Assembly (NCBI GenBank): GCA_951800645.1
Contig: CATOIK010000010.1
Coordinates: forward strand, 1-64,000
Reading direction: 5' to 3'
DNA length: 64,000 nucleotides
Source of the DNA: an uncultured Eubacteriales bacterium
GTDB lineage: Bacteria; Bacillota; Clostridia; Lachnospirales; Lachnospiraceae
The translations under genes and the position numbers were made by a program. A model generated the notes under the pieces. The model was not told the origin of the DNA and made no database searches. It saw only the letters and a program-made list of their open reading frames with translations. This document shows positions 1 through 64,000 of the stretch, piece by piece (position 1 is the first letter of the stretch; each line of letters starts with the position of its first letter).

Positions 1-485
1 TCAAGACCACTGGCAAGGAGAAAAACTACGAGCTGGTAGAGTATGTCAACGATGTAAACCGGAAATACACAGAAGTCTTGATGGAACTGAACATCAATGG
101 TATCATGGATACAGCGTACTCTTACGGCGACCAGAGATTGACCAACGAGCGTTTCACCGGATGGACAGGTTACTATACTTACGATCCCAGAGGCAGCGTA
201 ACCGGAGTAACCGATGATAAGGGTATGATCTGGCAGTCCTACCGCTATAATGCCAATGGAGAGATTACCTTCGGTAAGCCCCAGTACAACAATATTTACT
301 CCTACAATGCCGAAAGCTATAATCCCAATATCCAGGCCCAGTATCTGCGAGCACGGTACTATAGCCCGGAGACTGCCAACTTCCTGATAGAAGATTCGTA
401 CCTTGGCAATATCACAGATCCGCTGACCCTGAATCGGTATAATTATGTTAAGAGCAGTCCGCTGAATTATATTGATCCAAGTGGA
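1..485 (+). repeat. rhs core-end direct repeat, copy A
   Basis: This block and 2196-2680 align base for base without gaps (constant offset 2195) with only scattered differences. The similarity stops at the DPSG codons, where the tips diverge. This is the pattern left by exchange of C-terminal cassettes through homologous cores. Confidence 0.85.
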
Positions 486-1115
486 TATGATCCGTGGACA
501 TTTAAAATTGATGATTACTACTACATAGCTCCTGATGATAAAGAAAATAATATAGCTTTGAGTATAAGTGGTTTCTTTCCATTTGGTGATATGGCCATGA
601 TGTGGTTGGATGAAACAGTTCACGATATAGAATATTTTGATAATGAGGAAGCACAAGATAAGGCTCTTGAGGCGGTTGCTTTAGGTATAACAGGATTAGA
701 AACTAGGATTAATCTTTTAGCTAAGGCCGGGGTTATTGATGACGCAGCCAAATTAACAACTAAGATGAAGATCTTAGGGTGGATTGGAACAGGTATTGGT
801 ATATATGACTTGATAAAAAATGCCAGGTCTGATGCTTCCTATGTAAGTCAAATAACAATAGAATTGTATTCTCAGTTCCTTTATGATAAAGATAGAGACA
901 CTTTGATTTCAAGGTATTTTATGCTGTATGCTTTGGTGGATAAGGCTGTCGAAATGGGGGCGATTACTTATTGTAAGGGACATTTTTATAATGAACACGA
1001 GTTTGAAGTTATGCCTGGTAGCATATATATAGATTCTGAAAGATATCAAGAGGTAATGAATGAAATGAGATATTCGCCTCTGGATGTTTTAGAATTATTT
1101 CCGCAGAATTTGTAA
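3..1115 (+). CDS. RHS repeat protein, C-terminal part with variable tip (5' end outside window)
   Basis: The reading frame is already open at base 3, so this is the 3' end of a larger rhs gene; an internal TTG at 78 is not its start. Visible core motifs are YTYDPRGSVTGV, the hallmark YLRARYYSPETANF and the core terminus NYIDPSG. After that (about base 486) the sequence turns AT-rich and unlike the core: a roughly 210-residue tip with a hydrophobic stretch (KILGWIGTGIGIYDLI) and no toxin motif I recognise. In the RHS family the core forms a shell and releases a C-terminal toxin, usually against competing bacteria. The core end is repeated with little change at 2196-2680, and in part at 4056-4130 and 5820-6137. 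Toxin activity of this tip is inferred only from its position. Confidence 0.85.
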   Translation, partial: KTTGKEKNYELVEYVNDVNRKYTEVLMELNINGIMDTAYSYGDQRLTNERFTGWTGYYTYDPRGSVTGVTDDKGMIWQSYRYNANGEITFGKPQYNNIYSYNAESYNPNIQAQYLRARYYSPETANFLIEDSYLGNITDPLTLNRYNYVKSSPLNYIDPSGYDPWTFKIDDYYYIAPDDKENNIALSISGFFPFGDMAMMWLDETVHDIEYFDNEEAQDKALEAVALGITGLETRINLLAKAGVIDDAAKLTTKMKILGWIGTGIGIYDLIKNARSDASYVSQITIELYSQFLYDKDRDTLISRYFMLYALVDKAVEMGAITYCKGHFYNEHEFEVMPGSIYIDSERYQEVMNEMRYSPLDVLELFPQNL

Positions 1116-1183
1116 AGTAGTAATATGTTTCTTATATGGGCATGATATTGCAAAGTATAAAAAGTAAGTATATTAGGAGAGTG

Positions 1184-1366
1184 ATGAAAATTTTTATATT
1201 TAGGATATTGGGGACATCTTTATTGGGATTTTGCGCAGGATATATATGTTTCTGGATTAGAAATAAAATACTAGATCTTGGATTTAGAAAAAAGGAAAAC
1301 CTCTATTTTGCAATAATATCTGCACTATTTGCGATGGTATATGCTATTTACCTAGAATGTAAATAA
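1184..1366 (+). CDS. Small two-helix membrane protein, candidate immunity protein
   Basis: About 60 residues from ATG 1184, which has AGGAG four bases upstream; an in-frame ATG at 1136 gives 76 residues but no good ribosome binding site. The protein is basic, with two likely membrane helices (around FRILGTSLLGFCAGYICF and YFAIISALFAMVYAIY). It starts shortly after the end of the rhs gene, in the place where immunity genes of RHS tips normally sit, and is AT-rich like the tip. A membrane immunity protein would suit a membrane-acting toxin. I recognise no family, so the role rests on context and size. Confidence 0.5.
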   Translation: MKIFIFRILGTSLLGFCAGYICFWIRNKILDLGFRKKENLYFAIISALFAMVYAIYLECK

Positions 1367-1599
1367 GAAGGATAAAGCATAATATAAGGGGATATGCACC
1401 GAATGATTGCAAACCGGGAAACTGGTAAAAAAGCGGTGTCAAGCTTGCTTGTTAACCACTTTTTACCAGATTTCATATCGGAGGAATCTCCGATGTTTCT
1501 TGTTTGTCAAACACGCACAAGAAGATGCTCCATTCTGAACAACTACAAAAGATGTAAAGAACAACCATCTAATTATATGAGGGGAAGTTATACAATAAC

Positions 1600-1842
1600 A
1601 TGGCGAAAATGAATTGTAAATGTGGTTATATTTTGAGTATTACACAAGTACCAAATGATATTTAATTAAGGGTTTTTACAGATACAGAGTGGGATAGAAT
1701 ACTGGATTGTGAAATTATAGAGACATGGAAAATCCCACTACCTAAATATGATGTTTGGAAATGCCCTAATTGTAATAGAATATATGTATTTGAAGACGAT
1801 AATGATTCGCCTATTATAGTCTATTGTTTAGAAAAAGTGTGA
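1600..1842 (+). pseudogene. Zinc-ribbon-like small protein gene with an in-frame stop
   Basis: From ATG 1600 (AGGGGAAG upstream) the frame reads MAKMNCKCGYILSI and meets TAA at 1663. The same frame then stays open for 58 more codons to TGA 1842, with a second cysteine pair in WKCPNCNRIY. The two CxC / CxxC pairs would make a zinc ribbon of about 80 residues. The change fits one substitution (for example GAA to TAA before TTAAGG). The position behind an RHS tip suggests an orphan immunity gene. Sequencing error is a possible alternative explanation. Confidence 0.5.
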
Positions 1843-1870
1843 TATGAGGCTATAAAAAGTCTCATAAAGA

Positions 1871-1919
1871 ACCGCCATGATGATACCGATGGGTGTCTGT
1901 CATGGCGGTTTTCATTTTT
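1871..1919 (+). terminator. Rho-independent terminator
   Basis: A perfect 10-bp stem, ACCGCCATGA (1871-1880) with TCATGGCGGT (1900-1909), is followed by TTTTCATTTTT. It closes the first toxin/immunity unit. Confidence 0.8.
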
Positions 1920-2110
1920 GGTGCTCATGGTGGCGTATATTTCTAAAGGGTAAAAGTTCCAAATTCACTTGGTTATTTACTGTTTACTTTGGTCTGCGTA
2001 TTTTTCGACACTATCCATATTGGTTCATCTGACCAGCTATGCCGTAGACTTAAACCGTCGGGTAATGGAGATGACCCAGAAAAACGGCGGAAAGTATCAG
2101 TATACCTACG

Positions 2111-3225
2111 ATGCTGTCCATCCAGAACCAGAGCGGCATCCTGTTCCCCATTGACGGCGAAGTTTCCGAACTGGAAGCTGAGTTAATCGGCCTGATTAAG
2201 ACCACGGGCAAGGAGAAGAACTACGAGCTGGTAGAGTATGTGAACGATGTAAACCGGGAATATACGGAAGTCTTGATGGAACTGAATATCAATGGTATCA
2301 TGGATACAGCGTACTCCTACGGCGACCAGAGACTGACTAACGAGCGTTTCACCGGATGGACAGGTTACTATACTTACGATCCCAGAGGCAGCGTAACCGG
2401 AGTAACCGATGATAAGGGTATGATCTGGCAGTCCTACCGCTATAATGCCAACGGAGAGATTACCTTCGGCAAGCCCCAGTACAACAATATTTACTCCTAC
2501 AACGCCGAAAGCTATAATCCCAATATCCAGGCCCAGTATCTGCGAGCACGGTACTACAGCCCGGAGACCGCCAACTTCCTGACAGAAGATTCGTACCTTG
2601 GAAATATCACAGATCCGCTGACACAGAATTGGTATAACTATGCAAAGAGCAGTCCTCTGAATTATGTGGATCCCAGTGGACAGTATAGTGTGGAAGAATT
2701 AGGAACAGATATGTGGAATACATCTATTGATTTGGAAATTATGTATTTAAGAGGTGTTTTGCATATATGGGAAACCATAACTGGGTCTTCAACAATTACG
2801 ATAGGTGTTAATGGAAATATTGCTGCAGGGGGGCAGGTTCTGGAAGTATAGGAATTACTCTTGATATGGAAGGTAATATAGCTGTACAAGGTACCCTATC
2901 AGGTGGTGTGGGATTTCCAGGTGGGTCAGTTGCGTTATATATGACATTCACAGATGCTCCATTATATGAAAATTTAGAAGGTTCGGGAATTCAGGTTGGA
3001 GGATCGATATCCCATGCGGTATCTTTAGGAATTGACTTTGTGTTTGTTCCGAATGGCGAGGAACCAGGTTTTACTGGATTATCGGTTTTATTGGGAATAG
3101 GATATTCTCCAGTTATAGTAGAAGGTCATGCGGAGTTTGGAATTACATGGACACTGTTACATGGAAATATATTTGAAGCACTGGAAGAATTAAAGATTGA
3201 GGATTGTTATATGCACGATAGTTGA
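2111..3225 (+). pseudogene. Displaced RHS cassette with glycine-rich tip, truncated and frameshifted
   Basis: The frame from 2111 carries the core end through NYVDPSG and a tip, and stops at 2851. The left end is a deletion junction: an RHS repeat remnant (LNRRVMEMTQKNG, KYQYTYDA; about 2047-2117) lies in another frame and is fused to the QNQSGILFPIDGE segment. A second defect lies in a run of six Gs at 2828-2833. Adding one G would read AAGGAGSGSIGITLDMEG and continue in the frame ending at 3225, giving a glycine-rich, probably beta-stranded tip (VGFPGGSVALYMTF, VGGSISHAVSLGIDF). No signal peptide or N-terminal RHS part is present, so it is probably silent unless recombined. The tip activity is unknown. 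Confidence 0.75.
2196..2680 (+). repeat. rhs core-end direct repeat, copy B
   Basis: Second copy of the core end, colinear with 1-485 without indels. Homology to the copy at 5820 extends further left, to about base 2118. Confidence 0.85.
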
Positions 3226-3273
3226 AGTTTTGTTTGTAATAATATCTATATAAGTAATGTGAGTTAATTAATT

Positions 3274-3328
3274 CTCCCCTTTTATGTAGTTAAGCAGATT
3301 AAAATGCTTATATAATATAAAAGGGGAG
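3274..3328. repeat. 12-bp perfect inverted repeat
   Basis: CTCCCCTTTTAT (3274-3285) and ATAAAAGGGGAG (3317-3328) are exact reverse complements around a 31-base AT-rich loop, just upstream of the gene at 3360. No T tract follows, so it is not a standard terminator. It could be an operator, an RNA fold in the leader, or the scar of a mobile element. Confidence 0.5.
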
Positions 3329-3359
3329 AAGGAAATTAAAATAATGCACGAGGGATGTA

Positions 3360-3890
3360 ATGAAAAAACATGAGATAAAATTAAATTGTTCATATGAATA
3401 TATAGAGGATTCATTTAAACAAAATGTAAAATTTTTACCAACGCCTCTATCCTTTTTTTTCCATCGTCAAGAACCTAATTTTGGAAAACTGGAATATAAT
3501 AGAATTTTATTACAAATAAATTTTGGTGCTATCAGATGTAAACGAGATTGGAAGTGGATATTAAATCAACAAATGGCACCAAGCCTGTTTGTTGGTGAAA
3601 TTGAAAGGATTAAAGATGGGCTAATTGTGCGATATTATTTCAGAAAAACTTTGTATGCGAGTATATTAGGTGTTATTGCTATTCTTGCAGGACTGGCTAG
3701 TTTAATGTTTGGAATAATGGGTAATAATAATTTTCCATTGGTAGCAGCAATAATAATGCTCATATGGTTTGGGGCATTTGGAATCTATGTGTTGTATATA
3801 CCTAAAATTGATAAGGTATGTTTAGTAGAAGTATTAAAAACATTGGCAAATGGAGAAAGACAAGAGTTTGACAGATTTTTACAAGACTAG
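3360..3890 (+). CDS. Membrane protein, candidate immunity protein of the glycine-rich tip
   Basis: A 176-residue protein starting at ATG 3360 with GAGGG six bases upstream. The N-terminal ~95 residues are soluble and basic. Two membrane helices follow (about residues 98-119 ASILGVIAILAGLASLMFGI and 124-145), then a short cytoplasmic tail. It is AT-rich like the preceding tip and directly follows it, which is the usual toxin-immunity order. The topology resembles bPH-like or YcxB-like small membrane proteins that serve as immunity proteins in polymorphic toxin systems, but I cannot place it in a family. Confidence 0.6.
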   Translation: MKKHEIKLNCSYEYIEDSFKQNVKFLPTPLSFFFHRQEPNFGKLEYNRILLQINFGAIRCKRDWKWILNQQMAPSLFVGEIERIKDGLIVRYYFRKTLYASILGVIAILAGLASLMFGIMGNNNFPLVAAIIMLIWFGAFGIYVLYIPKIDKVCLVEVLKTLANGERQEFDRFLQD

Positions 3891-3957
3891 ATTAAGGTGC
3901 AAGTTTACCAAGCTCTTGATTTTATTCTTTATTTCTTATGATGATTGAGTCATCAGT

Positions 3958-4106
3958 GAATACCACTATACTTATGATGACCGGGGCTTTATCGTGGGAG
4001 AGGACATAACCGAATCCCTGTACGCCTGGGATGATAAGCATGACGGCAAGCATGAATCACAGATCCGCTGACACCGAATCGGTATAATTATGTTAAGAGC
4101 AGTCCG
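3958..4106 (+). pseudogene. RHS fragments joined by deletion
   Basis: One frame from 3958 reads EYHYTYDDRGFIVGEDITES and on through LYAWDDKHDGKHE, an internal RHS-type segment that ends in a stop at the junction. From 4056 another frame carries the last part of the core (ITDPLTPNRYNYVKSSP), nearly identical to bases 412-470. Everything in between was deleted, leaving an out-of-frame join at about 4052-4056. This is the left edge of a third displaced cassette. Confidence 0.7.
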
Positions 4107-5084
4107 TTGAATTATATTGATCCAAGTGGACATTGGCCGAGTGTACCAACGGAAAGTACGATTGTGCGTAGAGATGATATTCCCATCACAAATGACAGCA
4201 ATGCGCAGAGTATAGATTGGGATGAATGGGTAGATTCTCTGGGTGGAGACTATTCGCAGAAAGAGAAGAACCATATTGTGGAAGCCATGAAAGTGGCAGA
4301 AATGGCAGGTGTGATGCAATCCTGTAATGGGATGGATGGAATGTCACATGACACCGATGCCGTGGATTTTATCCTGAATTTTGTTTTGGGTGCGACAGGA
4401 GCATTTATAAATTCTGGTGGAGGTTTATGGTACAAGATTACGGATGCAATCAATGATCTATATGGGAAAGATTATGAAACTCCTATAGAGTATTTAGAAA
4501 GCATTTCCACAAATAAGTTGGCATTTAATTTAGGCAGACTGGTAGGCGACATTGGAAGCCTTATTATGGGACTGAAGCTTATTTCTATAGGCGGAGGAGG
4601 GGCTTTGGGTGGAGCCGTTACCTCTCTTGCTACAGGGGGTGTATCATTAACAGTATCTGCTACAAGCATTGCAGTTGCGGCAGAGGGATTGAATATGACG
4701 GTTACAGCTGCCGGAGATATTATAGTAGCAGTAACAGCGACAGGAACCATTATTTCACAGATGTCGAGCAGTAAAGGATCGGAATCTGGTAGTGGTAAGG
4801 CGGATTCTGATTCTAAAGAGGTAAATGTACCTAAGAATGTTGAACGGCAAGCGAAAAAATTAAGTCCAGAGGCTAAAAAGGGATATGATAAAGCTATAGA
4901 TGCATTAAAGAGTGGAGATACTAGAGGGTTAAATGATCATCCATTAAGTGGAAATAGAAGTGGACAGCGGGCTATTGACATTAAAGGGACGGGAAAAGGA
5001 CGAGGAGCTGGAAGAATTATTTATGAGTATGGAGAAAATGGGGAAATCAACATTATTGAAATACTAACGGATCATAATTATTAA
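4107..5084 (+). CDS. RHS C-terminal tip, displaced cassette with ParE/RelE-like end
   Basis: 325 residues from TTG 4107; a stop at 4053 in the same frame shows that the core is missing and that initiation, if any, is weak. It begins with the core terminus LNYIDPSG. A helical linker and a long hydrophobic Gly/Ala/Thr region follow (about residues 145-215; LGGAVTSLATGGVSLTVSA), then a Ser/Gly/Lys spacer, and an ~80-residue end with LSPEAKKGYDKAIDAL, GRIIYEYGENG and IIEILTDHNY. The end resembles the BECR fold of RelE/ParE/colicin-type RNases (a basic core with an arginine strand and a terminal DH-Y), which would make it an RNase tip. That assignment is pattern-based only. With no export or shell part it is probably a reserve cassette. 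Confidence 0.65.
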   Translation: MNYIDPSGHWPSVPTESTIVRRDDIPITNDSNAQSIDWDEWVDSLGGDYSQKEKNHIVEAMKVAEMAGVMQSCNGMDGMSHDTDAVDFILNFVLGATGAFINSGGGLWYKITDAINDLYGKDYETPIEYLESISTNKLAFNLGRLVGDIGSLIMGLKLISIGGGGALGGAVTSLATGGVSLTVSATSIAVAAEGLNMTVTAAGDIIVAVTATGTIISQMSSSKGSESGSGKADSDSKEVNVPKNVERQAKKLSPEAKKGYDKAIDALKSGDTRGLNDHPLSGNRSGQRAIDIKGTGKGRGAGRIIYEYGENGEINIIEILTDHNY

Positions 5085-5096
5085 AGGAGAGCAGTT

Positions 5097-5417
5097 ATGA
5101 AAATGCAACACTTACTTATTGAAGGATATTGTGATGGAAAAGACGGAGAGAAAGGTTATCCTTGTCAAAATACTTTAACATTAGGGTTACATTGCTTAGA
5201 ATGTCCACAGTTTAGTTATTCTAAATGTCCAAATGAAATTGCATTATCAAATGATGATGGTGTAGTTAAAAGTCAGGAAGATTTTATAGGATTTGGAGGT
5301 GAGATGGAACCAGAAGATATAGAAAAAAGAGACGAATATATTTCAATTTGGAAAGATATTTGCAGAAAAAAAATAAATGAAGCATATGATGAATATATTC
5401 GTTATATTTTATCATAA
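5097..5417 (+). CDS. Cysteine-containing small acidic protein, candidate immunity protein
   Basis: 106 residues, ATG 5097 with AAAGGAGA upstream, 12 bases after the stop of the 4107 tip. Acidic and without a membrane helix. Cysteines are grouped in the first half (YCDG, YPCQN, HCLECPQFSYSKCPN), suggesting a metal site. The acidic helical end (EPEDIEKRDEYISIWKDI) fits a protein that masks a basic RNase tip. Close spacing and shared AT-rich composition argue for a toxin-immunity pair with the upstream gene. No family recognised. Confidence 0.6.
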   Translation: MKMQHLLIEGYCDGKDGEKGYPCQNTLTLGLHCLECPQFSYSKCPNEIALSNDDGVVKSQEDFIGFGGEMEPEDIEKRDEYISIWKDICRKKINEAYDEYIRYILS

Positions 5418-5429
5418 AAAGAATAATGG

Positions 5430-5465
5430 GGCTGTCGTACTAGTAATTAGTGCGCAGCCTCTTTT
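5430..5465 (+). terminator. Possible rho-independent terminator
   Basis: GGCTG (5430-5434) pairs with CAGCC (5455-5459), with partial pairing inside, and TCTTTT follows. The stem is imperfect. Confidence 0.4.
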
Positions 5466-5524
5466 CAGTGCAAAAAGTTACAGCCAGATTTTGAAAAGTC
5501 TGGCTGTTGGTGTAAAATATAAGT

Positions 5525-6172
5525 ATGCGAATCCCTATATTATTACACAAGAATTTTACTTACGAAACCTCGGAAACCGAAGCTGTTTCCGAGGTTAAGA
5601 ACAGCAAGAAGGATAAGGAAGATAAGTCCAATAACGGCAATAAGGACAAAGATAAAGGCAATAACGGCAACGATAAGAACAACGGCGTTGGCAACGGCAA
5701 AGATAAAACGAATAACGGAAACTCAGGCAACAATGGCAACAACGGAAACACCTCTACCGGCTGCAATAACGATAACAATGGAAATGCTAACGGTAACACC
5801 AACAACATCGGAGGAAGCCAGAACCAGAGCGGCATCCTGTTCCCCATAGACGGCGAAGTTTCCGAACTGGAAGCCGAGCTGATCGGTATGATCAAGACCA
5901 CCGGCAAAGAAAAAAACTACGAGCTGGTAGAGTATGTCAACGATGTAAACCGAGAGTACACAGAAGTCTTGATGGAACTGAATATCAATGGTATTATGGA
6001 TACAGCGTACTCTTACGGCGACCAGAGACTGACGAATGAGCGCTTTACCGGATGGACAGGTTACTACACTTATGATCCCAGGGGCAGCGTAACCGGAGTG
6101 ACCGACAGAAAGGGTATGATCTGGCAGTCCTATCGGAGAGAGTTTCAAGTTTTGTGTAAACTGAAAAACTGA
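5525..6172 (+). pseudogene. RHS fragment with Asn/Gly/Lys/Asp-rich linker, tip lost
   Basis: An open frame of 215 codons without a proper beginning or end. It holds TYETSETEAVSEV, about 70 residues of low complexity made mainly of N, G, K and D (bases 5600-5810), then the QNQSGILFPIDGE segment and the core through GMIWQSYR. At about 6137 homology to the other copies stops and the frame closes after a foreign tail (REFQVLCKLKN). The core end and the toxin tip are missing, apparently replaced by sequence next to a transposase remnant. It shows what lies just before the core end in an intact member of this rhs family. Confidence 0.75.
5820..6137 (+). repeat. rhs core-end direct repeat, copy C (truncated)
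   Basis: Colinear with 2118-2443 and, from about 5892, with 1-246. It breaks off at the codons for QSYR. Confidence 0.8.
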
Positions 6173-6183
6173 TATAAGATATG

Positions 6184-6318
6184 TCATGGGAGTGTCCCAA
6201 AAGAAGGATCCCCACAGTTGCTCATCTTATCGATATTTTCCATCTCAGTATCTCTGGGATGAAGAGTATATTTAATATCTTCATAATAGTCAGCAAAAAT
6301 TTTCTGTAATACATTCAT
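6184..6318 (-). pseudogene. Transposase N-terminal remnant (IS91-like)
   Basis: On the minus strand, ATG at 6318 opens a 44-residue frame, MNVLQKIFADYYEDIKYTLH followed by a part ending NIDKMSNCGDPSFGTLP. From memory this resembles the start of IS91-family transposases, just before their zinc-binding CxxC region; here it ends at a stop before any zinc site. The rest of the element is absent. The tract at 6139-6170 (tttcaagttttgtgtaaac) could be the end of a different insertion sequence. It marks the right edge of the rhs debris. Confidence 0.5.
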
Positions 6319-6391
6319 AAGACTATTATGAGGGAAAGAGACACAAAAAGAAATCCCCTAATCCCCTCGAGATTGAGGGGCAGGGGAGTTG

Positions 6392-6412
6392 AATAGGCGA
6401 AGCCTATTTTGT
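6392..6412 (+). terminator. Short strong hairpin
   Basis: AATAGGC GAA GCCTATT is a perfect 7-bp stem with a 3-base loop followed by TTGTGTT. It sits just beyond the stop of the minus-strand gene at 6432 and could end transcription from either side. Another G/C-rich inverted repeat (CCCCT / AGGGG) lies at 6356-6386. Confidence 0.5.
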
Positions 6413-6431
6413 GTTAAAGTGGAATGGAGAT

Positions 6432-7556
6432 TTATGCGCCCTGGACAGCGATTCCGTTCACCTCAACTCCGCCGTCAATGGCAATCACCAGGCACTGGCG
6501 GCCATCAATTTCTCTGGTTTCTACCAGGTCGGCCCGGTCCGGGTTGACCTTTACGATAACATCCGGGGTCTTTACTTCAAAGGCCCTGGTGTTTATGATG
6601 TTGCTGGCCAGGATGGCAGCCCGCTCTCCGGCAGTTTCATCGAAGGTTTTGTCAAAGGATTCCAGGTGCGTTTCTTCTACGCCGCTGTTTTCCAACAGGG
6701 AACGAACCTGGTATTTATCCAGCATCAGCGGTTCCGGCTCATCTTTATGTTCTTCCAGCATCTCGCTTAAATTTTCATGGATGGTTTTTACGGTCTCATA
6801 GCTGCAGGCCTCTCCCAGAGTTTCCTCGATAATGGTCTGGAAGGACTCCTTCTGGAATCCGGCAGGAAGGGGAATGGGGCAGCCTAACATCTGCTCAATG
6901 AAAACATCGTGAAGGTCGTTCACATCCTTGGAGTAGAACAGAGAGGCGTGAAGGTCTGTAGAACGGTCGTTAAAGGCGGGGAATAAAAAGCCCAGCTCAG
7001 GCATTCCCACTACCCAGTCCCGCACCCGGTTCTGGAAGGCATGTTCCAGCTCATTGTAGCTGAGGCCAGGTTTGGATAAGTCTACAGGGCAGACGGAGCA
7101 GAGTATGTAGCTGTAAACCTCGTCGGAGGCATCTTCCATCTCCAGTCCGTCTGAGGTTTTTCCTGGGATGTCGTAGGCGTCGTGGATCAGAAGAATCAAA
7201 TAGTTTCCTACATAGTCATAGGCCTGGATGACCCGGTCATAGAATGCCTCTAACAGGGCGTCATCCTGAAGCTTGCTGTTTCGCAGTTGTAAAAGGAACT
7301 GGTGAGGGCCGTCCTCCGTCTCTGCTTCCAGAGGAAATTCCAGGTTTAACAGGTTCCGGCCCAGGGTGCCGGATAAGTTTTTGCGGAGGATCTCAAAATA
7401 TTTGAACATATCTTCCTCAGGCAGAGAAAGAAAGGCCTCCTTGAAGGTGGTTTTTTTATTTTTCTCTCCGTCCACATAGCAGCCGCAAATGCGGGAAATG
7501 GAACAGTTGGAGGGCGTGAACTGCCGCTTGATCTCAGAAATTTCTCGCTTTATCAT
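6432..7556 (-). CDS. DUF4317 domain-containing protein
   Basis: 374 residues, start at 7556 with AAGGAG upstream. It matches the DUF4317 family of Firmicutes as I know it: N-terminal KREISEIKRQF and the CGCYVDGEK motif near residue 25, an acidic helical middle, and a C-terminal VIVKVNPDRADLVETR with an IDGRQCLVI strand. It has no signal peptide or membrane segment, so it is cytosolic. No biochemical function is established that I know of. It has its own promoter and is transcribed divergently from gdpP. Confidence 0.85.
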   Translation of the reverse strand: MIKREISEIKRQFTPSNCSISRICGCYVDGEKNKKTTFKEAFLSLPEEDMFKYFEILRKNLSGTLGRNLLNLEFPLEAETEDGPHQFLLQLRNSKLQDDALLEAFYDRVIQAYDYVGNYLILLIHDAYDIPGKTSDGLEMEDASDEVYSYILCSVCPVDLSKPGLSYNELEHAFQNRVRDWVVGMPELGFLFPAFNDRSTDLHASLFYSKDVNDLHDVFIEQMLGCPIPLPAGFQKESFQTIIEETLGEACSYETVKTIHENLSEMLEEHKDEPEPLMLDKYQVRSLLENSGVEETHLESFDKTFDETAGERAAILASNIINTRAFEVKTPDVIVKVNPDRADLVETREIDGRQCLVIAIDGGVEVNGIAVQGA

Positions 7557-7608
7557 TTCGTTATGTCTCCTTTGCTTGCGCCGGATGGAAACTCCGGCCT
7601 GGGATTTT

Positions 7609-7637
7609 ATTTTATACTAATTTTTGAGAAAAGACAA
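7609..7637 (-). promoter_or_regulatory. Sigma-A-type promoter of the DUF4317 gene
   Basis: On the minus strand TTGTCT, 17 bases, TAAAAT. It lies about 50 bases before the start codon and back to back with the gdpP promoter. Confidence 0.55.
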
Positions 7638-7672
7638 GAAGCAGGGAGCCCCTTCCTGTGAAGACGCGGATA

Positions 7673-7701
7673 TAGACGAACCTCTGTTTCTGTGGTATAA
7701 T
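7673..7701 (+). promoter_or_regulatory. Sigma-A-type promoter of gdpP
   Basis: TAGACG (7673-7678), 17 bases, TATAAT (7696-7701). It lies downstream of the first possible in-frame start of gdpP (7624), which supports ATG 7756 as the true start. Confidence 0.65.
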
Positions 7702-7755
7702 TGTATAGAATATGGCTGTTTAAAAGATTCGTGTAATCGAGTAAGGAGAACGGTT

Positions 7756-9804
7756 ATGAAAGAACATGAAAATATAAAAGTAAAGGGCTTGCTGAATATC
7801 TATCTGGGCTGGCCGCTGGTGCTCTCCTTATTTTTGGTGTGCGCCAACGGAGCGCTGCTGTTGGTAAACTGGCAGAGCGCCTGTGTGATGCTCCCATTTA
7901 CCATCTGCTATATCGGCTTTGCAGTCTGGCTCTGGCTTTACGGCCGGAAGCGGGTGCTGGGCGGCCTGGTGGAGTTTTCGGCAGAGTACGCCTGGATTCA
8001 GAAGCAGCTTCTGACGGATATGGCTCTGCCCTATGCCCTGGCAGATGACGAAGGCCGTCTGGTATGGATGAACGATGCTTTTCAGGCGGTTCTGGAACGG
8101 GAGAAGGGAAGCAGCAAACATCTTCTGAACCTGTTTCCAGAAGTAACGAAACAGGATTTTGAAGTGGAAAATGGGGCGGTCAGCGTTCATACCTCCTTCG
8201 GGAATCATAAATATCAGATGGATTTACAGCCTATCTATGTCAGCGGCACGGAGGAGGAAGACATCCAGGCCCTCATTGGCAGGGAAAAGCTGCTGGCCAT
8301 ATATTTGTTTGATGAAACGGAGATTCTTCGCTGCAGGCAGGAAGTTACCGATGAAAAAATGGTAGCAGGCCTGGTTTATCTGGACAACTATGACGAGGCG
8401 TTAGAGAGCGTGGAAGAAGTACGCCGCTCCCTTTTAACGGCGCTGATTGACCGGAAGATCAACAAATACATCGGTTCCATGGAAGGCGTAGTAAAGAAGC
8501 TGGAGAAAGACAAATATTTCTTTACTGTCAAGCAGAAATACATGGAGCAGATTCAGGAGGAGCGTTTCTCTATCCTGGAGGATGTGAAGGCGGTTAATAT
8601 CGGAAATGAGATGGCGGTTACCTTAAGTATCGGTATTGGTATGAACGGGGAAAGCTATGCTCAGAACTATGACAATGCCCGCACCTCCATTGATATGGCC
8701 TTGGGCCGCGGCGGAGACCAGGCAGTGGTGAAGGACGGCAGCAAGATTCAGTATTACGGCGGCAAGTCCCAGCAGCAGGAGAAATCCACCCGCGTCAAGG
8801 CTCGTGTAAAGGCGCATGCCCTGCGGGAGCTGATGGAGACCAAGGATCATCTGCTGATTATGGGCCATAAGATGAGCGATATTGATTCCTTCGGCGCTGC
8901 CATCGGTATTTACCGGATTGCTACGGCGCTGAATAAAAAGTCCCATATTATCATCAATGAGATAACTTCATCTGTAGAGCCGATGATGAAGCGGTTTGTG
9001 GAGAATCCGGAATATCCGGAGGATCTGTTCTTGACCGGGGCTCAGGCGGCAGAGCTGGTGGACAGCAATACCATGCTGGTGGTGGTGGATGTAAACCGGC
9101 CCAGCATCACGGACGCGCCGGAGCTTTTAAAGATGGTAAAGACCATCGTAGTGCTGGATCATCACCGGCAAAGCAGCGAGATTATCACCAATCCGGTGCT
9201 TTCCTATGTGGAGCCTTATGCGTCTTCTGCCTGTGAGATGGTTGCAGAGGTTCTGCAGTATATTGCAGATGGAATCAAGATCAAGCCGGCAGAAGCAGAC
9301 GCCATGTACGCCGGGATTGTGATTGATACCAACAACTTTACGAACCAGACTGGCGTGCGCACCTTTGAGGCGGCGGCATTCTTACGGCGCTGCGGTGCAG
9401 ATGTAACACGGGTCCGGAAAATGTTCCGGGACGACATGGAAGAATACAGGGCCAGAGCAGCTACCATCATTTCTGCCGAGGTTTACCGGGAGTTTTTCTC
9501 CATTGGTATCTGTCCGGCAGACGGCCTGGCAAGTCCTACCATCGTAGGCGCCCAGGCGGCTAACGAGCTTTTGGAAATCCGGGGCATCAAGGCATCGGTA
9601 GTGTTTACTCCTTACCACGGCGCTATTTATGTCAGCGCCCGCTCCATCGATGATGTAAATGTGCAGGTGATGATGGAAAAACTGGGAGGCGGCGGTCATC
9701 GGACCATTGCAGGAGCTCAGTTAAAGGATATAACGGTGGATGACGCCAAGAAACAAATTAAAGAAGTAATTGACGAGATGTTACAGAAGGGAGAAGTATC
9801 ATAA
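7756..9804 (+). CDS. gdpP: GdpP/YybT-type cyclic-di-AMP phosphodiesterase
   Basis: 682 residues from ATG 7756 (AAGGAGA upstream). Two N-terminal membrane helices (about residues 14-55) are followed by a PAS-like domain, a degenerate GGDEF domain, and a DHH/DHHA1 module with [28 protein letters not shown] and [12 protein letters not shown] near the end. In this family the DHH/DHHA1 part cleaves c-di-AMP to pApA, controlling cell-wall and potassium homeostasis. The metal-ligand motifs are intact, so it should be active. It is the first gene of the conserved gdpP-rplI-dnaB run, and its stop overlaps the next start (TAATG). Confidence 0.93.
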
Positions 9805-10250
9805 TGGATATTGTATTATTAGAAGATGTGAAGGCTCTTGGAAAGAAGGGCCAGATAGTAAAGGTAAACGATGGCTATGCCCGCAACTTTATTCTGCCCA
9901 AAAAGCTGGGCGTAGAGGCAACGCCGAAGAACTTAAACGACTTAAAGCTTCAGAAGGCCAATGCTGAAAAGGTGGCGGCAGAGCAGTTGGCGGAGGCAAA
10001 GGCGCTGGCGGAGAAAATCGGAAATTTAAGCGTTACCCTGAAGATGAAGGCCGGCGAGGGCGGAAGGGCCTTCGGTTCTGTTTCCGGAAAGGAAATTGCG
10101 GCTGCAGTGAAAGCGCAGCTTAACCTGGAAATTGATAAAAAGAAACTGGTGCTGCCGGAGCCTCTTAAGACTTTTGGAACCCATGAGGTTCCGGTAAAGC
10201 TGCACAAGGATGTGACAGCAAAGCTGGCAGTTAAGGTAACGGAAGCATAA
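9804..10250 (+). CDS. rplI: 50S ribosomal protein L9
   Basis: 148 residues, normal length for L9. The N-terminal rRNA-binding part [19 protein letters not shown] and [10 protein letters not shown] is typical, followed by the long central helix ([18 protein letters not shown]) and the C-terminal domain with [13 protein letters not shown]. It binds 23S rRNA near the L1 stalk. Its ATG shares a base with the gdpP stop, implying translational coupling. Confidence 0.97.
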
Positions 10251-10270
10251 CATCGTGATGCGCAGACAGA

Positions 10271-10303
10271 GCCGCAGCTTTTCCGGGGAACCGGAGCTGC
10301 GGC
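10271..10303 (+). other. Intergenic stem-loop between rplI and dnaB
   Basis: GCCGCAGCT (10271-10279) pairs perfectly with AGCTGCGGC (10295-10303). No T tract follows, so it more likely tunes mRNA processing or stability between rplI and dnaB than terminates. Confidence 0.5.
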
Positions 10304-10333
10304 TAAAACTTACAGACAGGAGAGAAACGGACA

Positions 10334-11668
10334 ATGGATGAAGCCTTGATGAAGCGGGTGCTTCCCCACAGCGTGGAGGCGGAACAGTCAGTAATCGGTT
10401 CCATGCTGATGGATAAAGAGGCAATCGTAAGCGCCTCGGAGATTGTGACGGCTGCAGACTTTTACCAACAGCAGTACGGCGTCATGTTCGAGGCTATGGT
10501 AGAGCTGTTTAATGAAGGCAAGCCGGTGGATTTGATTACCCTTCAGAACCGGTTAAAGGAGAAGGATGTGCCGCCGGAGGTCAGCAGCCTGGAGTTTGTG
10601 CGGGATATTCTTACTACCGTGCCTACCTCGGCTAATGTAAAGTCCTATGCCAACATTGTCCGGGAGAAGGCGGTTCTGCGGAGATTGATCCGGGTAAATG
10701 AGGACATTGCCAACACCTGCTATGTGGGAAAAGAGCCTTTGGAGCAGATTCTGGCTCAGACGGAGAAGTCTGTTTTTGACCTGCTTCAGAGCCGCAGTTC
10801 CGGAGATTTTGTGCCGATTCGGCAGGTGGCTTTAAATGTATTAGAGAAGATTGAGACTGCGTCTAAGACCCAGGGTACGGTAACCGGCGTTCCTACCGGA
10901 TTCATTGACCTGGATTATAAGACTTCCGGTATGCAGCCGTCAGACTTTGTGCTGATTGCAGCCCGTCCTTCCATGGGTAAAACGGCGTTTGTGCTGAATC
11001 TGGTGGATCATGTGGCAGTACGCAAGGGCCTTCCCTGTATGATTTTCAGCCTGGAGATGTCCAAGGAGCAGCTAGTAAACCGTATGCTGGCTATGGAATC
11101 CAATGTGGATTCCCAGAAGCTGCGGACCGGAAATCTGACGGATTCGGACTGGGACGCCATTGTGGAAGGTATCGGCGTCATCGGAAATTCCAAGCTGGTA
11201 ATTGATGATACCCCTGGCATTTCCATTACGGAGTTGCGTTCCAAGTGCAGAAAGATGAAGCTGGAGCAGGGACTTAGCATGGTAATCATCGACTACCTGC
11301 AGCTGATGAGCGGCAGCGGCGGAAAGAGCAGTGAGAGCCGTCAGCAGGAGATTTCTGAGATTTCCCGTTCTTTAAAGGCTTTGGCCCGAGAGATGAATGC
11401 GCCGGTAGTGGCCCTGTCCCAGTTGAGCCGTGCCTGCGAGACCAGAACGGACCATCGCCCCATGCTTTCGGACCTGCGTGAGTCCGGCGCCATTGAGCAG
11501 GATGCGGATGTGGTAATGTTCTTATACCGTGATGATTATTATAACAAAGATACGGATACGCCTAATATTGCCGAGGTAATTATTGCCAAACAGCGTAACG
11601 GCCCTATTGGCACAGTGAATTTGCTGTGGCAGCCTGAGTTTACGAAGTTTGTGAATTTGGCGAAATAA
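10334..11668 (+). CDS. dnaB: Replicative DNA helicase DnaB
   Basis: 444 residues, the usual length, no intein. N-terminal domain with PHSVEAEQSVIGSML (primase/loader contact), linker, then the RecA-like domain with Walker A ARPSMGKTAF (about residues 209-218), the MVIIDYLQLM Walker B (about 315-324), ALSQLSRACE and the arginine-finger region RESGAIEQDADVV. It unwinds DNA at the fork as a hexamer. ATG 10334 has AGGAGAG upstream. Position after rplI is conserved in Firmicutes. Confidence 0.97.
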   Translation: MDEALMKRVLPHSVEAEQSVIGSMLMDKEAIVSASEIVTAADFYQQQYGVMFEAMVELFNEGKPVDLITLQNRLKEKDVPPEVSSLEFVRDILTTVPTSANVKSYANIVREKAVLRRLIRVNEDIANTCYVGKEPLEQILAQTEKSVFDLLQSRSSGDFVPIRQVALNVLEKIETASKTQGTVTGVPTGFIDLDYKTSGMQPSDFVLIAARPSMGKTAFVLNLVDHVAVRKGLPCMIFSLEMSKEQLVNRMLAMESNVDSQKLRTGNLTDSDWDAIVEGIGVIGNSKLVIDDTPGISITELRSKCRKMKLEQGLSMVIIDYLQLMSGSGGKSSESRQQEISEISRSLKALAREMNAPVVALSQLSRACETRTDHRPMLSDLRESGAIEQDADVVMFLYRDDYYNKDTDTPNIAEVIIAKQRNGPIGTVNLLWQPEFTKFVNLAK

Positions 11669-11763
11669 GTATAAAAATTTTTTCTCTTAATCATAATTCT
11701 CAACTTACAGACATATGATAGAAGTAAGCCACGAAATAATTATGGACATAAGGAGAGAAAAAC

Positions 11764-12456
11764 ATGGAGGAGACACATTATTCCATATCTGAGGCCGGTA
11801 AACTGGTGGGTGTGGAATCCCATGTACTTAGGTACTGGGAGGACGAGCTGCAGTTGGAGATACCGAGGAATGGAAAGGGACACCGGTACTACCGGGAATT
11901 ACATATTCGATTGTTTCAGAAGATAAAGGAGCTGAAGGAAAAAGGCTATCAGCTTAAAGCTATCGAACAGGTTCTTAAGACGATGCTTGGAGGAGATGAG
12001 ACAGTGAATGTGGATGAGGTATTAGAGCAGAAGGCGGTTCAGATTTTAAAAGATGAGGACGAGGACGAGGGAGAAAGCAAAACGAAGCTTAAGCTGGTGG
12101 AAAAGCAGGAACCGGAGTCTTTGGCAGTCAATCAGGAAAAGATGGAGCAATTTCAGGCCATTATGAACCATATTATCGGAAACGCCATCGGACAGGCTAT
12201 GGAGCGCAGCAGCGAAGCTATGAGCGAGGAAATCAGCCGCCAGGTCAGCAACCATATGGTGCAGGAGCTGGAGTACATGATGCGTATCAGCGATGAGCGT
12301 GAGGAAGAACGGTTTAAGATGCTGGATGAGACCCTGCGGGCCTATCAGCGGGAAAGCAAGGGGAAGGCAGAAGCTGCCGCAACCAGACTGCCGTTTTTCA
12401 AACGGAAGAAGCTGGGACGGGGCGGAAAGAAGATGCCTAAGACGGCTGCGCCGTAG
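11764..12456 (+). CDS. MerR-type helix-turn-helix regulator with long coiled-coil tail
   Basis: 230 residues. The N-terminal 70 residues form a MerR-type winged helix: YSISEAGKLVGVESHVLRYW and GHRYYRELHIRLFQKIKELK. The middle is acidic, and a coiled-coil-like region (about 115-200) precedes a basic tail KRKKLGRGGKKMP. No cysteine metal site or drug-binding domain is visible, so the signal is unknown. The same N-terminal architecture occurs in Firmicute proteins next to dnaB. Strong AAGGAGAG site before ATG 11764, and a terminator follows. Confidence 0.85.
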   Translation: MEETHYSISEAGKLVGVESHVLRYWEDELQLEIPRNGKGHRYYRELHIRLFQKIKELKEKGYQLKAIEQVLKTMLGGDETVNVDEVLEQKAVQILKDEDEDEGESKTKLKLVEKQEPESLAVNQEKMEQFQAIMNHIIGNAIGQAMERSSEAMSEEISRQVSNHMVQELEYMMRISDEREEERFKMLDETLRAYQRESKGKAEAAATRLPFFKRKKLGRGGKKMPKTAAP

Positions 12457-12496
12457 ACAGGAAGTTTTAAAGCAGCAGGATAATTGTAAAAAGGAA

Positions 12497-12541
12497 TGCC
12501 CATAGCCGGATTTTGATATATTCCGGTTATGGGCATTTTTG
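12497..12541 (+). terminator. Rho-independent terminator after the MerR-type gene
   Basis: TGCCCATAGCCGGA (12497-12510) pairs with TCCGGTTATGGGCA (12522-12535) with one G-U pair, followed by TTTTT. It may also serve the convergent gene at 12563. Confidence 0.85.
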
Positions 12542-12562
12542 CAGTAATCTGGCTGGGGGTTC

Positions 12563-13291
12563 TTACTTCATCTGTGCAGCGGCAGCCTCCACAAACGCGC
12601 CAAACAGCCGCACAGCAGCCTCATCATTTTGCCACAGGTATTCTGGGTGCCACTGGACGCCGATAAGAAACGGATAGTCCGGCTTTTCCACGCACTCGAT
12701 CAGGCCGCCGGGGGCATGGCCGGAGGCAATAAGGCCTGGGGCCAGCTTCCGTACTGCCTGGTGATGCATGCTGTTGACTTCCAGGGTGCTCTTTCCGGCA
12801 ATTTTCTCCAGAAGCGTACCAGGCTCTACCGTTACATGGTGAGCCGGAATATCGTAGTAGAAGGGCTGGTCGTGGCAGACCGGGAATTCCTGGGGAAACT
12901 GGGATGGAATGTCCTGGTAAATATCTCCGCCCTGGCTGATGTTTAAAATCTGGGCGCCCCTGCATACGCCCAGGATGGGCTTTCCGGCTGCCATAGCCAG
13001 GCGGATTAAGGCCAGCTCAGTTTTATCCCGGCGCAGGCAGACATTGCCGCAGTGAGCCTGAGTTTCTTCACCGAAAAGGAAAGGATGAACATCCGGGCCG
13101 CCGGTAAGCAGGATTCCGTCAAAGGTATCTGCAATTTGCTGCAGGTCTTCCTCCGGCTGGTCAATGGGAAGCACCACAGGGTTTCCTCCTGCATGGCGGA
13201 CTGCGTTAATGAAAGCGGGACGCATGTAGGGTTCATCTCGCTCGGTGTTGAAGTAGGGGGTCAGTGCAATCAAAGGTTTCTTCTTATTCAT
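12563..13291 (-). CDS. Gamma-glutamyl-gamma-aminobutyrate hydrolase-like (peptidase C26)
   Basis: 242 residues with the class-I glutamine amidotransferase fold. The nucleophile elbow is GVCRGAQILN (Cys about residue 109) and the His/Glu pair is in VQWHPEYLW; GILLTGGPDVHP is the typical oxyanion strand of the PuuD/C26 group. Such enzymes hydrolyse gamma-glutamyl amides, for example gamma-glutamyl-GABA in putrescine breakdown. No other putrescine genes are nearby, so the substrate is open. Cytosolic, apparently monocistronic. Confidence 0.88.
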   Translation of the reverse strand: MNKKKPLIALTPYFNTERDEPYMRPAFINAVRHAGGNPVVLPIDQPEEDLQQIADTFDGILLTGGPDVHPFLFGEETQAHCGNVCLRRDKTELALIRLAMAAGKPILGVCRGAQILNISQGGDIYQDIPSQFPQEFPVCHDQPFYYDIPAHHVTVEPGTLLEKIAGKSTLEVNSMHHQAVRKLAPGLIASGHAPGGLIECVEKPDYPFLIGVQWHPEYLWQNDEAAVRLFGAFVEAAAAQMK

Positions 13292-13352
13292 GGGAAAGCT
13301 CCTGTATTAGGTTTATTTAGGATGGCCTGTCTTCTTGTCCTGAAACACAAAT

Positions 13353-13383
13353 ACCCCTCCCACATCATATGTGGAAGGGGTGT
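13353..13383 (-). terminator. Hairpin downstream of the ferredoxin gene
   Basis: On the minus strand ACCCCTTCCACAT pairs with ATGTGGGAGGGGT across a 3-base loop, followed by a T-rich but broken tract (ATTTGTGTTT). It probably ends the ferredoxin transcript. Confidence 0.6.
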
Positions 13384-13400
13384 TTGATTCTGATTTTTAA

Positions 13401-13592
<192 letters not shown>

Positions 13593-13614
13593 TCAAAAAT
13601 TTTGCTGTAATTTT

Positions 13615-13643
13615 ATTCTATACTATATGGATGAAATATTCAA
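13615..13643 (-). promoter_or_regulatory. Promoter of the ferredoxin gene
   Basis: On the minus strand TTGAAT, 17 bases, TAGAAT, about 45 bases before the ferredoxin start. It makes the ferredoxin an independent unit from the pfl operon. Confidence 0.5.
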
Positions 13644-13685
13644 GAGGAAATTACTGCCCGGTTGGACAAAATAAGGAACAAAAGG

Positions 13686-14438
13686 TTACACCGTTTTCTG
13701 TTTTCCGTCCCGGATACCCGTTAAAATGATTTTTCGGGCAGCCAGGGCTTCCTCGTTTTTCAAGGGGGGAACATCCTTCAGTACATAGTCGATGCCCAGC
13801 TTTTCATACTTGGGCTTGCCCATGTCGTGGTAGGGAAGAACATCCAGGGCTTTTACATTGCTCAGGGTGGCTAAAAACAGGCCCAGTCGGTACAGCTCTC
13901 CCTGTTCGTAGGTAATGCCAGGCACTACTACATGGCGGATCCAGATGGGAACGCCCATGGCGTCCAGGTATCTGGCAAAATCCAGAATGGGAGCCAAAGG
14001 CCGCCCGGTTAGTTTTTCGTGGCCGATAGGATCAATGTGTTTGATGTCCAGCATAACCAGATCCGTAACTGCTAAAAGCCGGTCAAAAAGTTCCATGCGA
14101 GACTCGCTTTTGGGCTGGAAGGTGGCGCCGGAGGTGTCCAGACAGGTATGGATTCCCTGCTCTTTGGCTGCCTGAAATAGTTCTGTCACAAATTCAATCT
14201 GCACCAGAGGATCTCCGCCGGTGACGGTGATCCCACCTCGCTGATAGAAAGAACGGTTCTTTTCATACTGCTCCATAATCTGGTCTACGGTCATTTCCGT
14301 GCCGCCGCCGATTTTCCAGGTGTCCGGATTGTGGCAATACTGGCAGCGCATGGGACATCCCTGCATAAAGACAACGAGACGGACGCCAGGTCCGTCTACG
14401 GTGCCGAAACTTTCTATGGAATGGACGCGTCCAACCAT
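13686..14438 (-). CDS. pflA: Pyruvate formate-lyase activating enzyme (radical SAM)
   Basis: 250 residues. The radical-SAM cluster motif is CPMRCQYCHNPDTW (CxxxCxxC) near residue 30; GGITVTGGDPLVQ is the glycine-rich SAM strand and HVVVPGIT a later core strand. It abstracts hydrogen from the conserved glycine of pyruvate formate-lyase, making the enzyme active. Start 14438 has GGAGG nearby; the gene begins 9 bases after the small glycyl-radical gene, so the three pfl genes form an operon. Its protein substrate here should be the separate 81-residue radical protein. Confidence 0.93.
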   Translation of the reverse strand: MVGRVHSIESFGTVDGPGVRLVVFMQGCPMRCQYCHNPDTWKIGGGTEMTVDQIMEQYEKNRSFYQRGGITVTGGDPLVQIEFVTELFQAAKEQGIHTCLDTSGATFQPKSESRMELFDRLLAVTDLVMLDIKHIDPIGHEKLTGRPLAPILDFARYLDAMGVPIWIRHVVVPGITYEQGELYRLGLFLATLSNVKALDVLPYHDMGKPKYEKLGIDYVLKDVPPLKNEEALAARKIILTGIRDGKQKTV

Positions 14439-14447
14439 ATCTGCCTC

Positions 14448-14693
14448 CTAGAATCCGTTGTGGAAGGTGCGGGAAATAACCTCGTCCTGCTGTTCCTTCG
14501 TCAGTTTGTTAAAGTTCACTGCATAGCCGGATACCCGGACGGTCAACTGAGGATATTTCTCAGGGTGAGCCTGAGCGTCCAGAAGGGTTTCCTTGGTAAA
14601 TACATTGATATTTAAGTGATGGCCGCCCTGGGTTGCATAGCCGTCTAACAGGGTAACCAGGTTGTCAATTTGAGCGTCGCTTGCGTGCGTCAT
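14448..14693 (-). CDS. Stand-alone glycyl-radical domain of pyruvate formate-lyase (GrcA/YfiD-like)
   Basis: 81 residues, starting [12 protein letters not shown], then [18 protein letters not shown] and the glycyl-radical loop RVSGYAV near residue 54. This is the C-terminal domain that normally ends a ~750-residue pyruvate formate-lyase. It is a real separate gene: AAAGGAGG stands 7 bases before its ATG and the upstream large gene has its own stop. YfiD/GrcA proteins of this size are known as spare parts that restore oxygen-broken enzyme. Here, because the neighbouring large protein has no such domain, this protein is probably an obligatory subunit. Confidence 0.85.
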
Positions 14694-14713
14694 GGTAGAA
14701 TCCTCCTTTGTTT

Positions 14714-16834
14714 TTAGTCGTTTCTGTCGTCTAAGCCTTCCATCAGGTTAGGGATGGAGCAGGCAGAGTTTACGCCGCATTCCAGTTCCATATCCAGCCC
14801 TCCCATAAAGAGCTGGTCATCTTTTCCCAGAGCGCCAGGAATGATGGAGAAGGTGTTGGAAATGCCGTCCTGAGCATCCTTAAAAGGCAGCTTGGCTACA
14901 GATGCCAGAGAGGCTACTGCGCCGTGGGTGTCGCGCCGGTGCATTGGGTTAGCGCCGGGTGCAAAGGCCTCGCCGGCTTTTCTGCCATCCGGAGTAGAGC
15001 CGGTACCCTTTCCATAGACTACATTAGATGTGATAGTCAGGATGGAAGTGGTGGGAATGCCGCCCCGGTAGCAGTGATTGCGTTTTACATAGTTCATGAA
15101 GGAGTGAACAATATCTACTGCGATCTGGTCTACCCGGTCGTCATCGTTTCCGTATTTGGGGAAGTCTCCCTCTATCTGGTAATCTACTACAATGCCGTTT
15201 TCATCCCGGATGGTTTTTACCTTTGCGTACTTGATGGCAGACAGAGAGTCGGCTACTACGGAAAGTCCGGCAATGCCGGTGGCGAACCATCGGGTTACCT
15301 TGTGGTCATGAAGCGCCATCTGCAGACGCTCGTAGGAATATTTATCATGCATGTAGTGGATGATGTTCAAGCTGTTGACATAAACGCCAGCCAGCCACTG
15401 CATCATGTCCTGATAGCGATCCATTACTTCATCGTAATCCAGATATTCAGAGGTAATTGGGCGGTATTTGGGGCCAACCTGTTTTTTGCTGACTTCGTCT
15501 ATGCCGCCGTTGATGGCATACAGCAGACACTTAGCCAGATTTGCCCGTGCGCCGAAGAACTGCATCTCCTTGCCCACCCGCATGGAGGACACGCAGCAGG
15601 CAATGGCATAGTCGTCGCCGTGGGTCACCCGCATCAGATCATCGTTCTCATATTGGATGGAGGAGGATTCGATGGAGGTTTTTGCGCAGAACCGTTTAAA
15701 GTTTTCCGGAAGGCGCACAGACCACAAAACCGTCAGGTTTGGCTCCGGTGCAGTACCCAGGTTTTTCAGGGTGTGCAGGTAACGGAAGGACATCTTTGTT
15801 ACCATGTGGCGTCCATCGATGCCTACGCCGCCGATAGACTCCGTTACCCAGGTGGGGTCGCCGGAGAACAGGGCGTTATATTCCGGGGTGCGGGCAAATT
15901 TCACCAGGCGCAGCTTCATAACGAAATGATCCACAAATTCCTGGATTTCTTCTTCTGTGTAGCGGCCCTCTGCCAGATCCCGTTCTGCGTAGATGTCAAT
16001 GAAGGTAGAGGTACGGCCCAGGGACATGGCGGCGCCGTTCTGTTCTTTTACAGCGGCCAGGTAGCCGAAATAGGTCCACTGGATGGCCTCCTTTACATCC
16101 TGTGCCGGCTGGGAAATATCAAAGCCGTAGATATTTCCCAGCTCTTTCAGCTCTTTCAATGCGCGGATCTGCTCGGAAAGTTCCTCCCGATCCCGGATGA
16201 TTTCGGAATACATGGTGCTGCGGGTGGTGGCTTTCTGTTCTTCCTTGTCTTCAATAAGGCGGTCTACGCCGTAAAGGGCAATTCTCCGATAGTCGCCGAT
16301 GATACGGCCCCGGCCGTAAGCATCCGGAAGCCCGGTGATGATGTGGCTGGAACGGCAGGCCCGCATCTCCGGGGTATAGGCGTCAAACACGCCGGCATTG
16401 TGGGTCTTTCTGTGTTTGGTAAAGAACTCAACAATCTCCGGATCCACCTCGTAGCCGTTGTCAGCGCAGGCCTTGACTGCCATACGGATGCCGCCGTAGG
16501 GCTGCAGGGAGCGCTTGAAGGGTTTATCTGTCTGGAAGCCCACGATAGTTTCTTTTTCCTTATCTAAATAACCGGGGCCGTGGGAGGTGATTGTGGAAAT
16601 CATCTTTGTGTCCATATCCAGTACGCCGCCAGCCGCCAGTTCCTGGCGGTTTAATTCCATTACCTGATCCCACAGAGCCGCGGTGTTGGCAGTAGGACCG
16701 GCTAAGAAAGAATCATCACCATCGTAGGGGGTATAGTTGGCCTGGATGAAATCCCGTACATTGATTTCCCGGATCCACACACCCGGTTTAAAGGATCTCC
16801 ATTGCTCTTTCATGATAAATTCCTCCTGTGTCAA
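14714..16834 (-). CDS. pflB: Pyruvate formate-lyase, catalytic part lacking the glycyl-radical domain
   Basis: 706 residues from 16834 (AGGAGG upstream; in-frame ATG at 16813 is an alternative). It matches formate acetyltransferase along its length: [18 protein letters not shown], the active-site cysteine pair in [19 protein letters not shown]-type core regions, and [15 protein letters not shown]. The family converts pyruvate and CoA to acetyl-CoA and formate. After GALGKDD, where usual enzymes continue into the radical domain, this one has an unrelated ~30-residue tail ([23 protein letters not shown]) and stops. No RVSGYAV loop is present. Activity must depend on the 81-residue protein encoded next in the operon. 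Confidence 0.92.
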
Positions 16835-16873
16835 AATGATTGTTTATAAGTTTTGTTAATATAACTGATTTCA

Positions 16874-16887
16874 TTGATGCATATCAA
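16874..16887. promoter_or_regulatory. Exact TTGAT-N4-ATCAA box (FNR/CRP-family type operator)
   Basis: TTGATGCATATCAA is a full match to the FNR-type consensus. It touches the -10 element of the pfl promoter and covers the expected transcription start, a position that normally means repression. Confidence 0.55.
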
Positions 16888-16916
16888 TTATATATTTATT
16901 GTGCGTATTTCGTCAA
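16887..16916 (-). promoter_or_regulatory. Promoter of the pfl operon
   Basis: On the minus strand TTGACG, 18 bases, TATAAT; near-consensus, about 55 bases before the pflB start codon. Confidence 0.75.
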
Positions 16917-17007
16917 GAGTTATACTAAGAAGAATTTTCATGTTTAGAAATAAATAATATTGGAAATTTAGAGTTAAAATATGAATGATTTCCGCAAGCG
17001 ATACGGC

Positions 17008-17036
17008 TTGCCAATTTGCCGGGAATGTATTATAGT
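17008..17036 (+). promoter_or_regulatory. Promoter of the DUF1858 gene
   Basis: TTGCCA (17008-17013), 17 bases, TATAGT (17031-17036), some 30 bases before the start codon. Confidence 0.6.
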
Positions 17037-17068
17037 AATTGTATCTGTTTGACAAGGAGGGAATTCAA

Positions 17069-17272
17069 ATGCAGGTTAATAAAGATATGCTGATTGGCGA
17101 GCTGGTTCAGATGCATGAGCTGATTGCTCCTATGCTGATGCGTGCAGGTATGCACTGCCTGGGCTGTCCGTCTGCCCAAGGTGAAACCTTAGAAGAAGCT
17201 TGCATGGTTCACGGCATCGACTGTGACGCTTTGGTTGCAGGCATGAATGAGGTGCTGGCTGAGCGCAGCTGA
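17069..17272 (+). CDS. DUF1858 domain-containing protein
   Basis: 67 residues from ATG 17069, which has AAGGAGGG upstream; an earlier in-frame start at 17039 overlaps the promoter and is unlikely. The DUF1858 pattern is clear: [20 protein letters not shown], then [18 protein letters not shown] with the CxxC pair, and a helical end. Such small proteins are frequent in anaerobes, alone or fused to hybrid-cluster or redox proteins; the cysteines suggest redox or metal sensing. It is transcribed divergently from the pfl operon, which hints at a link to anaerobic metabolism. Confidence 0.9.
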
Positions 17273-17292
17273 TAGAAAAAGAGATTGTTATA

Positions 17293-17329
17293 AAAGCGGG
17301 GTGTTGCCTGGGGCAGCATCCCGCTTTTT
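17293..17329 (+). terminator. Rho-independent terminator after the DUF1858 gene
   Basis: AAAGCGGGGTGTTGCC (17293-17308) pairs with GGCAGCATCCCGCTTT (17312-17327) with one G-U pair, followed by TTAATTTC. Confidence 0.85.
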
Positions 17330-17330
17330 A

Positions 17331-17365
17331 ATTTCATAGGAAAGTTCGCCCTATGAAACAAAAAC
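17331..17365. repeat. Palindromic intergenic repeat, copy 1
   Basis: A 35-base block, identical to 51981-52015. The core is TTTCATAGG / CCTATGAAA around a 9-base loop, followed by CAAAAAC. Both copies start right at the T tract of a terminator. Confidence 0.75.
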
Positions 17366-17391
17366 ATTTACAGTTCTTTGACAATGGCTGG

Positions 17392-18168
17392 TTACAGAAG
17401 CGACAGCTTCTGCAGCGCATTGCTTTGGATGATTACTTCGTAATGCTCCCGGAAGTAGGCTTCGGTGGCGGCTTCTGCCCGCACCTTTTCTCCATATTCT
17501 GCAAGGATGTTGCAGAGACGGCTGAAAGCTAAAGTGTCGCAGCCCTGGTTGGAAAGCACCAGATAGTAGTGGCTGGTCTCCGGTTTTTTGTAGAAGGCAG
17601 CGGGGATACCGTCGCACATGGCTGCGGCTGTTTTTGCGGCATCCGCAGCTAGATCCAGGCTTTTAAACCGGTAAATGCGGGTCTGGAGAGTTGGAGTCTT
17701 CTCCTCCTGGGAAGCGTTAGCCAAAGCCGGTTCTGTACCGGCGCCCTGCTCCTTCTGATTTGATGTGGTCTGACTCATGGCCATGCCTAATAAGTCGTTC
17801 TTTAAGAATGACAGAAGGTCGTCAGCGCCTTCTAACAGCTCGCTGGTAATCCCATTGTAAAGTCCTTCCTCATCCTCCGATAAGGGGGCGAATTTGGAAT
17901 AACGAGTATCCAGTTCCTCCGGATCCTCTATCTTGGTGATAACCAGCATGATGCTTTCGTTGGAGAGCGGAATAGCTTCCACCATCAGCGGAATATCCTC
18001 CGCGTCAAATCCCACTTCATTGGAGGCCTTCTGAATCATCTCGCGAAACAGACTGCGCGCTTTCTCACCGCCGTAGGCCAGTTCACCCAGATTCAGATTG
18101 CGGACACTTAAATCGAAACTGGTCAATGTACAGCGTATCTGATTTTCACTGATTCGCTCTATCTTCAT
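17392..18168 (-). CDS. mecA: Adaptor protein MecA
   Basis: 258 residues. The N-terminal MecA domain is evident: MKIERISENQIRCTLTSFDL, LNLGELAYG, ARSLFREMIQKASNEVGFDA and LMVEAIPL. A Gln/Glu-rich linker (about 135-160) is followed by the ClpC-binding alpha/beta domain (RIYRFKSLDLAADAAK, KPETSHYYLVL). MecA delivers substrates to ClpC-ClpP and activates ClpC. Monocistronic on the minus strand with its own promoter. Confidence 0.93.
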   Translation of the reverse strand: MKIERISENQIRCTLTSFDLSVRNLNLGELAYGGEKARSLFREMIQKASNEVGFDAEDIPLMVEAIPLSNESIMLVITKIEDPEELDTRYSKFAPLSEDEEGLYNGITSELLEGADDLLSFLKNDLLGMAMSQTTSNQKEQGAGTEPALANASQEEKTPTLQTRIYRFKSLDLAADAAKTAAAMCDGIPAAFYKKPETSHYYLVLSNQGCDTLAFSRLCNILAEYGEKVRAEAATEAYFREHYEVIIQSNALQKLSLL

Positions 18169-18233
18169 AAGATCACTCCTTTCCTTATAAAAAAATCCAG
18201 GAAAACGGAAAAAGGCTCTGTTTTCCTAATTTA

Positions 18234-18263
18234 ATTATAATATATGATATAGGGAAAATGCAA
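18234..18263 (-). promoter_or_regulatory. Promoter of mecA
   Basis: On the minus strand TTGCAT, 18 bases, TATAAT, about 65 bases before mecA. The leader can form a GGAAAAC / GTTTTCC hairpin (18200-18226). No CtsR operator is evident. Confidence 0.6.
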
Positions 18264-18413
18264 TTACTATGTAAAGTTTTTTCAAAAAGTTAAGAATTGG
18301 CATAGAACAGCAGGCAAACAGACATAAATTCGTGGGGAAGGTGCGTGTCGAACTTTGTCGAACGATTTACCTTGCAATTCCTGGCCGGGATAAGATAAAA
18401 TGGCGATACAGAG

Positions 18414-19994
18414 ATGATATTGGATCTGAGAGGAGGTGGCACAGTCGCAGACACCACTCTGTTCGGAAAATATCAGCTATGCCGGGTATTGGGCCGCGGA
18501 AGAAGCGGAACCGTATATCTGGCAAAGCATAAAGATCTGGAGGAATACCGGGCTATTAAGCAGGTGCCAAAGACCTGCGTAGCCTATAGTCAGTTCCGGA
18601 AGGAAGCGCTGATACTGAAAAGCATCCGCCATCCCGGCATACCCATTGTGTATGACCTGGAGGAAGATGAATCGTACAGCTATCTGATTGAGGAGTACCT
18701 GGAAGGGGATTCCCTGTACACCCTAATTTCTGATATGGGGCATTTTTCAAGGGCAATGACGGTCCGCTATGGGATTCAGATTTGCCATCTGGTTCATATC
18801 TTGCACTCCGCAAGACCAAACCCTATTTTATACCTGGATTTACAGCCAAAGAATCTGTTGTTATGTCACGATGTTGTGAAGCTGATTGATTTCGATCATG
18901 CAGTGCACCTGCGGGACGCGGAGCATTTAACTCTCCGCTATGGAACCGTAGGATGCGCGGCGCCGGAACAGTATACGGAGGATGCTCTGGACGAGCGGAC
19001 AGATATTTATGCCATTGGTGCTGTTCTCTTTTACATGCTGACCGGATGTTATCCCGGAGAAAACCCTGGAGCGTTTTCCGGCTGGAAGGCCTCAGAAATC
19101 AATATTATGGACAGTGTAGACCGAAACCTGATGCGGGTTATTCGCAGATGTCTGAAAACAGACAAAAATAAGCGGTATACATCGGCAGAACAGCTTTGCA
19201 GGGCATTGGAGGAGACAGAAGCTTTCATCCAAAGGAAGAATCGAAGAAAAAGACGGGGCATATTCAGTGAAAATCCAACATCATCTCTGACCATTGCAGT
19301 GGCGGGAAGCCGGCCGGGGGCCGGTGCAACCCATATTGCAGTGGGATTGACTGCATATCTGAGAACATGCGGCATCTCTGCTCTCTATGAAGAAAAGAAT
19401 GAATCCGGCGCTGCAGGAAAACTGGCAGACTGGGCCCAAGCTATGCCGGACAAAACCGGAGTGTGCATGATTCGGGGAATTCCGGTGCGCCCTAAGTATG
19501 GAGACTGCGTCCTGCTTAGGGAACCGGACTACCCGGTGCGGGTATGGGACCTAGGCAATGACTGGCAGAAGCTTTTGCAGGAATCGGCGGAGGCGTTTGT
19601 GCTGGTCTGCGGTGCAAAGCCCTGGGAGCGGGATGCTTCCGGGGAGGCGCTTTCCGCTTTGGCAGGTGTTTCGGGACTTGCATTGGTGTTTAACCATTTT
19701 TGCGGGCGGCTGGTGGCGAAGCTGCCTGGGACAGCCGGGGCGGAAGGCTATTTCCGGATAGGAGAGGATCCAGATCCGTTTGAGCCGGGAAAGGAGGCAA
19801 AGCAGGTTTATGAGGGCTTACTGCGCCTTTGGGGCGGCAGAAAAGGAAGGCGGAGCCTGGCATACGCTGGGGATTATAGGAGCCGGAAGGGGCGTGGGCG
19901 TAACCCATACTGCGGTGTGGGCGGCCAATTATCTGACGGGAGTGCGCCGGGAAAAAACGGCGGTTTTGGAGTGGAACGACCACCAGGATTTTGA
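18414..19994 (+). CDS. Atypical Ser/Thr protein kinase fused to a degenerate ParA/CpaE-like domain
   Basis: 526 residues. Kinase domain about residues 18-280: glycine loop VLGRGRSGTVYLA, lysine in YRAIKQV, helix-C glutamate in FRKEALIL, catalytic loop YLDLQPKNLLL (Asp and Asn kept, HRD changed to YLD, Lys to Gln) and DFD in place of DFG. Then LTIAVAGSRPGAGATHIAVG (about 291-310) starts a MinD/ParA-like domain whose P-loop lacks the Walker lysine. Its final ~47 residues (from about 19850) are Arg/Gly-rich, unlike a protein end, and overlap the next gene in another frame. The start is uncertain: GAGGAGG lies at 18429, downstream of ATG 18414, with no ATG after it. Substrate unknown. Confidence 0.75.
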   Translation: MILDLRGGGTVADTTLFGKYQLCRVLGRGRSGTVYLAKHKDLEEYRAIKQVPKTCVAYSQFRKEALILKSIRHPGIPIVYDLEEDESYSYLIEEYLEGDSLYTLISDMGHFSRAMTVRYGIQICHLVHILHSARPNPILYLDLQPKNLLLCHDVVKLIDFDHAVHLRDAEHLTLRYGTVGCAAPEQYTEDALDERTDIYAIGAVLFYMLTGCYPGENPGAFSGWKASEINIMDSVDRNLMRVIRRCLKTDKNKRYTSAEQLCRALEETEAFIQRKNRRKRRGIFSENPTSSLTIAVAGSRPGAGATHIAVGLTAYLRTCGISALYEEKNESGAAGKLADWAQAMPDKTGVCMIRGIPVRPKYGDCVLLREPDYPVRVWDLGNDWQKLLQESAEAFVLVCGAKPWERDASGEALSALAGVSGLALVFNHFCGRLVAKLPGTAGAEGYFRIGEDPDPFEPGKEAKQVYEGLLRLWGGRKGRRSLAYAGDYRSRKGRGRNPYCGVGGQLSDGSAPGKNGGFGVERPPGF

Positions 19995-20469
19995 GCGGAT
20001 GAGGCAGTTTTGCCGGGCCAGGAAACCGGCGCCAGTCACAGGACAGGCCAGAATTGGAAATAGGACAGACTGTGATGGGGCTGCGTTTTCGTTCCGGGTC
20101 CTGGGTACGGACTATTACGGACAGGCCGACGCTAAAATACTGGCAGATTGCTTAAGCAGGAGTTACAGCCGTATTCTGGTAGATTTTGGGGAAATGACGG
20201 AGACGAGCATGGCAGAGTGCGCCCGGTGTGACAGAAAACTGGTAATCGGCTCTTTGACGGAGTGGAAGACTGGAGTTTTTCTGGAATTGGCGGGGCGGAG
20301 CCTGGAGTGGGATGAAAGCTGGCGCCTGGCTGCAGCTTTTGGAAGCAGCGAGACCAGAAAAGCATGGGAGAAGGCATTTGGAAAAACCTGCTTAAAGATT
20401 CCGTTTTCAGAGGACGCCTATCTGGTGCGCTGGGAGGATATGAAGTTTTTTGGTGTACTGTTTGACTGA
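19810..20469 (+). CDS. ParA/CpaE-like ATPase with degenerate P-loop
   Basis: 219 residues from ATG 19810 (AAAGGAGG 12 bases upstream); the frame is open back to TTG 19780. It begins with HTLGIIGAGRGVGVTH, again a P-loop with no lysine in the usual place, then AVWAANYLTGV and KTAVLEWNDHQDF, as in MinD/CpaE relatives. Later ILVDFGEMTE is the Walker-B-like strand. It overlaps the kinase gene by 185 bases in another frame. Dropping one A near 19848 would fuse the two continuously (RKGGGAWHTLG). So it is either a separate overlapping gene or the third domain of a frameshifted kinase. Confidence 0.7.
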   Translation: MRAYCAFGAAEKEGGAWHTLGIIGAGRGVGVTHTAVWAANYLTGVRREKTAVLEWNDHQDFERMRQFCRARKPAPVTGQARIGNRTDCDGAAFSFRVLGTDYYGQADAKILADCLSRSYSRILVDFGEMTETSMAECARCDRKLVIGSLTEWKTGVFLELAGRSLEWDESWRLAAAFGSSETRKAWEKAFGKTCLKIPFSEDAYLVRWEDMKFFGVLFD

Positions 20470-20564
20470 GAAGGGAGGGCGGCAGGCCGGCAAAGCATCG
20501 GGAAATAATGTGTCACGGCTTTATCTCCCAAAAAGCCGGTTGGCCGCCCGGATGGGAGGCGCAG

Positions 20565-20906
20565 GTGAGAAAGAGAAAACGGCTCGATGCAAAGAGCCGT
20601 AAAGTATATGTTGAGGGGTTAAAGCGCTATCAGTCCAGGGGCGTTCCGGTGCTGATCGACGGAAAAGAAGCAGAGGAAAAGGAGTGGAATAAAATATTTG
20701 AGATTCGTGAAGACGGCGGTTTCTACATGGGGGATTACATTCTGGAGGATGTGCCTGCCGGCGACTCCGAAAAGACCGAAGAAGGAACCGGAACATTCGA
20801 GGATGACGGAAAGGCAGAAAATGGCCGGATTCAGGAAGAAAGCGCGCCTTACGGCGTCAGAAGATGTTTGAAGGAAATTCGGTTTGACATTGTGTATAAC
20901 CGATAA
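20565..20906 (+). CDS. Small conserved-looking protein of unknown function
   Basis: 113 residues from GTG 20565, which has GGGAGG five bases upstream; an in-frame ATG at 20508 lacks such a site. The N-terminus is very basic (KRKRLDAKSRKVYVEGL), the middle reads GVPVLIDGKEAEEKEWNKIF and YMGDYILED, the tail is acidic, and it ends with KEIRFDIVYNR. No family recognised. It lies 95 bases after the second ATPase in the same direction and probably belongs to the kinase transcript. Confidence 0.6.
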   Translation: MRKRKRLDAKSRKVYVEGLKRYQSRGVPVLIDGKEAEEKEWNKIFEIREDGGFYMGDYILEDVPAGDSEKTEEGTGTFEDDGKAENGRIQEESAPYGVRRCLKEIRFDIVYNR

Positions 20907-21022
20907 TGAGGCGCGATGCGCAGATAAGGGGAGGGGCTTGGGAGCGGATTCCTGTTCAGCCGGGAAGCCTAAGCAGGGGCGGGAAATATCATAAAAATGT
21001 AAGACAAGTAAATCCGTTTTTA

Positions 21023-21031
21023 TGGTATAAT
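21023..21031 (+). promoter_or_regulatory. Extended -10 promoter before the GH18 gene
   Basis: TGGTATAAT (21023-21031) is a perfect -10 with a TGn extension; the -35 match is poor. Between it and the gene lies an imperfect inverted repeat (TGTCTGTCGTGC / GCACGAACAGACA, 21043-21071). Confidence 0.5.
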
Positions 21032-21165
21032 AAGAAGAAAAGTGTCTGTCGTGCCTGCACGAACAGACATTTGACGAGAAAACCATCGAGACGGCAGTCG
21101 AGATGGCATGCTTTTTTCATAGACAACAGATGGAAAAGGAATGCAGCAGACAAGGAGATACACAA

Positions 21166-22833
21166 ATGAAAAGACGGATGGTGACGGTGACTACAATCCT
21201 GGCGACAGTGCTGCTTCTGGCAGCTTTGGGCGGCGGTGCGTTCTTATATATGAAGTATTCCCCTTCCAAGGAGCTGGCAAATCAGAGCGCCTGGTATGAT
21301 GCAAGCGGAGATGAGATGGCAGTCCTGCTTAACAGTGAGCAGACAGACGGCATCCAGGGCCGTTTGATAGATGGACAGGCTTACCTGCCCCTTATCTGGG
21401 TGCAGGAAACCTTAAATGAGAAATTTTACTGGGATGAGGCCAATGCCCAGCTAATTTATACTTTGCCGGAGGAAGTTGTCTATGCAGACGCGTCTTCTGT
21501 GGGCAGCAACGGAAAGCCGCTGTTTGTGCAGCAGGAGGACCAGGTGTGGCTGATGACAGAGCTGGTAACTGGTTATACGGATATTCGCATCCGCGCCTAC
21601 AGCGAGGGAGAGGCAAAGCGTATTTTTGTTGACACCCTCTGGGCCCCCCGGCAGATAGCTGTTTTAAAGAAGGATGGCCATGTGCGGATCCGGGGCGGAG
21701 TAAAGAGCGCAATTCTGACAGATGTGGCAGAGGCAGATTCTGTGGAGGTTCTGGAGGAGCTGGAAAAGTGGTCCAGGGTACGGACAGAGGACGGACATGT
21801 AGGCTATATCCAGAGCCGGGTGCTGATTCCGGATGAGACAAAGGTAAGCCCTATCAGCACTTTTGAAGAACCGGTATACACTAATATTTCCCTGGAAGAA
21901 CCTATTGTAATGGTATGGCATCAGGTAACCACAAAGGCAGCCAACGGCGCTTTGGAGGAGCTGATGGCAAACACCAAAGGGGTAAATGTGGTGGCGCCTA
22001 CCTGGTTTATGCTGACGGAAAATGATGGAAGCTATCATTCCCTGACAGACCAGTCTTATGTAGATAAAGTACACGCTATGGGCGCCCAGGTGTGGGCAGT
22101 GGTAGATAACTTTAATATGGGTACGAATGTTCAGTCTGAGGTATTGTTTGCCAGCACCGAAGCCAGAAAGAAGCTGATTGCAAATCTGGTGGCAGAGGTA
22201 AAGCAGTACGGTATCGATGGCATCAATCTGGATATTGAAGGCATCAAGCCGGAGGCTGGCCCCCACTATGTGCAGTTTATCCGGGAACTGTCCGTAGACT
22301 GCCGGAAGAACGGCATTATCCTGTCTGTGGATTCTTATGTACCGTCTGCCTATACTTCTTTCTATAATCGGGCAGAGCAGGGCCGGGTGGCAGACTATGT
22401 GGTTATTATGGGTTACGATGAGCATTATGCCGGAGGAGAGGCTGGCTCCGTGGCGTCTTTAGGCTATGAACGCAAAGGAATTGAGGATACTTTAAAGGAA
22501 GTGCCGAAGGAAAAGGTAATAAGTGCCATTCCCTTCTATACCAGGGTTTGGAAAGAAGAGGCAGACGGCAAGGTGACTTCCAGTGCCATGGGCATTAGCC
22601 GGGCAGCTTCCTGGGTAGAAGAAAATAATGTGGAGCTGTACTGGCAGGAGGAACTGGGCCAGTACTACGGCGAAACCCAAATGGATGGGATTACTTATTC
22701 GGTGTGGCTGGAGGATGAACGCTCCATCGGCCTTAAAATGGATTTGATCCGGGATAAGCACCTGGCCGGCGTAGCCTGCTGGAAGCTGGGCTTTGAACCG
22801 GCGTCTATCTGGGATATTGTGAAGCTGCCGTAA
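21166..22833 (+). CDS. Membrane-anchored GH18 family glycoside hydrolase with SH3 domain
   Basis: 555 residues from ATG 21166 (AAGGAGA upstream). A membrane anchor at about residues 8-27 (TTILATVLLLAALGGGAFLY) is followed by a copper-amine-oxidase-like stalk domain, then an SH3-type domain (about 165-220, VRIRGGVK to GHVGYIQSRVL) and a GH18 barrel. The catalytic motif DGINLDIEG (DxxDxDxE) is intact, with the acid in the final E. This layout matches YaaH/CwlJ-type spore and cell-wall GH18 proteins acting on N-acetylglucosamine linkages in peptidoglycan. Neighbours are also envelope proteins. Confidence 0.88.
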   Translation: MKRRMVTVTTILATVLLLAALGGGAFLYMKYSPSKELANQSAWYDASGDEMAVLLNSEQTDGIQGRLIDGQAYLPLIWVQETLNEKFYWDEANAQLIYTLPEEVVYADASSVGSNGKPLFVQQEDQVWLMTELVTGYTDIRIRAYSEGEAKRIFVDTLWAPRQIAVLKKDGHVRIRGGVKSAILTDVAEADSVEVLEELEKWSRVRTEDGHVGYIQSRVLIPDETKVSPISTFEEPVYTNISLEEPIVMVWHQVTTKAANGALEELMANTKGVNVVAPTWFMLTENDGSYHSLTDQSYVDKVHAMGAQVWAVVDNFNMGTNVQSEVLFASTEARKKLIANLVAEVKQYGIDGINLDIEGIKPEAGPHYVQFIRELSVDCRKNGIILSVDSYVPSAYTSFYNRAEQGRVADYVVIMGYDEHYAGGEAGSVASLGYERKGIEDTLKEVPKEKVISAIPFYTRVWKEEADGKVTSSAMGISRAASWVEENNVELYWQEELGQYYGETQMDGITYSVWLEDERSIGLKMDLIRDKHLAGVACWKLGFEPASIWDIVKLP

Positions 22834-22875
22834 ATCGGAAGCAAAATATACCGGGAAATGGGGAGGACTATGAGG

Positions 22876-24372
22876 ATGCTGAACTGGAAAAAACAGGGAA
22901 AGGGTCGTTTTTTGACTGTAATACTGGCAGCAGGTCTTCTGGCTTCCCTTGCCGGGTGCAGCCGGGAAACGGGTCTGGCGCCGTCGGAAGATGAGTTTGC
23001 AACGCAGCCGGGGATGGAATCTGGGGCGCAAACAGAAAGCGTGCCGGAGGTTCTGCCGAAGCCGCCAGAGCCGCCCCTTGCTCCCTCCTTTTCAGAGGCA
23101 GAAGAAACCGTTGATGAGCCTATACCGGAGGAGACGACTTCTCAGGAGCTGCCGGAGAAGCGGGTAATTGAGAATATTATTATCGGTACAGACATCCATT
23201 ATCTGGCTCCTTCCCTGACAGATGGTGGTCCCCGGTTTCAGGAGATGGTGGAGTACGGAGACGGAAAAGTGGTAACCTACATTTCGGAGATTACCGAGGC
23301 ATTTTTGGACGAGGTAATCAGCCTGCGGCCCAACGCCCTTATTTTAAGCGGAGATTTGACTCTGGACGGAGAAAAGGCCAGCCACGAAGGATTGGCCGGT
23401 CAGCTTTACCGGGTGGAGGAAGCCGGAGTTCCGGTGCTGGTGATTCCAGGAAACCACGACATCAACAACCGGCAGGCGGCCCGTTATGAGGGAACCCAGC
23501 GGCTGCCTGCAGAGTTTACTACGCCGGAGGAGTTTCGGGAGATATACCAGGATTTTGGATATAACGAGGCCATCAGCGAAGACAGTCGAAGCTTAAGCTA
23601 TGTGTATCAGTTGGATGAAAATACCCGGATGCTGATGCTGGACACCTGCCAGTATCGTCCGAAAGGCAAGGTTGGCGGCGCAATTTTAAGCTCTACCTAC
23701 GACTGGATTGAACGGCAGTTGGAGCAGGCTTGGGATGACAGCATGGATATAATTCCGGTGGCCCATCACAATTTGCTGGACCAGAGCGAGATTTATGTGG
23801 ACAACTGTACCATCGAGCATGGGGAGCAGTTGGCAGATCTTCTGGAGGAATGGGATGTGCCCCTTTTCTTAAGCGGCCATCTGCATGTGCAGCACACCAA
23901 ACGGTCTGCGGACAATATGGGGGTCTGGGAAATGGTAACAGCCTCCCTGGCTACGCCGGTCTGTCAGTACGGCGTTTTGGAGTACCGGGAAAACGGAAGC
24001 TTCCAGTACAAAACCTGGGCCCTGGATGTAGAGGGCTGGGCGGCAGAAAAGGGCGTGACAGAGAAGGATTTGCTGGAGTTTGACCGTTTCAAGGAACCCT
24101 TTTTGCGAAAGGTTTTTTACAACCAGTCTATGGCCGCTCTGGAGCTGGTTCCAGAACTGAGCGAAGAACAAAAAAAGCAGATGTCGGAGCTTTATGGGGA
24201 GATGAACTACTACTATTACCAGGGGACTGCTTACCAGATGCGGGATCGGGTAAAGCAAAATCCGGCCTATGGGCTGTGGCTGGAGGAAGGCGCTGCCAGC
24301 GTTCTGGGAGATTATGTGGTATATATTATGGAGGATGCAAAACGAGATTACAACCGGGTGATTGAAGAATAA
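22876..24372 (+). CDS. Lipoprotein metallophosphoesterase (calcineurin-like)
   Basis: 498 residues from ATG 22876 (GGAGG 9 bases upstream; ATGs at 22858 and 22870 are in frame). Signal peptide with lipobox LASLAGC, then a Pro/Glu-rich spacer. The calcineurin-like metal motifs are all present: GTDIHY, LILSGDLTLDG, VIPGNHDINN, VAHHN and SGHLHVQH. It is therefore a surface-anchored phosphatase or phosphodiesterase. The substrate is unknown; outer-surface members act on nucleotides, teichoic acids or phospholipids. It lies 42 bases after the GH18 gene and is probably cotranscribed. Confidence 0.87.
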   Translation: MLNWKKQGKGRFLTVILAAGLLASLAGCSRETGLAPSEDEFATQPGMESGAQTESVPEVLPKPPEPPLAPSFSEAEETVDEPIPEETTSQELPEKRVIENIIIGTDIHYLAPSLTDGGPRFQEMVEYGDGKVVTYISEITEAFLDEVISLRPNALILSGDLTLDGEKASHEGLAGQLYRVEEAGVPVLVIPGNHDINNRQAARYEGTQRLPAEFTTPEEFREIYQDFGYNEAISEDSRSLSYVYQLDENTRMLMLDTCQYRPKGKVGGAILSSTYDWIERQLEQAWDDSMDIIPVAHHNLLDQSEIYVDNCTIEHGEQLADLLEEWDVPLFLSGHLHVQHTKRSADNMGVWEMVTASLATPVCQYGVLEYRENGSFQYKTWALDVEGWAAEKGVTEKDLLEFDRFKEPFLRKVFYNQSMAALELVPELSEEQKKQMSELYGEMNYYYYQGTAYQMRDRVKQNPAYGLWLEEGAASVLGDYVVYIMEDAKRDYNRVIEE

Positions 24373-24442
24373 ACAGGAAGTCTTTTTTGAACCCCTGCCG
24401 GATATATTGAACATATAAGCTGTGAAATGAGGGATTTGGGCA

Positions 24443-25141
24443 GTGGGAGAAGGTCGCAAAGGGGAAATGCTGATGGCAGCTATGCTGCTGCTTTTTGTAT
24501 TTTTAGTTTCCCGCCATGGGGGGATGATGGTATCCGGACGGAATGTGGTGGCCGGAGGAAAGCAGCCGGTGGTAGTGCTGGATTCCGGACATGGAGGCAT
24601 CGATCCCGGAAAAATCGGTGTGGACAAAAGCCAGGAAAAAGACATCAATCTGCAGATAGCACAGAAAGTGAAGGCGTATCTGGAAAATTCCGATGTGGAA
24701 GTGATTATGACCAGGGAAGATGACCTGGGGCTTTATGAGGACGGCGCCAGCAACAAAAAGCGGGAGGATATGCAGAACCGCTGTAAGCTGATAAATGAGA
24801 CGAAGCCGGATGTGGTAGTCAGTATTCATCAGAACAGCTACCACGAGGAGCCCATTTCCGGCGGCCAGGTTTTCTATTACAAGGACTCTGAACAGGGAAA
24901 GCGATTGGCGGAAATTCTGCAGAAGCGGTTTGACTTTGTGCTGGGAGAGAAAAATACCCGGCTAGCCAAACCTAACAGCAGCTATTATCTGTTGCTTCAT
25001 GTCAAGAGCCCTATCGTCATTGTGGAGTGCGGCTTCCTTTCCAACTGGGCCGAGGCTGCCGCGCTGAATTCCGAAGAATACCAGGATAGGCTGGCCTGGA
25101 CGATTCACATGGGGATTATGGAATATTTAAATACCAGGTAG
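24443..25141 (+). CDS. N-acetylmuramoyl-L-alanine amidase, CwlD-like
   Basis: 232 residues from GTG 24443; ATG 24473 with AAGGGGA upstream is a good alternative. A single N-terminal membrane segment (MAAMLLLFVFLVS) precedes an Amidase_3 domain with the zinc ligands in VVLDSGHGGIDPG (His), MTREDD, SIHQNSY (His) and the catalytic glutamate in IVIVECGFLSN. Size and simple layout match CwlD, the amidase that helps make muramic-delta-lactam in the spore cortex. Any of several vegetative amidases of this family would look similar. Confidence 0.85.
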   Translation: MGEGRKGEMLMAAMLLLFVFLVSRHGGMMVSGRNVVAGGKQPVVVLDSGHGGIDPGKIGVDKSQEKDINLQIAQKVKAYLENSDVEVIMTREDDLGLYEDGASNKKREDMQNRCKLINETKPDVVVSIHQNSYHEEPISGGQVFYYKDSEQGKRLAEILQKRFDFVLGEKNTRLAKPNSSYYLLLHVKSPIVIVECGFLSNWAEAAALNSEEYQDRLAWTIHMGIMEYLNTR

Positions 25142-25156
25142 CGTCTTTACATTTTC

Positions 25157-25185
25157 TTGACATCAAATTAACGATATGGTACAGT
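25157..25185 (+). promoter_or_regulatory. Promoter of the flavin reductase lipoprotein
   Basis: TTGACA (25157-25162), 17 bases, TACAGT (25180-25185), about 60 bases before ATG 25246. Confidence 0.7.
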
Positions 25186-25245
25186 AGTGCTTGCTTGTCA
25201 ATGGCAGGCAAGATAATTTATTTTATTCGGGGAGGAATTATATCC

Positions 25246-27102
25246 ATGAGAAGATCAGGAAAGAAACTGATTTCCGTATTGCTGGCAGCAGCTATGGTAC
25301 TGTCTTTAGCAGGATGCGGAAGTAAGAAGGCAGACGCTACTACCGCAGCAGCTACGGAAGCGGCGTCCACCGAGGCTACTACTGCAGCAGAGGAGACTAC
25401 CGGAGCTGAAACAGCAGAGAGCCAGCAGGCTGATATTGTAGTGATCGGCGCTGGCGGCGCAGGTATGACTGCAGCAATTCAGGCAGTACAGGACGGCGCA
25501 ACGGATGTTATCGTTCTGGAGAAGATGCCGATTACCGGAGGGAACACCACTCGTTCTACCGGCGGCCTTAACGCAGCGGCTACCAAGTACCAGGAGGCAG
25601 ACGGTATCGAAGATTCCATCGAGCTGTTTGTGGAAGACACCATGAAGGGCGGCAAGGACATCAACGATAAGGATCTGGTTACTGTAATGGCAGAGAATTC
25701 TGCAGCAGCAGTAGACTGGGTAAACGAAATTGGCGGCGATTTAAGTGTTGTAGGTATGTTCGGCGGCGCAAGCGTGAAGCGTATTCACAGACCGTCTGAC
25801 ACCTCTGCAGTAGGCCCTATGTTAGTAAAGACCCTGAACGCAAAGCTGGCAGAGCTGAATGTTCCGGTTCTGTTAGAGACTGAGGCAACTGAGATCAAGG
25901 TTGATGAGAACGGCGCAGTATGCGGCGTTGTAGCTGAGGACAAGGATGGCAATGTAATGAACATCGACTGTACCGCAGTGATTCTGGCTACCGGCGGTTT
26001 TGGCGCTAACGGCGTTATGGTTGAGTCTTATAAGCCGGAGCTGAAGGGCTTTGGCACCACCAACCATGCAGGCGCTACCGGCGACGGTATGGTTATGGCT
26101 ACCGCTATTGGCGCAGCTACGGTAGATGTGGAGCAGATTCAGACTCATCCTACCGTTCATCCGGAGACCCAGACTATGTACACCGAGGGCGTACGCGGCA
26201 ACGGCGCAATCCTGGTAAACAAAGAGGGCAAGCGTTTTGTAGACGAGCTGGAGACCCGTGACGTGGTTTCTGCAGCTATTCTGGAGCAGACCGACGGTCA
26301 GTGCTATCTGGTATTCGATCAGGCAGTAAGAGACAGCCTGGCAGCCATTGAGTCCTACATCAAGGCTGGCATTGTAACTGAGGCAGATACTCCGGAGGAG
26401 TTAGGCCAGGCAATCGGTATTGACGGCGCAGCATTAGGCGAAACCCTGGCAGCCTATGCAGGTTACCAGGCAGCAGGAAATGACGAGGAGTTTGGCCGGG
26501 AGAGCATGGAGCTTCCCCTGGATCAGCCTAAGTATTACGCAGCACTGTGCGCACCGGCAATCCACCATACCATGGGCGGTGTAAAGATCAATACCAACTG
26601 TGAAGTTATGAATGAGGAAGGCAATGTAATCCCTGGCCTCTTTGCAGCAGGTGAGGTAACCGGCGGCGTTCACGGCGCAAACCGTCTGGGCGGCAATGCT
26701 GTAACCGATATTGTAGTATTTGGCCGCATTGCAGGTACTGCAGCAGAGGATTATGTGGCAGCAAACGGCGGCCACACCGAGGCTGAGATTACCGCAGCAG
26801 CAGGCGGACAGACCGCAGCTCCGGAAGTACAGGGCAATTACAAAGACGGCGTTTACACCGGAACTGGCAAGGGCAATAACGGCGACATCACCGTAGAGGT
26901 TACGGTTGAGGGCGGCAACATCGTATCTGTTGCTCTGACTGAGCACGGCGAGACCGAGGGTATCTACGAGGCAGCAGAGAAGAATGTTGTAGAGAGCATC
27001 ATCAAGACCCAGTCTGCAGAGGTAGACGCAGTATCCGGCGCAACCAATACCAGTAAGGGTATTATGGAGGCTGTAAAGGCAGCGCTGGCTGAGGCTGAGT
27101 AA
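25246..27102 (+). CDS. Lipoprotein flavocytochrome c/fumarate reductase-like oxidoreductase with FMN-binding domain
   Basis: 618 residues from ATG 25246 (GGGGAGG upstream). Lipobox LSLAGCGSKK, a Thr/Ala/Glu-rich spacer, then the FAD-binding domain: DIVVIGAGGAGMTAAIQAVQ, ITGGNTTRSTGG, ILATGGFGAN, HTMGGVKINTN and GANRLGGNAVTDIVVFG. The C-terminal ~80 residues are an FMN-binding domain whose VDAVSGATNTSKGI supplies the threonine for covalent FMN. This layout is typical of extracellular flavin reductases that pass electrons to fumarate, urocanate or other enoates. Acceptor unknown. Heavy use of a few codons suggests high expression. Confidence 0.9.
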   Translation: MRRSGKKLISVLLAAAMVLSLAGCGSKKADATTAAATEAASTEATTAAEETTGAETAESQQADIVVIGAGGAGMTAAIQAVQDGATDVIVLEKMPITGGNTTRSTGGLNAAATKYQEADGIEDSIELFVEDTMKGGKDINDKDLVTVMAENSAAAVDWVNEIGGDLSVVGMFGGASVKRIHRPSDTSAVGPMLVKTLNAKLAELNVPVLLETEATEIKVDENGAVCGVVAEDKDGNVMNIDCTAVILATGGFGANGVMVESYKPELKGFGTTNHAGATGDGMVMATAIGAATVDVEQIQTHPTVHPETQTMYTEGVRGNGAILVNKEGKRFVDELETRDVVSAAILEQTDGQCYLVFDQAVRDSLAAIESYIKAGIVTEADTPEELGQAIGIDGAALGETLAAYAGYQAAGNDEEFGRESMELPLDQPKYYAALCAPAIHHTMGGVKINTNCEVMNEEGNVIPGLFAAGEVTGGVHGANRLGGNAVTDIVVFGRIAGTAAEDYVAANGGHTEAEITAAAGGQTAAPEVQGNYKDGVYTGTGKGNNGDITVEVTVEGGNIVSVALTEHGETEGIYEAAEKNVVESIIKTQSAEVDAVSGATNTSKGIMEAVKAALAEAE

Positions 27103-27125
27103 AAAAGCAATAAAACAGAGAAATA

Positions 27126-27161
27126 AAAACCTTCAAGCTGACTCAGATTGAAGGTTTTTTC
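27126..27161 (+). terminator. Rho-independent terminator
   Basis: AAAACCTTCAA (27126-27136) pairs with TTGAAGGTTTT (27148-27158), T tract to 27160. Confidence 0.85.
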
Positions 27162-27162
27162 T

Positions 27163-27200
27163 ATATCATAAAACGCTCCGCGGGATGCCCGCGATGATAT
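27163..27200. repeat. Nested palindrome behind a terminator
   Basis: ATATCAT / ATGATAT enclose a second hairpin GCGGG ATG CCCGC. It shares AAAACGCTCCG with the sequence just after the repeat at 51981, and again begins right after a terminator T tract, so it may be a related repeat module. Confidence 0.5.
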
Positions 27201-27230
27201 GCAAAAGTTTTAAAAAAGCAGGAATGAAAG

Positions 27231-27941
27231 CTACCGCTTCACTTCAAATTTATACCCAATCCCCCACACTGTAGTCAGGGCCCAGTTGGCGTGATCTTTG
27301 ATCTTTTCCCGCAGCCGTTTAATATGTACATCTACTGTGCGGGTGTCGCCGATGTACTCATAGCCCCAGATGTGGTCTAAAAGCTGCTCTCTGGTAAATA
27401 CCTGGTTGGGAGAGGAAGCCAGGAAGTATAAAAGCTCCAGCTCTTTTGGCGGCATCTCCACGGGGCGGCCGCAGTAGGTGACGGAGTAGTTGGTTAGGTT
27501 TACGATCAGGTCCGGATATTCCACATAGTCTCCCTGAGGCGTCTGAGCCGGCAGGGAAGATGCAGGAGCAGTCTGATAGCGGCGCAGGACTGCTTTTACG
27601 CGGGCTACCAGTTCTTTGGAGTCAAAGGGCTTGATAATATAGTCATCTGCGCCCAGCTCCAGTCCCAGCACCTTGTCAAAGATTTCTCCCTTGGCGGACA
27701 GCATGATGATGGGAACCTGGGAAGCCGCCCGCAGCTCCCGGCAGACCTGGTAGCCGTCTATGCCTGGAAGCATTAGGTCCAGAAGTATCAGGTTCGGCTT
27801 GAAAATGGGGAACTGCTTTAAGGCCTCCTCTCCATCCAGAACCATTTTTGTTTCAAAACATTCTTTGGTTAAGTAAAGAGAGATCAGCTCTGCAATATTC
27901 TCATCGTCGTCTACAATTAAAATCCGCTGTTTTTCAGCCAT
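27231..27941 (-). CDS. OmpR/PhoB-family response regulator
   Basis: 236 residues. Receiver domain with acidic pocket VDDDEN, phospho-acceptor Asp55 in LLDLMLPG and Lys104 in YIIKPF; C-terminal winged helix with PPKELELLYFLASSPN, FTREQLLDHIWG and RTVDVHIKRLREKI. No histidine kinase lies beside it, so it is an orphan here. It sits 48 bases downstream of mutS2 on the same strand and may be read from the same transcript; ATG 27941 has AGGAGGA upstream. Confidence 0.93.
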   Translation of the reverse strand: MAEKQRILIVDDDENIAELISLYLTKECFETKMVLDGEEALKQFPIFKPNLILLDLMLPGIDGYQVCRELRAASQVPIIMLSAKGEIFDKVLGLELGADDYIIKPFDSKELVARVKAVLRRYQTAPASSLPAQTPQGDYVEYPDLIVNLTNYSVTYCGRPVEMPPKELELLYFLASSPNQVFTREQLLDHIWGYEYIGDTRTVDVHIKRLREKIKDHANWALTTVWGIGYKFEVKR

Positions 27942-27989
27942 GTGTTGTCGTCCTCCTCTTGTTGTGATAGCGAATTGTTGCCTGAAATT

Positions 27990-30380
27990 TTACTTAAACA
28001 CTACAATAGTTACACCGGCGTCGCCTTCACCGAACTCTGCCAAGTGGAATTCCTTTACATTCTTTAACTTCTTCAGATGCTTGTGGATGCCGGCCCGCAG
28101 AGCGCCGGTTCCTTTTCCGTGAACGACCCGCACCTGTCCTAAGTGGGCGATGCAGGCGTCGTCCAGATATTTGTCCAGAACTGCTACGGCCTCGTCTACT
28201 GTCATGCCCAGCAGATTGATTTCCGGGGAGACAGAGGCGGATTTAGACATTTTGATGCTGCTGCTTCCGCTTCCTTTTCTCCGGTTTTCCAGTCCGGGGC
28301 CGCTGATGGAATTTTCCTGAACCAGCTCCAGATCATTTATGTTGACCTTGGACCGGAGAATGCCCATCTGGACAAACAGGTTTCCGTTTGTATCCGGCAG
28401 AGAGCTGACGGTGCCGTTTAAGTTGAGAGAAAGCACCCTGACGCCGTCTCCCAGCTTTAAGGCCTTGGGATTGATGGCCTTGCGGGGTTTTACATCCTGC
28501 TTGATAGACAGGTTTCCGTCTACTTTTTTCAGGTTTTCCCGCAGCCTGGCCCGCTCTGCTTCCAGGGCTTTGGCGTCTATGCCGGAGGCGGCAGCCAGCT
28601 TGTTGATGTTTTTCACTGTCTGGTCTGCAGTTTCCTTGGCTTCCCGAAGAATTTGCTGAGCTTCTTCATTGGCACGGCGGATGATCTTGTCCCGGCGCTC
28701 GTCAAACCGCTCGTTCTTCTGCTCTAAGCTGGCTTTCAGCCGTGCAATTTCTGTCTTGTAGGACTGGATTTCCTGCCGTTCCTTTTCAATGATAACCCGG
28801 CTTTCCTCCAGGTGGCTGATAATGTCCTCAAAGGTTTCGTCCTCTGCCTCAATGCGGCTCTTGGCGTCGTCTATGATGTAGTCCGGTAAGCCCAGCTTTT
28901 TGGAAATAGCGAAAGCATTACTCTTTCCGGGGATGCCGATTAAGAGCCGGTAGGTAGGCCGCAAAGTCTGCACATCAAATTCGCAGCAGGCGTTTTCCAC
29001 GCCGGGGGTGCTTAAGGCATAAACTTTTAACTCGCTGTAGTGGGTGGTAGCCATGGTGCGGCACTTCATATTATGAAGGAAGTTTAAAATAGCCATAGCC
29101 AGAGCAGCGCCTTCTGTAGGGTCTGTTCCAGCGCCCAGCTCGTCAAACAGGCAGAGGGACCGGCTGTCTGCTTTCCCTAAAATGTCCACAATATTAGTCA
29201 TGTGGGCGGAAAAGGTACTTAAGCTCTGCTCGATGCTCTGCTCGTCTCCGATGTCAGCAAATACTTCCTCAAATACGGCCAGTTCCGAACCTTCAAAAGC
29301 AGGGATGTGAAGTCCTGCCTGACCCATCAGAGTAAACAGGCCTACGGTTTTTAAGGAAACGGTTTTACCGCCGGTGTTGGGGCCGGTGACGATTAAAAGA
29401 TCAAAGTCTCTGCCCAGCCAGACGGTAATGGGAACCACCTTCTGAGGATCCAGAAGGGGATGTCTGCCGTCCTTAACATGGATGCGGCCCTGGGTGTTGA
29501 ACTTAGGCTCGCTGCATTTGTAGCGGCGGGACAAGGCTGCTCTGGCAAAGATAAAATCCAACTGGGAAAGCAGTTCTAAATCCATAGCCAGGGCTTCTGT
29601 ATATGGAGCCAGTTCGTTGCTTAAGGATGCCAGTACCGCCTCAATTTCCTTTTGTTCTTCGATTTCCAGGGAGCGCAGCTCGTTGTTTAACTGAATGACA
29701 GCCATCGGCTCAATAAATAAGGTGGAGCCGGTGGCAGACTGGTCGTGAACCATGCCGTTTACCTGGGATTTGTACTCCGCCTTTACCGGCAGGCAGTAGC
29801 GGCCGTCCCGCATGGTGATGACTGCGTCCTGCAGGTAGCTGCGGCTGGAGTTCAGCACGCTGTTTAAGGCGGTGTGAATCCGGTCGCCTACGGTCTTCAT
29901 GGAGCGGCGCACCCGGCGCAGTCCAGGGCTGGCGTCATCGCTGATTTCTTCTTCGGAAAGAATGCAGCGCTTGATCTCTGTGTTGGCCGGAGTCAGCGGT
30001 TCTAAGGAGCGGAACATTTCGTCTAAGGAATCGTCCGGAAATTCTTCGGATTCCTCGTGTCTGCCATAGGCCTTGGCTCGAGCCGCCACTGTTAAAAGGG
30101 AGCTGATGGATAAAAGCTCCTGAATGCTTAAGGCGCTGCCGATTTCCAGCCGTTTTAAAGAGTCCCGGATGTCCCGGACGCCGGAAAAGGAAAGGCTTCC
30201 TTTCATACGCACCCGTGCGGCGGCGTCTGTGGTTTCTGTCTGGGCTGCTAAAATCTGACTGTAATCTGTCATAGGCAGAAGGTTCCGGCAAAGAAGCTTG
30301 CCGGGAGCCGAAGCGGCGTATTCTGTCAGTTGGGCGATGATTTTGTCATATTCTAATGTTTTTAATACCTTTGCGTTCAT
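27990..30380 (-). CDS. mutS2: MutS2 endonuclease/ribosome-rescue ATPase
   Basis: 796 residues, full length. MutS-type core with lever/clamp helices, Walker A VTGPNTGGKTVSLK (about residues 326-340), FDELGAGTDPTEG Walker B, then long coiled coils (about 510-630), a KOW-like segment, and the C-terminal Smr domain with LLGMTVDEAVAVLDKYLDD and RVVHGKGTGALR. MutS2 lacks mismatch-recognition domain I, as here. Roles known for the family are suppressing recombination and splitting collided ribosomes. Confidence 0.96.
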   Translation of the reverse strand: MNAKVLKTLEYDKIIAQLTEYAASAPGKLLCRNLLPMTDYSQILAAQTETTDAAARVRMKGSLSFSGVRDIRDSLKRLEIGSALSIQELLSISSLLTVAARAKAYGRHEESEEFPDDSLDEMFRSLEPLTPANTEIKRCILSEEEISDDASPGLRRVRRSMKTVGDRIHTALNSVLNSSRSYLQDAVITMRDGRYCLPVKAEYKSQVNGMVHDQSATGSTLFIEPMAVIQLNNELRSLEIEEQKEIEAVLASLSNELAPYTEALAMDLELLSQLDFIFARAALSRRYKCSEPKFNTQGRIHVKDGRHPLLDPQKVVPITVWLGRDFDLLIVTGPNTGGKTVSLKTVGLFTLMGQAGLHIPAFEGSELAVFEEVFADIGDEQSIEQSLSTFSAHMTNIVDILGKADSRSLCLFDELGAGTDPTEGAALAMAILNFLHNMKCRTMATTHYSELKVYALSTPGVENACCEFDVQTLRPTYRLLIGIPGKSNAFAISKKLGLPDYIIDDAKSRIEAEDETFEDIISHLEESRVIIEKERQEIQSYKTEIARLKASLEQKNERFDERRDKIIRRANEEAQQILREAKETADQTVKNINKLAAASGIDAKALEAERARLRENLKKVDGNLSIKQDVKPRKAINPKALKLGDGVRVLSLNLNGTVSSLPDTNGNLFVQMGILRSKVNINDLELVQENSISGPGLENRRKGSGSSSIKMSKSASVSPEINLLGMTVDEAVAVLDKYLDDACIAHLGQVRVVHGKGTGALRAGIHKHLKKLKNVKEFHLAEFGEGDAGVTIVVFK

Positions 30381-30786
30381 ATATAACCTCGAAACATTTA
30401 TTAAATATAGATTACTGTCGTTCGTAATAAAGGGGCAGAGGCAAAACGGAAAATTACCCCAATTATCTACGATTATAGCATGATTTCCTTAAAGGGGAAA
30501 GGCTTTCCAGGCCAGGTGGTGCAAACTTTTTTCTTAAGTTTTTAGGTTGCACATTTTTCGTGGTGACATTATAATGGAATATAACAGAGCAGGCGGCGGA
30601 GCGGCAGTTGTGGGAACAGGCGTTAAGCTCGCTTATCAGCATGTTCTTGTATTTGCCGTCCTATCGAATATTCATTGGATGCTACTTGGCCGGCTTTTGT
30701 GGGTTAAGCAGAGCGCCGCCGGAAATAAAGATACAATCGCGTCATTTACAGCAAAAGGGAGGACATGAAGTAAGGAGGGTTGTTCT
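30381..30786 (+). other. 406-base intergenic region before the PDZ gene
   Basis: It holds a good promoter (30547-30575) facing right, an inverted repeat GTGCAA (30519-30524) / TTGCAC (30547-30552) whose right arm is the -35 element, and a nested AAACTT / AAGTTT palindrome (30523-30541). The ~200-base leader contains short frames without ribosome binding sites that I do not count as genes. Confidence 0.5.
30547..30575 (+). promoter_or_regulatory. Promoter of the PDZ-protein operon
   Basis: TTGCAC (30547-30552), 17 bases, TATAAT (30570-30575). The -35 forms one arm of an inverted repeat, a likely repressor site. Confidence 0.65.
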
Positions 30787-32109
30787 ATGCCTGAAGTACA
30801 CGGTCCGAAAAACGAACAGGAGAAAAACGGGAAGCGGAACTTTATCAATGAGAAAGTAGTGCGGCAGCCATTGTCCAGGCGGCAGATGGCGAAGCGCGGC
30901 CTTGTTATGCTTTGCAGCGCAGCAGTCTGCGGAGTAGTGGCGGCAGTCAGTTTTGCGGCGGCAGTGCCTTGGGCCGAACGGATTTTTAAAGACCCGGAGA
31001 AGGAGCCGTCTCACATTTCCATTCCCAAAGATGTAATAGAAACTACAGCGCCGCCGGAAACTACGGAGGCGCCGGAGACAGAAAATCCTCAGGAGCCGCC
31101 CATAGAGGAAAAAGTTCAGTCTGCCATGGAGAATTACCGTTACACGGTAGAGGATTTGACCTCCATGATAAACAGCCTGCGGGTTCAGGCCGTCAATGCC
31201 AATAAAGGCATTGTGGTGATTCATTCCGTCCAGCAGGAGGTAGACTGGTTTAATAATGAGCTGGAAACCAGCGGTGTGTATGCGGGAGCGGTCATTGCGG
31301 AAACTGAACAGGAGATTCTGATTCTGACTCCCTGTGATGCAGTAGAGAACGACTCTATCAAGGTTACATTTGGAAACGGTCAGGATGTGAATGCCAGAAT
31401 GAAGCAGAAAGACGCCGTGTCCGGTGTGGCTGTAGTCAGTGTGGATGTCAGCCAGTTGGATAAGAGCGTGCTGCAGACCATAGAGCCGGTGCCTCTGGGA
31501 AATTCCTACATCGTGCGGGAAGGAGAGATGCTGATTGCAGTGGGAAGTCCGGCAGGAGCCGTTCATTCCATTGATTACGGCGTGGTATCCTATATCCAGA
31601 AAAATGTGCAGATGGTGGACCAGAACAGCCGTCTCATGTATGCAGATATTCTGGCGGATGCAGATAAGGGAACCTTTTTCTTAAATACATCTGGTGAGCT
31701 GGTGGGCTGGGCCGTAAGTCAGGAGGAAGACATCGGCACAAAAGAGAATATTGCAACCATGATGGGCATATCAGACAGGAAGGGAATCCTGGAACGGCTG
31801 AGTAATGGCCTGGGTGCGCCGCTTATTGGCGTGCAGGGCCAGACTGTGCCGGAGACTATGACAGAACAGGGACACCCGGCAGGGGTTTATGTGGTAAATG
31901 TGGTGCCGGACAGTCCGGCTTACGGAGCAGGGATCCAGAGCGGAGACATCATCACTGCCATAGACGGTAAGCCGCTGCTGTCCATGCGGGAGTACCAGAA
32001 TATGATGGAATCTCTGGAATGCGGCCAGCTGGTTCATATGACGGTGGAGCGCAACGGCATCTCCCAGTACACGGAGCTGGAATTTCAGGTGACTACTGGA
32101 GCCAGATAG
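30787..32109 (+). CDS. HtrA-like membrane protein with PDZ domain, catalytic triad lost
   Basis: 440 residues, TAAGGAGGG before ATG 30787. A cytoplasmic start, one membrane helix (about 40-60, LVMLCSAAVCGVVAAVSFAA), a Pro/Thr/Glu spacer, a trypsin-like double barrel (about 135-325), and a PDZ domain (about 365-430; GVYVVNVVPDSPAYGAGIQS, GDIITAIDGKPL). The fold aligns with HtrA, but all three active positions are changed: NNHV is TPCDAV, the TDLAVLK aspartate is replaced (VSGVAVV), and GNSGGPL is ADKGTFFL. So it is a pseudo-protease, perhaps a PDZ scaffold or sensor at the outer face of the membrane. Confidence 0.83.
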   Translation: MPEVHGPKNEQEKNGKRNFINEKVVRQPLSRRQMAKRGLVMLCSAAVCGVVAAVSFAAAVPWAERIFKDPEKEPSHISIPKDVIETTAPPETTEAPETENPQEPPIEEKVQSAMENYRYTVEDLTSMINSLRVQAVNANKGIVVIHSVQQEVDWFNNELETSGVYAGAVIAETEQEILILTPCDAVENDSIKVTFGNGQDVNARMKQKDAVSGVAVVSVDVSQLDKSVLQTIEPVPLGNSYIVREGEMLIAVGSPAGAVHSIDYGVVSYIQKNVQMVDQNSRLMYADILADADKGTFFLNTSGELVGWAVSQEEDIGTKENIATMMGISDRKGILERLSNGLGAPLIGVQGQTVPETMTEQGHPAGVYVVNVVPDSPAYGAGIQSGDIITAIDGKPLLSMREYQNMMESLECGQLVHMTVERNGISQYTELEFQVTTGAR

Positions 32110-32166
32110 AACATCTGGCAATGAGGGTCAAGACAGGATAGAAAAGAGACAGAAAAGGGGAAAACC

Positions 32167-33108
32167 ATGAAGTATATTGACAGCCTGCGGGAAGGCATGC
32201 GTATTTCGGAGGTGTATCTGTGTAAATCCAAGCAGATTGCACTTACTAAGTCGGGAAAGGAGTACGGAAGCCTGGTGCTGCAGGACAAAACCGGAACGGT
32301 GGACGCCAAAATCTGGGATTTGGGTTCGCCTGGGATCGGGAATTTTGAGCCGTTGGATTATGTTTGCGTGGACGCAGATGTAACCATGTTTATGAATGCA
32401 AATCAGCTGAATGTAAAGCGGATCCGCAAGGCAGATGAAGGAGAGTATGTTCCGTCGGATTACCTGCCGGTGTCCGGAAAGGACATTGGAGTGATGTACG
32501 AGGAACTGCTGGATTTGGTGGCTTCCGTGAAGAATCCGTACCTGCGCCGTTTGCTGGACGGCTATTTTGGAGAACCGGACTTTGCCAGGGCATTTCAGTT
32601 CCACAGCGCAGCCAAGAGCGTACACCACGGCTTTGTAGGCGGCCTTTTAGAGCACACTTTAAGCGTAACGAAAATGTGCAGCTATTTTGCAGAGGCTTAT
32701 CCCATGCTGAACCGGGATTTGCTGCTGACAGCGGCTATGTTCCATGACATCGGAAAGACCAGAGAGCTTTCTGCATTTCCGGAAAATGATTACACAGACG
32801 ATGGACAACTGCTGGGGCACATTATTATCGGCACAGAGATGATTGGGGAGAAGATTCGGCAGATTCCGGATTTCCCGGCTAAACTGGCGGCAGAGTTAAA
32901 ACACTGTATTTTGTCCCATCATGGGGAGCTGGAGTACGGTTCTCCCAAGAAGCCGGCTATTTTGGAGGCGCTGGCCTTAAACTTTGCAGACAATGCAGAC
33001 GCTAAGATAGAAACCATGATTGAGGTAATCAGGGGAGCCGGAGACAACAACGGATGGCTGGGTTACAACCGGCTTTTAGAGACTAATATCCGGAAAACTT
33101 CCCAATAG
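32167..33108 (+). CDS. yhaM: YhaM-like 3'-5' exoribonuclease (OB fold plus HD domain)
   Basis: 313 residues. N-terminal OB-fold nucleic-acid-binding domain (about 1-100; LVLQDKTGTVDAKIWDLG) and HD domain with HHGFVGGLLEHTLSV, MFHDIGKTREL, ILSHHGELEYGSP and a final NFADNADAKIETM. These are the motifs of YhaM, a metal-dependent 3'-5' exonuclease of Firmicutes that trims RNA and can act on DNA. Length agrees with the family. Start at 32167 with AAAGGGG upstream, 57 bases after the PDZ gene. Confidence 0.9.
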   Translation: MKYIDSLREGMRISEVYLCKSKQIALTKSGKEYGSLVLQDKTGTVDAKIWDLGSPGIGNFEPLDYVCVDADVTMFMNANQLNVKRIRKADEGEYVPSDYLPVSGKDIGVMYEELLDLVASVKNPYLRRLLDGYFGEPDFARAFQFHSAAKSVHHGFVGGLLEHTLSVTKMCSYFAEAYPMLNRDLLLTAAMFHDIGKTRELSAFPENDYTDDGQLLGHIIIGTEMIGEKIRQIPDFPAKLAAELKHCILSHHGELEYGSPKKPAILEALALNFADNADAKIETMIEVIRGAGDNNGWLGYNRLLETNIRKTSQ

Positions 33109-33151
33109 GAAAAGCAACAGAAACCAAAAAAAATTTTAGGAGGAAAGGGCG

Positions 33152-34096
33152 ATGTGCAAAAAGTGTATTGGTGTGGATGTAGGAGGGACCAGCGTAAAAC
33201 TTGGTCTGTTTGAGACTACAGGCAAGCTGCTGTTTAAATGGGAGATTCCCACCAGAAAAGAGGATGGCGGCAAGTACATCCTGGAGGATGTGGCAGTTTC
33301 CATCAGAGAGGTGCTGCGGGAGCGTTTGATTCATTTAGAGGATGTTGTCGGCATTGGCCTTGGTGTTCCAGGCCCGGTTATGCCGGATGGCAGCGTAGAG
33401 ATGTGCGTAAACCTGGGATGGAAAAATGTGAATCCCCAGCAGCAGTTAAGCAGCCTTTTAGACGGCGCCTTTGTAAAAAGCGGAAATGACGCCAATGTGG
33501 CAGCCCTGGGCGAAATGTGGCAGGGCGGCGGCATGGGATTTTCTGATATTGTAATGGTTACTTTGGGAACCGGCGTTGGCGGCGGCGTTATTATGGATGA
33601 AAAGATCATTTCCGGAAAGCATGGCCTGGCTGGAGAAATCGGCCATATTCATATCCGGGACGAGGAGACGGAGCCTTGTAATTGCGGCGGCGTAGGCTGT
33701 GTGGAGCAGGTGGCAAGCGCAACGGGAATTGCCAGAGAGGCCAGACGGAAGATGGCGGCCAGCGCAGAGCCTTCTGCCATGCGGCAGTTTGGGGACGATA
33801 TTACAGCCAAGGATGTGCTGGATGCGGCCAAGGCCGGAGATAAGCTGGCTCTGGAAGTAATGGATACGGTAGGACATTATCTTGGCCTGATGATGGCTCA
33901 GGTAGCCATGACCGTAGACCCTCAGATGTTTGTAATCGGCGGCGGCGTTTCCAAGGCAGGCCAGTTCCTGGTAGATGTGGTGAAGAAGCACTACGATGCT
34001 TTCACTCCTATTTCTACCCGGAAGGCAGTGATTGGTCTGGCGAAGCTGGGTAATGATGCTGGGATTTACGGTGCGGCCAGACTGGTATTAGGATAA
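33152..34096 (+). CDS. glcK: Glucokinase, ROK family
   Basis: 314 residues. The ROK signature is complete: ATP-binding VDVGGTSVKLGLF, catalytic KSGNDANVAALGE with its Asp, VTLGTGVGGGVI, the zinc site CNCGGVGCVE with GEIGHIHI before it, and FVIGGGVSKAG. It phosphorylates glucose with ATP to glucose 6-phosphate. No helix-turn-helix precedes the domain, so this is the enzyme and not a ROK repressor. AGGAGG precedes ATG 33152. Confidence 0.93.
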   Translation: MCKKCIGVDVGGTSVKLGLFETTGKLLFKWEIPTRKEDGGKYILEDVAVSIREVLRERLIHLEDVVGIGLGVPGPVMPDGSVEMCVNLGWKNVNPQQQLSSLLDGAFVKSGNDANVAALGEMWQGGGMGFSDIVMVTLGTGVGGGVIMDEKIISGKHGLAGEIGHIHIRDEETEPCNCGGVGCVEQVASATGIAREARRKMAASAEPSAMRQFGDDITAKDVLDAAKAGDKLALEVMDTVGHYLGLMMAQVAMTVDPQMFVIGGGVSKAGQFLVDVVKKHYDAFTPISTRKAVIGLAKLGNDAGIYGAARLVLG

Positions 34097-34117
34097 AAGC
34101 CCCATAGAATGAGGAGA

Positions 34118-34146
34118 CCCCGGTGGACTTTCGTCCAGCCGGGGCA
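34118..34146 (+). terminator. Hairpin after glcK
   Basis: CCCCGGTGGAC pairs with GTCCAGCCGGGG around TTTC. The stem is strong but the following tract (CAATTATG) is not T-rich, so termination strength is uncertain. Confidence 0.5.
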
Positions 34147-34177
34147 ATTATGAAAAATCTATGTGCAATTTGACTAT

Positions 34178-34202
34178 GAAATCAAGGCACATTCTTGATT
34201 TC
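34178..34202. promoter_or_regulatory. Inverted repeat in the region before the pyrophosphatase gene
   Basis: GAAATCAAG (34178-34186) and CTTGATTTC (34194-34202) are perfect complements around 7 bases. Further down lie GTATGT / ACATAC (34223-34247) and TTTGTA / TACAAA (34313-34329). The AT-rich 160 bases hold no clear consensus promoter. Confidence 0.35.
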
Positions 34203-34342
34203 TTATAGGAAAAGTATAAAAAATGTATGTGAACAAAATATGAACATACTGTAAACAGAATGTGAAATATCGTGCAAAAGCAATAAAAATTACGAGAATC
34301 AGGTAAAGATTTTGTATAAATTACAAATAATAAGGAGGAGTT

Positions 34343-36016
34343 ATGGCAGAAAAAGAGAGAAAAACCATGGTGATCGGACATAAGAACCCGGATACGGATT
34401 CCATCTGTTCCGCCATCTGCTATGCCAGATTAAAGGCTGCCATCACCGGCAAGGCTTATGCGCCCTGCCGGGCCGGTCACATCAACGAGGAGACTCAGTT
34501 TGTCTTAAACTATTTCGGTGTGGAAGCACCGGAGCCGGTAGAGACGGTGAAAACTCAGGTGCGGGACATCGAAATCCGGGAGACCAAGGGCGTAGACCGG
34601 AATATTTCCTTAAAAAAGGCCTGGAATCTGATGCAGGACGCCAATGTAGTGACCCTGCCTGCAGTCAGTCAGAACAATGTGCTGGAAGGCCTGATCACAG
34701 TCGGCGATATTACCCGCTCCTACATGAATGTATACGACAGCAGCATTTTGTCCAAGGCAAGAACTCAGTACAGCAACATTATCGAAACATTGGAAGGCCA
34801 TCTGGTGGTAGGAGATGAAAGCGCCTATTTCTCTCAGGGAAAGGTGCTGATTGCAGCAGCCAACCCGGATATGATGGAGTATTACATTGCGGAACACGAT
34901 CTGGTTATTTTAGGAAATCGGTACGAGTCCCAGCTTTGCGCCATTGAGATGGAGGCGGACTGCATCATCGTCTGTGAGGGAGCTGCAGTATCCATGACGA
35001 TCCGGAAGCTGGCTCAGGAGCATGGCTGTACGGTAATTACCACCCCTTACGATACCTATACGGCTGCCCGTCTGATCAACCAGAGTATGCCGGTCAGCTA
35101 TTTTATGAAAACAGAAAATCTGATTACCTTTGAGGATGGAGATTTTATCGACGACATCAAAGAGGTAATGGCCAGCAAACGCCACCGGGATTTCCCCATT
35201 ATGGATATGGATGGGAAGTACCGGGGTATGATTTCTCGCCGGAACCTTTTAGGCGCGCGGGGAAAACAGATTGTTCTGGTGGACCACAATGAGAAAAACC
35301 AGGCAGTGGACGGTATTGAGAATGCAGAGATTTTAGAGATTATCGACCACCACAAGCTGGGCACAGTGGAGACCATTGCGCCTGTATTTTTCCGGAACCA
35401 GCCTTTAGGCTGTACTGCCACGATTGTGTATCAGATGTATCACGAAAACGGCGTTGAAATCGACAAGACTACTGCAGGACTTTTATGCAGCGCCATTATT
35501 TCCGATACTTTGCTGTTCCGTTCTCCCACCTGTACGGAGACGGATAAGGCGGCGGCTCTGGCACTGGCTGAGGCAGCAGGTATCAACATCCATGACTATG
35601 CAGCCAAGATGTTTGCAGCAGGCAGCAATCTGAGAAACAAGAGTGATGAAGAAATTTTCTATCAGGACTTTAAGCGGTTTACTGCCGGAAAGGTGTCCTT
35701 TGGAGTAGGCCAGATCAGCTCCTTAAACGAGGAGGAGCTGGTAACCCTGCGGGAGCGGATGATGCCTTACATCAAGGAGGCCCATCAGCAGCACGGCGTA
35801 GACATGATGTTCTTCATGCTTACCAATATTTTAAAGGAGTCTACAGTGCTGCTTTATGAGGGGGCAGGAGCCAGGGCCATGCTGGATACTGCTTTCCATT
35901 TAGAGGCGGGACAGGAATCTATGACAGATTCCAGAGAAGGCTTTGTGGAGCTGCCGGGCGTGGTGTCCAGAAAAAAACAGTTGATTCCGGCAATTATGAT
36001 TGCCTGCGAGGAATAA
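34343..36016 (+). CDS. ppaC: Manganese-dependent inorganic pyrophosphatase with CBS and DRTGG domains
   Basis: 557 residues, longer than the ~310 of plain family II enzymes because a regulatory insert (two CBS domains around a DRTGG domain, about residues 70-305) splits the DHH part. Metal motifs GHKNPDTDSICSAI at the start and LEIIDHHKLG (about 333-342) are intact, followed by the DHHA2 half and SRKKQLIP near the end. CBS-type enzymes are inhibited by AMP/ADP and activated by ATP or Ap4A. It hydrolyses pyrophosphate in the cytosol. AAGGAGGAG precedes ATG 34343. Confidence 0.93.
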   Translation: MAEKERKTMVIGHKNPDTDSICSAICYARLKAAITGKAYAPCRAGHINEETQFVLNYFGVEAPEPVETVKTQVRDIEIRETKGVDRNISLKKAWNLMQDANVVTLPAVSQNNVLEGLITVGDITRSYMNVYDSSILSKARTQYSNIIETLEGHLVVGDESAYFSQGKVLIAAANPDMMEYYIAEHDLVILGNRYESQLCAIEMEADCIIVCEGAAVSMTIRKLAQEHGCTVITTPYDTYTAARLINQSMPVSYFMKTENLITFEDGDFIDDIKEVMASKRHRDFPIMDMDGKYRGMISRRNLLGARGKQIVLVDHNEKNQAVDGIENAEILEIIDHHKLGTVETIAPVFFRNQPLGCTATIVYQMYHENGVEIDKTTAGLLCSAIISDTLLFRSPTCTETDKAAALALAEAAGINIHDYAAKMFAAGSNLRNKSDEEIFYQDFKRFTAGKVSFGVGQISSLNEEELVTLRERMMPYIKEAHQQHGVDMMFFMLTNILKESTVLLYEGAGARAMLDTAFHLEAGQESMTDSREGFVELPGVVSRKKQLIPAIMIACEE

Positions 36017-36063
36017 AAAATTCGGCGGCAAAACAGGTGTCTGCCGGACGGAAAGGAGCTTTT

Positions 36064-36657
36064 ATGGCAAAGCAGTATTGGCGGGGCGGCAATATGCTGT
36101 ACCCGGTTCCGGCAGTTATGGTAAGCTGCCAGAGGCCTGGAGAGCGCCCTAATATTATTACAGTGGCCTGGGCAGGAACGGTGTGTTCCACTCCGGCTAT
36201 GCTGTCCATTTCTGTGCGGAAGGAGCGGTATTCCTATGATATTTTAAAGGAGACCGGCGAGTTTGTAGTAAATCTGGTAAATCGGGAGCTGACCTTTGCA
36301 ACGGATTACTGCGGTGTGAAATCCGGCCGGGATGTGGATAAATTTGCCCAGATGAATCTGACAGCCCAGGCCTCCCAGCATGTGGCAGCGCCGGGCATTG
36401 CAGAAAGTCCGGTTAATTTAGAGTGCCGGGTAACCCAGGTAATTCCTTTGGGCAGCCACGACCTGTTCCTGGCAGAGATTTTGGGGGTTACCATAGACGA
36501 GCGGTATCTGGATGAAAAGGGAACCTTCCACTTAAACGATGCAGGGCTGGTGGCGTACTCCCACGGAACCTATTTTGAACTGGGGAAAAAGCTGGGGACC
36601 TTTGGCTATTCGGTGAAAAAGAAAACCAGGGATTCCGGAAAGAAACGGAGACAGTAA
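36064..36657 (+). CDS. Flavin reductase-like FMN-binding protein
   Basis: 197 residues from ATG 36064 (AAGGAG upstream). Split-barrel flavin reductase fold: YPVPAVMVSCQRPGERPNII, AGTVCSTPAMLSISVRKERY, GEFVVNLVNREL and the C-terminal YFELGKKLGTFGYSVKKK. Members bind FMN and act as flavin reductases or flavoredoxin-type electron carriers in anaerobes. The partner is not evident. It is followed after two bases by the shikimate kinase gene, so the two are cotranscribed. Confidence 0.87.
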   Translation: MAKQYWRGGNMLYPVPAVMVSCQRPGERPNIITVAWAGTVCSTPAMLSISVRKERYSYDILKETGEFVVNLVNRELTFATDYCGVKSGRDVDKFAQMNLTAQASQHVAAPGIAESPVNLECRVTQVIPLGSHDLFLAEILGVTIDERYLDEKGTFHLNDAGLVAYSHGTYFELGKKLGTFGYSVKKKTRDSGKKRRQ

Positions 36658-36659
36658 CC

Positions 36660-37187
36660 ATGAAATCCAATATTACCTTAATTGGAATGCCGGCTTCCGG
36701 CAAAAGTACAGTAGGCGTTCTGCTTGCCAAGCGGATGGGCTATTCCTTTGTGGATGTAGACATTGTTATTCAGGAAAAGACTGGGAAGCTGTTGAAAGAG
36801 ATTATTGCAGAGCAGGGAACAGACGGCTTTATCCGGGTAGAGGAACAAATCAACCGGGAACTGGATGTGCGCCGTTCTGTGATTGCTCCGGGAGGCAGCG
36901 TTATTTACGGAGAATCGGCTATGGAGCATTTAAAGGAAATCAGCACCATAGTATATTTAAAGCTCAGTTATCAGTCTGTAAAGCGGCGTCTGGGAAATTT
37001 GACAGACCGGGGCGTGGCTCTGAAAGACGGCATGACCCTGCGGGACCTTTATAATGAACGGGTTCCGCTGTACGAAAAGTATGCAGATATTACAGTGGAG
37101 GAAGGGAAAAAAGGACCGGGCGCCACAGTAGATGAGCTGCGGGAACTGTTAGAGGGAATGATGGAGCGCGGTCTGCAGGAGCGCTGA
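36660..37187 (+). CDS. aroK: Shikimate kinase
   Basis: 175 residues. Walker A LIGMPASGKSTVG (about residues 6-18), shikimate-binding DVDIVIQE and GFIRVEEQ, APGGSVIYG and the LID region NLTDRGVALKDG. It phosphorylates shikimate with ATP in aromatic amino acid synthesis. Two bases from the preceding flavoprotein gene, far from other aro genes, as often happens in Clostridia. A VIYGESA variation near the shikimate site leaves some room for a related small-molecule kinase. Confidence 0.87.
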   Translation: MKSNITLIGMPASGKSTVGVLLAKRMGYSFVDVDIVIQEKTGKLLKEIIAEQGTDGFIRVEEQINRELDVRRSVIAPGGSVIYGESAMEHLKEISTIVYLKLSYQSVKRRLGNLTDRGVALKDGMTLRDLYNERVPLYEKYADITVEEGKKGPGATVDELRELLEGMMERGLQER

Positions 37188-37243
37188 CAAGTGAAGGTTT
37201 GGCAGGTGGCTGTGAGACAGTTACCAGAAAGGAGTGGTGAGGT

Positions 37244-38443
37244 ATGAAGTACATTGTAATGCTGGGAGACGGGATGGCAGATGATTCCATAGAGGCCTTA
37301 GGAGGCCGGACGCCGCTGGAGGCGGCAAAAAAGCCTAATATTGACCGGCTGGCAAAAGGCGGCAGGCTTGGCATGGTGCGGACGGTGCCGGCTGGCTTTA
37401 AGCCGGGCAGCGATGTGGCAAATTTATCTGCCATGGGATACGACCCTGTAGTCTGCTATACCGGCCGCTCTCCGCTTGAGGCAGTCAGTATTGGTATTCA
37501 GATGAGCGATACAGATGTGGCTTTCCGCTGTAATGTAGTAACCTTGTCGGATGAGCCGGATTATGAGGATAAAACCATGGTGGATTACAGCGCAGGGGAA
37601 ATCAGCACTGCAGAGGCAGCAGAGCTGATAAAGGCGGTGGAAGACGCCCTTGGCAGCGCTGAGCGCAAGTTTTATCCGGGTATCAGCTACCGCCACTGCA
37701 TGATTTGGCATGAGGGGCCCTGCGGTCTTTCTCTGACTCCGCCCCACGATATTTCCGACCGGAAGATCCGGGAATATCTGCCAGGGAATCCGGTGATTCT
37801 GGATCTGATGAAGCGCAGCTATGAAATTTTAAAGAACCATCCCATCAACCAGGCCAGAATGGCAAAAGGCCTGAATCCGGCCAATTCCATTTGGCTGTGG
37901 GGAGAGGGAACCAAGCCGGGGGTAACCTCTTTTGAGACGATGCACGGCGTAAAGGCTTCGGTCATCTCTGCAGTAGATCTGATTAAAGGCATTGGATTAT
38001 GTGCAGGAATGAAAGTCATTGAAGTAGAAGGCGCCACCGGAAATATTGATACTAATTTTGACGGAAAAGGCCAGGCTGCTTTGCAGACCCTGTTAGAGGG
38101 TCAGGACCTGGTTTACATTCATGTGGAGGCGCCGGACGAGTGCGGCCACCATGGGGATTTGGAAGGGAAGGTTCGCTCAATTGAGCTGATAGATGAAAAA
38201 ATAGTAGGCCCGCTTTTGGCAGGCCTTGAGGCAGCAGGAGAGGATTATTCCATTCTGGTGATGCCGGATCATCCAACTCCCATTGCCATGAAAACCCATG
38301 TTTCTGACCCGGTTCCTTTCCTTTTGTACCGCAGTACAGAGCTTCAGGATTCCGGAATTTCCACCTACACGGAGGAAACTGCAAAGGGCACTGGTGTGTT
38401 CCTGGAACATGGATATGAACTTATGAAGACGCTTATCCGATAA
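37244..38443 (+). CDS. apgM: Cofactor-independent phosphoglycerate mutase (ApgM type)
   Basis: 399 residues. Alkaline-phosphatase-superfamily metal motifs: VMLGDGMADDSIEALGG at the N-terminus, KPGSDVANLSAMGYDP with the serine nucleophile region, VEAPDECGHHGD, and VMPDHPTPIAMKTH. This is the short archaeal-type 2,3-bisphosphoglycerate-independent mutase, interconverting 3- and 2-phosphoglycerate in glycolysis. In some organisms the family member acts on phosphohomoserine (ThrH/ThrB-like role), which cannot be excluded. GGAGTGG precedes ATG 37244. Confidence 0.9.
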   Translation: MKYIVMLGDGMADDSIEALGGRTPLEAAKKPNIDRLAKGGRLGMVRTVPAGFKPGSDVANLSAMGYDPVVCYTGRSPLEAVSIGIQMSDTDVAFRCNVVTLSDEPDYEDKTMVDYSAGEISTAEAAELIKAVEDALGSAERKFYPGISYRHCMIWHEGPCGLSLTPPHDISDRKIREYLPGNPVILDLMKRSYEILKNHPINQARMAKGLNPANSIWLWGEGTKPGVTSFETMHGVKASVISAVDLIKGIGLCAGMKVIEVEGATGNIDTNFDGKGQAALQTLLEGQDLVYIHVEAPDECGHHGDLEGKVRSIELIDEKIVGPLLAGLEAAGEDYSILVMPDHPTPIAMKTHVSDPVPFLLYRSTELQDSGISTYTEETAKGTGVFLEHGYELMKTLIR

Positions 38444-38449
38444 TTTTAA

Positions 38450-38501
38450 GGGCGCAGCAGCCGCTTTCAGAGCTTTGTCTCTGAATACGGCTGCTGCGCC
38501 C
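38450..38501. terminator. Long symmetric hairpin between convergent genes
   Basis: GGGCGCAGCAGCCG (38450-38463) pairs perfectly with CGGCTGCTGCGCCC (38488-38501), with an inner TTCAGAG / CTCTGAA stem. It sits between apgM and the minus-strand SbcC-like gene and can act on both strands, although T tracts are weak. Confidence 0.65.
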
Positions 38502-38533
38502 TCAGTCTTGGCAAAAGCCTTTGCAATACAACT

Positions 38534-40405
38534 CTACATCTCAATCAGATGATAGGAAATTCCATTGGCATTCAGCATCTGGGCTTCCCGCCGGTGGCAG
38601 GTGAATATAATAATCTGCTGCCCGCCAAAGGCCTTTGCCAGCCATTTAAGGGCAGACTTCAGCCGTTCATCATCGTACAGCACAAAGCTGTCGTCAAAGA
38701 CCAGAGGCATTGTCTCGCCGTTGTTTTGGATTAACCGGGCGGCAGCCAGACGGAGGGCCAGGTACACCTGGTCCATGGTGCCGCTGGAAACCTGGTCTGC
38801 AGGAATCAGCTTGGTGCTGGTGTTTAAAAACAGATTCAGATTTTCATCTACACTGATGCTGTTATAGATGCCGCCGGTAATGCCGTTTACCAGATCGGAT
38901 GCAGTTTTATTTAAGTAAAGACCAAAGGAATCCCGGATGGAGGAGGACAGCTCTGTCATCGTCTCCAGGGCCAGGTCAATGGCCGTGATTTCCTGACGGA
39001 TTCGCTCGTTTTCTTCTAAAATCCGTTTAAGGGACTCCACCTGATCTTTGCAATGGGTCAGATGGTCTAATTTTTTCTCCAATTCCCACTGGCTTCGCTG
39101 CTGCTTGCTGATGACATCCTCGCAGGAGGTTTCCCGCTCTTTTAAGGAGACCAGCTCTGCAGTCTGTTCCTCCACAGAGGCCTGAGACCGGACAAGCACC
39201 TGGCTTAAGCGGATATATTCTTCCAGCCGGGTTTCCAGGGCAGTCATGGCTTCATCGGAGATGGAGCCGTCTCCCAGGTGGCGGGAGAACATTTCCTGCA
39301 GGATTTTGCTTACCATAGCCGTCTCTTTTTTCACAGACTTCTGTTTCAGAAGCAGGCCGATGCCGGAGGCCAGAAATACCAGGGCGATACCTCCGCAGAC
39401 GGTCAGGAACAGGGTGTGATCCAGGGCAGCCGCAGGATCCAGAGCATTGCTTAAGAGTGCTGCAACCTGGCCTGGAAAGCTGACCCCTAAAAATGACAGG
39501 GCAGCCAGTAAAAAGCAAATTACAGCCAGCACTCCAGGCAGCTTCCGTTCTCCGGCAGCTTTTACCGTTTTATATTCCTCGTAGGAGGCTTTTGCATCGT
39601 TCCGGTACTGAACAATGGAAGCCTCGTCTGTAAATTGAGCGCCGTCCAGGGCCTGGCGTCCCTTGGCAATCTTCTGAAGCAGCGCTTCCTTTTCTTCTTG
39701 CTTTTCTGCAATCAGATCCTTTACCTGAGAGCGCATGGTCTGATAGGCCAGCAGTTGGTTTTCGTATTCCGGGGCGGAGATTTCTTTTTCAATATTGCGG
39801 ATTTCTCCCAGCAGGGAGGTATAATTCTTTCCTGCGTCCTGCGTTAGCTGTAGCTCAAATTCCCGCCGCTTTGCCTTTAAATGGGCGGTGGCTTTGGTGA
39901 TGTTCAGGGCCATATTGCCGGTGGTGTTCATGTTGGCAATGTAGTTCCGAAGCTCCGCTACCATGCCTCCTTCTGTGGCGCTTTTTAACTGGCCGATGCT
40001 GATGGTGTTGTTGTAGGCTGTCTCAGAAAGGCCGCAAAGCAGGGAATCCATAAATGCCTTGGTGGGTTCAATCTGGCGGCCGGTGTTCTCATTAACAACT
40101 GTAAAGGATTTCTGGTCCTTGTGGAAATTCCGTTCAATCCGGTAGACAGTGCCGTCCTTTTCCAGCCGCAGCCATCCGCCGTAAGCGCCCTTGTTGTGCC
40201 AGGGCTCATATTTGCTGTAAAGGTCGTTTCTGGCTGCCCGTCCCCTGCCCCGCTCCAGACCGAACAGCATGCAGCGGATAAAGGTATGAAGGGTGGACTT
40301 GCCAGCTTCGTTTTTTCCATAGATGATGTTTAAGCTATCTTCAAACTGGACGGTGCGGTCGTGAAATTTGCCGAAGCCGTCAATATGTAAATTCAGAAAC
40401 CGCAT
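38534..40405 (-). CDS. SbcC/YhaN-like SMC-family ATPase with membrane segments
   Basis: 623 residues. N-terminal Walker A IIYGKNEAGKSTLHTF (about residue 28-43), coiled coil, then two hydrophobic helices (about 300-325 and 345-370; LAVICFLLAALSFLGV and ALVFLASGIGLLL), second coiled coil, and C-terminal ABC signature VSSGTMDQVYLALRLA with Walker B LVFDDSFVLYDD. The internal membrane hairpin is the mark of YhaN relatives. It is coded 2 bases from the SbcD-like nuclease and should form an Mre11-Rad50-like complex. Confidence 0.88.
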   Translation of the reverse strand: MRFLNLHIDGFGKFHDRTVQFEDSLNIIYGKNEAGKSTLHTFIRCMLFGLERGRGRAARNDLYSKYEPWHNKGAYGGWLRLEKDGTVYRIERNFHKDQKSFTVVNENTGRQIEPTKAFMDSLLCGLSETAYNNTISIGQLKSATEGGMVAELRNYIANMNTTGNMALNITKATAHLKAKRREFELQLTQDAGKNYTSLLGEIRNIEKEISAPEYENQLLAYQTMRSQVKDLIAEKQEEKEALLQKIAKGRQALDGAQFTDEASIVQYRNDAKASYEEYKTVKAAGERKLPGVLAVICFLLAALSFLGVSFPGQVAALLSNALDPAAALDHTLFLTVCGGIALVFLASGIGLLLKQKSVKKETAMVSKILQEMFSRHLGDGSISDEAMTALETRLEEYIRLSQVLVRSQASVEEQTAELVSLKERETSCEDVISKQQRSQWELEKKLDHLTHCKDQVESLKRILEENERIRQEITAIDLALETMTELSSSIRDSFGLYLNKTASDLVNGITGGIYNSISVDENLNLFLNTSTKLIPADQVSSGTMDQVYLALRLAAARLIQNNGETMPLVFDDSFVLYDDERLKSALKWLAKAFGGQQIIIFTCHRREAQMLNANGISYHLIEM

Positions 40406-40407
40406 GA

Positions 40408-41478
40408 TTAACTCCTCTCGTCCGTAGTACGCAGCAGTGCGTCAATGCCGTAGTACAGGGCCTTTTTTTCAATGGGGCTGGCGTCCTCCCGGTCTAAAGC
40501 CCGGATGTAAAAGCCAATCATATCGCTGGGATGCTCCGCAAACAGGCGGCTGAAATCGTACTGAGGCTCTGTTTCGTCCGTTACCTCAATGACCTGCATC
40601 CGGCGCGTCAGCGGTTCAAAGTCAAACTCCATGTCCGGATCCCGCATTCCCCGGATTCGGAACCGGTAAATATTTTCTGTTCCCCGCTTTTTGATTTCGT
40701 CTGCAATCCGGTCGTTTAATTCCAGCGCTGTGGTGGCAGGTGTTACATGAACTACCATGGACAGATACTGGGCCTGGCACAGAGGAACAAACTCCAGGGA
40801 AGTGACCCGGTGGGAAACAGAGCTGATTTCCCCGATGATGACGCCGTGGGGGCCGGTTTCCGTCTTATCAAGAGGCTCCGGAGAGCCGGGCCATGCCCAG
40901 GTATGGTCTGCAGCCATCTCCGGCTTGTGGATGTGGCCCAGGGCTGCATAGGAAAAGCCGGATCTGGAAAGCTGGGCTTTGTCCAGGGGCAGGTGGGCGG
41001 CGTCTCCGCCGTGGGCCAGCAGAATGTGAATATAAGGAGTGTCCGGCGCCTGAATGCCGTTTAACCGGGATTCGGTAATTTCCGCAGTGTGGTAGGAAAA
41101 GCCGGTTATCTGGGTGCGGATGTCATCGAAAGACACAGTGGACAGTTCTTCATCCATCAGAAAGGTGACATTAGGGCACCACTGAAAGCTCATAAGAGCA
41201 GAGCTTTTTCGCACACGGTCATGGTTTCCGGCAATGATTACCACCCGGACGCCGGGGATAGTGGAGAACAGGTAGTTGACCTCCTTTAAGTCCCGCAGAA
41301 GGGGCTGGCGGTGGAACAGGTCTCCGGCGATAAACAGGCAGTCTGCATCTTGCGCCTTGGCCAGTTTTACAATCTGGGAGAAGGTGTCCTTGATTGCCAG
41401 GGCCCGGTCCCTGCTCCAGGGCTTGTCATTGTCCGGATTCATGCCCCAGTGAATGTCTGCTGTGTGGATGAATTTCAT
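40408..41478 (-). CDS. SbcD/YhaO-like DNA exonuclease
   Basis: 356 residues. Mre11/SbcD phosphoesterase motifs in order: FIHTADIHWGMNPD, FIAGDLFHRQPLL, IIAGNHDRVRKS, HILLAHGGDA and AALGHIHKPE, all with metal ligands present. The C-terminal ~120 residues form the capping/adaptor part. Together with the downstream ATPase it would process DNA ends. GGAGCATC precedes ATG 41478; first gene of the two-gene unit. Confidence 0.9.
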   Translation of the reverse strand: MKFIHTADIHWGMNPDNDKPWSRDRALAIKDTFSQIVKLAKAQDADCLFIAGDLFHRQPLLRDLKEVNYLFSTIPGVRVVIIAGNHDRVRKSSALMSFQWCPNVTFLMDEELSTVSFDDIRTQITGFSYHTAEITESRLNGIQAPDTPYIHILLAHGGDAAHLPLDKAQLSRSGFSYAALGHIHKPEMAADHTWAWPGSPEPLDKTETGPHGVIIGEISSVSHRVTSLEFVPLCQAQYLSMVVHVTPATTALELNDRIADEIKKRGTENIYRFRIRGMRDPDMEFDFEPLTRRMQVIEVTDETEPQYDFSRLFAEHPSDMIGFYIRALDREDASPIEKKALYYGIDALLRTTDERS

Positions 41479-41505
41479 AAGATGCTCCTTTTTCTAATCA
41501 AGAGA

Positions 41506-41533
41506 GGGCCAGCCTGTCACGGCAGTCTGGCCC
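41506..41533 (-). terminator. Hairpin between asnS and the nuclease gene
   Basis: On the minus strand GGGCCAGACTG pairs with CAGGCTGGCCC (one mismatch), followed by TCTCTTGATT. It probably ends asnS transcripts, with some read-through possible. Confidence 0.55.
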
Positions 41534-41561
41534 CAAGAAATATTGCGTATGGTGTTGTAGA

Positions 41562-42953
41562 TTATAAATCACATGTGCCGACAGTTCTGGGGAACGGAAC
41601 CACATCGCGGATGTTGCCCATACCGGTCAGGTACATTACGCAGCGCTCAAAGCCCAGTCCGAAACCGGAGTGGCGGGCGGAGCCGTATCTGCGCAGATCC
41701 AGATAGAACTTGTAGTCATCTTCCTTAAGACCTATTTCGTTCATGCGGGCCAGCAGCTTGTCGTAGTTGTCCTCACGCTGGCTGCCGCCGATGATTTCTC
41801 CGATGCCGGGAACCAGGCAGTCTACGGCTGCCACAGTCTTTCCGTCCGGATTCATCTTCATATAGAAAGCCTTGATTTCCTTCGGGTAGTCGGTAACGAA
41901 TACCGGCTTTTTAAATACCTGCTCAGTCAGGTAGCGCTCGTGCTCAGTCTGCAGGTCGCAGCCCCAGGAAACCTTGTAGTCGAACTTGTCGTTGTTCTTT
42001 TCCAGAATTTCAATGGCTTCTGTATAAGTAATGCGGCCGAATTCAGAATCCAGCACATTCTGCAGTCTTGCTAACAGCTCCTTGTCGATGAAGCTGTTGA
42101 AGAAGGCCATTTCCTCCGGAGCGTGCTCCAGCACATAGCGGATGATGTACTTTAACATATCCTCAGCTATATCCATATTGTCCTCTAAATCGGCAAAGGC
42201 CATTTCCGGCTCAATCATCCAGAACTCAGCCGCATGGCGGGTGGTGTTGGAGTTCTCAGCCCGGAAGGTGGGGCCGAAGGTGTAAATGTTGCGGAATGCC
42301 ATAGCGTAGGTCTCGCCGTTTAACTGGCCGCTTACGGTTAGGTTGGTGGGCTTTCCGAAGAAGTCCTGGGAGAAGTCTACAGCGCCGCCCTGGGTCTTGG
42401 GAATGTTGTTTAAATCCATGGTGGTTACCTGGAACATTTCGCCTGCGCCCTCACAGTCGCTTCCGGTAATCAGCGGAGTGTGCACATACACAAAGTCCCG
42501 CTCCTGGAAATACTGGTGGATTGCGTAGGCAATCAGGGAGCGGACGCGGAAAACAGCCTGGAAGGTGTTGGTGCGGGGCCGCAGATGAGAGATGGTCCGC
42601 AGGTATTCCAGGGTGTGACGCTTTTTCTGCAGCGGATAATCCGGAGCAGACGCGCCCTCAACCGTTACCTCAGCGGCCTGGATCTCAAAGGGCTGCTTAG
42701 CCTCTGGAGTTGCCACCAGAGTACCATTTACGATGATGGCAGCACCTACATTTAATTTGCTGATTTCAGCAAAGTTTGCCATGGTATCGTGATAAACCAC
42801 CTGTAAGGTATCAAAATAGCTGCCGTCGCTGACAACGATAAAGCCAAAGGCCTTGGAGTCCCGGATGCTGCGGACCCACCCGCCGATGGAGATTTCCTTG
42901 CCCAGATAAGAATCCGGGCTCTTATACAATTCTCTGACAGTTACCAAATCCAT
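41562..42953 (-). CDS. asnS: Asparaginyl-tRNA synthetase
   Basis: 463 residues from ATG 42953 (GAGG upstream); the frame runs 24 codons further up but that stretch is upstream of the ribosome binding site. N-terminal OB anticodon-binding domain ([19 protein letters not shown]), then class II core with [39 protein letters not shown] and the motif 3 [23 protein letters not shown] is typical of AsnRS. It charges tRNA-Asn. Its presence suggests direct, not amidotransferase-based, Asn-tRNA formation. No T-box motif is visible in the leader. Confidence 0.95.
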
Positions 42954-43023
42954 AATCTTTTTCCTCATTCTTTCTTGGATTCCAGGGAAAGCAGACCTGA
43001 TCTTGTCTGCTCTGATGGAAACC

Positions 43024-43052
43024 ATTATATCTTATTTTATAGGTGGATTCAA
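43024..43052 (-). promoter_or_regulatory. Promoter of asnS
   Basis: On the minus strand TTGAAT, 17 bases, TATAAT, about 70 bases before the start codon. Confidence 0.7.
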
Positions 43053-43207
43053 GGGTTAGCTTTACAGGATGACTTTTTTTTCTGAACAGTAACATAAATT
43101 TCTGTGAATTTCGCCGATTGTTTCTTCCCTTGACACGCCTATTGTAGAAAATTGTCGAATGATGGAAGAAAATGCACAAAATTTATTCATAAAAAATTCA
43201 ATTTTTG

Positions 43208-43236
43208 TTCACTATTCTTCAAGATTATGCTATAAT
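43208..43236 (+). promoter_or_regulatory. Promoter of glgC-glgD
   Basis: TTCACT (43208-43213), 17 bases, TATAAT (43231-43236), with a TGn extension before the -10. Confidence 0.65.
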
Positions 43237-43272
43237 AACAGACACAAGAATATATTACAGCGAGGTGATAGC

Positions 43273-44547
43273 GTGATAAAAAAAGAGATGATTGCCATGC
43301 TTTTGGCAGGAGGTCAGGGAAGCCGTCTTGGTGTTCTTACGCAAAAGGTGGCAAAACCGGCCGTATCATTTGGCGGTAAGTACAGAATCATAGATTTTCC
43401 TTTGAGTAACTGTATCAACTCCGGTGTCGACACCGTAGGCGTGTTGACTCAGTATCAGCCTCTGCGGCTGAACACGCATATTGGAATTGGTATTCCGTGG
43501 GATCTGGATCGGAATGTAGGCGGCGTGACGATTCTTCCTCCGTATGAGAGAAGCAAAGGCAGCGACTGGTACACGGGCACTGCCAATGCCATTTTCCAGA
43601 ATCTGGAGTATATGGAGACCTATAACCCGGATTATGTGCTGATTCTTTCTGGTGATCATATCTATAAAATGGATTACGAGGTAATGCTGGAGTATCACAA
43701 AGCGAACAATGCGGATGTGACCATTGCTGCCATGCCGGTTCCCATTGAGGAAGCCAGCCGGTTCGGCATCGTAATTACAGATGAAAATAACCGCATTACA
43801 GAGTTTGAGGAGAAACCGGCAAATCCCCGCAGCAATCTGGCGTCCATGGGTATTTACATATTCAGTTGGCCGGCTCTGAAAGAAGCGCTGGTAAGCCTGT
43901 CAGAGGTGCCCGGCTGTGACTTCGGAAAACACATTATTCCCTATTGTCACGGTAAGGGAGAGCGGATTTTTGCCTATGAGTATAACGGCTACTGGAAGGA
44001 TGTAGGTACTCTGGGTTCCTATTGGGAAGCCAATATGGAGCTGATCGACATTATTCCGGAGTTTAATCTGTATGAGGAATACTGGAAGATTTACACCAAG
44101 AGTGACATTATCCCGCCTCAGTATATTGCATCGAATGCAGTAGTAGAGCGCAGTATCATCGGCGAGGGCACTGAAATTTACGGAGCCGTAAAGAACTCTG
44201 TTATCGGCGCAGGCGTAACCATTGGAGAAGGAGCCGTAGTTCAGGATTCCATCATCATGCGGGACTGCGTGATTGGACCGGGGGTTGTGATTGACCGGGC
44301 CATTGTGGCTGAGGATACCAGGGTAGGCGCAGGAGCTCAGCTTGGCGTAGGCGAGTTTGCTTCCAGCACCTATGACCCAAAGGTATACCAGTTTGATTTA
44401 GTAACGGTCGGCGAGCACAGCGTAATTCCGGAGAATGTAAAAGTTGGCCGGAACACAGCCATTTCCGGTGAAACCTCCGCTGAGGATTACCCAGACGGAT
44501 TACTTGCAAGCGGCGATTCCATTGTAAAGGCAGGTGGCGTAAAATGA
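43273..44547 (+). CDS. glgC: Glucose-1-phosphate adenylyltransferase, catalytic subunit
   Basis: 424 residues from GTG 43273 (GAGGTGA upstream); the frame is open further up but lacks a site and overlaps the promoter. Nucleotidyltransferase motifs [46 protein letters not shown] and [11 protein letters not shown], then the left-handed beta-helix. It makes ADP-glucose for glycogen. The catalytic residues (Gly-rich loop and lysines) are intact here. Followed by glgD with a 4-base overlap, as in other Firmicutes with two-subunit enzyme. Confidence 0.95.
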
Positions 44548-45665
44548 GAGCGATTGGTATCGTATTAGCAGGCGGAAACAGTAAGAGAATGCGGGAATTA
44601 TCCAACAAGCGGGCCATATCCGCCATGCCGGTTGTAGGCAGCTACCGCAGCATCGACTTTGTACTTAGCAACATGACAAACTCCCACATCCAGAATGTGG
44701 CAGTGTTTACCCAGTATAACTCCCGCTCCTTAAACGAGCATTTAAGCTCCTCTAAATGGTGGGATTTCGGGCGCAAGCAGGGGGGTCTCTATGTGTTCAC
44801 TCCTACCATCACGGCGGAGAACAGCGACTGGTATCGGGGAACAGCAGATGCCCTGTATCAGAATCTGACCTTCTTAAAGAACAGCCACGAGCCTTATGTG
44901 GTAATTGCATCCGGCGACTGCATCTACAAGCTGGACTATAACAAGGTTCTGGAATATCACATTGAAAAGAAGGCAGACATTACCGTAGTCTGCAAGGATA
45001 TGAGCCCAGATGAGGATCTGACCCGTTTTGGACAGGTTGTAACCAACGATGACGGCCGTATCGTAGAATTTGAAGAAAAGCCTATGGTTTCCTCTGCCAG
45101 CACCATTTCCTGCGGTATCTATGTGATTCGCAGACGGCAGCTGATTGAGCTGATTGAGCGGTGTGCGGCAGAAGACCGGGTAGATTTTGTCCGTGACATT
45201 CTGGTTCGCTACAAGGATCTGAAGCGAATCTATGCTTATAAGATGGACACCTATTGGAGCAACATCGCCTCTGTAGAGTCCTATTACAAAGCCAACATGG
45301 ATTTCTTAAAACCGGAAGTGCGGAACTTCTTTTTTAAGCAGTATCCGGATATTTATTCCAAGGTGGACGACCTTCCGCCTGCAAAATACAACCCCGGCGC
45401 AGCAGTGAAGAACAGCCTGATTTCCAGCGGTTCCATCATCAACGGAATCGTGGAGAATTCCATCCTGTTTAAGAAAGCTTATGTAGGCAATAACTGCGTC
45501 ATTAAAAATTCCATTATTCTCAATGATGTTTATATCGGCGACAATACCGTAATTGAGAATTGTATCGTGGAAAGCCGTGATACAATCCGGGCAAACACAA
45601 CCTATATCGGAGCTCCGGATGATGTGAAGATTGTTGTGGAGAAAAACGAGCGTTACACCTTATAG
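44544..45665 (+). CDS. glgD: Glucose-1-phosphate adenylyltransferase, GlgD subunit
   Basis: 373 residues, overlapping glgC by 4 bases (ATGA). Same fold as GlgC but with an altered active site: the start reads [18 protein letters not shown] and [11 protein letters not shown] replaces SGDHIYK. In Firmicutes GlgD is a regulatory or low-activity partner that boosts GlgC. Its C-terminal part is a beta-helix with repeated N-[CS]-[IV]-[IV]-type turns ([20 protein letters not shown]). Confidence 0.93.
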
Positions 45666-45761
45666 CCTGTCCATGGCAATATACGGGGGATATATAGTTA
45701 TTGTTCAAAGCCTGGCTCTGAACGGTAACACAATTTATGAGATACGGAAGGGGCTTTGAAT

Positions 45762-46043
45762 ATGCAGATTACAGATGTAAGAGTGAGAAAAATCGAAAAA
45801 GAAGGCAAGATGAAGGCAATCGTGTCTATCACGCTGGATAATGAATTTGTGATTCATGACATCAAAGTCATCGAAGGGGAGAAAGGGCTTTTTATTGCAA
45901 TGCCCAGCAGAAAAACGGCAGACGGCGAGTTCCGGGATATTGCACATCCAATTAACTCTGTTACCAGGGATATGATTCAGAGGGTGATACTGGACAAGTG
46001 TGAGATAGCTGCATTGGAGAGTCAGGAGGAAAATAGTATTTAA
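45762..46043 (+). CDS. spoVG: Septation/sporulation regulator SpoVG
   Basis: 93 residues from ATG 45762 (GGAAGGGG upstream). Classic start [20 protein letters not shown], then [11 protein letters not shown] and [18 protein letters not shown]. SpoVG is a small RNA/DNA-binding regulator of sporulation and other cell-surface traits. It ends with a strong terminator. Together with spoVT at 51378 it supports a spore-forming host. Confidence 0.95.
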
Positions 46044-46073
46044 GATTTTAAACAGTTGAATCGTGTTTTGGTA

Positions 46074-46121
46074 AAAGAGCTATCCGGCAGACCGTAAGAT
46101 GTCTGCCGGATAGTTCTTTTT
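46074..46121 (+). terminator. Rho-independent terminator after spoVG
   Basis: AAAGAGCTATCCGGCAGAC pairs almost fully with GTCTGCCGGATAGTTCTTT around a short loop (CGTAAGAT), with a T5 tract. Confidence 0.92.
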
Positions 46122-46363
46122 GCGGATGCTATGATTTAATAAATTTTAAAAGTCCTTTCAGAGAATAAGGAAAAAGAAGCATTGATTGAATTAAAAAAGT
46201 AACTTATTTATGAGAGGCATAATCTGTCTTTACAACCCCATTTGAACCTGTTAAAATTTAAAACAGAACAATATTAACTGCAAGCGCTAGTTCTTACACC
46301 CCTCAGGGGAGAAAAATTAGCGCTTTTGGTGCGTTGTCAAATAAGTGATGCGAGGACAGAGAA
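46122..46363 (+). other. Leader region of pth with promoter and nested hairpin
   Basis: Promoter TTTACA (46229-46234), 17 bases, TAAAAT (46252-46257). Downstream, AAGCGCTA (46282-46289) and TAGCGCTT (46318-46325) are perfect complements enclosing CCCCTCAGGGG (46299-46309), followed by TTGG. The layout resembles an attenuator or RNA switch in a 100-base leader. No coding frame seen. Confidence 0.5.
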
Positions 46364-46942
46364 ATGTATCTGATTGCAGGACTGGGAAATCCCACAAAAG
46401 AATATGATAAAACAAGACATAATGTAGGGTTCGAGGTGATTGATGTACTGGCAGACAAGTACCGCATTGATGTCAGCGAACGGAAGCACAAGGCTCTTTG
46501 CGGCCGCGGGGTGATTGAGGGGCAGAAGGTGATCCTGGTGAAGCCTCAGACATTTATGAACTTAAGCGGAGAGAGTATCCGGGCGGTGGTGGATTACTAC
46601 AAGATTTCGCCGGAGGAGATCATTGTGATTTACGATGACATCAGTCTGGAGCCGGGGCAGCTTCGGATTCGGTTGAAGGGAAGCGCCGGAGGGCATAATG
46701 GAATTAAGAATATCATTGCCCATTTAGGCAGCCAGGAGTTTCCGCGAATTAAAGTGGGAGTAGGCGCAAAGCCACCCAGAATGGATTTGGCGGATTATGT
46801 GCTCAGCCGGTTTGGAGCCGGGGAGCAGAAACTGATGAACGAGGCGTTTCATGAGGCGGCAGAGGCGGCGGCGGCCATGATGACGGATGGCGCCGAACGA
46901 GCCATGAACCACTATAATACCAAAAAGAAGGCAGAAGCATAG
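46364..46942 (+). CDS. pth: Peptidyl-tRNA hydrolase
   Basis: 192 residues, usual length. Catalytic motifs YLIAGLGNPTKEYDKTRHNVGFE with the active His in the RHNVGF, VKPQTFMNLSGES, VIYDDISLEPG and the GSAGGHNGIKNI loop. It releases peptides from prematurely dropped tRNAs. It heads a run with mfd (14 bases downstream) and yaaA, an order shared with many Firmicutes. Confidence 0.96.
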   Translation: MYLIAGLGNPTKEYDKTRHNVGFEVIDVLADKYRIDVSERKHKALCGRGVIEGQKVILVKPQTFMNLSGESIRAVVDYYKISPEEIIVIYDDISLEPGQLRIRLKGSAGGHNGIKNIIAHLGSQEFPRIKVGVGAKPPRMDLADYVLSRFGAGEQKLMNEAFHEAAEAAAAMMTDGAERAMNHYNTKKKAEA

Positions 46943-46956
46943 GCCGGAGGCAGAGC

Positions 46957-49900
46957 ATGAGCAAAGTGTTTGCAAATCCTTTGACAGAGTTAATTGAATT
47001 TGAAGACTTGAACCGGGATCTGGAGCGGGGGAAAGGCCCTATCCAGGTCAGCGGCTGCATGGAATCTCAGAAGGTTCACTTTATAGAGGAAACGGCATGG
47101 GACATTCCCTGGAAGCTGGTGGTTACCTACGATGAAGCCAGAGCCAAGGAAATCTACGATGATTTTCTCTGCTTCCGGCAGGATGCCTGGCTGTATCCCG
47201 CCAAGGACCTTTTGTTTTTCAATGCGGATATTCACGGGAATCTGCTGGCCAGACAGCGGCTGCAGGTTCTGCGGCATCTGATGGAGGACGCCTCCGGCGT
47301 GGTAGTAACGACCCTTGACGGACTGATGGATCATCTTCTGCCTCTGGCCCGGCTGCGGGACCAGGTGATAAAGGTGGAAGCCGGGCAGGACATTGACCTG
47401 GGCCAGTGGAAGGAACGGCTGATAGAACTGGGGTATGAGCGGACCGGACAGGTAGACGGCATGGGCCAGTTTTCCATCCGAGGCGGGATTTTGGACATTT
47501 TCCCTCTGACGGAGGAGGTTCCGGTACGGATTGAGCTGTGGGACACGGAAGTAGATTCTATCCGGACCTTTGATTTGGAAAGTCAGCGTTCTATTGAGCA
47601 GTTGGAAGAAATCACGATTTACCCGGCTACGGAGATGGTGCTGACCAATACCCAGAAAATGCGGGGCGTGGAACGGCTGCGGGCGGAGGAAAATGTGTTT
47701 TCCGGAAAGCTTCGGGAAGCCATGAAAACCGAGGAGGCTTATCGGATTTCAGGGATTATCCGGGAACTGACGGAAGGCATTGAGCAGGGGTTTAAAGTCT
47801 CCGGCCTGGACGGCAGCGTCACCTATTTTTCCAGCGAGACCGTATCCTTTCTGGATTATTTTGACCCGGATGCAAGCCGGATTTTCCTGGATGAGCCGGC
47901 AAGGCTTAAGGAAAAGGGGGAGGCAGTAGAGCTGGAATTTCGGGAGAGTATGAGCCATCGGCTGGAAAAGGGCTATCTGCTGCCTGGACAGACAGAGGTG
48001 CTGTTTGCTGCCAGGGAAATCCTGGGCCGGGCACAGCGGGGCAATACGGTTTATCTGACCGGTTTGGAACAGAAGTTGCCGGGAATGGCAGTGGAGAAGA
48101 AATACAGTATCAATGCGAAAAATGTTAATTCTTATCAGAACAGCTTTGAAATGCTGATTAAGGATTTACAGCGGTGGAAGAAGGAAAAATACCGGGTGAT
48201 TCTGCTGTCCGGTTCTCGCACCAGAGCCAGCCGTCTGGCAGGAGATTTGCGGGAGTACGGTCTTTCTGCATTCTGTCCGGACAATGAGGAGCGGACGGTG
48301 CAGCCGGGAGAAATCTTAGTGACCTACGGCGTTTTGCATCGAGGCTTTGAGTATCCCCAGATTAAGTTTCTGGTCATTACGGAAGGGGATATGTTCGGCA
48401 CGGAGAAAAAGAAGCGCAAGAGAAAGAAAACCTCTTATGAAGGCAAGAAGATCCAGAGCTTTGCAGAGCTGTCGGTGGGAGATTATGTGGTTCACGAGGA
48501 TCACGGCCTGGGCGTGTACCGGGGCATTGAGAAAATTGAGCGGGATAAGGTAGTCAAGGATTACTTAAAGATTGAGTACGCAGACGGAGGAAATCTGTAT
48601 CTGCCGGCCACCCGCCTGGACGGAATTCAGAAATATGCCGGGGCCGATGCAAAAGCGCCGAAGTTAAATAAGCTGGGCGGGGAACAGTGGAACCGGGCCA
48701 AGGCAAGAGTAAAGTCTGCAGTAAAGGAAATTGCCAGGGATCTGGTGGAGCTTTATGCAGCCCGTCAGGAGCTGGGCGGATTCCAGTACGGCCCGGATAC
48801 GGTATGGCAGAGGGAGTTTGAGGAGCTGTTCCCTTATGAAGAAACAGACGATCAGCTAGACGCCATTCTGGCTACCAAAAAGGATATGGAAAGCCGAAAG
48901 ATCATGGATCGGCTGATTTGCGGCGATGTGGGCTACGGCAAGACGGAGATTGCCCTGCGGGCGGCCTTTAAGGCCATTCAGGAGGGGAAGCAGGTGGTTT
49001 ATCTGGTGCCAACTACCATCCTGGCCCAGCAGCACTACAACACTTTCCTTCAGCGGATGAAGGATTTCCCGGTTCGTGTAGATTTGATGTGCCGGTTTCG
49101 GACGCCTGCAGAAATCAAAAAGACGGTGGAGGATCTGCAGAAAGGTCTGGTAGACATTGTCATCGGAACCCACAGGGTGCTTTCAAAAGATGTGAAGTTT
49201 AAAGACCTGGGACTTCTGATTATCGATGAGGAGCAGCGGTTTGGGGTGACTCACAAGGAAAAGATTAAGAAGCTGAAAGAAAATGTAGATGTACTCACCT
49301 TGACGGCCACTCCGATTCCCCGGACTCTGCACATGAGTCTGGTGGGAATCCGGGATATGAGCGTTTTGGAAGAGCCGCCGGTAGACCGGATACCCATTCA
49401 GACCTATGTAATGGAATATAATGATGAGATGGTGCGGGAAGCAGTAAACCGGGAACTGGCCCGCAACGGCCAGGTGTATTATGTATACAACCGAGTGAAA
49501 GACATCGATGAGGTAGCGGCCCACCTTCAGGAACTGGTGCCGGACGCTGTCGTAGTTTATGCTCATGGACAGATGGGAGAGCATCAGTTGGAAAAGATCA
49601 TGTTGGATTTCATCAACGGCGAAATCGATGTGCTGGTTTCCACCACTATCATCGAGACCGGGCTGGACATTCCCAATGCCAATACCATGATCATTCAGGA
49701 TGCAGACCGGATGGGGCTGTCTCAGTTGTACCAGCTTCGGGGGCGGGTAGGCCGTTCCAGCCGTACATCCTATGCCTTCCTTATGTATAAGCGGGATAAG
49801 CTTTTGAAAGAAGAAGCGGAAAAGCGGCTGCAGGCTATCCGGGAGTTTACGGAGCTTGGCTCCGGCATTAAGATCGCTATGCGGGATTTAGAGATCCGCG

Positions 49901-50562
49901 GGGCAGGAAATGTGCTGGGGGCCGAGCAGCACGGCCATATGGAGGCGGTAGGTTACGACCTTTACTGTAAGCTGCTGAACCAGGCAGTGCAGGCTCTTAA
50001 GGGCCAGCGGAACGAAAATGAAGATTTTGAAACGGTTGTGGAGTGCGACATCGATGCCTATATTCCAGCTTCCTATATTAAAAATGAACATCAGAAGCTG
50101 GATATTTACAAGCGAATCTCCGGCATTGAGACGGAGGAAGAATACCTGGATATGCAGGATGAGCTTTTGGACCGGTTTGGCGATATTCCGCGGGCTGTGG
50201 ACAATCTTTTGGTAGTGGCGTCCTTAAAGGCCATGGGACACCGGGCCTGGGTGACCGAGGTTCGGGTAAACAGACAGGAGGTGCGGCTGACCATGTGCCA
50301 GAAAGCCAAAATCAACACCGACGGAATCCCGGAGCTGATTGCAGGATACGGCGGAGCTTTAAAATTCCATATGACCGACCAGCCCTACTTCCAGTATGTG
50401 GACTGTAAAAAGAGACACAAGGACTGCGCCGATATGATGGAAATGGCGAAGGGGCTGCTGGAGGAGATTGGGAAGCTGGCTTGCGGGTTTTCTGAACGGT
50501 ATCCTCAGATTAGGGAAAAAGGGGCGGATGACGCAGAGAAGATGCTGGGTGAGCTGGAATGA
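46957..50562 (+). CDS. mfd: Transcription-repair coupling factor Mfd
   Basis: 1201 residues. UvrB-homology domains at the N-terminus (VTYDEARAKEIYDDFLCF, FSIRGGILDIFPLTEE), RNA polymerase-interacting domain near 500-560 (GDYVVHEDHGLGVYRG), then helicase domains with Walker A GDVGYGKTEIALRAAFKA (about residue 656), IIDEEQRFGVTHKE, LTATPIPRTLHMS and IIETGLDIPNANT. It pushes stalled RNA polymerase off lesions and recruits UvrA. Full length, no damage seen. yaaA starts inside its last codons (4-base overlap). Confidence 0.97.
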   Translation: MSKVFANPLTELIEFEDLNRDLERGKGPIQVSGCMESQKVHFIEETAWDIPWKLVVTYDEARAKEIYDDFLCFRQDAWLYPAKDLLFFNADIHGNLLARQRLQVLRHLMEDASGVVVTTLDGLMDHLLPLARLRDQVIKVEAGQDIDLGQWKERLIELGYERTGQVDGMGQFSIRGGILDIFPLTEEVPVRIELWDTEVDSIRTFDLESQRSIEQLEEITIYPATEMVLTNTQKMRGVERLRAEENVFSGKLREAMKTEEAYRISGIIRELTEGIEQGFKVSGLDGSVTYFSSETVSFLDYFDPDASRIFLDEPARLKEKGEAVELEFRESMSHRLEKGYLLPGQTEVLFAAREILGRAQRGNTVYLTGLEQKLPGMAVEKKYSINAKNVNSYQNSFEMLIKDLQRWKKEKYRVILLSGSRTRASRLAGDLREYGLSAFCPDNEERTVQPGEILVTYGVLHRGFEYPQIKFLVITEGDMFGTEKKKRKRKKTSYEGKKIQSFAELSVGDYVVHEDHGLGVYRGIEKIERDKVVKDYLKIEYADGGNLYLPATRLDGIQKYAGADAKAPKLNKLGGEQWNRAKARVKSAVKEIARDLVELYAARQELGGFQYGPDTVWQREFEELFPYEETDDQLDAILATKKDMESRKIMDRLICGDVGYGKTEIALRAAFKAIQEGKQVVYLVPTTILAQQHYNTFLQRMKDFPVRVDLMCRFRTPAEIKKTVEDLQKGLVDIVIGTHRVLSKDVKFKDLGLLIIDEEQRFGVTHKEKIKKLKENVDVLTLTATPIPRTLHMSLVGIRDMSVLEEPPVDRIPIQTYVMEYNDEMVREAVNRELARNGQVYYVYNRVKDIDEVAAHLQELVPDAVVVYAHGQMGEHQLEKIMLDFINGEIDVLVSTTIIETGLDIPNANTMIIQDADRMGLSQLYQLRGRVGRSSRTSYAFLMYKRDKLLKEEAEKRLQAIREFTELGSGIKIAMRDLEIRGAGNVLGAEQHGHMEAVGYDLYCKLLNQAVQALKGQRNENEDFETVVECDIDAYIPASYIKNEHQKLDIYKRISGIETEEEYLDMQDELLDRFGDIPRAVDNLLVVASLKAMGHRAWVTEVRVNRQEVRLTMCQKAKINTDGIPELIAGYGGALKFHMTDQPYFQYVDCKKRHKDCADMMEMAKGLLEEIGKLACGFSERYPQIREKGADDAEKMLGELE

Positions 50563-51305
50563 GGATTATACTTTCTCCGGCAAAAAAGATGAAGGAGCTT
50601 CCGGATATTCTGGCTTACCGCAACCTTCCTGTGTTTCTGGAGCAGACCGGGGAAATTCTGGACTGGCTGAAATCTAAGACCCGGGAGGAATTAAAAAAGC
50701 TGTGGGCCTGCAATGACCGGATTGTGGAGCAGAATGCAGAACGGCTGGCTCACATGGATCTTCGGCGAAACCTGACTCCGGCAGTGCTTTCTTATGAGGG
50801 GATCGCCTACCAGTATATGGCGCCGGCTGTGTTTGAGGCTGGGCAGATTGAGTATATTCAGGAGCGTCTGCGGATTTTGTCTGCGTTTTACGGTGTTCTT
50901 CGCCCTATGGACGGGGTGACTCCCTATCGTCTGGAAATGCAGGCCAGGGCTTCCATCGGCGGACATAAGGATTTGTATGCGATGTGGGGGAAACGGCTTT
51001 ACGAGGAAGTGCGGGATGAAAGTGGAATTATTTTGAATCTGGCTTCAAAAGAATATTTTAAGTGCATTGAAGCTTGGCTGTCTCCTGGGGACAGGTTCAT
51101 TACCCCGGTTTTTTGTGAAGATTCTGGGGGAAAGCTTGTGACAAAAGGCACTTACGCCAAGATGGCCCGCGGGGAAATGGTTCGTTTTATGGCAGAAAAC
51201 CGCATAGAAGAGCCATGGGAGATTCAGAAGTTCGACCGGCTGGGATATAAATTCCGGAAGGAACTTTCTTCCGATACCAACTATATTTTTGAGCGAATAA
51301 AATAA
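50559..51305 (+). CDS. yaaA: Peroxide stress protein YaaA
   Basis: 248 residues, matching the YaaA/DUF328 family: MRIILSPAKKM at the start, ALLSYEGIAY-type central motif (here VLSYEGIAYQYM), LRILSAFYGVLRPMD, PYRLEM and NLASKEYFK, and C-terminal ARGEMVRFMAENRI. Family members bind DNA and lower free iron under peroxide stress. Coupled to mfd by ATGA overlap, so it belongs to the repair operon. An inverted repeat that overlaps the next gene's ribosome binding site follows. Confidence 0.93.
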   Translation: MRIILSPAKKMKELPDILAYRNLPVFLEQTGEILDWLKSKTREELKKLWACNDRIVEQNAERLAHMDLRRNLTPAVLSYEGIAYQYMAPAVFEAGQIEYIQERLRILSAFYGVLRPMDGVTPYRLEMQARASIGGHKDLYAMWGKRLYEEVRDESGIILNLASKEYFKCIEAWLSPGDRFITPVFCEDSGGKLVTKGTYAKMARGEMVRFMAENRIEEPWEIQKFDRLGYKFRKELSSDTNYIFERIK

Positions 51306-51311
51306 AAGTAT

Positions 51312-51373
51312 AAATTCCTCCATTTGACAAATACTACTTCCAGAAACGGATAGTACAGTTAATGGAGGAATTT
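51312..51373 (+). promoter_or_regulatory. 12-bp inverted repeat enclosing a -35-like box and masking the spoVT ribosome binding site
   Basis: AAATTCCTCCAT (51312-51323) pairs perfectly with ATGGAGGAATTT (51362-51373). The right arm contains the GGAGG of spoVT and runs into TTTTTG. The loop starts with TTGACA (51324-51329); the match for a -10 is weak (around 51347-51358). It works as a terminator for read-through from yaaA while hiding the spoVT start. Confidence 0.55.
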
Positions 51374-51377
51374 TTGT

Positions 51378-51926
51378 ATGAAAGCTACAGGAATTGTGAG
51401 AAGAATTGATGACCTGGGCCGGGTGGTAATTCCAAAGGAAATTCGGCGCACGCTTCGGCTGCGGGAGGGAACTCCCCTGGAAATTTTTACTGACCGGGAG
51501 GGCGAGATTATTCTGAAAAAATATTCGCCGATGGTGGAGCTGACTGCTTTTGCCAGCCAGTATGCAGAGTCTATGGCTCAGACCACCGGCGTGATGGTCT
51601 GTATCACTGACCGGGATCAGGTGATTGCGGTGGCAGGCGGTTCAAAAAAGGAACTGCTGCAGAAAAATATCAGCCGTCAGTTGGAAATGGCTATCAATGA
51701 GCGAGAGACGATTGTGGCTGTAAAGGGTGAGAAGCAGTTTATTTCTATTGGTGCGGAGGAGATTGAGGATGTGTCGGCAGAGGTGATAACGCCTATTATC
51801 TGCGAGGGCGACGCCATCGGCGCAGTAGCCCTTTTAAGCCGGGATCCCAAGGCCAAATTCGGGGAAATGGAAGTAAAGCTGGTGAGTACGGCTGCCGGAT
51901 TTTTGGGGCGGCAGATGGAAGGATAA
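51378..51926 (+). CDS. spoVT: Stage V sporulation protein T
   Basis: 182 residues. N-terminal AbrB-type swapped-hairpin DNA-binding domain MKATGIVRRIDDLGRVVIPK followed by EIRRTLRLREGTPLEIF, and a C-terminal GAF-like domain (about 57-180; TTGVMVCITDRDQVIAVAGG). SpoVT controls forespore genes late in sporulation. GGAGG 9 bases before ATG 51378 lies in one arm of the inverted repeat described above, so translation may depend on which promoter is used. Confidence 0.95.
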   Translation: MKATGIVRRIDDLGRVVIPKEIRRTLRLREGTPLEIFTDREGEIILKKYSPMVELTAFASQYAESMAQTTGVMVCITDRDQVIAVAGGSKKELLQKNISRQLEMAINERETIVAVKGEKQFISIGAEEIEDVSAEVITPIICEGDAIGAVALLSRDPKAKFGEMEVKLVSTAAGFLGRQMEG

Positions 51927-51935
51927 GAAAGAATT

Positions 51936-51979
51936 GCTGCTGCACGGCAGGCTTAAACTGGCTGGTGCGGCAGCTTTTT
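51936..51979 (+). terminator. Terminator after spoVT
   Basis: GCTGC-TG-CAC with distal GGTG-CG-GCAGC, interrupted stem, followed by TTTTTC. It ends directly at the repeat at 51981. Confidence 0.6.
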
Positions 51980-51980
51980 C

Positions 51981-52015
51981 ATTTCATAGGAAAGTTCGCC
52001 CTATGAAACAAAAAC
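51981..52015. repeat. Palindromic intergenic repeat, copy 2
   Basis: Identical over 35 bases to 17331-17365 (TTTCATAGG / CCTATGAAA palindrome plus CAAAAAC). Confidence 0.75.
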
Positions 52016-52279
52016 GCTCCGGCTATACGCCCTATCTATAGGCCTTATAGAGGATAAGCATTATCACAAACAAAAAGCTTGTGCTACTATATACAATATA
52101 AAACGCTTCTGCAGAGCAATTATGGCGCTGGCATTTTAAATAATGCAATATAAATTCAGAGAGACAAAATATGATGTATGTTTTGCTGATCAAAAGTGCT
52201 ATGATAGTAAATGGAGAATTGGCAGTGGAACAGGGAAGGCTGACTTCTGTTTATGCTGGAAAAGTATTGAGAAAGAGAG
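52016..52279 (+). other. AT-rich intergenic stretch before the desulfidase gene
   Basis: About 260 bases without a coding frame. Short inverted stretches (CTATAGGCC / GGCCTATAG-like at 52036-52053) and TATGAT-like boxes near 52190 occur but give no convincing promoter. Confidence 0.35.
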
Positions 52280-53590
52280 ATGCTTGAGATGTATGATAAA
52301 TTGACGGTTTTAATCCAGGAAGATATGAAGCCGGCTCTTGGCGTAACAGAGCCGGGAGCGATTGCATTTGCGGTCTCTACGGCGCTTCGCTATGTGCCGG
52401 GGGAGGTAAAAAAGGTGCAGGTTCGCTTAAACAGCGGCATGTTGAAAAATGCCCTGACCTGCGGGGTGCCGAACTGTAATCACTTTGGCGTTCTGTATGC
52501 AGCGGCCCTGGGAGCAGTGGCGGCAGATCCTGAGAAGGGGCTGGAATGTCTGGATCAAGTGAGAGAAGACGATAATCAGAAAGCGGAAGAATTGATCCGT
52601 CAGGGAAAGGTGATGGTTTCTTTGACAGAGATCAGCAGCCGGATTTTTATTGAGGCAGAGATTGAGACAGAAAGCGGCAGTGCAAAAGTTATCATCAGAG
52701 ACGCCCATACTAACATTGTGTATATTGAAGCCAATCATCAGATTATTTTGTCTGAAGCCGAACAGGGTGAAGCCGGGGAACAGGCGAATAAAAACGGTAT
52801 GGAAGAAGCAGAAATTCATCACTATTCCTTTAAGGAACTGTGGGATTACATACAGTCAGTGCCTCTGAAAGAGCTGGAGTTTCTTCAGGATGCCCATAAG
52901 ATGAATTATGCTTTGTGCGAGGAAGGAATGGAAAATCCCCGAACAAGCTTTTCCAGATTTTTGCTGAAGCAAAATGGAGAAACGGTATTTTCTGATGATG
53001 AGAGACAGACGGCAAGGCTTTTGTGCGGAGCTGCCATTGAGGCGCGGGTACTGGGGCTGCCGCTTCCGGCCATGAGTATAACCGGCTCCGGCGCACATGG
53101 GATTTTGGCGACGCTTCCGTTGTATGCAGCATATCGGGTAAAGGGATATACAAAAGAACAGTTATTGCGGGCAACGGCATTAAGCGATCTGGTGTGCATG
53201 TATATTAAAGAGTATTCTGGAAAGCTGTCGGCTTTCTGCGGCTGTGCCATTGCAGCAGGATGCGGAGCTGCCTGCGGTCTGACATTTATGCGCGGAGGCG
53301 ACATAGAGGCAGCGGGGCGGGCAATCAGAAATATAGCAAGCTCTATTACCGGAATGATCTGCGATGGCGGAAACCAGGGATGCGTTATGAAGGGAATTAC
53401 CGCAGTGAATGGGGCATTTGAAGCGGCAGAACTGGCTATGGCCGGGATTGCGGTAGATTCCATTCATGGAATTAACGGAGAAACGCCGGAGGAAACCATG
53501 AAGAATATGGGTTATATTGCTTCGCCGGGAATGGTTCAGACGGAAAAAGCAATTCTCGAAATCATGCAGGAAAAAATGATAGATGAGTGA
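52280..53590 (+). CDS. L-cysteine desulfidase family protein (CyuA/UPF0597)
   Basis: 436 residues. Typical start region (LIQEDMKPALGVTEPGAIAFA), SITGSGAHGILATLPLYA, then the cysteine-rich iron-sulfur part: FCGCAIAAGCGAACGL and MICDGGNQGCVMKG. These motifs define the oxygen-sensitive [4Fe-4S] cysteine desulfidases that turn L-cysteine into sulfide, ammonia and pyruvate; related enzymes act on serine. Cytosolic. A LysR regulator gene follows on the same strand after 52 bases, likely controlling it. Confidence 0.88.
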   Translation: MLEMYDKLTVLIQEDMKPALGVTEPGAIAFAVSTALRYVPGEVKKVQVRLNSGMLKNALTCGVPNCNHFGVLYAAALGAVAADPEKGLECLDQVREDDNQKAEELIRQGKVMVSLTEISSRIFIEAEIETESGSAKVIIRDAHTNIVYIEANHQIILSEAEQGEAGEQANKNGMEEAEIHHYSFKELWDYIQSVPLKELEFLQDAHKMNYALCEEGMENPRTSFSRFLLKQNGETVFSDDERQTARLLCGAAIEARVLGLPLPAMSITGSGAHGILATLPLYAAYRVKGYTKEQLLRATALSDLVCMYIKEYSGKLSAFCGCAIAAGCGAACGLTFMRGGDIEAAGRAIRNIASSITGMICDGGNQGCVMKGITAVNGAFEAAELAMAGIAVDSIHGINGETPEETMKNMGYIASPGMVQTEKAILEIMQEKMIDE

Positions 53591-53642
53591 CAGCATTTCT
53601 GATGGAGAAAACAGCTTGGAGGAATGAGAGGATGGTACAACT

Positions 53643-54575
53643 ATGAATATACGCTATATCCAATATGCCTTGGAAATTGCCCGATGCGGTTCCATAAATA
53701 AAGCAGCAAAGTCCTTATTTATTACGCAGCCTACTTTAATCCGGGCAATCAGAGATCTGGAAGATGAGATTGGGATGCAGATTTTTGTGCGTATGTCTGA
53801 TGGGGTTATGCTGACCCATTCCGGAAGAGAATTTCTCACAAAGGCCAGCCGTCTTAATGAGCAGTATCTGGCGCTGCAGGAACAGTATTATTTGCGTAAT
53901 CGTCCGGAAATAGCCCAGTTATCTCTGGCTGCGATTCGCTGCGTTATTTTTGAAACGGCGCTGATTCATTTATATAACCGCCATAGGGAAGAAGAATTTT
54001 TGAATTTTTGTATGTGCGAAGAGTCAGTTGGGGAAGTGGTAGAGCATATATACGATGGTTCCTATGAGATTGGCCTGGTATTTGTTTTCGACGATGTAGC
54101 AGAGTTTCTTAGAAGCAAATGCACACAGAAAGGGATAGCTGTGCGCTCTCTTGGCCGGCTGCCTATTTATGTGCAGGTGGGGCCGAATCATCCTCTGGCG
54201 GGAAAGGATGCGGTTTATATGGACGAACTAAGTGCTTATCCCTGTGCAACCATGTCTCAGGATGAGATGGAGGCGTCTTTAAATACATCCCATGTCCGAG
54301 GATATGACCCTATTGTGAAGAAGAAGCGGTTTGTCATAAATGACAAGTCTACAATGTATACGGTTTTAGGCAATACTGACGCGTATTATATCGGACTAAA
54401 TCTTTCCAGACTCCGAAATGGAAATGCAAATATTTGTTATATTCCGATTGCAGATGCAGATGTATCTTATGAACTTATGCTATTATACTTAAATCAGCAT
54501 AAGCTGAGTTTATTGGAAAAAGAGCTTACGGATGATATTTGCCATATGGTAGGAGAACTGCAGGCGGATTTATAG
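53643..54575 (+). CDS. LysR-family transcriptional regulator
   Basis: 310 residues. N-terminal winged helix-turn-helix MNIRYIQYALEIARCGSINK with KSLFITQPTLIRAIRDLEDE and FVRMSDGVMLTHSGREF, then a substrate-binding domain. It is placed downstream of the cysteine desulfidase gene and not divergently as is more common. Effector unknown; cysteine or a derivative is the natural guess. A terminator follows at 54586. Confidence 0.92.
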   Translation: MNIRYIQYALEIARCGSINKAAKSLFITQPTLIRAIRDLEDEIGMQIFVRMSDGVMLTHSGREFLTKASRLNEQYLALQEQYYLRNRPEIAQLSLAAIRCVIFETALIHLYNRHREEEFLNFCMCEESVGEVVEHIYDGSYEIGLVFVFDDVAEFLRSKCTQKGIAVRSLGRLPIYVQVGPNHPLAGKDAVYMDELSAYPCATMSQDEMEASLNTSHVRGYDPIVKKKRFVINDKSTMYTVLGNTDAYYIGLNLSRLRNGNANICYIPIADADVSYELMLLYLNQHKLSLLEKELTDDICHMVGELQADL

Positions 54576-54585
54576 AGGGAACAGG

Positions 54586-54630
54586 AAGGGGTGTTGAATC
54601 ATAAAGTTTATGGTTTGACACCTTTTGTTA
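54586..54630 (+). terminator. Rho-independent terminator after the LysR gene
   Basis: AAGGGGTGT...CATAAA pairs with GTTTATG...ACACCTTTT with small mismatches, then TTGTT. Confidence 0.65.
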
Positions 54631-54660
54631 TGATAAAATCAAAGATGAGAGATGAAGCCC

Positions 54661-54689
54661 TTGCGAGAAAAATAGAAATTGTGTAAAAT
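54661..54689 (+). promoter_or_regulatory. Promoter of the CapA-like gene
   Basis: TTGCGA (54661-54666), 17 bases, TAAAAT (54684-54689), 60 bases upstream of ATG 54751. Confidence 0.55.
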
Positions 54690-54750
54690 GAAGTTCAGTT
54701 AGAGAATAAATAAAACAGTAAGAATAGATGGGGAAAGGCGAGATTGATCT

Positions 54751-55944
54751 ATGTACCAGTCAGATGAAGGACGGCGTCAAAGAGGCAGAAAAAATGCTGG
54801 TATAATTGTGATGCTGATGATACTTTTGTGTTTCCTGGCCGGACTTCTTATCTGGCTCGTAAAAGGCCAGGGCCAGAAACGGGTTGCATACGAGACTAGT
54901 CCGGCACAGGTACATATTGCTGCGGAGCAGGAGGCGGAAAGCCGGATTGTGCTGGAAGGCGCCGGGCAGCCGGCGGAAGAAACAGCGGAAACGGCATCCG
55001 GAGAAATGACGGAAACGGCCAGTCAGCAGCCAGCGCCGGAGCCGGTGACCCTGTTGTTTGCCGGAGATGTGTATTTGTCCAACCATGTGCTGAACGCCTA
55101 TGACCAGGCCGGCGGTATTCGCGGCGTGCTGGACGATTCCATCCGTCAGGAGATTGCAGAAGCAGACTATTTTATGGTGAATCAGGAATTTCCCTTCAGC
55201 GACCGGGGAACGGCTGCAGAGGATAAGCAGTTTACCTTCCGGCTGCCTGTATCCCGGATCCCGATACTTCAGGAGATGGGGATTGATATGGTAACCCTGG
55301 CAAATAACCATGCTTTGGATTTCGGTACAGAGGCCTTGCTGGACACCTGCGCTGCCCTGGAGCAGGCGGGAATCCGTTATGTGGGGGCAGGGCCGGATTT
55401 AGAGCGGGCCAAACGGCTGGAGACAGTGGAGATTAAAGGGAAAACTATCGGATTTTTAGGAGCTACCAGAGTGATTCCGGTGTATTCCTGGACAGCCGGT
55501 GCGGGAATCCCCGGCATGTTCAGCGCCTACGACCCGGCGCCGGTTCTGGAAGAAATCCAAAAGGCAAAAGGGGTCTGTGATTATCTGGTGATCTATGTTC
55601 ACTGGGGCGTGGAAAGATCTGAACAGCCGGAAGCATACCAGCGGACCATGGGGCGGCAGTTTATTGATGCAGGCGCAGACCTGGTGATCGGCAGCCATCC
55701 TCATGTGCTGCAGGGCATAGAGTATTACAAGGACAAACCCATTGTCTACAGCCTTGGGAATTTTGTATTTGGCAGCAGTATTCCTCAAACCATGCTGTTA
55801 AAGGCAGTTTTGGAGGAAGACGGCGCCCGGCTGGAGATGCTTCCCTGCCAGTCGGCGGCAGGCTTCACCACAAGAATTACGGATTCAGCCAGGATTTTGG
55901 AGTTCCAACAGAAGATGGAAGCGCTTGGGACAAATTTAGAATGA
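54751..55944 (+). CDS. CapA-family protein (membrane-anchored metallophosphatase-like)
   Basis: 397 residues. One N-terminal membrane anchor (about 20-38; GIIVMLMILLCFLAGLLIW), Glu/Thr/Ala-rich spacer, then the CapA/PgsA domain: LLFAGDVYLSN, NQEFPFSDRG, VTLANNHALDFG, VIYVHWGVERS, DLVIGSHPHVLQG and IVYSLGNFVFG. CapA proteins take part in poly-gamma-glutamate or capsule export, although many stand-alone members in Clostridia have no known polymer. No capBC neighbours occur here. Confidence 0.9.
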   Translation: MYQSDEGRRQRGRKNAGIIVMLMILLCFLAGLLIWLVKGQGQKRVAYETSPAQVHIAAEQEAESRIVLEGAGQPAEETAETASGEMTETASQQPAPEPVTLLFAGDVYLSNHVLNAYDQAGGIRGVLDDSIRQEIAEADYFMVNQEFPFSDRGTAAEDKQFTFRLPVSRIPILQEMGIDMVTLANNHALDFGTEALLDTCAALEQAGIRYVGAGPDLERAKRLETVEIKGKTIGFLGATRVIPVYSWTAGAGIPGMFSAYDPAPVLEEIQKAKGVCDYLVIYVHWGVERSEQPEAYQRTMGRQFIDAGADLVIGSHPHVLQGIEYYKDKPIVYSLGNFVFGSSIPQTMLLKAVLEEDGARLEMLPCQSAAGFTTRITDSARILEFQQKMEALGTNLE

Positions 55945-55963
55945 ATCAGAGGTACATAAGAAT

Positions 55964-57286
55964 ATGTTGTTTTCGCGGAAAGATTTATGGAAGCTGTTGG
56001 GGCCGCTTATTGTAGAACAGATATTGGCGGTGCTGGTGGGCATGGCGGATGTGCTTATGGTGGCGGCAGTAGGAGAGACCGCCGTGTCAGGCGTTGCCCT
56101 GGTGGATTCCATCAGCATCCTCATTATCCAGCTATTGGCAGCGCTGGCTACCGGCGGCGCCGTCATTTGTGCCCAGTATATTGGCAAGCAGCAGCCAGAC
56201 CGAGCCTGTCATGCAGCCGGGCAGTTGCTTTTAATTACTGCCGCCTGTTCCCTGGGTTTTGCAGGAGTGGCTCTGGTAGGAGGCAGAGGCCTGTTAAGGG
56301 GCATTTTTGGCCAGGTGGAGACTGCAGTCATGGATAATGCAGCCACCTACTTCTGGATCACCGCCTTGTCTTACCCGTTTTTGGCCCTTTATAATTCCGG
56401 GGCTGCCCTGTTTCGGTCCATGGGTAATTCCCGGATTTCCATGATGGCGTCTCTGGTTATGAATGGGATTAACATTGCTGGAAATGCCGTCTGTATTTTT
56501 GGCCTTCACATGGGGGTAGAAGGTGTGGCAATTCCTACTTTGATTTCCCGGATGTTTGCAGCAGTGCTGATTATGACCCTGCTTCGTCATAAGGGAAATG
56601 CGATTCGTCTGCAAAGTCTGGCGCAGCTAAAGCCGGAGCGCTGTATGATTCGGCAGATTCTGGGTGTAGGCATTCCCAGCGGACTGGAAAGCGGCATGTT
56701 TCAGTTTGGAAAACTGGCTCTGCAAAGCCTGGTGGCTACTCTGGGGACTGCCTCCATTGCCGGTTTTGCAGTGGCCAATAACCTGGCAACCCTTCAGTAT
56801 CTTACAGGCAATGCCCTGGGTCTGGGAATTATCACCATTGTGGGCCAGTGCATCGGCGCAGACCAGGTGGAACAGGCCAAAGTCTACACAAAGAAGCTGG
56901 TTGCAGTAAACTACGGCATTTTACTGATTGTCTGCACGGTTATGGTTGCAGCCATGGGGCCGATTACCAGTATCTACAACCTGTCGCCGGAGGCGGCAGG
57001 GCTGACAAAGCGTCTGATGATTGCCCACTCCCTGGCTATGATTATCTGGCCGCCGGCCTTTACCCTTCCCCATGCGCTGCGGGCAGGTATGGATATTAAA
57101 TTTTCCATGGTAGTTTCTGCAGCGTCTATGTGGATTTTCCGTATCGGCATCGGTTATGTGTTTGTGAAATTCCTGGGTTTAGGCGTAATGGGCATCTGGT
57201 ACGCCATGTTTATTGACTGGACAGTTCGGACAGTCCTGTTTGTCTGGAGATTTAAGGACTTCAGCAAGCGGGTGCGCCGTGTGTGA
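55964..57286 (+). CDS. MATE-family multidrug/toxin efflux transporter
   Basis: 440 residues, about 12 hydrophobic helices. Family features: LWKLLGPLIVEQILAVLVGM, VALVDSISILIIQLLAALAT with GGAVICAQYIG, RSMGNSRISM in the middle loop, and the second half beginning with IPSGLESGMFQFGKLA. Exports cationic compounds using Na+ or H+ gradients; substrate unknown. It begins 19 bases after the CapA gene without a terminator and is likely cotranscribed with it. Confidence 0.92.
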   Translation: MLFSRKDLWKLLGPLIVEQILAVLVGMADVLMVAAVGETAVSGVALVDSISILIIQLLAALATGGAVICAQYIGKQQPDRACHAAGQLLLITAACSLGFAGVALVGGRGLLRGIFGQVETAVMDNAATYFWITALSYPFLALYNSGAALFRSMGNSRISMMASLVMNGINIAGNAVCIFGLHMGVEGVAIPTLISRMFAAVLIMTLLRHKGNAIRLQSLAQLKPERCMIRQILGVGIPSGLESGMFQFGKLALQSLVATLGTASIAGFAVANNLATLQYLTGNALGLGIITIVGQCIGADQVEQAKVYTKKLVAVNYGILLIVCTVMVAAMGPITSIYNLSPEAAGLTKRLMIAHSLAMIIWPPAFTLPHALRAGMDIKFSMVVSAASMWIFRIGIGYVFVKFLGLGVMGIWYAMFIDWTVRTVLFVWRFKDFSKRVRRV

Positions 57287-57318
57287 TAGAAAAATGATGT
57301 AAAAAGGAGATAATTTTT

Positions 57319-58827
57319 ATGAAACGAGAATGCGGTATTCTGCTTCCTGTATCCGCCCTTCCGTCCCGGTACGGAATCGGCGCATTTTCCAGGGAGGCAT
57401 ATCAGTTTGTAGACCGGTTAAAGGAAGCAGGCCAGTCCTGCTGGCAGATTCTGCCGCTGGGGCCTACCGGCTATGGAGATTCTCCCTATCAGTCCTTCAG
57501 TGCCTTTGCAGGCAATCCTTACTTTATTGATTTAGAGCAACTGACCGAACAGGGGCTTTTGACTAAAGCTGAGTGTGACGCTGCAGATTTTGGACGGAAT
57601 GCCCAGGACATCGACTACGAAAAGCTGTATTATAACCGGTTCCCGCTGCTGCGGAAGGCGTTTGAGCGCTGGGAGGAACAGGAACGGCAGGCTGGGCGGG
57701 ATAAAGCGGCTTTGGAAAAGCTGCTTGGAGACGCTTTATCTGAGGAGACAAGAGAATACTGCTTTTATATGGCAGTGAAAAATGAATTCGGCGGGAAAAG
57801 CTGGACAGAGTGGGACGAGGACATCCGGCTGCGGAAAGCAGACGCAGTAAGCCGCTACCGGGAGAAGCTGGCAGATGAGATTTTGTTTTATGAGTTCCAG
57901 CAGTATCTGTTTGATATTCAGTGGCGGAAGCTGAAAGCCTATGCCAATGAACAGGGGATTCAGATTATTGGGGATATTCCCATTTATGTGGCCTTTGACG
58001 GAGCAGACAGTTGGGCTCATCCGGAGCTGTTCCAGTTTGATAAGGAGAACCGGCCAGTGGCTGTGGCTGGCTGTCCGCCAGACGGATTTTCTGCTACCGG
58101 GCAGTTGTGGGGCAATCCTCTGTATCGATGGGATTATCATAAGAAGACTGGCTACGACTGGTGGATGCAGCGGCTGGAATACAGCTTCGGCCTGTACGAT
58201 GTGGTGCGCATCGACCATTTCCGCGGATTTGACGAGTATTACGCCATCCCCTACGGAGATAAGACGGCAGAGTTTGGTTCATGGGAACAAGGACCAGGCT
58301 ATGACTTTTTCCAGACTATAAAGAAGCGGTTTGGGGAACTGGATATTATTGCAGAGGATTTGGGATTTTTAACTCCCTCGGTGCTGGAGCTGGTAGAAAA
58401 GACCGGTTATCCGGGGATGAAGGTGCTGGAATTTGCGTTTGACGCTTCCGGCGGCAGTACCTATCTGCCGTATAAATATCCGAAAAACTGCGTGGTTTAC
58501 ACTGGAACCCATGACAATACTACCCTTCAGGACTGGTATCAAAGTCTGGACGAAGGCGCAAGATGGTTTGCACTCCAGTATCTGGGCAATGAGCGGACGC
58601 CAGTAAACGAGATTCACTGGGATTATATCCGGCTGGCTCTGCAGAGCGTGGCCCGGCTGGCGGTGATTCCGCTGCAGGATTATCTGGGATTGGACGCCGG
58701 GGCCAGAATCAATGAACCTTCTACTCTGGGGAAAAACTGGCGCTGGCGGATGAATCCTGGGGATTTTTCGTCGGAGCTGGCTGCCCGGTGCCGGCATTTG
58801 GCCAGGGTTTACGGAAGATGTAAATAA
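57319..58827 (+). CDS. malQ: 4-alpha-glucanotransferase (amylomaltase, GH77)
   Basis: 502 residues. GH77 motifs: ILLPVSALPSRYGIGAFS, QILPLGPTGYGDSPYQSFSA, GDIPIYVAFDGADSW, nucleophile region VRIDHFRGFDEYY, acid DIIAEDLGFLTP and GTHDNTTLQDW. It moves maltosyl/maltodextrin units between alpha-1,4-glucans, linking maltodextrin use and the glycogen route started by glgC/glgD elsewhere in the window. AAGGAGA precedes ATG 57319. Confidence 0.95.
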   Translation: MKRECGILLPVSALPSRYGIGAFSREAYQFVDRLKEAGQSCWQILPLGPTGYGDSPYQSFSAFAGNPYFIDLEQLTEQGLLTKAECDAADFGRNAQDIDYEKLYYNRFPLLRKAFERWEEQERQAGRDKAALEKLLGDALSEETREYCFYMAVKNEFGGKSWTEWDEDIRLRKADAVSRYREKLADEILFYEFQQYLFDIQWRKLKAYANEQGIQIIGDIPIYVAFDGADSWAHPELFQFDKENRPVAVAGCPPDGFSATGQLWGNPLYRWDYHKKTGYDWWMQRLEYSFGLYDVVRIDHFRGFDEYYAIPYGDKTAEFGSWEQGPGYDFFQTIKKRFGELDIIAEDLGFLTPSVLELVEKTGYPGMKVLEFAFDASGGSTYLPYKYPKNCVVYTGTHDNTTLQDWYQSLDEGARWFALQYLGNERTPVNEIHWDYIRLALQSVARLAVIPLQDYLGLDAGARINEPSTLGKNWRWRMNPGDFSSELAARCRHLARVYGRCK

Positions 58828-58833
58828 AAGGAT

Positions 58834-58870
58834 AAAAAAGAAGGGTCAGACGATATTGTCTGATCCTTCT
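58834..58870 (-). terminator. Terminator overlapping the end of the 58846 gene
   Basis: On the minus strand AGAAGGATCAGAC pairs with GTCTGACCCTTCT (one mismatch) followed by T6. The left arm codes for the last residues of the gene and the stem spans its stop codon. Confidence 0.8.
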
Positions 58871-59559
58871 GCTGTTTCTTCTTCCTTGGAGCTGTCTAAT
58901 ACGCCTTTGGAACCTTCTTTGTGAGATGTGAAGGACTGATGCACTTCGTTTCCGGCCTTGTCCTTGGCGTAGACCTGGGTACCGGCCGGGTCCATGACAA
59001 AGGCCTTGGCATTGATTTCCGGATTCAGCATGGTAGCTTCAAGCTGCTCTCCGGCAGAGTTTACGGCGTAGATGGAATCAAAATCCACGCCGGACTGTGT
59101 GTCTGATAAGGTGACGGTCAGAATGCCGTCCTCCAGATTGGTGTCCTCAAAAGTGGGGGCGTTCTCATCTATTACATTGATATGGCCGGTAATCATGCCG
59201 GGCATACCGTTCAGGTTGGTGACTCTGGCGTCAATAGAGCCGTTTTTATAAACCGCCACGCTGTAGGTGCGGCTCTTGCCCTTGGTAAGCTCCACAGGTT
59301 CTCCGTCAATGGTCATGGTGACGGATTTCGTGGGGAACCAGGATTCTACCTTTAGGGTTACTTCTGTAGACAGAAAATCTGCAGACTCCGCCACCGTAAG
59401 GGAAAGCTTTGGAGTTGCCGTTACTGCAAAAAATAAAAGACTGTTAAATACCAGGAAGGGAAGAACATAAAATAATAAAACATGAGTCCAGCCGTCAGAT
59501 CTGGATTTCTTCTGATACCGCCCCGGCTGGCGTCTGGATGTTGGTTGTCTCTGTTCCAT
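58846..59559 (-). CDS. Membrane-anchored protein with Ig-like domains, function unknown
   Basis: 237 residues from ATG 59559 (AAAAGGAG 8 bases upstream); a longer frame to 59616 lacks a site. A basic cytoplasmic start (SRRQPGRYQKKSRSD), a membrane helix (about 30-48, LLFYVLPFLVFNSLLFFA), then beta-rich extracellular segments: VTLKVESWFPTKSVTMTIDG and VIDENAPTFEDTNLEDGILT, resembling bacterial Ig-like folds. The tail is Ser/Glu/Lys-rich. No enzyme motif. It may be a surface scaffold. Its own minus-strand transcript ends at the overlapping terminator. Confidence 0.65.
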   Translation of the reverse strand: MEQRQPTSRRQPGRYQKKSRSDGWTHVLLFYVLPFLVFNSLLFFAVTATPKLSLTVAESADFLSTEVTLKVESWFPTKSVTMTIDGEPVELTKGKSRTYSVAVYKNGSIDARVTNLNGMPGMITGHINVIDENAPTFEDTNLEDGILTVTLSDTQSGVDFDSIYAVNSAGEQLEATMLNPEINAKAFVMDPAGTQVYAKDKAGNEVHQSFTSHKEGSKGVLDSSKEEETAEGSDNIV

Positions 59560-59823
59560 ATACATTGCTCCTTTTCTAATGTAACTAAGCATAACAGAAG
59601 CGGCCAGGTTTTTCAAGTGAACTTTTTCTTACGAAACCATGTTTTAAGCTTGCCTTATCCGATACTTCTGCAGTATAATACAGACCATGAGACAAGATTG
59701 TCCTGTCAGTTCTTGGCAGGATTCCATGAAACAGGCCAGTTCTTGGCCGGTTAATCCCAGAGAGAAACTTGTTGTAAATTTCAGCGGGCTTTTTGTGGTT
59801 CGCAAAAAAGGAAGGAGTATGGA

Positions 59824-60747
59824 TTGCGGGGAAAACAGAAAGAGAAAACAAAGGAAGCCGGTTTTAAGAACTGGCAGGAAGAAACTGAGACGAAAAAGGG
59901 AAGAATGGGGGAAGAAAAATGCAGGAACCAGGCGCGAACCCTGCAGACAGCCCTGTGGGTAGGATTGATTCTGGTTCAGATGGCGGTGGTGAACCGTCTG
60001 ACGGTTCAGGCAAGTCAGCCGGTGGAGAAAACAGTAACTTACCGTCAGGTGGAAGGGGCGTCCGTTTTGCCGGAGTATATGACGGTGACTGTAAAAGCCG
60101 GAGGCACATTCTGTGATGTGGTTTGTGAAGCTGCTGAGAGGCAGGTATTAAAGGAATACTGGTTGGAGGACTTTGTCTTTCCGGTTACTTTTCACGGCTG
60201 TGATTCCCAGTATTTTCAGGTGGGAGAAACGCTGATTCCTTACAATGCGGAACAGCCGGGGCTGGAAGAATGGGGACTTCACCTGTTGGATATGATGGGG
60301 CTTTCCCCGGAAGAATACCAGGTAGCATCAGTGGTTTGGAAAGGAGAGCCTTACCGGGATGCAGATGGAGTTTTGTGCCGGGATGCCAGAGGCGCAGGAC
60401 GGCGGCTGGTGCGGGATTATGAGGTACGGTATGTGGGAAGCTTTACCCTTCCGGTGGAGATTGAACCGGTGCGCGATATGGGGGTACAGTGGGAGACGGC
60501 TGCAGTGACAGAGGAAACAGAGCCGGAAACAGAAGCCGTACAAATGGTTCAGCCTGCAGGATTCCCAGAGGTTTCTGTTGGTATTTTAGAGAAACAGGAA
60601 AATGAGGATTCAGAAAAACCGCTGACGCTGTGGCAGATTATTACCCGCACCATGCTGGCGGCAGTGGGAATCGGCGTTATCCTGTTTTGGGGCGGACTTT
60701 TGGCGCTGTTTATCAGAAAAACAGGGCGGCTTAGGAAGATGCACTGA
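59824..60747 (+). CDS. Membrane protein of unknown function with two membrane segments
   Basis: 307 residues if it starts at TTG 59824 (AAGGAAGGAG upstream); 280 from ATG 59905 (AAAGGG upstream). Topology: basic start, membrane helix (TLQTALWVGLILVQMAVVN), extracellular beta-rich part with TYRQVEGASVLPEYMTVTVK and FVFPVTFHGCDSQYFQVGE, then an acidic Thr/Glu spacer and a final helix (about 275-297, MLAAVGIGVILFWGGLLALF) with a basic end. No family recognised. It could present a stalk domain between two anchors. Confidence 0.65.
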   Translation: MRGKQKEKTKEAGFKNWQEETETKKGRMGEEKCRNQARTLQTALWVGLILVQMAVVNRLTVQASQPVEKTVTYRQVEGASVLPEYMTVTVKAGGTFCDVVCEAAERQVLKEYWLEDFVFPVTFHGCDSQYFQVGETLIPYNAEQPGLEEWGLHLLDMMGLSPEEYQVASVVWKGEPYRDADGVLCRDARGAGRRLVRDYEVRYVGSFTLPVEIEPVRDMGVQWETAAVTEETEPETEAVQMVQPAGFPEVSVGILEKQENEDSEKPLTLWQIITRTMLAAVGIGVILFWGGLLALFIRKTGRLRKMH

Positions 60748-60759
60748 CCGGGATTCATC

Positions 60760-60788
60760 TTGTGTTTTTAGCTGTCCGATAGTATACT
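60760..60788 (+). promoter_or_regulatory. Promoter of dgt
   Basis: TTGTGT (60760-60765), 17 bases, TATACT (60783-60788), 65 bases before the start codon; a short GCCCTTTCAGGGC hairpin (60808-60820) lies in the leader. Confidence 0.5.
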
Positions 60789-60852
60789 GATAGAGAAGAT
60801 TCTCATAGCCCTTTCAGGGCAGGAACTGAAGGTAAAATAAGGAGTGGAAACT

Positions 60853-62256
60853 ATGAACTGGAATACATTGCTCTGCGAGGACCGTATCCGTTCCTACCGT
60901 AAAACGGGCGGAGGAGATCTGCGGACAGAATTTGAAAAAGACTATCACCGAATCATCGGAAGCGCCTCTTTCAGGCGCCTGCAGGACAAGACCCAGGTGT
61001 TTCCTTTAGACCAGAGCGATTTTATCCGGACTCGTCTGACCCATTCTCTGGAAGTCTCATCTTTTTGTAAATCTCTGGGACAGAATGTGTCGGAACGGAT
61101 TATCCAGAAAAAGCTGGATGCAGAGTTTGACGAGCGGAAAAAGGCGGCGGTGTGCGATATTTTACAGTGTGCCGGTCTTATTCACGATATAGGAAATCCG
61201 CCCTTCGGCCACTTCGGGGAGACGGCAATCCAGGACTGGTTTAAGAAAAATCTGCCTGATCTGAAGTTTCAGGGCCGGAAGCTAACGGAGCTTTTGACGC
61301 CTCAGATGCAGCAGGACCTCTATCAGTTTGAGGGAAATACCCAGGCATTCCGGCTGGTAACCAAGCTCCATTTTCTGGTGGATGAGCACGGCATGAATTT
61401 GACAAAAGCCCTTTTGGGAACCATTATCAAATATCCGGTTTCCTCCCTGGAAGTCAATAAGAAAAGCGGCCGAATCCGAGAGAAAAAGATGGGCTATTTC
61501 TATGCAGACCGGCAGTGTTTTGAGGATGTGCAGAAGTCCACAGGAACAAATGGCTGTCGTCATCCCCTGACTTATCTTTTAGAGGCGGCGGACGATATTG
61601 CTTACCGGACGGCAGACATTGAAGACGCTGTAAAGAAGGGCTGCATCACCTACGGAAAGCTGGTGGAGGAGTTAAAGCAGTGCTGCAGGGACGCGCCGGA
61701 AAGCTGTACCCGGATGATTGGCTGGCTGGAAGAAAAGTATCAGAAAGCCTTGTCTATTCAATATGAAAAGCCGGAAACCTATGCAGTTCAGAACTGGGTT
61801 ATTTCCGTCCAGGGCCAGATGATTGCCGGCGCTACAGACGGATTTGTAGAGCATTATCAGGAGATTATGGACGGAACCTGGGAGCACGATCTGTTTTATC
61901 AGACCCAGGCTGAACCGATGATGAAGGCGCTGGGAGACATCGCCTACCGTTATGCCTTTATTTCCCGGCCCATCATTAAGCTGGAGATCGGTGCAGACGC
62001 CATTTTCCGGTTTTTGCTGGAACGGTTTGTGGACGCCGTGATTCCTTATGATTCGGCAGAGCCAATGACTGCAGTGCAGGAGAAGCTGGTTTCCCTGATT
62101 TCCGATAACTACAAGAGAGTATACCGGATCTATGCAGAGGGAAAGGATGAGGCAGAGCGGCTTTATCTGCGGCTTTTGCTGGTAACGGATTTTATCAGCG
62201 GCATGACGGACAGCTATGCCAAACGGCTGTATCAGGAACTGAACGGCATCGTCTGA
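60853..62256 (+). CDS. dgt: Deoxyguanosinetriphosphate triphosphohydrolase-like protein
   Basis: 467 residues from ATG 60853 (AAGGAG 8 bases upstream). HD-domain metal ligands in TRLTHSLEVS and CAGLIHDIGNPPFGHFGE, with ASFRRLQDKTQVFPL at the start and EAADDIAYRTADIEDAV later, all typical of dGTPases. It cleaves dNTPs, mainly dGTP, to nucleoside and triphosphate and so affects dNTP pools. Followed by the ArsC/Spx-like gene after 16 bases. Confidence 0.93.
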   Translation: MNWNTLLCEDRIRSYRKTGGGDLRTEFEKDYHRIIGSASFRRLQDKTQVFPLDQSDFIRTRLTHSLEVSSFCKSLGQNVSERIIQKKLDAEFDERKKAAVCDILQCAGLIHDIGNPPFGHFGETAIQDWFKKNLPDLKFQGRKLTELLTPQMQQDLYQFEGNTQAFRLVTKLHFLVDEHGMNLTKALLGTIIKYPVSSLEVNKKSGRIREKKMGYFYADRQCFEDVQKSTGTNGCRHPLTYLLEAADDIAYRTADIEDAVKKGCITYGKLVEELKQCCRDAPESCTRMIGWLEEKYQKALSIQYEKPETYAVQNWVISVQGQMIAGATDGFVEHYQEIMDGTWEHDLFYQTQAEPMMKALGDIAYRYAFISRPIIKLEIGADAIFRFLLERFVDAVIPYDSAEPMTAVQEKLVSLISDNYKRVYRIYAEGKDEAERLYLRLLLVTDFISGMTDSYAKRLYQELNGIV

Positions 62257-62272
62257 ATGAAAGGAGAAAAGT

Positions 62273-62629
62273 ATGATTTTATTTGTAGAATACCCAAAAT
62301 GCAGTACCTGCCAGAAGGCAAAAAAGTGGCTGGAAAGCCATGGTATAGAGTTTACAGACCGGCATATTGTGGAGGAAAATCCCACAGCAGAGGAGTTAAA
62401 AGAGTGGCACAGCCGCTCTGGCCTGGAGCTGAAAAAGTTTTTCAATACCAGCGGCCTGAAATATAAAGCTTTGGAATTAAAGGACAAGCTGCCGGTTATG
62501 AGTGAGGAAGAAAAGTATGAGCTTCTGGCGTCGGACGGCATGTTAGTGAAGCGGCCTGTGGTGGTTATGGACAATAAAATCCTGCTGGGCTTTAAGGAGA
62601 AGGAGTGGGAGGAAGCTCTGCTGGATTGA
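62273..62629 (+). CDS. ArsC/Spx-family thioredoxin-fold protein
   Basis: 118 residues. Starts ILFVEYPKCSTCQKAKKWL with the CxxC pair, then YTDRHI-type strand (here FTDRHIVEENPTAEELKEW) and RPVVVMDNKILLGFKEKEWE. Matches the arsenate reductase (glutaredoxin-type)/Spx/MgsR group. The lack of an ars operon and the CxxC make a Spx-like redox regulator or general oxidoreductase at least as likely as arsenate reduction. It lies in the dgt transcript. Confidence 0.87.
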   Translation: MILFVEYPKCSTCQKAKKWLESHGIEFTDRHIVEENPTAEELKEWHSRSGLELKKFFNTSGLKYKALELKDKLPVMSEEEKYELLASDGMLVKRPVVVMDNKILLGFKEKEWEEALLD

Positions 62630-62654
62630 CAATCCTGGGCCGGAATGGTACACT
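62626..62654 (+). promoter_or_regulatory. Promoter of trpS
   Basis: TTGACA (62626-62631), 17 bases, TACACT (62649-62654). The -35 overlaps the stop of the preceding gene. A TCAGGG / CCCTGA hairpin (62679-62697) lies in the leader; no T-box sequence seen. Confidence 0.75.
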
Positions 62655-62718
62655 TATCAGTATGAAATTTGAGAAAGGTCAGGGGGAAGATCCCTGATTC
62701 CAAAGGAGATAAACGACA

Positions 62719-63723
62719 ATGTTAGACGGTAAAAAAGTGCTTTTCAGCGGAATGCAGGCAACCGGAAATCTGACTCTGGGAAACTATCTGGGCGCGCTGA
62801 AAAACTGGGTAACCATTGCAGATGAATACGAGACTTTTTACAGCGTGGTGGACATGCATTCCATCACTGTGCGCCAGGATCCGGCGGAGCTTAGAAAGCG
62901 GGCCAGAACCCTGCTGACGCTGTATATTGCGGCAGGTCTGGATCCGGAAAAAAACTGCATCTACTATCAGTCTCATGTAACCGGCCATGCAGAGCTTGCC
63001 TGGATTTTAAACTGCTTTACCTACATGGGCGAGTTAAATCGTATGACGCAGTTTAAGGACAAGGCAGCCAAGCATGCAGACAATATCAATGCAGGCCTGT
63101 TTACTTATCCGGTACTGATGGCTGCAGACATTTTGCTGTATCAGTCTGATGTGGTTCCGGTAGGCATTGACCAGATGCAGCATCTGGAGCTGACCAGAGA
63201 CATTGCCCAGCGTTTTAACGGCGTTTACGGAGATGTATTTACCATTCCGGAGGCTTACATCGGCAAGGTGGGAGCTAAGGTTATGAGCCTGCAGGATCCT
63301 GCAAAGAAGATGTCCAAATCCGATGAAAATCCCAATGGCAGCATTTATCTGATGGATGACCCGGATACTATCATCCGCAAATTCAAGCGGGCGGTAACAG
63401 ATTCTGAGGCCTGCGTCCGCTACTGCGAGGAGCAGCCAGGAATTAAAAACCTGATTGATATTTACTGTGCATGTACCGGTAAGACCCCGGCAGAGACGGA
63501 GCGGGAGTTTGACGGCAAGGGCTACGGCGATTTTAAGATGGCAGTGGGCGAGTCTGTTGTCAGCGTGTTAAAGCCGCTGCAGGACCGGTTTGCGGAGCTG
63601 TCCAGGGACAAGGCTTATTTAGACAGTGTAATCAAGAACAATGCGGAAAAGGCTCAGTATTTTTCCAACAAAACGCTGCGGAAGGTGCAGAAAAAGGTGG
63701 GATTCCCGGAGCGAATCCGGTAA
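62719..63723 (+). CDS. trpS: Tryptophanyl-tRNA synthetase
   Basis: 334 residues. Class I motifs TGNLTLGNYLGALKNW (HIGH-like) and LQDPAKKMSKSDEN (KMSKS), with MAADILLYQSDVVPVGIDQM between them. It charges tRNA-Trp. AAAGGAGA precedes ATG 62719; a terminator follows. Normal length and no damage. Confidence 0.96.
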   Translation: MLDGKKVLFSGMQATGNLTLGNYLGALKNWVTIADEYETFYSVVDMHSITVRQDPAELRKRARTLLTLYIAAGLDPEKNCIYYQSHVTGHAELAWILNCFTYMGELNRMTQFKDKAAKHADNINAGLFTYPVLMAADILLYQSDVVPVGIDQMQHLELTRDIAQRFNGVYGDVFTIPEAYIGKVGAKVMSLQDPAKKMSKSDENPNGSIYLMDDPDTIIRKFKRAVTDSEACVRYCEEQPGIKNLIDIYCACTGKTPAETEREFDGKGYGDFKMAVGESVVSVLKPLQDRFAELSRDKAYLDSVIKNNAEKAQYFSNKTLRKVQKKVGFPERIR

Positions 63724-63741
63724 GTTTTCAAGAGGACTGTT

Positions 63742-63780
63742 TAAGACGGAACGGCAAATATGCTGCTCCGTCTTTTTTTT
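63742..63780 (+). terminator. Rho-independent terminator after trpS
   Basis: AAGACGGA (63743-63750) pairs with TCCGTCTT (63767-63774), with partial pairing inside, followed by a T8 run. Confidence 0.88.
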
Positions 63781-63820
63781 GCCTTGGCTTCATACCATGT
63801 TGGTATGGAGGATGGACAAT

Positions 63821-64000
63821 ATGGCAGACTGGTATCGGATTTCGGCGGATGAGGCATTGAAAAAGCTGGGCAGCAGCAGGCGGGGACTGACAGGGCAGCA
63901 GGCCGGGGAGAACCGCCGGCAGGCGGGAGACAATGTGCTGACAGAGGGGAAAAGGAAAAGTGCGTTTCAGGTATTTTTGGAGCAGTTTCAGGACCTTCTG
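63821..64000 (+). CDS. P-type cation-transporting ATPase, N-terminal fragment (runs out of window)
   Basis: 60 codons from ATG 63821 (GGAGG 9 bases upstream) to the window edge, no stop. WYRISADEALKKLGSSRRGL, then NVLTEGKRKSAFQVFLEQF match the N-terminal cation ATPase domain that precedes the first membrane helix in calcium-type P-type ATPases. Just upstream is a palindrome CATACCA TGT TGGTATG (63791-63807), a possible operator. Ion specificity cannot be told from this part. Confidence 0.85.
   Translation, partial: MADWYRISADEALKKLGSSRRGLTGQQAGENRRQAGDNVLTEGKRKSAFQVFLEQFQDLL

Follow-up and report, generated by a model that had tools for sequence, protein, structure and literature searches.

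The region spanning positions 1–6420 of the window (the whole 64,000-nucleotide stretch of Lachnospiraceae DNA analysed here) is an orphan toxin/immunity array of the RHS type, a class of locus already known. Very probably, it comprises the 3′ terminus of an RHS polymorphic-toxin locus and, after it, a decaying orphan array, whose spare tips could be moved onto the main gene by recombination through the shared core, with tip 3 likely to be an RNase and tip 2 likely to act at the membrane. The array is more decayed than was apparent to the sequence-only reading, an earlier annotation made without database searches. Its features are as follows.

1..485, + strand: copy 1 of the RHS core end, truncated at the contig edge and ending in DPSG (TIGR03696, 7.1e-12)
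486..1115, + strand: tip 1, 209 aa, unnamed; its relative is the tip of the main rhs gene of genome G017
1136..1366, + strand: doubtful partner 1, an ORF of 61–76 aa with two weak hydrophobic stretches
1600..1842, + strand: small ORF with CxC and CxxC, interrupted by a stop
2027..2121, + strand: core piece from further upstream in rhs, remnant of an internal deletion of ~2.4 kb
2122..2680, + strand: RHS core end, copy 2; ends in DPSG (TIGR03696, 5.2e-11)
2681..3225, + strand: tip 2, glycine-rich, frame-broken (ORFs 2111–2851 and 2866–3225)
3360..3890, + strand: partner 2, 176 aa, with two strong hydrophobic stretches
3951..4055, + strand: core piece, remnant of an internal deletion of ~1.5 kb
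4056..4130, + strand: copy 3 of the RHS core end, reduced to its final 75 bases and ending in DPSG; 96% identical to copy 1
4131..4814, + strand: tip 3, linker part, common to RHS proteins bearing other ends
4815..5084, + strand: tip 3, toxin part, with a predicted RelE/YoeB fold
5097..5417, + strand: partner 3, 106 aa, acidic; six Cys are kept in its relative in genome G367
5564..6136, + strand: copy 4, an Asn/Gly-rich linker plus core, with no terminus and no tip
6137..6420, + strand: remains of a repeated element, at which copy 4 stops; parts of it recur at three other places in the genome

Core copies and their decay

Searching the assembly with window positions 1–485 (E <= 0.001) returned four places including the query itself, the others being 2198–2680 in copy 2 (94% identity, E 2e-217), 5892–6135 in copy 4 (91%, E 1.3e-94) and 4056–4130, i.e. 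copy 3 (96%, E 1.1e-28). The four copies of the earlier annotation therefore stand, but its description of copies 1 and 2 as identical base for base does not, as they differ at 27 of 483 bases. Its partial copy at 4056–4130 is confirmed, and the boundaries of copy 4 are corrected to a start at ~5564–5624 and an end at 6136. The NCBIfam core model TIGR03696 recognises copies 1 and 2; copy 3, which retains 25 codons of the core end, falls below the cut-off (0.0021), and the NCBIfam search returned no family for copy 4.

Copies 1, 2 and 3 each continue from the core fragment into a variable tip without a change of frame, and the tip-start motif PxxxxDPxG is present (PLNYIDPSG, PLNYVDPSG and PLNYIDPSG, respectively), without the final Leu. 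As had been proposed, these three copies diverge after DPSG into unrelated tips, and blastp comparison among the seven tip and partner pieces gave no match at E <= 1. Copy 4, carrying neither core terminus nor tip, was rejected as a toxin cassette. A partner gene lies 12 bases after tip 3 and 134 bases after tip 2, and copy 4 has none; the small immunity-type gene previously assigned to every tip holds for tips 2 and 3 and is doubtful for tip 1. The tips are AT-rich, as noted before: GC content is 34.9, 38.3 and 41.5% for tips 1, 2 and 3, 29.9 and 29.0% for partners 2 and 3, and 46.0, 48.8, 40.0 and 47.0% for core copies 1–4, against 50.3% for positions 6435–64000.

Copies 2–4 have no start or N-terminus of their own, only upstream rhs fragments being found there. 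The sequence-only reading was right on this point, and its suggestion that copy 1 alone can be part of a full rhs gene concerns a gene that is out of view, since base 1 of the window is base 1 of the contig and copy 1 is truncated by the contig edge. A 2033-aa rhs query matched only the fragments 2026–2124, 3946–4059 and 5573–5830 in the genome of the window, and the remainder of the main gene was not found in the assembly, which is 83% complete in 36 contigs, with the contig break falling inside the repeat. Core homology in copy 2 begins at 2122; the adjoining piece 2027–2121 normally sits ~2.4 kb further upstream in a full rhs gene, thus indicating an internal deletion. A Y2_Tnp transposase ORF lies between two of the three other places that share parts of 6137–6420, which is presumably a mobile element remnant. 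A DUF4317 gene forms the right flank of the array. The intergenic stretches 1116–2030, 3891–3952, 5418–5600 and 6130–6432 had no counterpart in the loci retrieved for comparison, apart from 34 bases in one of them (L052), where no transposase was seen by eye.

Differences among the core copies are mostly synonymous (low dN/dS), as would be expected if the copies had been displaced from working genes or repaired from them. The core tree used 5 of 31 loci, with window copy 3 omitted as too short. Copies 3 and 4 probably no longer have the means of swapping.

Tips and partners

PADLOC assigned no family to eight proteins of the locus, and for the window tips and partners Pfam and NCBIfam gave only core and sub-cut-off matches. 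The earlier suggestion of new toxin families can be retained for tips 1 and 2 in the sense that they are unnamed by these three resources; it does not extend to tip 3, where a RelE/YoeB-type fold is predicted. The expectation that the same tips would be found behind RHS cores in other genomes is borne out in substance, for tip 1 in G017, for tip 2 in several genomes and for tip 3 by its linker only, in G172.

Tip 1 has no Pfam family (searched over window positions 3–1112). It shares 27% identity over 155 aa (E 1e-12, a single comparison) with the tip of the G017 main rhs gene, and in the family draw, to which G017 did not belong, it was found in its own genome only among 397. The ORF at 1136..1366 matches no Pfam or NCBIfam family above its cut-off. 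The interrupted ORF at 1600..1842 may be a former partner; its downstream piece was found in its own genome only among 200.

Relatives of tip 2 occur in G017, G135, G170, G602 and G478. They terminate RHS frames in G170 and G135 and, by eye, also in G602 and G478, and one of them, which is intact, ends an orphan cassette of G017. Among four places in G135, core and tip share one frame in two (L072, and L082 at 10004–10591), L074 begins at the core terminus, and the L076 place has no ORF of 120 aa. A further match to the tip-2 profile, in G593 (7.2e-4), was set aside as chance, the protein having no RHS core by eye. Partner 2 is weakly similar to the partner of the G017 relative (23% over 78 aa, E 2e-4) and has a match to DUF2207_C below the cut-off (5.5e-4). 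Partners in this family carry two hydrophobic stretches in the window, G017 and G135 and one in G170, and no hydrophobic helix is predicted in tip 2 or in those of its relatives examined. Tip 2 is a member of a family of glycine-rich tips that has no name and whose partners are of membrane type; because these partners carry predicted membrane segments, tip 2 most likely acts at the membrane.

Tip 3 is open over 317 aa and consists of two parts. Its linker is 37% identical to L050, 29% to L039 and 39% to G172 (Hungatella hathewayi), where it lies inside a 3242-aa RHS frame with a different C-terminal end. The toxin part was found elsewhere only outside RHS proteins, in G367, a genome of another genus that carries the same toxin/partner pair near a VgrG-like gene, its partner being 54% identical to partner 3; in the class draw, to which G367 did not belong, the tip-3 end was found in its own genome only among 291. 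Searches with this end against plasmids and phages gave no match, neither the core nor the tip-3 end had a relative among the viral contigs searched, and PDB sequence searches with tip 3 and with its end gave nothing credible. For partner 3, neither Pfam nor NCBIfam returned a family at E <= 1.

In the predicted structure, the last 89 residues of tip 3 take the BECR fold, with helices followed by a four-stranded sheet; the model of the whole tip is poor outside residues 227–317 (mean pLDDT 47.2). Pfam RelE models do not match tip 3 at E <= 1, and RelE_StbE scores below its curated family cut-off on the tip-3 end (0.034, 14.6 bits against 27.9); the RelE profile that we built drew on 13 of 19 RelE matches. 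A terminal His-x-Tyr and a third-strand Arg are kept in the sequences of both known members. The end of tip 3 is predicted, from the structural model, to have a RelE/YoeB fold overlooked by Pfam.

We tentatively suggest, while holding it short of probable, that tip 3 makes up, together with its 106-aa partner, a new mobile toxin/immunity pair, in which a RelE/YoeB-fold domain has its own immunity protein, acidic and Cys-containing, rather than a RelB-type antitoxin and serves both as an RHS end and as a cassette near the VgrG-like gene of a contractile system, and that tip 2 represents a new glycine-rich membrane-acting RHS tip family across several families of Clostridia.

Proposed function and alternatives

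Under the reading that we prefer, the main rhs protein, whose gene is cut at the contig edge, would be exported and would deliver whichever tip is fused to its core. The cassettes downstream would each comprise a tip, either formerly in use or spare, together with its partner and preceded by a core fragment; by homologous recombination within the shared core, a spare tip could be placed on the main gene. Copy 2 would offer a usable core (483 bp at 94%) with a broken tip, copy 3 an intact tip with only 75 bp of core end, and copy 4 no tip. Tip 3, a linker plus a RelE/YoeB-fold domain, would most likely be an RNase that halts translation in target cells, and the acidic 106-aa protein would be the immunity partner that goes with it. 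It is quite possible, if somewhat short of an even chance, that a domain of the RelE superfamily fold has another target here, either gyrase, as for ParE, or tRNA or rRNA, as for the characterised BECR-fold CDI tips.

Possible but rather doubtful is the view that the cassettes persist chiefly as a reservoir of immunity genes against relatives with those tips, the tips themselves being dead or dying. In its favour, the ORFs of partners 2 and 3 are intact, whereas tip 2 is broken, most of the core is gone from copies 2 and 3, and copy 4 has lost its tip; orphan cdiI expression is also reported in E. coli EC93 (PMC3150448); however, the same paper itself questions why toxin fragments would be retained, and at the present locus tip 3 is intact, the small ORF at 1600–1842 is itself broken, and synonymous bias is still present in the core copies. 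We regard it as unlikely that the array has no role today and consists entirely of inert debris left by an old RHS gene and its duplications. The trimming of copies 2–4, the broken tip 2 and the repeated element interrupting copy 4 would fit such debris, but the frames of tips 1 and 3 and of partners 2 and 3 are all open and the core copies have low dN/dS.

It is very unlikely that misassembly of a repeat-rich locus produced the deletions and the order of the cassettes, even though the assembly is incomplete, fragmented and broken inside the repeat, and the assembly of C. clostridioforme AGR2157 likewise breaks in this core (L039, a 6545-base contig). The deletion junctions share only a few bases (by eye), too short to mislead an assembler, and tips and partners 2 and 3 recur together elsewhere. 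An array of this kind, with one main rhs gene and six orphan cassettes, is also present in the near-closed same-genus genome G017, which is assembled in two contigs. Its main rhs is split into two ORFs, the tip-1 relative ending the one of 2473 aa; Pfam names a toxin in three of the six orphans and an immunity family in two of the five partners examined.

Comparison with known systems

Tip 3 differs from type II RelE/YoeB toxins (BECR fold) in being fused to an RHS core end and linker, and in having its partner downstream, acidic, Cys-containing and free of Pfam matches at E <= 1. By description only, it resembles Tox-RelE (PMC3482391) as a RelE-type end on a polymorphic toxin; the table of that paper places Tox-RelE with RHS repeats, also in Firmicutes, and in several phyla with Imm54, and its text gives a single instance of a classical RelE domain, in Paenibacillus elgii. 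Such a tip would connect the toxins of chromosomal toxin-antitoxin systems with weapons directed against other cells, and the occurrence of one toxin/partner pair in RHS and VgrG-like settings makes module transfer between unrelated delivery systems testable. Glycine-rich tip 2, with its partner of two hydrophobic stretches, can be likened by description to pore-forming or membrane-depolarising tips with membrane partners, such as Tse5 (PMC10684867, PMC9637101) and EsxX (PMC12744356), although it lacks a predicted hydrophobic helix. New here are the predicted RelE/YoeB fold of the tip-3 end, the pair near a VgrG-like gene and the unnamed tip-2 family.

The orphan RHS arrays described in PMC3150448 and PMC3967940 are enterobacterial. 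Like the present locus, their rhs-CT/rhsI modules have core fragments downstream of a main gene, a DPxG end, unrelated tips and small partner genes, and their tips recur on full-length rhs genes elsewhere. The present array differs in belonging to Lachnospiraceae, in having Tyr, Gln or His for the final Leu of DPxGL, in the heavy trimming of copies 2–4 and in the absence of the main gene from the assembly. Together with its relatives, it extends the enterobacterial type of cassette logic to gut Lachnospiraceae. In Salmonella an orphan tip was fused to the main rhs gene through 522 bp at 95% identity (PMC3967940), which is close to the 94% over 483 bp between copies 1 and 2, and the synonymous-biased core copies argue for traffic between spare and working positions.

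An orphan RHS array at the contig edge

The first base of the window is also base 1 of its 84,664-base contig (assembly 2.42 Mb, 83% complete), and the first 6.1 kb of the window carry four pieces of a single RHS core end on the + strand.

Features of the array, its surroundings and the repeated element
1-485, + strand: core copy 1, truncated by the contig edge
2122-2680, + strand: core copy 2, differing from copy 1 at 27 of 483 bases
4056-4130, + strand: core copy 3, 75 bases left
about 5564-5624 to 6136, + strand: core copy 4, ending short of the core terminus
6435-7556, strand not given: DUF4317 protein (5.1e-164)
7624-9804, strand not given: GdpP-like c-di-AMP phosphodiesterase (DHH/DHHA1 domains)
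G000:C1 about 170003-171824 and G000:C4:150058-150112 (own genome), strand not given: partial copies of the 6137-6420 element (sequence matches)

The Rhs_assc_core model accepts copies 1 and 2; copy 3 scores under its cut-off, and the same scan gave no family match for copy 4. Beyond the DPSG motif, copies 1-3 continue into tips that are unrelated and lower in GC. A 2033-aa rhs query matched only fragments of this array in the genome that carries the window. The locus is an orphan RHS array, an already established kind, as the sequence-only reading had proposed from the shared core end and differing tips; its base-for-base identity of the repeats does not hold for copies 1 and 2, nor are the cassettes intact, as copies are trimmed and tip 2 is split. 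The right flank, with the DUF4317 and GdpP-like genes, is ordinary.

A sister array in the same genus

The core was matched in 8 of 24 genomes of the genus, the own genome counted among the 24. The near-closed genome G017 (two contigs) carries seven complete core copies (84-88% protein identity) over 33.7 kb, with one broken piece among them. The first belongs to a 2473-aa ORF, the main rhs; this ORF aligns with residues 861 onward of a 3242-aa frame in Hungatella hathewayi (G172), and the preceding 764-aa ORF with residues 15-839, i.e. with consecutive parts of one protein, so that the G017 main rhs is itself split (L033:3050-3102). The six other copies are orphan cassettes with core stretches of about 0.67 to 3.2 kb, whose start points differ and whose ends all lie within 35 bases of each other, at the tip boundary. 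Pfam toxins were found in three of the six (LHH, 2.8e-25; EndoU, 1.7e-17; Tox-REase-3, 1.8e-19) and immunity families in two of five partners scanned (SUKH and Imm7); the scan gave no toxin in the other three orphans and no family in the other three partners. The Tox-REase-3 domain of the sixth orphan (L035:8215-10460) lies in an ORF that follows the core ORF and overlaps its end, and thus this cassette is out of frame too. Transposases (DDE_Tnp_1_4, IS66, IS110) lie amid or directly after the cassettes. Contig 2, the other contig of G017, has seven further core matches (46-54% identity; about 3218091-3235550 and 8815-9306), which indicates at least one further RHS array.

Relatives of the tips

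Tip 1 is unnamed and has a single relative, the tip of the G017 main rhs (27% over 155 aa); among 397 genomes drawn from the family, a draw without G017, its search returned only the own genome. Tip 2 is a recurring family of RHS ends without a name. It matches the tip of one G017 orphan (39.6% over 111 columns), two other genomes of the family draw (G135, at four places, and G170) and, in a class draw of 245 genomes, three others (G602, G478 and G593). In G170 core and tip are read in a single frame, as they are at two of the four places in G135; by eye, RHS cores are present in G602 and G478, the latter frame with one stop, and no RHS core accompanies the G593 match. The G135 locus (G135:C25:8000-27000) is an RHS array with recurrent tip-2 members, most of which precede membrane-type partners that resemble one another, as though diversification of tip and partner had taken place inside the array.

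Tip 3 is a predicted RelE-fold end (4815-5084) behind a linker (4131-4814), with an unnamed partner, and recurs in a VgrG-like locus. Two other genomes of the 397 matched. In G172 the linker (39%) lies inside the 3242-aa RHS frame with a different C-terminal end, and in C. clostridioforme AGR2157 it carries a third end. G367 carries the toxin part alone (73% over 94 residues), as the end of a 236-aa ORF followed by a relative of partner 3 (54%); upstream is a VgrG-like protein (TIGR01646, 1.3e-7, under the model cut-off). This locus (G367:C1:930000-946000) holds a cassette array (at 2451-4922 and 8388-10624 of the locus) with two adaptor units that look near-identical by eye, each made of a pentapeptide-repeat protein (one of the two was scanned) and a short ORF. 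The units stand ahead of two distinct toxins: one is CdiA_C (7.1e-18), the other the tip-3 domain, and a small ORF of its own follows each. The arrangement obeys the logic of an orphan RHS array, in a different delivery system. Since the same pair occurs in RHS and VgrG-like settings, it appears, from sequence comparison of this one case, to move between delivery systems.

Decay, synonymous bias and possible recombination

Mapped on the G017 main rhs, copy 2 fuses residues about 1191-1220 to about 2029 onward, and copy 3 residues about 1660-1697 to about 2191 onward. Inspection by eye shows only a few shared bases at the junctions. As assembled, tip 2 is two ORFs with a broken frame, and a stop interrupts the ORF at 1600-1842. 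Past the end of copy 4, 6137-6420 matches contig 1 of the own genome in part (85% over query 61-274 and, about 1.6 kb away, 85% over query 6-51) and contig 4 (84% over query 1-51). Between these two contig-1 places, judged by coordinates, is a Y2_Tnp transposase ORF (3.7e-33); 6137-6420 is probably what remains of a mobile element with an internal deletion. Overall, the array seems to be running down.

Differences among the window copies are mainly synonymous: between copies 1 and 2, 20.5 changes are synonymous and 6.5 nonsynonymous (dN/dS 0.09), and the remaining two pairs give 0.09 and 0.06, from few copies and stretches of 483 bases or less; the G017 main core against its six orphans gives 0.03-0.07. 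Such a bias is not expected to persist in untranslated fragments, which argues that the core pieces were recently in working genes or are repaired from one. A tree of 15 cores groups the three window copies on one side of a branch, and likewise the seven G017 copies (100/99); six of its twelve inner branches are left open.

That the array is a store of immunity genes is a live alternative to a reservoir of exchangeable tips. For tip exchange the precedent is Salmonella, where recombination through 522 bp of 95% identity is reported to join an orphan tip to the main rhs (PMC3967940); copies 1 and 2 share 483 bp at 94%, and copy 3 offers 75 bp. The tip 2 cassette could thus still recombine with the main gene, but its tip is broken; tip 3 is intact, yet would be poorly linked.
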